Positions 1-32,632 of a stretch of DNA of 32,632 nucleotides are shown here, piece by piece. The stretch comes from a virus. Below the pieces are notes generated by a model. That model made no database searches. It was not told the origin of the DNA and saw only the letters and a list, made by a program, of their open reading frames with translations. A program made the translations under genes and the position numbers. Position 1 is the first letter of the stretch, and each line of letters opens with the position of its first letter. The DNA lies in IMG/VR virus record IMGVR_UViG_3300037883_000321, positions 1 through 32,632 of that record. One strand, 5' to 3'.

Positions 1-300
1 CATCGATGCGCAGAAAACCCGTGCACGACGGCCAAGCATTTCAATCGCGATCCGGTTCCACTCCAAAGGCTCGTTCCAGTGCTTGTCGCTGAAGGTGCGG
101 ATCGCGTGATCCTTCCCCCAAAGCAGTGGTAGAAGAGGCTTGGGTTTGTTTTCTTTATCGAACTTCTGCTCACCGTCGTAGCCGCAACGGAGCGCCCACT
201 GGCGCGCATAGCACTCGTCGCAGGCTTCCGAGACCTCGATGCATCCCCACCATGGATTGAAGGTGTGGTCGGTCCACGATATTGCGCTGTTTTTACCCAT
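1..300 (-). CDS. DUF5131 (phage Gp37/Gp68 family) three-cysteine protein, partial
   Basis: The reverse strand is open from an ATG at 300 to the window edge, giving the first 100 residues of a longer protein. The N-terminus carries W9-T-D-H-T-F-N-P-W-W-G-C20 followed by C27 and C30-Y-A-R, i.e. C-x6-C-x2-C. This is the signature I know from the phage Gp37/Gp68 family (DUF5131), described as a three-Cys-motif family related to radical SAM enzymes and sometimes paired with TcmP. The cysteine motif suggests a metal or Fe-S site, but the reaction is unknown. It begins 13 bases after the stop of the preceding early gene and has an AAGAGG ribosome-binding site, so it is probably the distal part of the early operon. 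The C-terminus, and whether a TcmP partner follows, lie outside the window. Confidence 0.82.
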   Translation of the reverse strand, partial: MGKNSAISWTDHTFNPWWGCIEVSEACDECYARQWALRCGYDGEQKFDKENKPKPLLPLLWGKDHAIRTFSDKHWNEPLEWNRIAIEMLGRRARVFCASM

Positions 301-313
301 ACAAAAAAACCTC

Positions 314-613
314 TTAGATCTCCGTCCTCGATTCCAATGTTTCGCGCCATGCGGCGATGGACACTGCTGGAGCAAGCTCTGCACTGCACCAATCCAAGGT
401 TGAGAGAGCAGGAGCCCAGCACTCACCTGCCGGATGGCCTTGGCGCTCGGTACAGACGACGACTCCGCCAGGAATAAACGCCAAAATCGAACCACATTGG
501 AGAGCGATGGGTTTGTCCACAATGGCGTCGTCCATGAATTCGTCCATGAACGCGTGTTCGGTGATTGGCAGGCGGCATCGATTCATGCGCAGCCTCCGTG
601 CTTGATTGGTCAT
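314..613 (-). CDS. hypothetical early-operon protein (99 aa)
   Basis: I do not recognise this protein. It starts with ATG at 613, directly abutting the TAA stop (614-616) of the upstream gene, so it looks translationally coupled in the leftward early operon. The product has four cysteines spread along its length, a hydrophobic stretch (GSILAFIPGGVVVC) and no obvious catalytic motif. Other frames are also open here (for example plus strand 357-605), so coding status rests mainly on operon position, tight packing and the correct strand. It could be an accessory early protein with no conserved function. Confidence 0.5.
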   Translation of the reverse strand: MTNQARRLRMNRCRLPITEHAFMDEFMDDAIVDKPIALQCGSILAFIPGGVVVCTERQGHPAGECWAPALSTLDWCSAELAPAVSIAAWRETLESRTEI

Positions 614-1090
614 TTACTTTTTCTCCTTCTTCAAGGGTTCGACTTTGAGGCGAGGGGAATTGGTTTTTATGTCGACCGCTTTCATGAACAGGGCGCGAAC
701 CTTTTCGGCCAGGCGAGAAGCAAGAGGAAGGTTGCCCTGCATGAACTGTTGAGCGTCATCGTTCAAGCTGTAGCGAGGCTCGACGCAAAATAGCTTCTTG
801 AAGAAAGCCGTCTTGCTGGCAGCTGAGAGCAGCCTGCGCAGATTTGCTACTTCGTTGGGTATGATTTGAACGGTCTGGCCTGTAGTGACCTTTACTTGCC
901 AAACGTCACCCTGGACCTGTTTGGTCTTATCGGATTTCGGCGCGGCCTGGCCGAATTCTTTCACCATGGCTATGAGCTGGTCGCCAAATGCATCTGCGAT
1001 TCCCTGCTGCTCGTCGGCCTTCTTTTGTGCCTCGTCATAAAGCTGCGCGAGAGAATCGATTTCTTGTGGTTGGGGAAGCTGTTTTTCCAT
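614..1090 (-). CDS. hypothetical coiled-coil early protein (158 aa)
   Basis: The start is placed at ATG 1090 (MEKQLPQPQ) because an AAAGGAG ribosome-binding site lies just upstream and the ATG overlaps the stop of the previous gene by one base (TAATG). Longer in-frame versions would run into that gene. The protein is rich in charged residues. Its N-terminal 60 residues look helical or coiled coil (LYDEAQKKADEQQGIADAF), the middle is a short beta-rich part (VWQVKVTTGQTVQIIP), and the C-terminus is lysine-rich (KVEPLKKEKK). I have an impression of similar proteins in other prophages but no function. In Mu the genes after B include the end-protecting Gam protein, but I see no specific Gam signature, so I leave it unnamed. 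Confidence 0.7.
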   Translation of the reverse strand: MEKQLPQPQEIDSLAQLYDEAQKKADEQQGIADAFGDQLIAMVKEFGQAAPKSDKTKQVQGDVWQVKVTTGQTVQIIPNEVANLRRLLSAASKTAFFKKLFCVEPRYSLNDDAQQFMQGNLPLASRLAEKVRALFMKAVDIKTNSPRLKVEPLKKEKK

Positions 1091-1413
1091 TACTCCTTTT
1101 TCGTGGTCGCCCTGATCTCGGCTCCTGGCTGTTGATTGAGAGTTTGAGCGCCCGCGAAGGCGGTTGAATGGGGTTCCAGGCGGCCATACATAAGCCACCT
1201 TTCGACTAATTTTTGGGTGCAGTTAGATCCACAGGCGGCGCTGCGACGCTCGGACTTGCAGAGCTCCGGAGTCCACGCGGTAATCTCGAGTTCAGAGCGG
1301 TGGCCCTCTGAAGAAATAATTTCGGCTATCCAGACCAACCACCAATGATTGGTTTGTCGCTTCAGAGCGCCGCAGACTGCGCACTCGTGGCCGTGGAGAA
1401 TTGGCATGCTCAT
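1090..1413 (-). CDS. cysteine-rich putative zinc-binding early protein (107 aa)
   Basis: The start is chosen at ATG 1413 (MSMPILHGHE) because it overlaps the TGA of the upstream microprotein as ATGA. The N-terminus has H-x-C-x2-C (HECAVCG) followed by a tryptophan-rich segment (NHWWLVWIAEI). A second cluster, C-x9-C-x3-C (within CKSERRSAACGSNC), precedes an amphipathic helix (TQKLVERWLM). Four or five cysteines in two knuckles suggest a structural zinc site. The tail after residue 85 is polar and probably disordered. It sits in the middle of the early operon between a small membrane protein and a coiled-coil protein. The function is unknown; a small nucleic-acid-binding or adaptor role would fit but is inference. 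Confidence 0.65.
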   Translation of the reverse strand: MSMPILHGHECAVCGALKRQTNHWWLVWIAEIISSEGHRSELEITAWTPELCKSERRSAACGSNCTQKLVERWLMYGRLEPHSTAFAGAQTLNQQPGAEIRATTKKE

Positions 1414-1532
1414 CTGATCACCTCGAATCTGCCGTCGAGCCAAGCGATCAGGATGTGCGCCAGGAAGTAGATGGCGCCGGCCACCATCACGAACGTGATG
1501 ATGGAATTGACAAAGCGCTCAAGGGTATTCAT
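1410..1532 (-). CDS. 40-residue single-pass membrane protein
   Basis: This very short gene reads MNTLERFVNSIITFVMVAGA and continues IYFLAHILIAWLDGRFEVIR. Residues about 8-31 form one hydrophobic membrane helix, with a charged C-terminus. Its reality is supported by position: the ATG at 1532 overlaps the upstream TGA as ATGA, and its own TGA overlaps the next ATG (1413) in the same way, so it fills the only gap in the operon exactly. An AGGAACAA-type weak ribosome-binding site precedes it. Small early membrane proteins of phages can alter host envelope functions or exclude other phages, but nothing in the sequence decides this. Confidence 0.65.
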   Translation of the reverse strand: MNTLERFVNSIITFVMVAGAIYFLAHILIAWLDGRFEVIR

Positions 1533-1726
1533 TTGTTCCTCCGCGCAGTCCTGAACTTACCCAGGCCGATGGCGTTCTTTCGTTGGACCTTTTGAGCGCG
1601 CCTGGACAGCTCAAGCAATTGGGCTGTACTGAGCTCGGTCAAATGCTTGATCAAGGGAGCCACGGCCCTGCGTGCCTCAGCTGTCTGCGGATGGACGGTG
1701 ACGTATTCGATGCGCAACTTTTTCAT
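1529..1726 (-). CDS. small basic hypothetical protein (65 aa)
   Basis: The start is taken at ATG 1726 (MKKLRIEYVT), which overlaps the previous gene's TGA as ATGA. A GTG two codons earlier is possible but less well placed. The protein is strongly basic (about 15 Lys/Arg), with a predicted helical centre (TAEARRAVAPLIKHLTELST and the following LLELSRRAQKV). It has no cysteines and no membrane segment. It could bind nucleic acid, but there is no recognisable fold. It is one of the run of small overlapping genes downstream of the transposition genes. Confidence 0.6.
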   Translation of the reverse strand: MKKLRIEYVTVHPQTAEARRAVAPLIKHLTELSTAQLLELSRRAQKVQRKNAIGLGKFRTARRNK

Positions 1727-2001
1727 GCACACCGCCTGGCGCGCCGCTTGGATTTTTTCTGCTGGAATTCCGCCTCAAGGTCCAGATACTTACGCTGGAT
1801 CACAACGATGGCATCCCGATCGTCGCGCGGCATCCAATAACTTGTGCGTTCCGGAAGCTCAGACTGATCTGAGCTCACAACGACCACAACGGCTGGCCGG
1901 TCACCAAATGCATCAGAGTGCATGGACATCGAGCGATTGCACAGATGCTTGATAGCTTGGCTCAAAGCCAATTGGCCGGCGAATATCTGCTCGTAAGTCA
2001 T
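1723..2001 (-). CDS. hypothetical early protein (92 aa)
   Basis: I chose ATG 2001 (MTYEQIFAGQ), which overlaps the stop of the zinc-ribbon gene as ATGA; the frame is open further upstream but that would overlap the zinc-ribbon gene. The protein has an N-terminal helix, a beta-strand segment (PAVVVVVSSDQ) and a highly basic C-terminal helix (FQQKKSKRRARRC). It begins with a segment (MTxEQxxxxQLxL) vaguely like that of the neighbouring zinc-ribbon protein (MTVDQMVSAQIEL), hinting that the two may be partners or share an origin. No function recognised. Confidence 0.6.
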   Translation of the reverse strand: MTYEQIFAGQLALSQAIKHLCNRSMSMHSDAFGDRPAVVVVVSSDQSELPERTSYWMPRDDRDAIVVIQRKYLDLEAEFQQKKSKRRARRCA

Positions 2002-2456
2002 GCTCTCACCCACTTTCCCTTGGTTTTCTTTACCTGGACCAAGCCGGAGCGACCACATTTCCGGCAGGTATGCTTGTGCTTATAGGTATGAACGATCGCT
2101 TTGCATTGCGGACACTGTTTGAAGTGGCGCTCTTTGCCGGGCTCGCACTTTGTCTTGTCCTCGGTCGCAGGAACGAGACCGTCGTGTTCGCAGTACCAGC
2201 AGGTGGTTGTGTCTCTGTACGCGTACATTCTGCGTCTGCAGTTAGGACAGAATTTCATCTTGCGGCCGCGCTTCTGCTTGGTTTGCTTCAGCGCAGAGGT
2301 GCGCATCTTCCGTCTGGACATCGCGAGCTTAAGATTGTCGTACTCGGCCTGCAGCTGCGCGATCTGCTGGAGTCGGTCTGCCGCCTTCGATGACTGCAGC
2401 GCGAAAATCTTTCTCTTCAGCTCGATTTGGGCGGAGACCATTTGATCTACCGTCAT
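1998..2456 (-). CDS. double zinc-ribbon protein with N-terminal helical region
   Basis: The start at ATG 2456 (MTVDQMVSAQ) gives 152 residues and an ATGA overlap with the MuB-type ATPase gene. Residues 1-60 are helical and probably coiled coil. Two similar zinc ribbons follow: CPNC-x11-CWYC (about residues 69-86) and CPQC-x11-CRKC (about 116-133), each followed by a Gly-Leu-Val segment, so the module is an internal duplication. The basic linker and lysine-rich tail suggest nucleic-acid or protein contact. It lies directly after the transposition ATPase, so a role in early gene control or transposition is possible; this is inference. In Mu-like phages small zinc proteins after B are usually unassigned. 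Confidence 0.8.
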   Translation of the reverse strand: MTVDQMVSAQIELKRKIFALQSSKAADRLQQIAQLQAEYDNLKLAMSRRKMRTSALKQTKQKRGRKMKFCPNCRRRMYAYRDTTTCWYCEHDGLVPATEDKTKCEPGKERHFKQCPQCKAIVHTYKHKHTCRKCGRSGLVQVKKTKGKWVRA

Positions 2457-3478
2457 TGGGCCTCCTTGAGCCGATTGGCCTTCGCAAGTTCGTCTTTGTA
2501 TTTCTTGATCGAGTCGAAAAGCAGGCGCGCGGAAATGTATTGCTGGTATTGCGGCTTGCCGCCATCGAAAGAGACCTTGCGCATATCGCGCGTGTAGCAG
2601 GCCTGAATGAGCTTGCTCATTTTTTTGGCCGAGATAGAACCAACGAGCGGTTCTAGTTCGAACCTGAAAATCGACTCGGCTTCCTGTTCGGAGAGACCGG
2701 GAAGCTCCGGGCCTTTTCTCAGCCGGGACCTCCATTGCTCCATGTCTAAACGCTCAAACGTTTCGTACAAACGATGGGAACCGGCAAAGATGAGTCCGCA
2801 GTGAGGCGGCTGATCGAGGAGTCCACGGATCGTTTCCAGGCAGTCGATAGTCAGACTCTGAGCTTCGTCAAAGACCAGGATCGTCTTGCGATCGCGCAGA
2901 TCGTAGGCGATATTGGCGATAGTTTTTTGAATGCTGCTGCCTGTGCTGAAACTTCCTACCGATTTGGCCACTTCCCTGACGACTGAAAGCGGCGTCATCC
3001 AGCGTGACGAGTAGATATAGAAAGCGGTCGCCTTATTGCCGTTCTTAATCTCCCTGCAATTGTTCTCGGCAATCAGGTGCTGCAGAACGTGGCTCTTCTG
3101 GGTGCCGGGAGCGCCGCGCAAGTAATAGGAGCATCGCTTGTCGAGAGCCTCCTTGAAGTAATTGCGCATGATCTTTACGTTGCTGGTGTCATGGAGATGG
3201 CCTTCGATCTCCAGGTCGAACCGGATGGGATTGCTGGACATGAACGACACGCAGGCGCGGACGATGTTGTTGTCCGAGCTTGCCATTTCTTCATAGCGAT
3301 CACCGAGAAATGCCTTGATCGCGCTCTTTGAATAACCAACACGGTAGGCGAACTGGCTGGTACTCAGGCCAGTCCGGGCAAGATATTCAATGACCTTGTC
3401 TCTTACCGCCGAGCTTTCATCGGATGAGCGGGAGAGCATTCTCCTTCGCATGTCGTGATTTAAGTGGGTTGTAGCCAT
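2453..3478 (-). CDS. MuB-type AAA+ transposition target ATPase
   Basis: A 341-residue ATPase equivalent to Mu gene B (about 310 residues). MuB-family proteins form ATP-dependent filaments on target DNA, activate the transposase and enforce target immunity. Residues about 24-60 look like a helix-turn-helix (LSTSQFAYRVGYSKSAIKAF), as in MuB. The Walker A motif is G122-A-P-G-T-Q-K-S-H130, Walker B is LVFDEA with D204/E205, and a sensor-1-like segment FAGSH is at 231-235. The C-terminal region (about 260-341) is helical, as in the MuB/TniB/IstB group. The gene starts 1 base from the transposase stop and is followed by an ATGA overlap, so A, B and downstream genes are co-translated. Confidence 0.93.
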   Translation of the reverse strand: MATTHLNHDMRRRMLSRSSDESSAVRDKVIEYLARTGLSTSQFAYRVGYSKSAIKAFLGDRYEEMASSDNNIVRACVSFMSSNPIRFDLEIEGHLHDTSNVKIMRNYFKEALDKRCSYYLRGAPGTQKSHVLQHLIAENNCREIKNGNKATAFYIYSSRWMTPLSVVREVAKSVGSFSTGSSIQKTIANIAYDLRDRKTILVFDEAQSLTIDCLETIRGLLDQPPHCGLIFAGSHRLYETFERLDMEQWRSRLRKGPELPGLSEQEAESIFRFELEPLVGSISAKKMSKLIQACYTRDMRKVSFDGGKPQYQQYISARLLFDSIKKYKDELAKANRLKEAQ

Positions 3479-5491
3479 CTATTCTTCCTCCTCATGAAGA
3501 ATTGCGACGACGTCATCAACGTGGTTTCTGGGGGAAATAAGCGACTTGGTATTGGCCACCTTTCTTAACGGCAAAGTTTCGATAACCGGCTTAGCAGCTG
3601 AAGCGGCTGCACGCCGGCCCAGCTCCTCAGCCTCGGTTAGGTCGCCAGCCATCCTTCTCTTGTTTTCCAGTCCGGAAAGAAGCTGCCGGCTGGCGGTAAG
3701 CATTCGGCTGCGCAGCTTCATCTCGTTCTGTATGTCGGCCTGCGATGTGGCGCCGTGAACTAGAAGCGCCTGCGCGCGCAGGTGGCCCAGCGGGGTTCCG
3801 TCTTGGGAAACTGCTATGGCTTCGCCCATGCTGAGGGGATCGCATGCGACGAAGATCTCTCTCTTGATCAGCGGCTGCATTACCGCGAAGGTTTGGGGAT
3901 TAGCCGGCTCGTACACCGAACGATTCAAGCGGACCTTGCCGCCTTCAATGACCGTGCACTTGCGGCGGTCCCAAAACAGATCAGCCACAGAGACCGGATC
4001 GATGCGCTCAAGCTTCTCGCGCGGGATCTCCGCGTGGAATACTTCGGCGGGGGTGCGGCGGTTCATGCCCTGGCCGGAATGGTGGAAGCTGGAATTGAAC
4101 TCATTGATCCACTGTTCGCCCTGGCGGAAGATCTCCGAGGCCGGCCTGAATGGGGAATTTTCAAGATCGCCGGCATCTAAGAGCTTTGCGTGCAGAGATT
4201 GAGCGGCGCGGCAGTCTTCCGGCATCTTGCTGGGATTGCGGCCGCAATATGCAGGGCGATGTAGCAGATCGAAACGGGTATGGATGGTCCCGAAGAACCG
4301 CTCGATCGATTTCGACTGGCCGTGGTATTTCTTGCAGTACTGGGACTTGATTCCCAGACGGATAAGAACGCCGCCAGCTTCCGGCGACAACGTAGGCGGC
4401 TCTTTGCCGATCTTTTTGAAGTCCTTGCCGTTGTCGATATAGAAAAAGTGAGGCCGGCCAAAATTACAGACCGCCATGCGCAGCGCCGCGCTGATGCTGC
4501 GCGAACTCGGCGTAGCGCACCAAACCGCGCCTACGCAGTAGCGGGATTTCATATCGATGATGGCGGTAAGCCAGGGCCTGAACAATTTCCCGATTTCTTT
4601 TTCTCCAAAGACTCCGTCATTCCAGACGAAGAGGTCATGCAGCATGTGGTCCGCGATCCAAATCTGGTTGACGTTCAGAGGAGTTGTGTCGCGGATGATG
4701 TAGCCGATGTATTCCTCGTGGAACGTCTTGTCGCCTTTGCGCGCCAGGTCCTCAAGCATCTTGGGTTTTGCCTTAAGGAAAGCCAGCAGGGTGTTATAAG
4801 AAGGAGGCTTGGCATCTTCATGGCCGCGGAGCCTGTCCCAGTTACGAACGATGGCTTCGTGGACCAGCTGGTAGCTCAGCCGTTCGTTCCAATATTTGTT
4901 GAGCGCGAACTCGCCGGCGTCGGGGTGCTTCTGAAAGAAACGCGACTTGCCATTGTCGGAGCGATGGCGATCGGCAAGGTGAGAGAAACCATTCGCATAC
5001 CGCATGTACCATTCCCAAACGGTACGGGGGCTTAGCTGTTGAATCTTTGCTATGTGACTCGCTACGCCGCGCAGCGTCGTGATCTCGACTCCAGCGGTGT
5101 TGCGATATACAGGCCGATGGCCATTGGTCGCATTCTTGAATTCGATCATCGGGCTGATGATCTTGAAACGAAGCTCAGCTTGAGCATTGTCTTCTACGTT
5201 GAGAGCCAGTCGATCCCTTTCGGTTGGCAGGGCGAGCTTGGGAAAAATTGGATGAGGAGTGTTGGAGGCTTTGACGAGGGCTTCCGATTCGATGCGCTGC
5301 TGGAAGAGCTTTATCTGGGTATCGGCGGGCAATGAACTGGCGGCATATTGCTTACGGGGCTTACCGTTCTTTCCGGAATCATCTTTCTTTGTTTTTAGCT
5401 CTCCTTTGGCCTCCTTATAAAAGATCGTTCGCCTGGACCATTTAGTCGCAGCGATGACTTCATCAAGGTACAGCCAGACCTCATGCGCCAT
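3479..5491 (-). CDS. MuA-type DDE transposase
   Basis: A 670-residue transposase close in length to MuA (663). The N-terminus (residues 1-55, VWLYLDEVIAATKWSRRTIF) matches the Mu-type winged-helix DNA-binding domain, followed by helical end-binding domains to about residue 265. The catalytic RNase H-like core shows D281 (QIWIADHM), D353 (FFYIDNGKDF) and E397 (KSIERFF), the classical D-D-E set, with spacing like MuA (D269, D336, E392). A beta-barrel-like Mu C-terminal region and a basic tail follow, the part that in MuA contacts MuB and ClpX. It integrates and replicates the phage by transposition. The start at 5491 overlaps the upstream small gene by 11 bases. All key residues are present, so it looks active. 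Confidence 0.96.
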   Translation of the reverse strand: MAHEVWLYLDEVIAATKWSRRTIFYKEAKGELKTKKDDSGKNGKPRKQYAASSLPADTQIKLFQQRIESEALVKASNTPHPIFPKLALPTERDRLALNVEDNAQAELRFKIISPMIEFKNATNGHRPVYRNTAGVEITTLRGVASHIAKIQQLSPRTVWEWYMRYANGFSHLADRHRSDNGKSRFFQKHPDAGEFALNKYWNERLSYQLVHEAIVRNWDRLRGHEDAKPPSYNTLLAFLKAKPKMLEDLARKGDKTFHEEYIGYIIRDTTPLNVNQIWIADHMLHDLFVWNDGVFGEKEIGKLFRPWLTAIIDMKSRYCVGAVWCATPSSRSISAALRMAVCNFGRPHFFYIDNGKDFKKIGKEPPTLSPEAGGVLIRLGIKSQYCKKYHGQSKSIERFFGTIHTRFDLLHRPAYCGRNPSKMPEDCRAAQSLHAKLLDAGDLENSPFRPASEIFRQGEQWINEFNSSFHHSGQGMNRRTPAEVFHAEIPREKLERIDPVSVADLFWDRRKCTVIEGGKVRLNRSVYEPANPQTFAVMQPLIKREIFVACDPLSMGEAIAVSQDGTPLGHLRAQALLVHGATSQADIQNEMKLRSRMLTASRQLLSGLENKRRMAGDLTEAEELGRRAAASAAKPVIETLPLRKVANTKSLISPRNHVDDVVAILHEEEE

Positions 5492-5786
5492 GAGTCAACT
5501 CCACCGCGGTAACCGTGGCGCTCCGCCCTAGATTGGTGAGCATCCAGCGATCGCTACTCAGTTTGACTAACCCGTTGCGCTTTAGATCAAAACACGCTGC
5601 CACGCATGCGAGGCCGTGGCCACCTTTCTCATGCCCTCCCGTCGCGGCCCAAATGCCTACATTGGTCATAGGCTGCGGATCCATGAGTCGCATCGAAAGC
5701 AGGATTTGGAATTGAAGTGGAGTTAGCTGCCACGATTGGCACTTGCTAGCTGCGCGGTTAAATCTTTTTGTTGACGATCTTCTCAT
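5481..5786 (-). CDS. small winged-helix-like early protein
   Basis: This 101-residue protein has the pattern helix (LTPLQFQILLSMRLMD), helix (MTNVGIWAATG), helix (GLACVAACFDLKRNGLV), then a wing-like strand pair (KLSSDRWMLTNLGR). That resembles a MarR/ArsR-type winged helix, with the typical ending of L-K-R-x-G-L-V plus W-x-L-T-x-x-G. It lies between the Ner-like gene and the transposase in the early operon, where a regulator of transposition would be expected. The start is uncertain: ATG 5786 has a weak AGGGA site, and later starts are possible. It overlaps the transposase start by 11 bases. Confidence 0.68.
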   Translation of the reverse strand: MRRSSTKRFNRAASKCQSWQLTPLQFQILLSMRLMDPQPMTNVGIWAATGGHEKGGHGLACVAACFDLKRNGLVKLSSDRWMLTNLGRSATVTAVELTHGA

Positions 5787-5853
5787 CTTTGAAAAATCCC
5801 TGAAACGTTTCCCGGCTCAGCCGCACATAACTAACAGTGCGATCAAATTCAAA

Positions 5854-6060
5854 TCACGCGACCTTTCCAGCGGTTCTTTCCACTCGACGGAGTTCCGCAG
5901 CTAAGGCCTTGGAGATGCGTTTTGACTTGGTTTGATCGAGAGCAACGCGGCGAACGACAGAAGGAGTAACCCCCAGCTTCCTGGCGACGCGGCTATAAAT
6001 CCCCCAGTACAGTGAGGTGATTCGAAAAACGTCTTTGTGCGTGTTAACCTGCAAGGTCAT
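5854..6060 (-). CDS. Ner/Cro-like small HTH regulator
   Basis: A 68-residue basic protein with a helix-turn-helix-like stretch (YSRVARKLGVTPSVVRRVAL, about residues 22-41) followed by a Lys/Arg-rich C-terminal helix. It is the first gene of the leftward early operon and lies opposite the repressor gene, the position of ner in Mu and cro in lambda. Such proteins turn down early transcription and repressor synthesis. Its ribosome-binding G-run overlaps the inverted repeat of the control region, so repressor bound there would block both promoter and translation start. No closer family is evident. Confidence 0.72.
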   Translation of the reverse strand: MTLQVNTHKDVFRITSLYWGIYSRVARKLGVTPSVVRRVALDQTKSKRISKALAAELRRVERTAGKVA

Positions 6061-6067
6061 ATTTGGC

Positions 6068-6080
6068 CCCCAATATGGGG
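6068..6080. promoter_or_regulatory. candidate repressor operator (inverted repeat)
   Basis: CCCCA and TGGGG are perfect 5-base inverted arms around a 3-base centre. The site sits at the expected start point of the leftward promoter and covers the G-run that serves as ribosome-binding site for the Ner-like gene. Its symmetry suits a dimeric HTH protein such as the repressor or Ner-like protein. No further copies were noticed in the rest of the window. Confidence 0.5.
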
Positions 6081-6085
6081 ACTAA

Positions 6086-6112
6086 ATTATCCCAAAAGAC
6101 ATAACCAGTCAA
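6086..6112 (-). promoter_or_regulatory. candidate early promoter, leftward
   Basis: Read on the minus strand, TTGACT (6107-6112) and GATAAT (6086-6091) match the sigma-70 -35 and -10 consensus at five of six bases each, separated by 15 bases (slightly short). Transcription would start around 6078, inside the inverted repeat at 6068-6080, and would lead into the Ner-transposase operon. Host sigma preferences are unknown, so this is a motif-level call. Confidence 0.5.
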
Positions 6113-6119
6113 CAGGAAA

Positions 6120-6797
6120 ATGCCTAAAAGCATTAAGGGGAAGACCCGTTCAGAATTGGCAAGCAGAATAAGATCCTTACGGCTTCGAGCGGGACTGACT
6201 CAGGGGCAGCTTGCGGAGTTGTGTGGTGGAGTACGGCAATCCGTCGTCGCACGATGGGAAGATGGCAAGTTTGACCCACCTGGGCGTGCTTTAGTAGAAA
6301 TGTCGAGATTAGCGCTGGACAGCGAAAAGGCGTGGTGGCTCCAGCAAATAGGCTTACACGAGAGCGATCTTATTGTGAAGCAAGTCGGAGAGGATTTGGT
6401 CTCAATTCCTGTTCTCAAAGATCCAGCAGCGGCGGGAAGTGGCAGAGCCATCAACGAAAGCGAAATCGACCATTATTTGATGTTTCCAAAAGAAGTTGTG
6501 GGGAGTGGCACAGTAACAGGGCTGAGAGTCAGAGGCAATTCAATGTGGCCAATAATAGATGAAGGCTTTATCGTCCTTGTCGACACTTCCCAGAGAGACC
6601 CCAAAAGGCTTATCGACAATATTGTGGCTGCTAGAGAGGGAGACGGAGTCACGATCAAATATCTCAAAAAACGTGACAGATCATTTATCTTGACTTCAGC
6701 TCATCCAAGCCCGGCGCATCCCACAATCGTTCTAACCCCTGACAAAGATGTAGCGATCATCGGGAAAGTGATCAAATGGATTGGACAGCCCACTTAA
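6120..6797 (+). CDS. XRE-HTH / S24 peptidase-type phage repressor
   Basis: A 225-residue LexA/CI-type repressor. Residues about 14-65 are an XRE helix-turn-helix (IRSLRLRAGLTQGQLAELCG). The C-terminal S24 domain has the catalytic serine in G139-N-S141-M-W-P and the lysine in V-T-I-K180-Y, a spacing close to that of LexA. An Ala105-Gly106 pair in the linker (DPAAAGSG) is the expected self-cleavage site. Such repressors keep the early promoter off and are cleaved when RecA is activated, so this prophage should be SOS-inducible. The start at 6120 has a CAGGAAA site and defines the 59-base divergent region. A lipoprotein gene follows 27 bases after the stop. The local DNA is more AT-rich than the structural genes. 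Confidence 0.92.
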   Translation: MPKSIKGKTRSELASRIRSLRLRAGLTQGQLAELCGGVRQSVVARWEDGKFDPPGRALVEMSRLALDSEKAWWLQQIGLHESDLIVKQVGEDLVSIPVLKDPAAAGSGRAINESEIDHYLMFPKEVVGSGTVTGLRVRGNSMWPIIDEGFIVLVDTSQRDPKRLIDNIVAAREGDGVTIKYLKKRDRSFILTSAHPSPAHPTIVLTPDKDVAIIGKVIKWIGQPT

Positions 6798-6824
6798 AAT
6801 TAACGTTGTTTGTCGGAGGCTACA

Positions 6825-7337
6825 ATGCTGCGAAGTAAAAAACGTTGTCAGTTAGCCATGCTTGGGTTAACCATGTTCATATTAGGCTGCGGTCAACAGC
6901 AGACCGATCCTCCGCCCAATACTCATTTCGTTGTGGGTGAAATTAGAGGCGATACTTTGGGTATGAGGTTTAAACAATATCTGAAGAAATATCCTCAGTG
7001 TGCCTATTCTTCTGACTTGTGCATAGATCAAGACAGCTATGGCGGAATGAACGCACGGAAGAGCACAATGTTTTTTCAGGATCATCTGTTTTTTATCGAG
7101 TACACGATCAAATTGTCTGGAGAAAAAGAGGACTTCCTGCCTGACCTTAAACAGAAGTATGGCCAGCCGCAGAGGATCGGGAAATACACCTGGCAATGGA
7201 GCAACGGTAAAGAGACCATTGACTATACGGGCAACGAGCAATTTATAACCATCAAGTTTTATCAGGATGATTTGTTCAGCGCATGGAGCGCAGACTTTGA
7301 TCGACAAAAGGCCGCTAAGAGAAAATCAGACATGTAA
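6825..7337 (+). CDS. putative lipoprotein, probable lysogenic-conversion gene
   Basis: The start is ATG 6825, five bases after a GGAGG site; the frame extends a little further upstream through a TTG, which is less likely. The N-terminus is a lipoprotein signal: basic residues (RSKKRC), a hydrophobic core (LAMLGLTMF) and the lipobox I-L-G-C at about residues 21-24, followed by a Gln/Pro-rich spacer. The mature part of about 145 residues has two close cysteines (YPQCAYSSDLC) likely to form a disulfide, and a repeated aromatic beta pattern (FFQDHLFFIEYTIKL, YTWQWSNG, FITIKFYQDDLF). I do not know the fold. It follows the repressor by 27 bases on the same strand, so it is likely expressed in the lysogen. 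Surface lipoproteins in this position can block superinfection; that is inference. Confidence 0.8.
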   Translation: MLRSKKRCQLAMLGLTMFILGCGQQQTDPPPNTHFVVGEIRGDTLGMRFKQYLKKYPQCAYSSDLCIDQDSYGGMNARKSTMFFQDHLFFIEYTIKLSGEKEDFLPDLKQKYGQPQRIGKYTWQWSNGKETIDYTGNEQFITIKFYQDDLFSAWSADFDRQKAAKRKSDM

Positions 7338-7375
7338 AAAAGCCCTTTTCCGGCAGCAGCAATCTCCCCTTCCTG

Positions 7376-7404
7376 TTGAATCTTTCCAATGATTTGCGTA
7401 TGCT
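7376..7404 (+). promoter_or_regulatory. weak candidate late promoter
   Basis: The 271-base gap between the lipoprotein gene and the endolysin gene should hold the late promoter. TTGAAT (7376-7381) and TATGCT (7399-7404) are 17 bases apart and each match the sigma-70 consensus at four of six positions. Mu-like late promoters often depend on a phage activator and lack a good -35 box, so this is only a weak candidate. Apart from the downstream hairpin I see no other structure in the gap. Confidence 0.22.
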
Positions 7405-7542
7405 GCGCCTGCCCCCTGTCCTCAGAAATTCGTCAAATTCAACAGATCCAACAGACTAAACAAGTCCGACAAGTCCGCCATCCAGCCCCACAAACGGGCA
7501 ACTCTCGGCTATTGTCCTCCTAGGCAAGTCTTCTCCTCACGC

Positions 7543-7582
7543 AAAAAAGCGGGCGCGGCTTCGGACCAGTCGCGTCCGCTTT
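7543..7582 (-). terminator. intrinsic terminator (leftward), upstream of the late operon
   Basis: A 12-base-pair stem pairs AAAGCGGGCGCG (7546-7557) with CGCGTCCGCTTT (7571-7582), with one G-U pair and a 13-base loop. On the minus strand it is followed by six U residues (A-run 7543-7548), a classic intrinsic terminator for transcription coming from the right. On the plus strand there is only a three-T tail, so stopping of repressor-lipoprotein transcripts would be weaker. It lies 26 bases before the endolysin gene and may insulate late and lysogeny blocks. Confidence 0.7.
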
Positions 7583-7608
7583 GAATATCCGGGAGAGAAA
7601 CAAAGCTT

Positions 7609-8058
7609 ATGGCGCAACTTACAAAACATTTTTCCGACCAGGAACTGCGGGTAAGTCTGGCCGAGGACCGGATCAAGGCAAATGCGGAGTATCTGTGCGA
7701 GAAGTTACTCGAACCGATCCGCGTCCGTTACGGACCTCTAGTGATCACGAGCGGCTATCGCCCTCCCGAGCATAACGCCGCAGTCGGTGGAGTCCACGAG
7801 TCGGAACACCAATTCGACGGCGACCACGCGGCCGCTGACTTCCAGGTTCCTAATGTTCCCTTGACGCTGATCTTCAATTGGATCCGGCTAGACAGCGGAC
7901 TTCCTTTCCGCCAGGTGATTCTCGAACACGATCACGAGACGCAGGCTCCGGCCTGTATTCACATCTCGACTCGATCGGGAGGGGACCTGGACAAGCATGA
8001 GGCCCTTATCGGGGCTACGCATGGCAAAGAGAGCTACATGAAAGTGGAGGCCAAGTGA
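7609..8058 (+). CDS. M15-family peptidase endolysin
   Basis: A 149-residue zinc peptidase of the M15 (D-Ala-D-Ala carboxypeptidase/L-alanyl-D-glutamate endopeptidase) group, a common phage endolysin that cleaves peptidoglycan cross-links. The motif S65-E-H67...A-A-D77 (SEHQFDGDHAAADF) gives the first metal ligands, E106 (VILEHD) fits the catalytic acid, and H118 (CIHIS) the last ligand. The substrate-loop signature SGYRPPEHNAAVGG is also typical. It has no signal peptide, so it needs the holin candidate downstream to reach the wall. It is the first late gene here and overlaps the next gene as TGATG. Confidence 0.92.
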   Translation: MAQLTKHFSDQELRVSLAEDRIKANAEYLCEKLLEPIRVRYGPLVITSGYRPPEHNAAVGGVHESEHQFDGDHAAADFQVPNVPLTLIFNWIRLDSGLPFRQVILEHDHETQAPACIHISTRSGGDLDKHEALIGATHGKESYMKVEAK

Positions 8059-8816
8059 TGGGTCTGCTCACGGTGTGGCTCAGTTCGAATGCCCGAAAGA
8101 TCGCGTTCGCGCTTGGCGCGATCGGTATGGTAGCAGCCTTCTATTTCTACCAGCTGCACAAGGCAAAAGAAGCCGGCAAAGAGGAAGGCAAGCAGCAGGT
8201 CGCGCAGCAAGTCAAGTCCGACTCCGAGAAAGAGTTGAGCCAGGATCGAAAGGATTATCTGGCCAAGCTGAACGAGTCGAACACGTTCCTAAAGCAGGCG
8301 CAGAACGATTTGAAGGCTTCCGAGGCGCGCGAGAAGGCGCTGCAGACGGTGATTGTAAATATCTCGCAGCAGAAGGCGGCTGCTGCCGACAAGCTGAGCA
8401 AGACGCCTGATTCAGGTCTGCACGCGATGAATGTGCAGGCGATGAACCTCCGCGATCCGGGCGACCAGGCGCCTGGATACCTGGCGATCGAGGAGCGGGC
8501 GATAGCCAAGTGCCTCACCGTGGACCGGCCGGCGTGCGAGGCCGATGACCAGGCGCGCAAGCAGGATGTGCGGGAGCTGCGGCAGCAGGTGGCCAACCTC
8601 GAAGGCCAGGTTAAAGAGTGGGACAAAAAATTTGACGACCTCGGGAAATATGCAGGCCAGGTTGAGACCGAGTACACGCGGATCTTCAACGTATTCCCGA
8701 ACAAAGGCAACCGGTTGGTTGCCCTGATAACGCTGGGACACAAGGGACGGCCGAAGAAATTGCCATTCCCGGATCCGAAGGATCTGCTCAACGGCAAGAA
8801 GGATGGCAAGCAATGA
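8058..8816 (+). CDS. spanin-like (Rz-type) membrane-anchored coiled-coil protein
   Basis: The start is ATG 8058, in the TGATG overlap with the endolysin stop. Residues about 13-31 form one N-terminal membrane helix (IAFALGAIGMVAAFYFYQL). A very charged region of about 180 residues follows with long coiled-coil segments (EEGKQQVAQQVKSDSEKELS and later VRELRQQVANLEGQVKEWDK). This architecture, next to the endolysin, fits an inner-membrane spanin that spans the periplasm to disrupt the outer membrane. At 252 residues it is longer than lambda Rz (153). No lipoprotein partner (Rz1) embedded in another frame was identified, so the spanin role is probable, not proven. Two cysteines (C153 and C160 approx.) may form a disulfide. 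Confidence 0.65.
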   Translation: MGLLTVWLSSNARKIAFALGAIGMVAAFYFYQLHKAKEAGKEEGKQQVAQQVKSDSEKELSQDRKDYLAKLNESNTFLKQAQNDLKASEAREKALQTVIVNISQQKAAAADKLSKTPDSGLHAMNVQAMNLRDPGDQAPGYLAIEERAIAKCLTVDRPACEADDQARKQDVRELRQQVANLEGQVKEWDKKFDDLGKYAGQVETEYTRIFNVFPNKGNRLVALITLGHKGRPKKLPFPDPKDLLNGKKDGKQ

Positions 8817-9097
8817 GCTTCGAGATATATGACGGACCGCCTAAGTTCGAGCCGAAGCCTTGCCTCATTTATGAGACCAGGCTGTTCGAATCTCACCGAA
8901 GCGAGTGGGTGAAATCGCACCTTGGAAGGTTCGTGGCCATCCAGGGCAATGAGTTCGTCGGATTCTTTCCGAGCTTCGAGGTTGCATTCAATGCGGGAGT
9001 CGAGAAATTCGGAGTGCGATACGCATTCCTGGTGAAAGAAATATTGCCGCAAGATCGGACGCATTTCATCGGCGGCGGATTGATGGAGATGAAGTGA
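8813..9097 (+). CDS. small DUF5678-like protein (94 aa)
   Basis: The gene starts in an ATGA overlap with the spanin-like gene and ends in TGATG with the next gene. The centre, GRFVAIQGNEFVGFFPSFEV followed by AFNAGVEKFGVRYAFLVKEIL, resembles the short DUF5678-type repeat (a strand pair plus helix carrying 'hpGkyVAi..deivg...s.eea...a...g'). I know no firm function for that family. Its place between spanin-like and holin-like genes is unusual, and it may be a moron carried within the lysis cassette. No membrane segment is seen. Confidence 0.7.
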   Translation: MSFEIYDGPPKFEPKPCLIYETRLFESHRSEWVKSHLGRFVAIQGNEFVGFFPSFEVAFNAGVEKFGVRYAFLVKEILPQDRTHFIGGGLMEMK

Positions 9098-9399
9098 TGC
9101 CGGACGAAACACAGGATGTGAAGACGCACGCTGATTGCACCGTAATGCCGGCAGACAGTGATGACGGCACTTCGTCTTCATCGAGTACGGACTGGTTTGT
9201 TCGTCGGGCGCGGCCCGGCTTCCTGTGGGCCATGTCGCTCGGCCTGATGCTCAACATTCTGCTGCCGCTTTTCCAGAGGTTCTGCGGCGGGCACATGGAG
9301 CCGCTGCACATCGATTCCGAGCTTTACTCGCTGATGAAGGTTTGCATCCTGGGCCTGGCCGGGATGCGGATGTGGGAAAAATTGAAGGACAAGGATTGA
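9097..9399 (+). CDS. holin-like membrane protein
   Basis: A 100-residue protein with a polar N-terminus of about 40 residues (Ser-run TSSSSST), then the motif WFVRRARPGFLWAM. Two hydrophobic helices follow (about 44-62, FLWAMSLGLMLNILLPLF, and about 80-95, SLMKVCILGLAGMRMW), then a charged tail ending KLKDKD. The V-R-R-x-R-P-x-x-x-W lead-in resembles the 3TM/GTA-type holin family. Together with the nearby endolysin this makes a holin the best call. The start is ATG 9097 in a TGATG overlap; a GTG one codon earlier is possible. Confidence 0.7.
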   Translation: MPDETQDVKTHADCTVMPADSDDGTSSSSSTDWFVRRARPGFLWAMSLGLMLNILLPLFQRFCGGHMEPLHIDSELYSLMKVCILGLAGMRMWEKLKDKD

Positions 9400-9506
9400 G
9401 AGATGGGGGATGGATTCAGCGAGCGATGTTGTGTTACGCGGCCATCGTTAACTTTTTTGTGTCGATCTTTAGGTTCATTTGTCGACGCAAGAAGCAAGTC
9501 AATTAG
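9396..9506 (+). CDS. possible membrane micropeptide
   Basis: In the 128 bases between the holin-like gene and the next, one frame encodes MLCYAAIVNFFVSIFRFICR plus a basic end RKKQVN from an ATG at 9426; an in-frame TTG at 9396 overlaps the holin stop. The peptide is one hydrophobic helix with a positive tail, as in small lysis regulators. Its start lacks a good ribosome-binding site, so coding status is doubtful. Confidence 0.25.
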   Translation: MRDGGWIQRAMLCYAAIVNFFVSIFRFICRRKKQVN

Positions 9507-9527
9507 TTGAAAAGGAGAATTCCCAAA

Positions 9528-9725
9528 ATGGGAGCTACAAACTTCGGAATTTATGTTCTCTGCGTGCTTATCGGCGTGGGCGTCGGCTTCTTTTGGAGAC
9601 AGCGGATCCTCAACGCCGCCTGTTTGGCGAGATTGGAAGCCCAAAAACTGCTGGCTGATGCCAAAACCGAATACGGAAAGATGAAGCAAGGATTGCTGCA
9701 CGACCTCGACCGGATTTTGGGCTGA
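9528..9725 (+). CDS. small membrane protein with coiled-coil tail (65 aa)
   Basis: The start is ATG 9528 (MGATNFGIYV), with an AAAGGAG site ten bases upstream. Residues about 6-23 form one membrane helix (FGIYVLCVLIGVGVGFFW), followed by an amphipathic helix (LARLEAQKLLADAKTEYGKM). The layout resembles short spanin or holin-accessory proteins, and it closes the lysis cassette. A second spanin component is one possibility, but it lacks a lipobox. Confidence 0.62.
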   Translation: MGATNFGIYVLCVLIGVGVGFFWRQRILNAACLARLEAQKLLADAKTEYGKMKQGLLHDLDRILG

Positions 9726-9757
9726 CCGGATTAAGGTTTTTTACTTAGCTAAAACGG

Positions 9758-9813
9758 CCAGGTACCCCGTGATACCACCCCCCCCTGCGTGACGGGTCAC
9801 GATCCAAACCTGG
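9758..9813. promoter_or_regulatory. nested inverted repeats between lysis and head genes
   Basis: This 150-base gap (9726-9875) holds a 14-base palindrome CGTGAC-GG-GTCACG (9788-9801) inside outer arms CCAGGT (9758-9763) and ACCTGG (9808-9813). A further CGTGA copy lies at 9768-9772 and an 8-base C-run at 9778-9785. The symmetry is that of an operator or activator site, or of an RNA hairpin, and the position before the packaging genes suits a late-promoter control element. No U-tract follows, so it does not look like a terminator. Confidence 0.4.
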
Positions 9814-9875
9814 CGCGATGTGTGGGGTGATTTTGGGTGCTATCTGACCGAAGCGAAATAGGCAGCGAGGAGTGC

Positions 9876-10307
9876 ATGAACCAAAAAGGTAACAGGCAAC
9901 CCGAATCAAGGCTTGACATGTGGTTCTCGAAATTGCTGCGCACACTGCTTTTGTGTTGCTCGGCGGGCGGAGGCGCCGCGTTCATCTACGCGCTTGTCGA
10001 AAAGGAGCCAAGGATGGTCCTTGAGACCCTGCAGAAGTTCGGGCCTGAGACTTTTTTGGGACTGATCGCGCTGCTGATGCTGGATCGGAGTATCAAAAAC
10101 GGAATTTCCATTTTGCGCGAGAGCACTCAGGCCCAGCAGCGACTCGCCGATGCTGTACAGGAGATCGCGCACAAAGACGATCGCGAGCGTGAAGAGCAGA
10201 GACGCCTGATGAATTACATCGGCGCTCAGCAGGAACGCATTCTGGATGTTTTCCAGCAACACATGGACAAGGAGAAGGAGACCAAAAGCAAAGGAGCAAG
10301 TGCATGA
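9876..10307 (+). CDS. membrane protein with C-terminal coiled coil (143 aa)
   Basis: The start is ATG 9876, just after a GAGGAG site. Two hydrophobic segments occur (about residues 17-37, LLRTLLLCCSAGGGAAFIYA, and about 54-67, ETFLGLIALLMLD), followed by a long charged helix (about 85-140) likely to form a coiled coil. It sits at the start of the packaging operon and overlaps the next gene as ATGA. Mu-like phages often have a small membrane protein here, and it could belong to the lysis system. I cannot assign a precise role. Confidence 0.68.
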   Translation: MNQKGNRQPESRLDMWFSKLLRTLLLCCSAGGGAAFIYALVEKEPRMVLETLQKFGPETFLGLIALLMLDRSIKNGISILRESTQAQQRLADAVQEIAHKDDREREEQRRLMNYIGAQQERILDVFQQHMDKEKETKSKGASA

Positions 10308-10621
10308 GTGTGCAGCGTGACGCGCAAGACAAAAGATGGCGTGGAGTGATTCTAGGGATCGTGCGCACAGGACATCAGAAACAGGAAAGCAGGCTCGATG
10401 ATCTCGGCCTTTGGGCGTTGCTGCAGGATCTCAGCTATCCAGTGAGCCAGAACGATGTTCGCACGCTCGTACAGGAGCTGGGTGAGCTTGGTTATCTGCG
10501 TTTCAATCAGATCACGAACGAAGCCACCAATGAAGTGCGCATTGACAAGATCGAGATCACTGCTCACGGGCTGCGCATTATGACCAGGATCGAGAAGGAT
10601 CCTTTGGTGCTAGTCGTCTAG
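10304..10621 (+). CDS. winged-helix protein (Mu gp26 / VpaChn25_0724-like)
   Basis: A 105-residue protein with the pattern DLGLWALLQDLSYPVSQNDV, then RTLVQELGELGYLRF, then a long strand pair and I-T-A-H-G-L-R. This is the layout of the winged-helix family found just before the small terminase in Mu-like prophages. In those phages it is small and of unclear role, possibly DNA binding during packaging. It overlaps the upstream gene as ATGA and its stop abuts the small terminase start, consistent with a packaging module. Confidence 0.72.
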   Translation: MSVQRDAQDKRWRGVILGIVRTGHQKQESRLDDLGLWALLQDLSYPVSQNDVRTLVQELGELGYLRFNQITNEATNEVRIDKIEITAHGLRIMTRIEKDPLVLVV

Positions 10622-11329
10622 ATGCCGCAAAAGCCCAAAACGGGAGAGAAGCGCAAAACCAGGCAACCGCTCAAGATCGACAAGTTGCCTGTAGAAATGC
10701 GCGATGCCATTCAGCAGCTGCGAGCTGAAGGAAAGACCTGGCAGGAGATCGAAGAGGCATCGGTATCGTTCAAAGGGTGGGACAAGCTGTCGTTGCCAGT
10801 GCTTGAGCTTTTCCCGGACATGAAGATCCCGCGCTCCTCGCTGCATCGCTGGTACGACTTGCGCGTCGAGCAAGCGGCAAAAGAAGTGCTGGCCGATACG
10901 GAGCGTGCACGGCAGTTCGCCAATGTTTTCGCCGGCCGGGGCTTCGATCAGCTACCGGAGGCCATTCTCAATGCGATGCGCGACCAGATCTTCACTCTGC
11001 TCAAGACGACGGAGCGAGCCGAGAAGCTAAAAGCCATAAAGCTGCTCGGCGATTTGGGATGGCTGGTCTCCGATGTGAAGCGCACCAAGTTCAAGGAAGA
11101 AAAGCTAGGTCTCGAGAAGGAAAAGATTGAGACCGAGCGCAAGCGACTGGAGGAAGGAGCCGGGGATCCGCGCGAGATTTATCTGGAGGCTGCGCAGGAT
11201 GTTCTCAAGAAGCTGCTCACGCGCGCAGGCGTGCGCGAAGTAATCGAGCCGATCAAGGAAGACCTGGTCACGGAATTTTCAAATGCCGCAGAATCGTTCG
11301 CTCAAAAAATCGAAGCGCGCGCGGATTGA
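10622..11329 (+). CDS. DUF3486 protein, Mu gp27-like small terminase subunit
   Basis: A 235-residue protein with the DUF3486 signatures: an early KIDKLPVEMRDAIQQLRAEG segment, a second HTH-like part with KIPRSSLHRWYDL, then a long helical region with charged coiled coil (about 160-190). In Mu-like phages this protein recognises phage DNA and loads the large terminase for headful packaging. It begins directly after the winged-helix gene and overlaps the large terminase by 47 bases, typical for a terS-terL pair. Confidence 0.88.
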   Translation: MPQKPKTGEKRKTRQPLKIDKLPVEMRDAIQQLRAEGKTWQEIEEASVSFKGWDKLSLPVLELFPDMKIPRSSLHRWYDLRVEQAAKEVLADTERARQFANVFAGRGFDQLPEAILNAMRDQIFTLLKTTERAEKLKAIKLLGDLGWLVSDVKRTKFKEEKLGLEKEKIETERKRLEEGAGDPREIYLEAAQDVLKKLLTRAGVREVIEPIKEDLVTEFSNAAESFAQKIEARAD

Positions 11330-12935
11330 GGATAATCGCGCCAGGCTGCGCGAGATATTCCAGTCGCCGGTATCTGATGACGGAAACGTCAAAGGGTTCC
11401 AGCCGAAGACCGTGCTGGAGGCGGCGTTTGACCTTGCGAATGATATTGAGGGTTTTGTCCGCAAGTATCTCCCTCACTACATGATCGACCAGGAGACCGG
11501 ACGCGAGATCGAGCCGGCCGAGTTCCACAAGGAAATTTACCGCCTGGCGCTAACGACGAAGCGGGCGGCCGTGGCAGCTCCACGCGAGCACGCGAAGTCT
11601 ACGGTGATCTCGCTGTTCTTCGTTCTTTATTGCGTCTGCTACAAGCTGCGCAGATTCATTGTGCTGATCAGCAATACCGAGCCGCAGGCCATCCTGCTGT
11701 TGAGCGCGATGAAGATCGAGATCGAGACCAACGATGCTCTGATCGATGACTTCGGCTCGCTGGTCAACGATGTGAAGTGGGGAGAGAAGGACATTGTCAC
11801 GGTCACCGGCATTCGAGTGGTTGCCCGCGGAGCCGGGCAGTCATTGCGTGGACTGCGGCAACGCCAGTTCCGGCCCGATCTCGTGATCTGCGATGACCTG
11901 GAAGACGACGAGAGTGTCGAGAACCCGGAGTCTCGCGCCAAGCTGAAGCGCTGGTTCAAGAACGTTGTGCTGAATCTGGGAAAGACGTGCCAGGTATTCG
12001 TACTCGGCACCATCCTGCACTTTGATTCGCTGCTGGCGGAATTGTTGGACGAGGCGAAGTTCCTCAAGTTCATGAAGCGCAAGTTTGAAGCGGTGGACGA
12101 TGACTTTACTCCGGAGTCGGTACTGTGGCCTGGTATGTGGCCGCTCGAAGCGCTGAAGGACAAAGAGGCCGACATAGGCCCGACTGAATTCAATCAGGAG
12201 TATCGAAATCGGCCTGTCAACACGGACACGCAGAGCTTCAAGGAAGCGGACATTATCCGGCACGCGTATCGCCGTGAGCACATTGAAGACACGATCGTGC
12301 GTAAGATCACCGGAATCGATCCTGCGATCAGCAAGAAGGAAAAAGCGGATGACTTTGCCAGTGTCACCATTGCCATCGATGACGATGGATACATATATGT
12401 GACGCGCGCGGAAGACAGTAAGATGAGCTTCCCCGAGCAGTGGCGGTTCATTCTCAATCGCTACGACGAAGAGCATCCGGAAGCGATCGGGGTTGAAACC
12501 GTTGCCTACCAGAAAGCGTTGAAGGAGCACGTCGACGAGGAAAGCCGGAAATCGCAGCGCTACATTCCCCTGATCGAGATCCATGCCGATACGGACAAGT
12601 TCCGCCGCATTACCACCATGTCGCCGCTGGTAGAAAACGGAACCATTCGCTTCTGTCTGGACGGCACGCAAAAGAAGCTGATCTCTCAGCTGATATTCCT
12701 GGGAAAGATCAAAGACGATCTGGCCGATGCGCTTGAGATCGCGGTACGCCTGGCGCGCGTGAGCGGCTTCAAGCCGGCCATTGGAACTTTGCTACCGCCC
12801 AGAGAAGAGAATACGCCCAGAGGATTGCGCGGCCGAGTAGCTCAGCAGATTACGGGCACGGAACAAGAGCAGCCGATGATGGATCGTAATCAGCGGTCGT
12901 CCATTTGGGACAAAGGAGGACGGCCATGGCGATGA
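11283..12935 (+). CDS. terminase large subunit (ATPase-nuclease)
   Basis: A 550-residue packaging motor. The ATPase domain has a Walker A-like P-loop A99-P-R-E-H-A-K-S-T107, Walker B DLVICDDLEDDE (199-210) with acidic D204/D205, and a coupling motif VLGTILHFD (240-248). The C-terminal RNase H-like nuclease begins with D346 in ITGIDPAIS, with a second acidic site in GVETVAY and a last one in KDDLADALE. It moves phage DNA into the prohead and cuts it. The first ATG (11283) overlaps the small terminase by 47 bases and has only a weak ribosome-binding site, so translational coupling is likely. Confidence 0.93.
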   Translation: MPQNRSLKKSKRARIEDNRARLREIFQSPVSDDGNVKGFQPKTVLEAAFDLANDIEGFVRKYLPHYMIDQETGREIEPAEFHKEIYRLALTTKRAAVAAPREHAKSTVISLFFVLYCVCYKLRRFIVLISNTEPQAILLLSAMKIEIETNDALIDDFGSLVNDVKWGEKDIVTVTGIRVVARGAGQSLRGLRQRQFRPDLVICDDLEDDESVENPESRAKLKRWFKNVVLNLGKTCQVFVLGTILHFDSLLAELLDEAKFLKFMKRKFEAVDDDFTPESVLWPGMWPLEALKDKEADIGPTEFNQEYRNRPVNTDTQSFKEADIIRHAYRREHIEDTIVRKITGIDPAISKKEKADDFASVTIAIDDDGYIYVTRAEDSKMSFPEQWRFILNRYDEEHPEAIGVETVAYQKALKEHVDEESRKSQRYIPLIEIHADTDKFRRITTMSPLVENGTIRFCLDGTQKKLISQLIFLGKIKDDLADALEIAVRLARVSGFKPAIGTLLPPREENTPRGLRGRVAQQITGTEQEQPMMDRNQRSSIWDKGGRPWR

Positions 12936-14464
12936 CGCTTCTTGATCTCTCCGAAGCCAAAGCCCAAGTGTCTCTGGACAAGCAGGCTGCAACCGAAGCT
13001 GCTGCGCGAGATAAAGAGGCTTTGGTCAAGCAGGCGCAGACTCCGTTTCTGTATGGCCTGACGGCCGATGACAGCGAAGACGCAAAGTTCCGCCGCATTA
13101 CGGCTCCCAATACTCTGCGCGACCTGAATCCTCTTATGCACGAGAGGATGCAGGCTGTTTGTTTCTTTCTGGCGGCGACGACTCCATTCGGCAAGCGGAT
13201 CGTCGAGATCATCAGCTCCTATGTAGTTGGAGAGGGATTCAAGGCATCGGCAGCAGATGCCGAGGTGCAGGACGTGATCAGCCGTTTCTGGGACGACGAG
13301 ATCAACAGCATCGAATCGAACCTGGAGAAATGGTGTGAGGAAGAAACGAAGTTTGGCGAGCTTTGCATTCCTGTGGCCGTCAATGATGTGGATGGCTTTG
13401 TCCGGTTGGGATATGTGGATCCGCAGCGCATCGAGGCGGTCGAATACGGCAAGATGCAGACCGTAAGCGGCTCAGAAGACATCCTGTTTCCGGTGGCTGT
13501 GCGCCTGCGCAGGACAACGACGGAGCCGGAAGGACGGAAGCTCGCGATCATCCGCATGGATGAAGACGTCAACTCTTCGACCTACGGGCAACTTGTCGGA
13601 GATTGCTTCTATTTCTCGATCAATCAGCCCAAAGGCGGAAGCCGCGGAGTCTCGGAGTTATTTTCGCTCGCCGACTGGATCGATGTCTTCGACCAGATGA
13701 TCTTCGACTTCGCCGACAAGGTCCGGTACCTGAATTCATTCGTCTGGCATTACACGCTGGAAGGCGCAGACGACAAGAGGATCACCGAGTTTTTGAAAAA
13801 GGTAACGCAGAATCCTCCGCGCCAGGGCGGGGTTCAAGCGACCAACTCGACCGTGAAGATGGAAGCTGTCACTCCGGACCTTAAAGGCGCGGACATGGCC
13901 GCATCGGCGAACCTGGTGAAGCTGTATGGATTAGGCGGCGCCGGATTGCCGGCGTGGTTCTTCGCGGATCCCGTCGACGCCAACCGTTCGACTGCGGACG
14001 AGATGACAGGACCAACTGGCAAGAAGCTCACGAGCCGCCAGAACGACCTCAAGCGCAATCTTCGCAAGATTCTGAGGTTTGTTATCCAGCAGGCGATCTA
14101 TCACGGCGTGCTTTCCCAAACTGTCGATCAAACCATATCGATCGAAGCGCCCGATTTGCTGATCAAGGACCTGCAAAAGGCGGCGCTGACTCTGGGCGCA
14201 GTGACGGGCGCCCTGCAGCTTGGAGTCGAAAGCGGCTGGATCCAAAACGAGACGGCGGCTCGTGGCTTCTACATCGTCTTGAGTCAGATCGGGGTTGATC
14301 TCGATTCGAAAGATGAATTTGAGAAGGCGCAAAAGGAAAAAAGCGATCGCGACGTGCAGAACCAAAACAATCTGCTGCCGCAGAGCAATCTTGCCGATGC
14401 GCTGAACAAGCTCACCCAGGGCGGGAACGAAAACCAAGGCAAGACGGAGGCTCAAGTCCAATGA
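12926..14464 (+). CDS. portal protein
   Basis: The start is ATG 12926 (MAMTLLDLSE), six bases after AAAGGAGG, overlapping the terminase by 10 bases; an earlier ATG at 12905 lacks such a site. The 512-residue product has portal-like features: FGKRIVEIISSYVVGEGF near the start, a wing domain (EEETKFGELCIPVAV...VDPQRIEAVEY), and a helical stem with GLGGAGLPAWFFADPVDANR and KLTSRQNDLKRNLRKILRFV. The C-terminus is Gln/Asn-rich and probably disordered. It forms the dodecameric DNA gate and follows the terminase in the usual order. Confidence 0.85.
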   Translation: MAMTLLDLSEAKAQVSLDKQAATEAAARDKEALVKQAQTPFLYGLTADDSEDAKFRRITAPNTLRDLNPLMHERMQAVCFFLAATTPFGKRIVEIISSYVVGEGFKASAADAEVQDVISRFWDDEINSIESNLEKWCEEETKFGELCIPVAVNDVDGFVRLGYVDPQRIEAVEYGKMQTVSGSEDILFPVAVRLRRTTTEPEGRKLAIIRMDEDVNSSTYGQLVGDCFYFSINQPKGGSRGVSELFSLADWIDVFDQMIFDFADKVRYLNSFVWHYTLEGADDKRITEFLKKVTQNPPRQGGVQATNSTVKMEAVTPDLKGADMAASANLVKLYGLGGAGLPAWFFADPVDANRSTADEMTGPTGKKLTSRQNDLKRNLRKILRFVIQQAIYHGVLSQTVDQTISIEAPDLLIKDLQKAALTLGAVTGALQLGVESGWIQNETAARGFYIVLSQIGVDLDSKDEFEKAQKEKSDRDVQNQNNLLPQSNLADALNKLTQGGNENQGKTEAQVQ

Positions 14465-14631
14465 GCCGGCTAGCAATCATCAGTTGTCACAACTGCGAGC
14501 GTCCGACGTTGAGTGGATTCACCTGCCCTATATGCAGGGATGCCGGACATACGGACCTGAACTGCAAGGTGTGCGATGCAGTGGCCATCATTCGAAAAAT
14601 TGTCCGTAGACCACGCGGGGAGACGAAATGA
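14461..14631 (+). CDS. 56-residue triple zinc-knuckle microprotein
   Basis: This short gene starts in an ATGA overlap with the portal stop and ends in an ATGA overlap with the next gene, filling the gap exactly. The product has three CxxC pairs at residues 9/12, 22/25 and 35/38, each separated by nine residues (CHNC, CPIC, CKVC), with a His at position 30, and a basic C-terminus (IIRKIVRRPRGETK). Six regularly spaced cysteines suggest one or two zinc sites. The function is unknown; RNA or DNA binding during packaging is conceivable. It seems easy to overlook because of its size. Confidence 0.7.
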   Translation: MSRLAIISCHNCERPTLSGFTCPICRDAGHTDLNCKVCDAVAIIRKIVRRPRGETK

Positions 14632-15518
14632 GCCTGCAGCAACAATTCGTCTCCAAGGTAAACGAGCTGATCAAGCAATCGGGGAAGCTGGGCCCCGACG
14701 CGACCAAGAAGGTGATGGAGATGCTGAATGAGGCGCGCATCAAGATCATCGGCGAACTCGGGCAACTGGATGCGCAGAGCTTTGGATCGGCGCAATTGAA
14801 CGTTCTTAAAAAATCGATCGATCGAGCCATGCAGGTTTTTGCAACCACGGCCAGCGCCTCGCTCAACGCATATGAGGCCAAGGCGTTTGAACTTGGACAG
14901 AAGACGATCACGACGCCGCTCGATACGGCCGGGTTGTCGTCGTCTTTTGGCCAGGTATCCACTTCGGCATTGACGATCGCCCAGGGATATACGGCCGATC
15001 TGATAACCGGCCTGGCCAGTCACGCCTCTTCAACTGTGAATGCCGCGATCCAGAGAGCGTTTCTCGGTGGACAGTCGATCACCGACATCATCGCGCAGAT
15101 CGGCAAGGCGATTTCAGGCGGCAAGGATTTTACCGGGCTGTTCTCGTCGATCGGCAAGCGCGCGACTGGAATTGCCACCAACGAGATTGGCCGCATTCAC
15201 TCGATCGCCGCACAGGCCAAGCTCGAAGATGCAGTCGAACGCCATCCCGACCTGAAGAAACAATGGCATCACTTGAATATCGCGGTGAAGCCCCGGCCAG
15301 GGCATCTGGCTGCAGACGACCAGGTGCAAAAGGTTGATGAGCCATTCGAGGTCGAAGGCGAGCAGCTCATGTATCCGCGCGATCCGAACGGATCGGCCGA
15401 GAACACGATCGGCTGCAATTGCATGATGGGTCCCTATTTCGAAGCTGATTCATTGAAAGCTACGGCTTCGCAAAAGGGACTTCTCGAAAGTTTAGGTATT
15501 TCAGTTTCCGCCGCATAG
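14628..15518 (+). CDS. phage head morphogenesis protein (Mu gpF / SPP1 gp7-like)
   Basis: A 296-residue protein, long and helical at the N-terminus. Its C-terminal domain matches the minor-head-protein pattern: NEIGRIHSIAAQAKLEDAVE, KKQWHHLNIAVKPRPGHLAA, PFEVEGEQLMYPRDPNGSAE and the final N-T-I-G-C-N-C. In Mu gpF and SPP1 gp7 relatives this domain acts in head assembly and a few copies are found in the virion. It comes right after the portal and microprotein genes, as in Mu-like and SPP1-like head modules. Confidence 0.87.
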   Translation: MSLQQQFVSKVNELIKQSGKLGPDATKKVMEMLNEARIKIIGELGQLDAQSFGSAQLNVLKKSIDRAMQVFATTASASLNAYEAKAFELGQKTITTPLDTAGLSSSFGQVSTSALTIAQGYTADLITGLASHASSTVNAAIQRAFLGGQSITDIIAQIGKAISGGKDFTGLFSSIGKRATGIATNEIGRIHSIAAQAKLEDAVERHPDLKKQWHHLNIAVKPRPGHLAADDQVQKVDEPFEVEGEQLMYPRDPNGSAENTIGCNCMMGPYFEADSLKATASQKGLLESLGISVSAA

Positions 15519-15535
15519 GCAAAGGAGAAAAAAGC

Positions 15536-15883
15536 ATGGCCAACGAAGTGAAAGTTGAAGTTCCCAACCCTCCATCTGGGATTCCAGAGGAGCTGGCAAC
15601 GAAGTGGAAGCAAACCTATGAAGAGTCATTCCTGGAAGCCGTGGGCGATTTTCCAAATGACCATATCCAGCACAAGCAGACGGCCACACGCGAGGCCAAT
15701 AAGCTTCTGAAGGTAAAGAAGCCTGAATCGTATGAAGAGGCCATGAGGATTCCCAAGTGGCAGGTAGCGCATCGCCAGGAAAGAGACGGCGTGTTGAACG
15801 TCGTCACCTTTGACGGGAACAAATACAAGTTCGATGTTCCTCAGCAGAGAAAGGCCATGAAGGGAACGGATCAGCAAGGCTGA
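15536..15883 (+). CDS. ChaB-like / small head-module protein (115 aa)
   Basis: The gene has a good AAAGGAG site and lies between the head morphogenesis gene and the protease-capsid gene. The segment GIPEELATKWKQTYEESFLE and the following helix with repeated EAN/KLLKVKKPESYEEAM recall the ChaB-like domain often found near phage prohead proteases, but the match is loose. The C-terminal part is beta-rich (VLNVVTFDGNKYKFDV). A capsid-assembly accessory role is likely from position only. Confidence 0.6.
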   Translation: MANEVKVEVPNPPSGIPEELATKWKQTYEESFLEAVGDFPNDHIQHKQTATREANKLLKVKKPESYEEAMRIPKWQVAHRQERDGVLNVVTFDGNKYKFDVPQQRKAMKGTDQQG

Positions 15884-15928
15884 TCGATAACCGGATTCAC
15901 CAATTTTCAGTTGAAGGGAAGTAAACCA

Positions 15929-18301
15929 ATGATCCAACTTTCACTCGAAGATCTCCGGGCAGCAGTGGCCGACGAGCTGGTCGAGAAGTTCGGCACCGAT
16001 TCCTACGGCACGCCGAATTATTCGGTCGTCGAGACCTACCCGGATTACATCATCGCGATCGGTCCCAATCAGCAGATGTACAAGATCGCGTTCAAAGTCG
16101 TCGAGCCGAGCATGGAGCCGGGCGAGGCTTACGACATCGAGCTTGGCGATCCGCAGGCTGTTGACGTGGCCTATGTTCCTGTTTCCCAGGCCGCGCATTT
16201 CCTCGCTTCTCAAGCCGCCGCGACCGACGATTGGGCCTTCCCGATCCAGGCCATGGAGGCAGGTTGGACGCGAGGGTCGATCGCCATGAAGGGCAAGGAA
16301 GGAATGCCGCAATATTTCCCGCCCGAAGTCATTGCGCAAGTGGCGGCGGCCCTGAATGGAGCCAAGTTCGGGAGAGCGCATCCTTCGCAAGGCAACGGCG
16401 CAGACCAGCCTGAGCGCATCGCCGGCTGGATCGATGGCGGCAAGCTGGTCGGCAATGCGGCCGTGGGCGTAGCGCATTTGCTGGAGAGCGAGACCGATCT
16501 CCAGCAGAAACTCCTGGCCGCGCGTAAGGCTAACAAGCTCGATCTATTTGGCGTGTCCGTTCTTGGATACTTCGGTTTCAAAACGGGCAAGGTCGAAGGC
16601 AAGGAAGCACTGGTCGCGACCAGCCTGGGAAAGCTTGTCAGTGTAGACCTCGTCGCGGAGGCAGGAGCAGGAGGGAAGTTTCTATATTCCGCCGCCGCCG
16701 CGATGTTCTCCGAGATAGCGGAGATGCAATCGCGATCACAACAAAATTCCGGCCCGCAAAATGGCCGAATCAAAGGAGCAGCAGTAATGAAACAGAGCAT
16801 TTTGAAAATTCTTGAGACGCTCCGGAGCCATGACGCCGGACGCGCCGCAACCTTAACCGCCCAGTTCGCCGCCTTGTCGGAAGACAGGTACGGAGACTTC
16901 CTGGTAACCGTGACGCAAGCCGTGACGGATATTTCGAAAACACAATCCGGCAATGCCGCCGCAGAGGCATTGGTCGCACAGGCAAAGACAATGCTCGATG
17001 AAGCGAAAAGGCTCGAGAGCAAGAACCTGGTCGAAAAACTGCTCGGGGAATCGAAGCTTCCGCAGCCGGCGCAGGCCCTGGTGAGGAAACATCTCTCAGA
17101 TCGTATCGTCGACGAGAAAGAGATCAATGCCGAGATCGTCGGCGTGCGCTCTGCATTTGCGGCATTCTCCGATATAGGCCGTGTGACTAGCGAGGTTCGC
17201 GTTGGTCTCGAATCCGTCGATAAGGTTCAGCTTGCGATGGACAGCATGTTAGGCGTCAAGGCTGCGCTGAGTGATCCGAACACAAAGCCTTTTCGCGGGA
17301 TCAAGGATGCATACATAGTAATCACCGGCGATAGCAGCATGTCTTTTGGAAAGAACGGCGCGGGAGGCTTCACGCGGGTCACGCAGGCCATTGCTACTTC
17401 CGATTTCCCTAACATCCTGCTGAACTCCATGACCAAGCGATTGATTCAGGATTACGCGGAGGTCGGGATGAATGGGCTTGACAACCTGATCACCACTGGA
17501 CCTGCACTGACCGACTACAAGACGCAGGACCGCGTCCGCGATGGTTATTTCGGTGATCTTCCGGATGTGTCGCAGGCAGCCGGATACCAGGAGCTCACCA
17601 AACCAACGGATGAGCGCATCACGTATGCTCCCGGCAAAAAGGGCGGCCTGTTGACGATCAGCGAAGAGACCATTCGTAACGACGATCTCGGCGCCATCGC
17701 CAGGTTCCCAACGCGCCTGGCGCGGGCCGGCCGGCACACGCTGAAGTCGTTCATTACCAATTTCTTCATCAATAACCCGAACTACATTCCGGATGGAGTG
17801 GCATGGTTCCATGTGACCCACGGCAACCTGATTACGACTCCCTTGGCGGTTGACACGCTTACTGCCGCCGAAATCTCTCTGATGAAGCAAACCGAGAAGG
17901 ATTCCGGCAATCGCCTTGGTTTCCGCATTCAGTGGCTGATGGTCCCTGTAGATCTGGCGGCGCAGGCGTGGCAGATCAACAACGCCCAGAATTACAACCC
18001 AGGACCGGCCCTGCAGCTGCCCAACCCGTTCTATCAGCGGTTCGGAAACAACAGCCAATACATCATCGTCAATGAGCTGTTGACCGATACGAACGATTTT
18101 TATTACGGCGTGCTGCCATCCAATGTGCCCTTTCTCGAAATCGGTTATCTCGATGGGATACAGGAACCGCAGATCTTCATCGCCAACCTTCCCACACAGG
18201 GAACGCAGTTCACGAACGATCAGATCCAGTACAAGACGAAGTTCGTGTTCGGAGGCGCGCCCATTGATTTCCGCCCAGTGTCAAAAGCAGTTGTGCCCTA
18301 A
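15929..18301 (+). CDS. prohead protease-scaffold-major capsid fusion protein
   Basis: A 790-residue polyprotein; the start ATG 15929 is preceded by AAGGGAAG. Residues about 91-255 are a prohead serine protease: H151 in FGRAHPSQ, S210 in LFGVSVLGYFG, and the conserved ends ERIAGWIDGGKLVGNAAVG and SVDLVAEAGAGGKFL. Residues about 256-450 are helical, Gln/Ala-rich and scaffold-like. Residues about 451-790 resemble the Mu gpT-type major head protein (TKRLIQDYAEVGMNGLDNLI; ISEETIRNDDLGAIARFPTR; AWFHVTHGNL). The protease should cut away itself and the scaffold during capsid maturation. An internal start at 16787 can supply scaffold-capsid without protease. Fused protease-capsid genes are known in phages, so the arrangement is uncommon but not unique. 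Confidence 0.88.
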   Translation: MIQLSLEDLRAAVADELVEKFGTDSYGTPNYSVVETYPDYIIAIGPNQQMYKIAFKVVEPSMEPGEAYDIELGDPQAVDVAYVPVSQAAHFLASQAAATDDWAFPIQAMEAGWTRGSIAMKGKEGMPQYFPPEVIAQVAAALNGAKFGRAHPSQGNGADQPERIAGWIDGGKLVGNAAVGVAHLLESETDLQQKLLAARKANKLDLFGVSVLGYFGFKTGKVEGKEALVATSLGKLVSVDLVAEAGAGGKFLYSAAAAMFSEIAEMQSRSQQNSGPQNGRIKGAAVMKQSILKILETLRSHDAGRAATLTAQFAALSEDRYGDFLVTVTQAVTDISKTQSGNAAAEALVAQAKTMLDEAKRLESKNLVEKLLGESKLPQPAQALVRKHLSDRIVDEKEINAEIVGVRSAFAAFSDIGRVTSEVRVGLESVDKVQLAMDSMLGVKAALSDPNTKPFRGIKDAYIVITGDSSMSFGKNGAGGFTRVTQAIATSDFPNILLNSMTKRLIQDYAEVGMNGLDNLITTGPALTDYKTQDRVRDGYFGDLPDVSQAAGYQELTKPTDERITYAPGKKGGLLTISEETIRNDDLGAIARFPTRLARAGRHTLKSFITNFFINNPNYIPDGVAWFHVTHGNLITTPLAVDTLTAAEISLMKQTEKDSGNRLGFRIQWLMVPVDLAAQAWQINNAQNYNPGPALQLPNPFYQRFGNNSQYIIVNELLTDTNDFYYGVLPSNVPFLEIGYLDGIQEPQIFIANLPTQGTQFTNDQIQYKTKFVFGGAPIDFRPVSKAVVP
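16772..16789 (+). promoter_or_regulatory. internal ribosome-binding site and in-frame start for scaffold-capsid
   Basis: AAAGGAG (16772-16778) stands eight bases before an in-frame ATG (16787-16789) that is codon 287 of the fusion gene, right after the protease domain. This is as good as the ribosome-binding sites of the neighbouring genes. The nested product would have 504 residues (MKQSILKILE...). It would allow many capsid subunits per protease, like the nested scaffold start inside the protease gene of Mu (I/Z) or lambda (C/Nu3). Confidence 0.72.
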
Positions 18302-18362
18302 GACGTGAAGGCGGGATGAAAGTTTTTTAGACAGCAACCTAACCTTTAGGAGGATTTGAGCA

Positions 18363-18839
18363 GTGACCAGGTTTCAGCGATTTTTCTCAGTGACGATGGC
18401 CTTCGTGCTGGCAGCCGCATTGTGCGTGCTGCCGGCACAGGCGCAAAAACAATACCGGGATGCGACCAGCGGTTTTATGAATGAGACCACTTTCGTAGCA
18501 TCGGCCGCGTATACGACCAGCTCAAGCACCATCACGCCCGTTGACATCGGATCGTATGCATCGGGCGTGCTCATGATCAACGTGACGGCCGTCGCCGGCA
18601 CTTCGACTCCGACCTTGACCGTCAACTTTGCGGCGTGTGCCAGTTCGGCTGGACAACAAAGCGCCCCGGCTAATGCCAACTGCACCACTCATACGGCCGG
18701 TACCGGAATTACTGCCACCGGGGTTTATCTGATCAAGGTGGACCATTTCCCGAGATGGAACACGGTGAACTACACCATCTCTGGAACCACGCCTTCATTC
18801 ACCTTCAGCGTTGTGGGCTATTTCAAGCCTACATCCTGA
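18363..18839 (+). CDS. jelly-roll-like protein with Sec signal peptide (capsid-associated candidate)
   Basis: The start is GTG 18363, nine bases after AGGAGG; no later start has a comparable site. Residues 1-28 look like a signal peptide: Arg-containing head (TRFQRFF), hydrophobic core (MAFVLAAALCVLP) and A-Q-A cleavage motif. The rest (about 130 residues) is Ser/Thr-rich and beta-rich, with segments like VLMINVTAVAGTSTPTLTVN and FPRWNTVNYTISGTTPSFTF. These resemble small beta-sandwich proteins encoded next to phage capsid genes, so a capsid decoration role is possible. A signal peptide would send the product out of the cytoplasm, which conflicts with that role. Two mature cysteines could pair. 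Confidence 0.68.
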   Translation: MTRFQRFFSVTMAFVLAAALCVLPAQAQKQYRDATSGFMNETTFVASAAYTTSSSTITPVDIGSYASGVLMINVTAVAGTSTPTLTVNFAACASSAGQQSAPANANCTTHTAGTGITATGVYLIKVDHFPRWNTVNYTISGTTPSFTFSVVGYFKPTS

Positions 18840-18901
18840 GTGCAGTGCCGAATCATCGATGAAAGGAGGTTTCACAAAAGGAGGATTTAGTCGCCAGAGC
18901 G

Positions 18902-18931
18902 AGGAGCTGCAGGCCACTAGCTGCAGCTCCT
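18902..18931. repeat. perfect 11-base-pair hairpin before the connector gene
   Basis: AGGAGCTGCAG (18902-18912) pairs perfectly with CTGCAGCTCCT (18921-18931) around an 8-base loop. It is followed by AT and an A-run, not a T-run, so it is not an intrinsic terminator for the rightward operon. It lies 16 bases before the next start codon and may act as an RNA processing or translation-control element. Just upstream (18862-18890) lie two Shine-Dalgarno-like GGAGG sequences without a convincing gene. Confidence 0.55.
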
Positions 18932-18947
18932 ATAAAAAAAGGACGCT

Positions 18948-19697
18948 ATGAACTTCAGTGATTTTCAAACCGGGGTTAACACGCGCATCCAGGATGACGC
19001 AGGAAAGCTTGTGCAGTCTGACAAAGATGCATTGATCAAGCAGGCGGTCAATGGACGTTATTCGAAGGACCGGCCGAGAGAACTCGTGAGCGATGTCCAG
19101 GGCAACGGAACCTCTGACTTGCTTCTGCCTGCAGGACCGTCGAATCCGCCAGAGCAGTTCGAAGATGGCTTCTCTTTGATCAGCACAATCGAATTCCCTA
19201 TCGGGCAGATCCCGGAGACGTTCGTAGAAGATGCCAACTGGAAGCTTTATCGCTCACCCAGCGGAGTGAAGATCAGGATGCTGGCGAGCGTTCCATCTGC
19301 GCAAGATGTGATTCGCGTGGCTTGGACCGTGAGGCACTCGCCCGGTACCACAGGACAGAATCCTATCCCGACCACGGTTCCTGATGCGGATTTCGAGGCT
19401 GTGTGCGATTACGCGGCATCGCTTTGTCTCGAGGCTCTGGCAGCCAGATATGCGCAGACAGGAGATTCGACGATCAATGCCGATACGGTGAACTATCGCA
19501 GCAAGAGCCAGGAGTATTCCTCTTTGGCCAAGGCGTTGCGCAAGCGTTACGACGACCACATTGGCATCAACGAAGGCGGAACGGGCGGATCGCAGGCTCA
19601 AGGCTCATCCAGCCAGGCGGCGGCGATCGCGATCGGCAACCTGTGGCAGACGCAAGGATCCGGGGCGGACCGGCTCACACACAAAAGGGGACGCTGA
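18948..19697 (+). CDS. putative head-tail connector protein
   Basis: A 249-residue protein after the capsid block, the place of the neck or head-completion protein. The N-terminus has an acidic helical part (FQTGVNTRIQDDAGKLVQSD), the middle is beta-rich, and the C-terminal third is helical (DADFEAVCDYAASLCLEALA) followed by a Gly/Ser/Gln-rich tail. The helical segment with A-x-x-C-x-E-A-L-A-x-R-Y resembles bundle proteins that bind the portal. No exact family was recognised. The stop overlaps the next gene as TGATG. Confidence 0.68.
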   Translation: MNFSDFQTGVNTRIQDDAGKLVQSDKDALIKQAVNGRYSKDRPRELVSDVQGNGTSDLLLPAGPSNPPEQFEDGFSLISTIEFPIGQIPETFVEDANWKLYRSPSGVKIRMLASVPSAQDVIRVAWTVRHSPGTTGQNPIPTTVPDADFEAVCDYAASLCLEALAARYAQTGDSTINADTVNYRSKSQEYSSLAKALRKRYDDHIGINEGGTGGSQAQGSSSQAAAIAIGNLWQTQGSGADRLTHKRGR

Positions 19698-20194
19698 TGC
19701 CGTTGCAACTCAAGATGACGATCAATGGCCTCGACAAGGCAAGCGATGAACTATTGCGGGCCGTTTCGATTGGCGAAGCCAATGGTTTGGAAACCATCGG
19801 CATCGAGGGCGCTCGATTGGTCGCGAGCATGACCCCGGTTGGAGCAACGGGGAATTTGGTAGCCGGCATGATTTTTGAGGTCCACGGCACGGCTGTAGAG
19901 ATTTTTGCAACGCCACCGGCGGATGTTTATTCCGAGCCGGTTGATCTGGGAACAAAGCCGCATTTTCCACCCACCGATCAACTGCTGCTGTGGGTTAAAA
20001 AGAAATTTGGCGTGACCGATGAAAAGCAGGCGCGCTCGATTGCGTTCCTGATCGCCCGCAAGATCTCGAAGCGCGGGACCAAACCCGTTCTCATGTTCGA
20101 GCGAGCCTTCGACCAGCTGCAGCAGCAGGGACCGGAAATTTTGGAAGCCGAGGTTGCCAAGGCGGTCCAGGCAGCCGGCTTTGGAGGGCAGTAA
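19697..20194 (+). CDS. HK97 gp10-like head-tail joining / tail completion protein
   Basis: A 165-residue protein with the typical early helix (ELLRAVSIGEANGLETIGIE followed by GARLVASM), the T-P-V-G-A-T-G-N-L segment (the gp10-family 'P.dTG.L' element), then a strand pair with V-D-L-G-T-K-P-H and a C-terminal helical half. It sits between the connector and the tail-terminator-like gene, the usual place of this family. It overlaps both neighbours by a few bases. Confidence 0.72.
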   Translation: MPLQLKMTINGLDKASDELLRAVSIGEANGLETIGIEGARLVASMTPVGATGNLVAGMIFEVHGTAVEIFATPPADVYSEPVDLGTKPHFPPTDQLLLWVKKKFGVTDEKQARSIAFLIARKISKRGTKPVLMFERAFDQLQQQGPEILEAEVAKAVQAAGFGGQ

Positions 20195-20661
20195 TGTCGC
20201 TTCAAGACATCAAGGCACGGATCGCCGCTGTAATCAGCGGAGTGAATGGCATCGGCAAGGTATATGACCGCATGCGCGTGATCAAAGACGAGAAGACCGA
20301 GCAGAGCGACCTGATTTCGAATGGCAAGATGAATTGCTGGTTTGTGACGCGCGAGTCGAAGGACCTGGAGGACATGAACCAAAATCAATCGATGTCCGAT
20401 CAGTACGACATGATCGTCGTGCATGGCTTCTATGGCGTCGACGATGCCAATGACACCGAGCAAACGATGGACACATTGACTGAGGCGGTTCTCGTGGCCA
20501 TCAATGCCGACCGGCGTCCTCCATCGAAGTTGAACGGCAAGGTTGTAACGGCGCGGCCGCCGAAATTGCGGCTGCAGGATTATAGGAATTTCGGGCCGCG
20601 CCAGGTGCTCTGCCATCACGCGGAGATCTCGATCACCGTGCAGCAGGCCCAATTGCAATAA
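20194..20661 (+). CDS. tail terminator-like protein (Mu gp37/DUF1834-like position)
   Basis: A 155-residue protein with N-terminal helix (LQDIKARIAAVISGVNGIGK), a central strand with YDMIVVHGFYGVDDANDTEQ, a helix TLTEAVLVAINAD, and a C-terminal strand (HHAEISITVQQ). This alpha-beta layout is that of tail-terminator/minor tail U-type proteins, which cap the growing tail tube. Order (connector, gp10-like, this gene, tube) supports it. The start codon overlaps the upstream TAA by one base. Confidence 0.7.
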   Translation: MSLQDIKARIAAVISGVNGIGKVYDRMRVIKDEKTEQSDLISNGKMNCWFVTRESKDLEDMNQNQSMSDQYDMIVVHGFYGVDDANDTEQTMDTLTEAVLVAINADRRPPSKLNGKVVTARPPKLRLQDYRNFGPRQVLCHHAEISITVQQAQLQ

Positions 20662-20674
20662 GGAGGAAAGTTCG

Positions 20675-20905
20675 ATGACCAGGGAACATACGGTTCGAGT
20701 GAGAGTGAAAGATGGTATCGGCGTCGTGACGCACTGCGCCGGCCATCGTTACGACATTCGTGTTGAGCCCGGCAAGCCGGTAACGCAATGGGGAGACGGG
20801 TCTCCGATTACCAGGGCCGAGTTCGACTCGATTCTCTCTCCCACCGGCCATTTCGAAGTTGAGGAAAACCAATCCGCCGCAGACGACGGCGACAACAAGG
20901 AGTAG
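20675..20905 (+). CDS. small hypothetical tail-module protein (76 aa)
   Basis: The gene has a strong AAGGAGG site and lies directly before the tail tube gene. It is a small beta-rich protein (VRVRVKDGIGVVTHC, HRYDIRVEPGKPVTQWGDG) with a very acidic tail (VEENQSAADDGDNKE). The position matches that of Mu gp38 (DUF2635), which also has a V-x-P-x-P-G-x-x-V and W-x-x-x-x-D-G pattern, but similarity is slight. The role is unknown. Confidence 0.62.
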   Translation: MTREHTVRVRVKDGIGVVTHCAGHRYDIRVEPGKPVTQWGDGSPITRAEFDSILSPTGHFEVEENQSAADDGDNKE

Positions 20906-20908
20906 GCA

Positions 20909-21970
20909 ATGGCGATACCTTCAAGGCTGCTTGATCAGCGGTTAGTGCTGAGCAAGCTTAAGCAGGGAGCATACGGCACGGCACTTACCGATGTGAACCT
21001 GCAGGCGGGAAAGCGTTTTTCTCCCGTAGGACAATTCTTCGGCCAGACAACCTCGAAGTTCTACACCAACCGCAATCAGTCCATGCGCGGCAATGATTTC
21101 GCGAGCGTGCGCCAGGAGACCGAGCGCGATTTTCAGGAACAGATCAACTTCGATGCCGACACCTGGCTGCTGGCGTGGATCGCCGCGTTCGGAATGGGAG
21201 CTGTGACCAGCTCACAGCCGAATGCAGGCGGCAATCCCACCTGCTACCAGCATTTGATCAAGCCTTTGGATCCTAGTTCGGCGGGCAAAGATATGCCGGT
21301 GACGACGGTGTATACAGAAGCGGCGCAATCCGCCAACCTGCAGAGGCGCTTGCTGGACTGCGCGGTTCGTGATTTCACGCTCGACTTCAAACCAAGCGCG
21401 CCAGTGAACGTGACCGCTACTTTGCAGGGATCGGGACGTGTCACCACCGGAGCTTTGGCCACGCCTCCGGCGATTCCAACGCAGAACCTGCTGATGTCGA
21501 ACGACATGAAAGTGTTCTACGGAACGCAGGGAGCGCCTACGGACATCAGCGCGCAGATCGTGCCTGGCAGCGTCAAATTTTCCTTCACCTGGTCCCCCGA
21601 TGATGGCAATTCGCGATCGCCTGGATCGGGTCTGTATCGTTCCCGCTCCTGGGTCGGGCAACCTGCGCTAAGCATGGATTTCCAGCGCTACGTTGACGAC
21701 GCTGCATCAACCCCAAACGACGACTGGCTTGCCGGCACAATTCAGGAAGTGAAGCTCAGCATCGCCGGCGCGCAGATCGGCGCAGGCCCTGAGACTCATT
21801 TGCTCGAAGTTCGCGGTCTGGCCGTGTGTCCGGAGGTGATCAAGTTAGGCCAGGCGGGAGACAAAACCGTGTATCAGTACACGATCTCGGCCGAGCACTG
21901 GCTGAAGCAAGGAGGCAACGACGTGGTGACGGTCAAGGTTAACAATCTTGAGACGTCGTACTTCGCATAG
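20909..21970 (+). CDS. major tail (tube) protein
   Basis: A 353-residue beta-rich protein. It begins with QRLVLSKLKQGAYGTALTDV and features such as SKFYTNRNQSMRGNDFASVR, RRLLDCAVRDFTLDFKP and a late ISAEHWLKQGGND. Its size, position before the tape measure genes, and the absence of any sheath gene point to a siphophage tail tube. A GC-rich hairpin follows the gene, as often after highly expressed structural genes. The exact family cannot be named, so tube identity is by order and features. Confidence 0.78.
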   Translation: MAIPSRLLDQRLVLSKLKQGAYGTALTDVNLQAGKRFSPVGQFFGQTTSKFYTNRNQSMRGNDFASVRQETERDFQEQINFDADTWLLAWIAAFGMGAVTSSQPNAGGNPTCYQHLIKPLDPSSAGKDMPVTTVYTEAAQSANLQRRLLDCAVRDFTLDFKPSAPVNVTATLQGSGRVTTGALATPPAIPTQNLLMSNDMKVFYGTQGAPTDISAQIVPGSVKFSFTWSPDDGNSRSPGSGLYRSRSWVGQPALSMDFQRYVDDAASTPNDDWLAGTIQEVKLSIAGAQIGAGPETHLLEVRGLAVCPEVIKLGQAGDKTVYQYTISAEHWLKQGGNDVVTVKVNNLETSYFA

Positions 21971-22005
21971 AGCATTTCTCTGTTGTAAGTTGTACATGTA
22001 AGCAA

Positions 22006-22047
22006 CGCGGCACGCGCCTGATCCTCTTCGGGTGCAAGCGTGCCGCG
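22006..22047 (+). terminator. strong hairpin after the tail tube gene (attenuator candidate)
   Basis: CGCGGCACGC (22006-22015) pairs perfectly with GCGTGCCGCG (22038-22047) around a 22-base loop. There is no U-tract afterwards, so complete intrinsic termination is not expected. It lies 36 bases after the tube gene in a 198-base gap, where it may reduce read-through or protect the 3' end of the abundant upstream transcript. The remainder of the gap holds an isolated TTGACA (22070-22075) with no good -10 partner. Confidence 0.5.
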
Positions 22048-22168
22048 CCGTTATAAGCGCTGGACTGACTTGACAGCAGCATGCTTCCGGCAATCCCACG
22101 CCGGGGCGCGAGGCTTATATCCGAGAACACACAAATCAACACATTTCTGAAGAGGAGCATTTTTCTGT

Positions 22169-22939
22169 ATGTCTGAAACAATTCTCAACGTAGGCGATGG
22201 AGCACTTCTAAATCTCGACGGTCGACGCGTTGTCAGTTTGATCGACCGTGGACACACTTACACCTTCCATATGGGAAGGATCACTCATGCGGATTGGGCG
22301 GAATACTTCGACGGCATCGTTCATAGCCGGCGCAATGACGGCAACGGAGTCATGGAATTGCTGGATCTGGAAACGCCAGGCATCTTGCTGGTCGAGAAAA
22401 AGCTTGAGACCACGGAAGGCTATCGCGGAAACTTCATGGAGTCTCCAGGCTGGCAAACGAAAATCCCTCCGCGTCACAGCCGGCCAGTCGCATGGGTTCT
22501 GCGGACCGTTGCGAACTCTGAGATTCCCAGGGATGAGCGCAGTTTCGATCCCAACTCTGTCGAAGTTCTGCTGGATGCGGCATGGGGAACGTGCGGGCCG
22601 GGGAACAACGTTCTTTATAAGGGTCTGGTCCATCGCTTTCACCCGTTAAGCGTTCAGCAGAAGCGCCGCTTTTATCGGGCGACGAGCATGAGCCGGCTGG
22701 TAGGGGGATCAAGGAATGGAACCACCATTTATGGAAACCGGAATCGAAGCCTGGTCGACATCTATGACGAGCTAATCCAGGAAGTTGAGGGCTATGCCGT
22801 TAACGGAACTCCGCTGGGCAATTCGGTTGATTCGATAAAGAAAGAGATGGACCTCTACCACAAGGTGGAGGCGGCACAGCAGTTGTTTTCAGCCTCGCTT
22901 CAAGAGTCGCAGCAAGAAGATGTTGAGCAGGTGCAATGA
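22169..22939 (+). CDS. putative tail assembly protein (256 aa)
   Basis: The gene lies between the tail tube and tape measure genes, where tail assembly chaperones are encoded. The product starts with SETILNVGDGALLNLDGRRV and has a mixed alpha-beta core. A late helix-rich part follows (LVDIYDELIQEVEGYAVNG), ending in a Gln/Glu-rich tail. No family was recognised. It overlaps the next gene as ATGA. I see no XXXYYYZ slippery sequence near its end, so the usual frameshift fusion does not appear to occur. Confidence 0.65.
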   Translation: MSETILNVGDGALLNLDGRRVVSLIDRGHTYTFHMGRITHADWAEYFDGIVHSRRNDGNGVMELLDLETPGILLVEKKLETTEGYRGNFMESPGWQTKIPPRHSRPVAWVLRTVANSEIPRDERSFDPNSVEVLLDAAWGTCGPGNNVLYKGLVHRFHPLSVQQKRRFYRATSMSRLVGGSRNGTTIYGNRNRSLVDIYDELIQEVEGYAVNGTPLGNSVDSIKKEMDLYHKVEAAQQLFSASLQESQQEDVEQVQ

Positions 22940-23331
22940 GCGCAGTAATACAAATCTGGCAAGCCCAGGACGCCTTGGAGGAAGCGGCGATCGAGCTCTT
23001 CGAGCGATCGCTTACCTCCGAGGGCCGGGATCGGGCGATCATACATGCATCGCAGCATAACGATCTTTCGGAATTGGAACGGGTGATCGAGCCAGAGAAA
23101 TATGCTCCGGGATTTTCTGCTTTCCTGTGTTACCTGTTGTGGCTCGAAGGCATGCTCAACATCGGAGTCGAATTCGAGCTATATGCGGACGAGGCAGAAG
23201 GTCTGCGATTGCTCAAGAAGGCAAGAAACGATTTTGAAATCGAACATCCACGCTGTTTTTCGTGTGGAGTCCATCAGTTCGTGCGTGTGGCAAAGAGTTG
23301 CCATGCGTGTGGGCAGAAGTTGAGAGGGTAG
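22936..23331 (+). CDS. putative tail assembly protein with C-terminal zinc ribbon (131 aa)
   Basis: A helical N-terminal part (QAQDALEEAAIELFERSLTS; GFSAFLCYLLWLEGML) is followed by a C-terminal C-F-S-C and C-H-A-C pair (about residues 107-126) that should bind one zinc. It directly follows the assembly-protein gene by ATGA overlap and abuts the tape measure start. The position suggests a tail chaperone, but the zinc ribbon is not something I know in that class. Confidence 0.66.
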   Translation: MSAVIQIWQAQDALEEAAIELFERSLTSEGRDRAIIHASQHNDLSELERVIEPEKYAPGFSAFLCYLLWLEGMLNIGVEFELYADEAEGLRLLKKARNDFEIEHPRCFSCGVHQFVRVAKSCHACGQKLRG

Positions 23332-26300
23332 ATGCCGACTAGGGTAGCTTCAATTCGAATTGAGCTCGACGACCGGGGAGCAATAACTTCGTCGACCGCG
23401 CTGCGCACTGAGATAAAAAAGGTCGGGGAAGACTCCAAGCAGGCAGCACAGGTTGCGAACCAGGCTACGCAGCAGGCGGGATCGCAGATCAGTACAGCGT
23501 GGAGCAATGTCGCTCGTGCCACGATCGATAATATAACCGCGCAAAAGAATCTGGCTACCGCCATGCAGGCGCTGCAGAAGGCCGGCACGGATGACGTGAA
23601 GGTCGTCCAGAATCTTGCCGTTGCGCAGAAAGCTGCAGCGGACGCCAGTGCTCGCCTGGCGCAAGCGAATAAGGATGTTGCTGAGTCGGCAAAGAAAGGA
23701 GCTGAAGAGTTCAACGGCATCGAGAGCTCAGAACGGCGCGGGCACATTGCCGGTCAATTGCTTACCAGGACGATGGGCATCGAGATGCCTAAGGCTCTGG
23801 AGACTGTGCTCTCGCGCAGTAAGACGATTGGTCCCGCATTATCTGCTGCTTTCAACGTTAGTATCTTCCTGGCTGCCGCCGCCGCCGTGTTCGAAGTGGG
23901 CAAGAGAATATGGGAGGCCGCTGAAGCTGCCGTTGGGATGACTGAGAAGGTGAAAGAGCTGCAGATCGAGATGCACAAAGCCAATCAGGAGAAATTCTTT
24001 AACCCAGACACACTAGAGCAGGCGAGGCAGCACGTTAAGCAGATCAATGAAAAGAACACGAAGCTTGAGGCTGATCTAAAGGCTCCGGAAGATCAGACAG
24101 CCAAGTTGAAGGCCCATTTCGCCTTTAAGTCTACGACGATAGATCAAGAGCGGAAGGAGTTTCGCTCCAACACTGAGCCTGGAGGAGAGGGACAAAAAGG
24201 GAAAGAAGAGTTGGACAAGGCCATTGGTGTCCTTGCTAAAGAACAGAATCAAAAAGTCGAGGAGTTAAATGCCAGAGCAAGCGAGGCCGCGCTGAAAGGC
24301 CTTGCTGCTGCTAAGGCCAGATTAGACGACGGAATCAAGGTGCTCGATGTTAAAACTGATGCGAATCAGAAACCGGATCCAAGCAAGCCCGATCAGGCCA
24401 AAGTGTATTTGGCGGAAAAGAAAGCTCTATACGCCGAGTATGCTGCCAGCGTTAAGGAGATAAGCCGGCAGCTAGCGCAAGAGCAAATGCAGGCCGATGA
24501 CAAGGTGTTAGAGAATGGGCTGCATGACGAGAACCGCATACGCCAGGAAGAAAAGGACCGGATCAAAGAGCTGAAGGCCGAAATGGCTGAAAGGCTTGGC
24601 ATCAGCCAAGCGGCAGTTGAGAAGACGTCCGCTTTCCAGTCGCGGGTTGCGCAGATCCATCAGGAGAGCGCAGAAAAGATTAAGCAGGGCGAGCTGGAAG
24701 TGATGAAGATCCAGCAGCAGACCAACGATCAGATCGCGCAGCGCGCCGAGTCTTATCTGACCGGTACCGCCAAAATTCTTGCCGCACAGTCACGCGAGAT
24801 CAGCTCCATCCAGGCACAGCAGCGAGAGCTTGCGAAGCTCTATGGCAGCGAGCAGACGCAGAAGCGCATCCAGCAGGAGCGCGGACTCTCGGACCAGATC
24901 GTTGCTATCAATGAATCCGCAGCGCAGCAGATCAAGCAGGCCCACAGGCAGGCCGCGGATGAGATCGCTGCTGCACAGGAAGAATCAGCATTGGCGGCGG
25001 TACCGCTGTGGCAGAGGGCGACGGCGCAGATCGAGATCCAGCTTACAAAGCGGCTGAAGGCGGTGAACGAAGAGGCACAGAAGGAAATTGAAAGCCTGCG
25101 CGCGCTCGAGCAGCAACATCCGGAGCTGGCCGCAAAGGCCAATGAAGAGATCCTGGCGATCGAGGCAGAGACGCAGGCCAGGCGTGTGGCGCTGTGGGAC
25201 CAGGCGAATTTGAAGATCCGAGAGGAGCACAAGCGCCAGGTGGACCAACTCGCCGGCGAGTTGGAAACCGTGTTCGATGACATCGGCTCTGGGAATATCG
25301 GCAAGCGAATTCTGAGCAACATGAAAAAGCTGTTTGCCAACATCGTTGCCGAATGGATCCTGTCGATGGGGCAGATGCGATCGGGCGCCGGCAATCTTCT
25401 TGGCAGTTTGGTATTTGGACCTGGAAGCGCGGGTTCCAATGTCTTCGGAGGCGGTGGCGGAGGAAATCTCATTGGCGGATTGTTCGGAGGCGGATCGCCG
25501 GCTGGCGTGCCGGGTACGCCTCCATTTATTGCACCGCCGCCAGGCGCGGGCGGCGGGAGTACATTCGCGCCACAGTCATCGACAGGCCAATTGTTTGGCT
25601 CGTCTCTGGGAAACATCTTTGGCCCTGGCGCCGGCACCGCAGGCGTTTCCGCAGGATCGCCCACATCGTCCAGTTCAACAGCAAGCACGGCCGCCGCGCT
25701 GGGCTTAGGCGGGTTCTTCGGCCAATCCCCGTCATCGCTTTTAGTCGGCGGTGGACCTCTTACCACGCAGAGCATATCGAGCGTACTGGGAGACACCATA
25801 ACCAATTCAGCAGGATCATCAGCGCGATCCGCGACCTCGCCGGGAGGACTCGCCGGGCTTTCAAAACTGCTCAGTCCTCAAGGTCTGGCAGGGCTTGGAG
25901 GTTTAGGAGCAACTTTGCTGGGCACCATGGGAGGTACAACCGGCTCGATCGGCGGCACGATCATGGGTCTCTTGCTCACTGGCAAGCTTGGCGGGCTGGT
26001 GAGTACTCTTTTCGGCTCGATCGGCATGACTGGCGCTGGTGCTTTGTTGGGCGGGCTTACCGGAGGGTTAATTGGCTTTGGTTTGGGGCAGAATTTCGGG
26101 GGCGGGATCGGCGCGCTCGCCGGCGCAGGGACCGGAGCACTCACAGGATTCATGGTCGGCGGTCCAGTTGGCGCGATCATCGGCGGAATCATCGGACTGA
26201 TCGGCGGAATCTTTGGCGGGATATTCGGCGGCAGCAAGAGAAAGAAGCAAGCCAATCAGCTGGCCGACAGCACAATCCTTCCCGATGTGCAGAAGATCGT

Positions 26301-26805
26301 GGATCAGTACAAATCCTTCCAGCTCAGCGCAGATAGCGCCAACCAGCAGCTCACCCAGATCGAGCAGCAGGCAAAAGATGAGATGTCAAAGCTCAAAGGT
26401 GAAGGTAAGAGCGTCTTCAACAAAAAGGTCGAGCCTGCTATACAGGATGCGCGCAAGCAGATCCAGCAGTTCGAGACGGAGAGGCAAAGGCGAAGCGGTT
26501 TAACGTTTGGCCCGCCACAGTTCCACGATGGGGGAATTGTTTCTTCCACGGTGCAGCGATGGTCGTCACAGCCCGATGAATTGCTGGCTGTGCTCAAAGA
26601 CGGCGAATTTGTGGTGAAGCCCGAGGCGACTCGCAAAAACAGGAAAACTCTCGATCGCATGAATTCCGGCGAAACGATTGGAGGTAACTTCGGAGATATT
26701 CACATCCACAACTATGAAGGAGTTGACGAGGTCTATATGCGCAACAAAGGCTTGCAGATGATCATGGACGCCATCAGGCGCGCAGGCCGGGAAGGAGTGC
26801 GATGA
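23332..26805 (+). CDS. tape measure protein
   Basis: At 1157 residues this is the largest gene, in the expected position. Residues about 1-690 are mostly charged alpha-helix and coiled coil rich in Gln, Lys, Glu and Ala. Residues about 700-970 are Gly/Ser/Ala-rich with several hydrophobic stretches (GALLGGLTGGLIGFGLGQNF; VGAIIGGIIGLIGGIFGGIF) suited to membrane passage of DNA. The end has the typical tape-measure tail H-D-G-G-I-V...GEFVVKPEATRKN. It sets tail length; at the usual rule of about 0.15 nm per residue the tail would be about 170 nm. No peptidoglycan-cutting domain was seen. Confidence 0.92.
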   Translation: MPTRVASIRIELDDRGAITSSTALRTEIKKVGEDSKQAAQVANQATQQAGSQISTAWSNVARATIDNITAQKNLATAMQALQKAGTDDVKVVQNLAVAQKAAADASARLAQANKDVAESAKKGAEEFNGIESSERRGHIAGQLLTRTMGIEMPKALETVLSRSKTIGPALSAAFNVSIFLAAAAAVFEVGKRIWEAAEAAVGMTEKVKELQIEMHKANQEKFFNPDTLEQARQHVKQINEKNTKLEADLKAPEDQTAKLKAHFAFKSTTIDQERKEFRSNTEPGGEGQKGKEELDKAIGVLAKEQNQKVEELNARASEAALKGLAAAKARLDDGIKVLDVKTDANQKPDPSKPDQAKVYLAEKKALYAEYAASVKEISRQLAQEQMQADDKVLENGLHDENRIRQEEKDRIKELKAEMAERLGISQAAVEKTSAFQSRVAQIHQESAEKIKQGELEVMKIQQQTNDQIAQRAESYLTGTAKILAAQSREISSIQAQQRELAKLYGSEQTQKRIQQERGLSDQIVAINESAAQQIKQAHRQAADEIAAAQEESALAAVPLWQRATAQIEIQLTKRLKAVNEEAQKEIESLRALEQQHPELAAKANEEILAIEAETQARRVALWDQANLKIREEHKRQVDQLAGELETVFDDIGSGNIGKRILSNMKKLFANIVAEWILSMGQMRSGAGNLLGSLVFGPGSAGSNVFGGGGGGNLIGGLFGGGSPAGVPGTPPFIAPPPGAGGGSTFAPQSSTGQLFGSSLGNIFGPGAGTAGVSAGSPTSSSSTASTAAALGLGGFFGQSPSSLLVGGGPLTTQSISSVLGDTITNSAGSSARSATSPGGLAGLSKLLSPQGLAGLGGLGATLLGTMGGTTGSIGGTIMGLLLTGKLGGLVSTLFGSIGMTGAGALLGGLTGGLIGFGLGQNFGGGIGALAGAGTGALTGFMVGGPVGAIIGGIIGLIGGIFGGIFGGSKRKKQANQLADSTILPDVQKIVDQYKSFQLSADSANQQLTQIEQQAKDEMSKLKGEGKSVFNKKVEPAIQDARKQIQQFETERQRRSGLTFGPPQFHDGGIVSSTVQRWSSQPDELLAVLKDGEFVVKPEATRKNRKTLDRMNSGETIGGNFGDIHIHNYEGVDEVYMRNKGLQMIMDAIRRAGREGVR

Positions 26806-28097
26806 GCGAGCAGAACATCCTGAATCCCAATGCAAGTAGTCTGCTAAGTCCAGACTATTCGCTCAAGCCGACGAATCCGCGAACCATGGCGCGGTCGCAG
26901 GCGAGAAGCGGCCGGCCGTATGCCAAGCGTGTGGTAGCCAAGGGCCGCGTTTACCAGCTGGTGTGGAACAATCGCCCGTTCGCAACCTACAACTCTCTGC
27001 TGCAATGGTTCAATCAGTATGAGAATGATTTCTTCAGCTTCCAGGACATCGATCGCGGCCGATATTTTAGCGGGCAGTTCGAAGATGAGCCGACGTTCGA
27101 CGTGAACCGCAATGAGTCCGTGACGATCACCGCGAACTTTGTGGAGATCCCGGGATTGGCAATGTATCAGTACCCTTCGAACTGGGCACGGGATGCCGTG
27201 TTCATTGAAGAGCGCGACGGGTTTGGCAATGATGTCGTGAAGCTCACCGGCACATGGGATAGGAGAGACCAGAATTACTGTCTGTGGTCAGAGGGGTTCG
27301 ATAACGCCGTATGGCAAAGATTCACCGGCGTAACCATCACACCGAATTTAGTAGCCGGGCCAAACGATCCTCCGGGTGTTACCTCTGCGGATGCGATCGT
27401 CTATGACGGATCAGGAGCTGTCGGGGATTACCGGATTTTTCAAACCCTTTTACCTGGAATAATTATTCCTGCAGGAGTGAAGACCACAGGGAGTGTTTGG
27501 ATGAGGACCGCATCCGGCACGCTTACACTCCGGCTGGTATCGAACGCTGGATTTACCCAGGTCAATTGCAACCTGACAACAGCCTGGCAGCGTTTCTCGG
27601 TGACCTGTCCCGCGGATGGCGTCTCCTCTGCACAGATGCTGATCCGTTCCAATGCAGGTGATAATTCTGCCTTCACCGTCTATGCCAGTGCAGCGCAGTA
27701 CGAGTTTGGCCAGGTACAAAGCACGTACGCGAAAACAACTTCGGCGCCGGTTCTCTTGCCCGCTCCTAATGCAGATGCTTCTCTGCATGGCGGCTTTGCT
27801 TACTGGAATGCCGGCACGTCGGCCACGGACGCGGCCGAGTTCCTTTATTTTGGGTATGGCTTTCGGCTGTGGGCGTTCCTCGGGCCTTACCTGGGCATTG
27901 CGAACATCTATCTGGATGGCATCTTTCAGGCGGCTGTTGATCTGTATGCGGCGGCCGGCACGGCGTCTGCGCCAGTCCTGACGCTGCAGAATGTACCACT
28001 AGGAGATCATCGGGTGAAGATCGCTGCTACGAATACAAAAAATGGGGCATCGAGTGGAAAGTATGTTCTCGCCGATGGAATCGAGGTCATGAGGTAA
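26802..28097 (+). CDS. distal-tail (Dit/gpM-like) protein with two carbohydrate-binding modules
   Basis: A 431-residue protein starting in an ATGA overlap with the tape measure. Residues about 30-130 are a distal-tail-type domain (YQLVWNNRPFATYNSLLQWF; DFFSFQDIDRGRYFSGQFED). Residues about 155-310 form a beta-sandwich like phage carbohydrate-binding modules: CLWSEGFDNAVWQRFTGVTI, TGSVWMRTASGTLTLRLVSN, and the closing A-Q-Y-E-F-G-x-V-x-S-T-Y. Residues about 320-431 are a second lectin-like module (LGIANIYLDGIFQAAVDLYA; GDHRVKIAATNTKNGASSGK). It should sit at the tail tip and bind surface sugars. The modular layout suggests recombination of receptor-binding parts. Confidence 0.78.
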   Translation: MSEQNILNPNASSLLSPDYSLKPTNPRTMARSQARSGRPYAKRVVAKGRVYQLVWNNRPFATYNSLLQWFNQYENDFFSFQDIDRGRYFSGQFEDEPTFDVNRNESVTITANFVEIPGLAMYQYPSNWARDAVFIEERDGFGNDVVKLTGTWDRRDQNYCLWSEGFDNAVWQRFTGVTITPNLVAGPNDPPGVTSADAIVYDGSGAVGDYRIFQTLLPGIIIPAGVKTTGSVWMRTASGTLTLRLVSNAGFTQVNCNLTTAWQRFSVTCPADGVSSAQMLIRSNAGDNSAFTVYASAAQYEFGQVQSTYAKTTSAPVLLPAPNADASLHGGFAYWNAGTSATDAAEFLYFGYGFRLWAFLGPYLGIANIYLDGIFQAAVDLYAAAGTASAPVLTLQNVPLGDHRVKIAATNTKNGASSGKYVLADGIEVMR

Positions 28098-29366
28098 ATG
28101 CCTAGACTTCTACCCAATGGAGGAAGCGTCCAGGTCGGGCTTGCTGGTCTGTTCAACATGAACGCCATGTACAACGATGGCGCGACGTTTACTGGCGGTA
28201 CCAGTTTCGATGGTATCGGCAACGCGCTTTCTGCAACGCTTTTGGGATCGTCGCAGACGTTCAATGGTTTCCAGTTCTCTCTGGGACTTGCCAATGTTGC
28301 AAATGCAGTTAAGAACTCGACGATTCCCTTGCCTTCCGGCCAGTACAACTATCTGCTGATGCTTGCGGCCGCAGTCAATGGCAATCAGGCAGCGCAGAGT
28401 TTCACGCTCAACTACACCGATGGAACTTCGAAAGTCTTCACCCAGAGCATCAGCGATTGGGCCACGCCGGCGAGTTACTCGGGAGAATATGGCTCAAGCG
28501 TTATGGCCTACCGCAACACCTTCACTGGAGGTCGCGATAGTGCGCAGCAGATCCACGTTTACGCTTATGCGTTTCCCGTCGACGGCAGCAAGATTCCCGC
28601 ATCGTGGGTGCTTCCGGCTAACAACAATGTTGGGATTCTTGCGATAACGCTGGTGCAGCTCGGGATGCAGAACGAGCTGCGTAAGCAGGTTGGATACGGC
28701 CCTGTAATTCTGATGGACGTGCAAAGCGCGGATGGCGCAACGTTTTTCTGGAGTGATTTCGAAGGCACATTTCCTGGCTTGATGGTAAGCGGCAATCAAA
28801 ACTATTCGCCGTGGATAAAGTCGGCGGGGCCATTTAAAAGCACCCGCGATTTATCGACGGACACGGCCGACCTGGTCATTCAGAACCTTAGCGGGAACTC
28901 CATCGATCGAGATGCAGCGGGTGTGCTTGGGGACCATGAATTTGAGGGCGCTCTGTGCATCGTTCGGATATTTCATCCTTTTTATAACGATGTGATCGAT
29001 CGCTTCGATTATTCCCTGACCGAAGAAAGTCCTAGCGAGGACGAAGTGAGCTTCAGGATGTTGCAGCTGTTCGATAGCTCGCAATATGACGTAGCGGCCG
29101 ATATCCAGACGGATACCTGCACCTGGCGCTACAAGGAAAAAGCGTGCGGATCGACAGGATCGGCTACCACCTGCTTGAAGCGATTCATTGACTGTAGTGA
29201 TGCGACGCGGGCGGCAACCGAGCGGCACAATGCAATTTTGAGCATTGTCCCCAATGCAACCCTTGTCCACATCACGAGCGGCGGCGGAGGAGGGGGAGGC
29301 GGCGATACGAACGGCGGCCGCGTTGGAGGAGGCGGCGGAAACGATATCAATCCGCTGAGGGGATAA
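28098..29366 (+). CDS. tail tip protein with N-terminal secreted-type domain and gpL-like Fe-S motif
   Basis: A 422-residue protein. Residues about 10-190 resemble a beta-rich domain I associate with secreted Acidobacteriota proteins (MLAAAVNGNQAAQSFTLNYT; WATPASYSGEYGSSVMAYRN; a PANNNVGILAITL end). Residues about 195-370 are a tail-tip domain like lambda gpL (ILMDVQSADGATFFWSDFEG). They end in four cysteines, C341, C350, C359 and C366, spaced x8-x8-x6. In lambda gpL the first and last spacings are also x8 and x6 and the cysteines bind a [4Fe-4S] cluster. A Gly-rich tail follows. The host-like N-terminal domain is probably a receptor-contact addition; that is inference. Confidence 0.75.
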   Translation: MPRLLPNGGSVQVGLAGLFNMNAMYNDGATFTGGTSFDGIGNALSATLLGSSQTFNGFQFSLGLANVANAVKNSTIPLPSGQYNYLLMLAAAVNGNQAAQSFTLNYTDGTSKVFTQSISDWATPASYSGEYGSSVMAYRNTFTGGRDSAQQIHVYAYAFPVDGSKIPASWVLPANNNVGILAITLVQLGMQNELRKQVGYGPVILMDVQSADGATFFWSDFEGTFPGLMVSGNQNYSPWIKSAGPFKSTRDLSTDTADLVIQNLSGNSIDRDAAGVLGDHEFEGALCIVRIFHPFYNDVIDRFDYSLTEESPSEDEVSFRMLQLFDSSQYDVAADIQTDTCTWRYKEKACGSTGSATTCLKRFIDCSDATRAATERHNAILSIVPNATLVHITSGGGGGGGGDTNGGRVGGGGGNDINPLRG

Positions 29367-31459
29367 TGGCAAACAATAATTTAAGCGAAAAAGCGCAGAT
29401 GGGGATCACGGTGACCGTGGCATACGGGTACAACCGTGTGCATGGCAACAACATCCTGCTCTACGAACAGAGCAATAAGAATCGCATCGCGTTCTTCATT
29501 CTAGGGGAAGGAGAATGGGACGGCATCGAGCATCTGTGGATCAACAGCAAGCTTGTGAATCAGGGAGACAGCAGCCTGGTTCATTTTCACCCAGGCATTG
29601 ACGGGGTACTTGGCGCGGGGTTGAGTCCAACGTCGATCGGCGGCGATCAAGGAGTAGATTCTTTTTTCGCGAATCTGCCTGCCAATTACCAGCGGCTCAC
29701 CTTCAGCCGCAAGGCCTATATTGCGCTCAACGTGCCTCCCGATCCGGGTGCTCCATCTGCTAATTTGGAAGTTGTAGGTGATTATCGCTGCATGAAGGTC
29801 AGGATCTTCGATGTGAATGGTAACCAGATTGGCTACCAATTCTCTACGAACGGCGCCTGGCAGATTCTTGACCTATTGCTGCGCGTGATGATCCGGCCTG
29901 AGTGGAGTCCTGTCGAAGCTGCAGCAGCTGGAGGTGATCTTACGGCAGATGAGAAAGCCAGGATCGATTTCCCGTCATTGCTCGACTCCGCTGCGTGGTG
30001 TGACTTCCTACTTTCATCGGGGTCGAAGAGATTTGCGTCTTCCATTGGCTTTCCGCGAACCACGAAGCTGCAGCAGGCCCTAGCGCAGATGCAAACCATT
30101 TCGCAGTTGTTTGTGGTCGAGTCGAATGGGCGTATTTATATCCGTCCTGACAAGCCAAGAAATTCCTCTTTCATCCTCACCAAAGACCACGTTCTGCCTG
30201 GAACCATTAAATTCGACAAGGTCGATCTACATGGTGTGCAGACCAGGGTCAATGCCAACTTCAACGATTTGTTGCCCATGGTGCAGGCGCAGATCGACAC
30301 GTCCGGCAATAGTGGAATCGTTCGCGCGTCGGGTGTTGTCACAGTAAAGACGATCGGGTCGCATCCGTTTCTGCAGGGAGATAACGTCCATATATTTGGT
30401 CACACCACAGATACGACCCTGAACAATATCTTCCTGCTGACTTCAGTGCCTGACGATCATCACTTCGTATTCTCCCAAGGCGGAGCCGATGAAACCGTAG
30501 GCGGCGGCAATTGTGGCACACCGGAGAGCCGATTCGTGCAGCGTTCAACGCTTGCTGATCATGAGAAGTTTCAGAAAGCAATCGGGCAGCGGGGTCTGAG
30601 GCTGACTCCGGCATTTCGCCGGCTTCCTATCAGTATCGATTTCGGAAACTGCACCAAGGACCAGGTCGACCGCGTATTGTTTTTCATCAAGACTCGGAAT
30701 CTAGGTTTAGAAGTCGATCCATATCATGCGCCTTGGACCGGCAAAATAACTGCGTTCTACGACGCAGTGGATGCGCAGCTGCGATCGCTCGCAGAGCAGA
30801 TCGTAGGCGACATCATCACAGTCGATGCATCCGTGTCCGAGAAGTTTCAGGGTGACTACGAGATTGTCCAGAGGACCTCGAACTTTCCAGCACTGTCTGG
30901 GTCAGGGCAAAGCAGCAATGCCGGCGCTGGAAGCGGCGGCTCGTCGGTGGACGTGGCTACCATCGATCTCAAACTCTTGCAGTACATACCGGGTGCCTGG
31001 ACTGACACGGTTAATGACAATTCCAGCGTCAGATCCTCAATCATGAGGGGAGGTCTGAAGCCGATCGCTTCAGTCGACTCAAATGGGGTTCAGCGTCTCG
31101 CCGGTACGTTCAAAAACAATCCTGTCAATTGCTTTGGAATATTTACTGCAGGCAATCCGCTAGCACAAAGTGGTACGACGACTACGATCAATGTGTCGTC
31201 GAACGTCAAGCAGTTCGGCGATGGACAGGTATCGTACAACTCCGGATCGGTCAATCCAGGCAGCTATGGAACATGGGATGTGTATGCAGATGATCCAACG
31301 TTTGCCGGTGGGACTGTCACATATCAGGCTACCAACGGCAACCATACGTTAACTGCGGCGAATGGCCGCGTTTATTTCGGGACCATAACGACTCTGTCTG
31401 GAGGCGGCGGTTTTGGTCAGGGTGGTGGCGATGGAGATGCCACACCGCCAGTTCACTGA
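29366..31459 (+). CDS. central tail tip / host-specificity (gpJ-like) protein
   Basis: A 697-residue protein after the gpL-like gene, in the place of lambda J. It begins with QMGITVTVAYGYNRVHGNNI and has a baseplate-hub-type middle (SQLFVVESNGRIYIRPDKPR; KFDKVDLHGVQTRVNANFND) and fibronectin-like beta strands in the C-terminal 180 residues. It ends in a Gly-rich tail (GGGGFGQGGGDGD). It should form the tip hub and contact the receptor. The start overlaps the upstream TAA by one base. It is shorter than lambda J (1132), so the tip may be less elaborate. Confidence 0.75.
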   Translation: MANNNLSEKAQMGITVTVAYGYNRVHGNNILLYEQSNKNRIAFFILGEGEWDGIEHLWINSKLVNQGDSSLVHFHPGIDGVLGAGLSPTSIGGDQGVDSFFANLPANYQRLTFSRKAYIALNVPPDPGAPSANLEVVGDYRCMKVRIFDVNGNQIGYQFSTNGAWQILDLLLRVMIRPEWSPVEAAAAGGDLTADEKARIDFPSLLDSAAWCDFLLSSGSKRFASSIGFPRTTKLQQALAQMQTISQLFVVESNGRIYIRPDKPRNSSFILTKDHVLPGTIKFDKVDLHGVQTRVNANFNDLLPMVQAQIDTSGNSGIVRASGVVTVKTIGSHPFLQGDNVHIFGHTTDTTLNNIFLLTSVPDDHHFVFSQGGADETVGGGNCGTPESRFVQRSTLADHEKFQKAIGQRGLRLTPAFRRLPISIDFGNCTKDQVDRVLFFIKTRNLGLEVDPYHAPWTGKITAFYDAVDAQLRSLAEQIVGDIITVDASVSEKFQGDYEIVQRTSNFPALSGSGQSSNAGAGSGGSSVDVATIDLKLLQYIPGAWTDTVNDNSSVRSSIMRGGLKPIASVDSNGVQRLAGTFKNNPVNCFGIFTAGNPLAQSGTTTTINVSSNVKQFGDGQVSYNSGSVNPGSYGTWDVYADDPTFAGGTVTYQATNGNHTLTAANGRVYFGTITTLSGGGGFGQGGGDGDATPPVH

Positions 31460-31469
31460 GGGAAACAAA

Positions 31470-31778
31470 ATGAGTGACGCGCATATCAAGCATACGCATA
31501 CGATCAAACTCCAGGACGGAAGCACATTCGATCACACCGCTGAAGCTGTGCGATTCAAACATCTGGCCGATGGAGCCATCGCCGTGTTCGCTACGTGTTG
31601 CGGGAAGGACGCTGAGGGATCGTGGCACGCGTTTTATGACGTTGCCAAAATGTCGCAGAATGACATCACTGTGGAAGTCCAAGGACACGTTCAAAGGAAG
31701 GCTGAGCACCATGCCTCTGCTCACCTTGGCAGGGAGTTTATGCAGACCTTAGTTAAGGAAGGACAGGTGGGGAAATAG
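31470..31778 (+). CDS. small hypothetical protein, last late gene (102 aa)
   Basis: The start is ATG 31470, six bases after a GAGGGAA site at the end of the tip gene. The product is His- and Asp-rich at the N-terminus (HIKHTHTIKLQDGSTFDHTA), with two adjacent cysteines (ATCCGKD) and a mixed alpha-beta body (WHAFYDVAKMSQNDITVEVQ). I do not recognise it. As the last gene before the phage right end, it could be a tail-fibre accessory or a moron. Confidence 0.62.
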   Translation: MSDAHIKHTHTIKLQDGSTFDHTAEAVRFKHLADGAIAVFATCCGKDAEGSWHAFYDVAKMSQNDITVEVQGHVQRKAEHHASAHLGREFMQTLVKEGQVGK

Positions 31779-31825
31779 GTTGCGTGAAGGGCATACCAAG
31801 ATGCTAGATATAACCGGCAAAGACG

Positions 31826-31843
31826 GTGATATTCTGCTATCAC
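31826..31843. repeat. 6-base-pair inverted repeat near the right end
   Basis: GTGATA (31826-31831) and TATCAC (31838-31843) are perfect inverted arms around TTCTGC. It lies 47 bases after the last late gene. It may form a weak transcript-ending hairpin, without U-tract. Its loop carries the TTCTGC core that recurs in the right-end direct repeats, so it may instead be a degenerate transposase site. Confidence 0.35.
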
Positions 31844-31846
31844 GCA

Positions 31847-31948
31847 ATTCTGCGAGCCACAACAGGGCAAAATCGGTCTGGGGTTTGCTGCAGCCTAATT
31901 CTGCGTTGCTGCAGCCTAATTCTGCGTTTGCTGCAGCGCAATTCTGCG
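31847..31948. repeat. direct repeats at the phage right end (putative transposase-binding sites)
   Basis: The unit TTGCTGCAGC..AATTCTGCG (21 bases) occurs at 31885-31905 and 31906-31926 (identical) and at 31928-31948 (two substitutions). A fourth partial copy of the ATTCTGCG core is at 31847-31854 (and ATTCTGC again at 31831). All copies point the same way. Spacings of 21-22 bases for the three nearest to the junction are what adjacent MuA-type sites R1-R3 show. They end a few bases before the resumed host frame. Confidence 0.75.
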
Positions 31949-31955
31949 AGCTACA
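31941..31955 (+). mobile_element. predicted right terminus of the transposable prophage
   Basis: The terminal 15 bases read ATTCTGCGAGCTACA, ending in CA-3' like the Mu-type ends TG...CA. A near copy with one mismatch (C for T) lies at 31847-31861. The boundary is inferred: the host reading frame cannot begin before 31920 (stop TAA at 31917), and host-like coding (ASQDQIQKKLQ) starts at 31956. The left terminus lies outside the window; by symmetry it should begin 5'-TGTAGCTCGCAGAAT or similar. Confidence 0.6.
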
Positions 31956-32132
31956 GCGAGCCAGGACCAGATCCAGAAAAAGCTGCAAGAGGCGAAACAG
32001 TTCAAGCAGATGTACGACAAACCGGCGGTGAACATAGCGCTGACGTTTACCGAAGTGTTCCCGATCGGCCTGGTGGTAACGCTTCTCTCAGCTGTAATCC
32101 TGCGAAAGAAATCACCGCAACTGGCGGCGTGA
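31956..32132 (+). pseudogene. 3' remnant of host DUF4199-like membrane protein gene, disrupted by the phage
   Basis: The frame encodes ASQDQIQKKLQEAKQFKQMY and continues through ALTFTEVFPIGLVVTLLSAV to a TGA at 32130-32132, 58 residues in all. This is the C-terminal pattern of DUF4199-like proteins as I recall them: a short charged helix, then NxAxTFxExFPxGLxxTLxSAxILRKK with the last membrane helix. No start codon with a ribosome-binding site precedes it and it begins at the end of the phage repeats. It is therefore the downstream half of the gene into which the phage transposed; the front half should lie beyond the left phage end. The protein's role is unknown. Confidence 0.72.
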
Positions 32133-32146
32133 CGCATGATTCGCGT

Positions 32147-32174
32147 CCGGACGCTGGACGAACCCGGCGTCCGG
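32147..32174. repeat. inverted repeat after the host gene (terminator-like, no U-tract)
   Basis: CCGGACGC (32147-32154) pairs with GCGTCCGG (32167-32174) around 12 bases, 14 bases after the stop of the disrupted gene. It has no following T-run, so it may be a weak or Rho-linked end of the host transcript. The rest of the 104-base gap to the next gene shows only a weak TTGCGC/TAGCAT promoter pair (32201-32229). Confidence 0.4.
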
Positions 32175-32236
32175 GCGGAGAGAGGCCCCACGGTTTGCCA
32201 TTGCGCTGAATTTCGCACCTTGTTAGCATTACCGCC

Positions 32237-32632
32237 ATGCGCCGACAGATTATTTCCTTGTTGCTCCTGTCATTGTTGTCGTCCACCGCATTCGCCTACG
32301 CCGGTCTGGCCGGAAAATATACCGGCACCTGGACCGGAGCCCAAAGCGAAGGCACGATCAAGGTGGCCCTCTCTCAGGCCGAAAAAGGAACCTGGAATGC
32401 GGATGTATCGTTCACACTGGGCGACCAGGAAGTTAAATGTACGACCGTCTCCGTCAAAGTTGATGGCGAAAAACTGGTCGTAGTCTACGACTTCAGCGTG
32501 AGCGGCTTAGAGGCTGAGTCAACCATCACCGGTCAACTTAAAGGATCAACACTCGAAGGCACCTATTCGACCAAAGGCGCAGACGGGTCCCATGTTGACG
32601 ATGGGACATGGAAGGCGTCGCCGGCAAAGTAG
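32237..32632 (+). CDS. small secreted host protein (131 aa)
   Basis: The N-terminus MRRQIISLLLLSLLSSTAFA is a clear Sec signal peptide with an A-F-A cleavage motif. The mature part of about 110 residues is beta-rich with repeating elements (AGKYTGTWTG; GTIKVALSQAEKGTWNADVS; STITGQLKGSTLEGTYSTKG), resembling small beta-barrel proteins with repeated G-x-Y/W-x-G strands. There is no good ribosome-binding site before the ATG, and a weak promoter pair would place the RNA start almost at the ATG, so it may be leaderless. It lies beyond the phage end and belongs to the chromosome. Function unknown. Confidence 0.8.
   Translation: MRRQIISLLLLSLLSSTAFAYAGLAGKYTGTWTGAQSEGTIKVALSQAEKGTWNADVSFTLGDQEVKCTTVSVKVDGEKLVVVYDFSVSGLEAESTITGQLKGSTLEGTYSTKGADGSHVDDGTWKASPAK

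Follow-up and report, generated by a model that had tools for sequence, protein, structure and literature searches.

The analysed stretch of viral DNA (32,632 nucleotides; hereafter the window) very probably represents most of a Mu-like transposable prophage that entered its Acidobacteriota-like host by transposition into a DUF4199-type gene. The phage right end is well supported at position 31955, with host DNA from 31956 onwards; this junction, already proposed in a preliminary description, is upheld by homology to host proteins that starts at the codon at 31956, by repeats and a terminal CA immediately to its left, and by the similar ends of related prophages (Table 1). The left edge of the record falls inside the phage early region, with the phage left end outside the record; at its right edge the record runs on for 677 bases into host DNA and takes in a second host gene.

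Table 1. Features of the window (coordinates, strand and basis) and, in the last five lines, related prophages resolved at both ends (length, and 5-bp duplication with element termini; slashes mark element boundaries).
Feature	Position or length	Strand	Basis or sequence
Transposition ATPase (MuB-like)	2453..3478	-	AAA_22 E 3.5e-12; PHROG 296 DNA transposition protein E 1e-22
Mu-type DDE transposase, 670 aa	3479..5491	-	PHROG 310 transposase, E 1e-74
HTH/S24 repressor	6120..6797	+	family search
Last phage gene before right end	31470..31778	+	ORF list; start ATG 31470 is the analyst's choice
Degenerate internal copy of terminal sequence (..CGCAATTCTGCGAGCCACA)	31834..31862	+	repeat search, direct reading
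End repeat 3, same sequence as repeat 2	31885..31905	+	repeat search
End repeat 2 (TTGCTGCAGCCTAATTCTGCG)	31906..31926	+	repeat search
End repeat 1 (TTGCTGCAGCGCAATTCTGCG), presumed transposase-binding site	31928..31948	+	repeat search, right ends aligned
Terminal CA of phage right end	31954..31955	+	right ends aligned with five relatives; homology break, at its last three positions, agrees
Predicted right copy of 5-bp target-site duplication, GCGAG	31956..31960		inference from five relatives' duplications right after CA
Host DUF4199-type membrane protein gene, 3' part, 58 codons plus stop	31956..32132	+	sub-threshold PF13858, intact homologues, homology start
Inverted repeat 3' of DUF4199 stop	32144..32177		sequence repeat; function inferred
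Next host gene	32237..32632	+	131-aa protein, start resembling signal peptide
Prophage G097	43,512 bp		CAGAT duplication; CAGAT/TGGGGG...CAGCCCCA/CAGAT
Prophage G085	41,344 bp		AAAAG duplication; AAAAG/TGTGAG...GCAGCCACA/AAAAG
Prophage G064	43,320 bp		GTGAG duplication; GTGAG/TGTGAG...GGCAGCCACA/GTGAG
Prophage G083	38,476 bp		GGAGG duplication; GGAGG/TGTGAA...CGGCCACA/GGAGG
Element G021	14,489 bp		ACGAC duplication; left ACGAC/TGTGAGTACGGGAATT; right terminus GAGCCCCA

Near the left edge lie the genes for the transposase, its ATPase, a small regulator and the S24 repressor; those for terminase, portal, capsid and tail follow up to 31778, and late-gene families were matched for terminase, portal, capsid, head morphogenesis and minor tail proteins. 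The transposase, whose gene adjoins that of the MuB-like ATPase, matches PHROG 310 across residues 4-622, while its rve core falls narrowly below the Pfam cut-off. The last phage gene matched no family in Pfam or PHROG, and the last two phage proteins had no relatives in the viral collection. At the left edge, a DUF5131 (phage Gp37/Gp68-like) gene on the minus strand (1-522) is cut by the record start; no clear counterpart of it was seen among the seven related prophages described below. No tRNA gene was found within the window, and a tRNA-type attachment site was rejected on this result together with the gene remnant at the phage end. The earlier view that the element arrived by transposition into a gene is instead borne out by the Mu-type transposase and ATPase, the end repeats with terminal CA, and the duplications flanking five relatives.

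The interrupted gene lies in a plus-strand frame (31920-32132) that opens past the TAA at 31917-31919 and closes at the TGA at 32130-32132. As had been described, the frame lacks a start of its own: no ATG, GTG or TTG occurs between that TAA and the ATG at 32010, which is residue 19 counted from 31956. The 58 residues encoded from 31956 (P0001, ASQDQIQKKLQEAKQFKQMYDKPAVNIALTFTEVFPIGLVVTLLSAVILRKKSPQLAA) match positions 126-165 of the 165 in the Pfam DUF4199 profile (PF13858; E 4e-4) with 21.3 bits, under the gathering (curated) score of 32.3, and because only the last 40 profile positions are covered, the DUF4199 membership of the uncut protein rests on its homologues. Among 397 genomes from a single Acidobacteriota order, 79 contain such homologues (best E 3.4e-18), mostly within open frames of about 175-250 aa, the best homologue being 67-68% identical and lying inside an intact 175-aa protein. 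Most of the best matches align from residue 1 or 2, about 117 residues precede the point equivalent to 31956 in the intact homologues, and a second Acidobacteriota sample gave an identical set of best homologues. The sub-threshold Pfam match and the intact homologues thus sustain the assignment of these residues to the C-terminus of a DUF4199-type protein. The interval first attributed to the host gene, 31920-32132, had to be shortened, as only 31956-32132 is host sequence and the first 36 nt (31920-31955) are phage DNA.

The insertion cuts the host gene after roughly 117 of its roughly 175 codons, and a working protein is not expected from the 58-codon remnant; no function is known for DUF4199. 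The target gene is like those of the PF13858 membrane proteins in its matching C-terminal 58 residues and differs in that the window holds its 3' third only. The Acidobacteriota genomes searched yielded no uninterrupted allele of the same species, the nearest intact homologue being 68% identical. Downstream, the inverted repeat past the DUF4199 stop is possibly the terminator of the host gene, judging from its sequence. The 131-aa protein of the next host gene (P0002) had no strong family match and no close relative; in the 397 genomes its matches were confined to five and were weak (E about 2e-4 to 9e-4).

To place the break between phage and host, we built a profile from an alignment of 30 homologues and scored the window frame against each of its columns. 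The codons at 31956, 31959 and 31962 (A, S, Q) scored +2.6, +3.3 and +1.8 bits; the Thr codon at 31953 scored -2.8 bits, with Gly occupying that column in 26 of the 30 homologues. Upstream of 31953, seven of the next nine codons were negative, and over eleven codons only three rose above zero and six took the minimum score. Since the third base of the Gly codon is free, protein homology alone narrows the break to 31954-31956, and the CA end rule, together with the relatives, led us to choose 31955/31956 within this interval.

Abutting the break are three 21-nt repeats, pairwise 90-100% identical and spaced 21 and 22 nt. Their TTGCTG..AATTC core has no other occurrence in the window and also forms the triple end repeat of the G021 element, and a repeat resembling the window's closes the G097 prophage. 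No relatives of the exact 21-nt repeat, or of the first 30 bases of the record, were found in the viral collection. The degenerate internal copy follows the true terminus as far as GAGCYACA, beyond which the two differ; it may be an additional transposase site or an earlier end. Its version of the terminal 16 bases (AATTCTGCGAGCCACA) lies 93 bp inward from the true end.

Truncated DUF4199 genes also occur without a neighbouring phage (G072, L011), and the piece seen here might by the same token be an old pseudogene remnant, or a rearrangement beside the phage, that the phage never cut. We regard this as very unlikely, because the homology begins at the exact base where the end repeats stop, and because the remnant contains no stop or frameshift and reaches the usual C-terminus. 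The L011 piece itself (G072:C6, 1504-1644) is C-terminal only and starts near the same residue as the window's; no phage end motif was seen upstream of it. Mu-type phage virions package some host DNA at their ends. That the 58-codon frame is phage cargo gained in an earlier transposition nevertheless seems hardly credible, for nothing in support of it was found, the frame lies outside the terminal CA, and a search of the viral collection gave neither relatives of the DUF4199 piece nor any relative of the phage that carries it.

When the window transposase was used as query on the same 397 Acidobacteriota genomes, seven long-flanked prophages (G097, G102, G113, G085, G083, G205 and G064) proved collinear with the window over the stretch between the transposase region and the final tail gene. 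Both ends were resolved in five relatives, all of which have TG...CA termini and exact 5-bp duplications. Their right ends resemble that of the window, reading ...AGCYMCA or near it (GAGCTACA in the window; CAGCCCCA, GCAGCCACA, GCAGCCACA, CGGCCACA and GAGCCCCA in the relatives). Duplicate pairs found at the ends of G102, G113 and G205 lie within chance.

The best single check is the 14.5-kb G021 element, apparently a defective prophage, as it was a prediction: its terminus and the ACGAC were predicted by aligning its right end to the window, and ACGAC was then found at the left end. The two 21-nt-spaced right-end repeats of G097 share 16 of 21 bases with the window's, as good a match being reached in 0 of 2000 shuffles, and the chance of a 5-bp match between its TG and CA sites was 0.08 in the short regions tested. 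Removing the G097 element rejoins an open frame, near the 3' end of that frame, and removing the G083 element rejoins one of 706 residues, while the end repeat has an inverted match beside the G085 pair. Across the whole search space, about 300-470 pairs arise by chance for G064 and G083, so that their pairs were accepted because the terminal sequences are shared, and each is less secure on its own. Aligned without gaps, the window repeat and the right end of G064 agree at 11 of 21 positions at best, a match no better than those of shuffles; G064 therefore backs the terminus and the duplication, not the repeat sequence.

An AATT lies 13-16 bases from the terminus at 31955 of the window, at both ends of G021 and of G064, and at the left end of G097. 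The right end of G097 has a longer terminal segment with no AATT at 13-16, so that the spacing of the ends varies within the family. As an end can thus sit further from the last AATT repeat, the true end in the window could conceivably be the next CA (31962-31963), since GCGAGCCA likewise terminates in CA, and the first residues of the remnant would then be phage DNA. We consider such a shift improbable, given that the AATT spacing fits 31955 and that the Ala-Ser encoded by 31956-31961 are the commonest residues of both columns, in 21 of the 30 homologues. The left ends of G097, G064, G083 and G085 have in common a GWGTGGYGGGA or similar stretch, and its absence from the window is in keeping with a left end beyond the record.

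With the end placed at 31955, the phage transposase would have recognised the 21-nt repeats beside the end and paired both ends, nicked after the CA, and joined the CA-3' ends to a target cut 5 bp apart; host repair or replication would then have copied the 5-bp gap, giving the GCGAG duplication. Mu makes its 5-bp duplication through such staggered cuts, and B3 one of 6 bp (PMC8705779). By analogy with the relatives, GCGAG should also precede the phage left end. We predict about 117 DUF4199 codons ending in GCGAG, followed by a phage end that starts with TGT or TGG and has a GGAATT at 11-16, roughly 5-8 kb to the left of base 1; this distance derives from the 7.2-10.4 kb that separate the ATPase gene from the left end in four relatives.

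As in Mu, B3, D3112 and BcepMu (proposed 'Saltoviridae'), the DDE transposase is accompanied by an ATPase partner. Further features in common with Mu and transposable phages are the 5-bp target duplication of the relatives, insertion into genes, and Mu-like head protein matches; repeated end sites of the Mu kind lie beside a terminal CA at the right end in the window, and at both of the TG...CA ends in the relatives. In contrast to the Mu group, the early genes of the window, among them that of the transposase, point to the left and away from the late genes; the right end has three contiguous 21-22-nt repeats; and the relatives measure 38-43 kb. Against the phage records listed, the window transposase reaches an identity of only about 24-31%, and this along part of its length. 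The transposable prophages of Leptospira, a distantly related group known from genomes, are alike in their TG-CA ends and short target duplications (PMC8705779); they occupy other hosts, and the Leptospira study worked with a 6-bp scar and found TA-TA ends in one group (PMC8705779), whereas 5 bp and TG-CA were seen in all five relatives here. We found no description of the window's phage group in Acidobacteria in the open-access literature searched.

Several short elements with no phage late genes nearby were also observed (G125:C109, L062 8330-8510; G125:C111; and G099:C6, C45 and C83). They encode a transposase 40-43% identical to the window's, plus an ATPase partner. Three 21-22-nt repeats (ACTGCA..AATTC, TTGCTGCAACGCAATTC) lie upstream of the transposase at a distance of about 1-2 kb and, relative to the end, seem to be oriented opposite to those of the phage right end. 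The end of the G125:C109 element abuts a tRNA-Sec gene (L062 8420-8510), and the flanks of two others, judged by eye only, resemble tRNA 3' parts. In G099:C45 (L072, 12660-13700) a unit of 71-73 nt with a palindromic CGCTGAATTCAGCG core is repeated about fifteen times in an array.

We tentatively raise, as a possibility that we do not favour, that the phage is part of an undescribed transposable-phage lineage distributed across Acidobacteriota. Conserved ends would be particular to this lineage (AATT at 13-16 bases from a TG/CA terminus, and GAGTGGYGGGA close to the left end), and it would share its transposition module and end repeats with the short non-phage G125 and G099 transposons of the same order, one copy of which abuts the tRNA-Sec gene. 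If true, the module moved between phage and transposon and its target preference changed.

Landing inside a host gene is ordinary for Mu-like phages, and the understanding of Mu-like integration is unchanged by this insertion. What the analysis provides is a base-exact end for a transposable prophage in a poorly studied phylum, and the five independent insertions with 5-bp duplications show how such ends can be recognised in Acidobacteriota, which makes possible the correct trimming of prophage borders in metagenome records.
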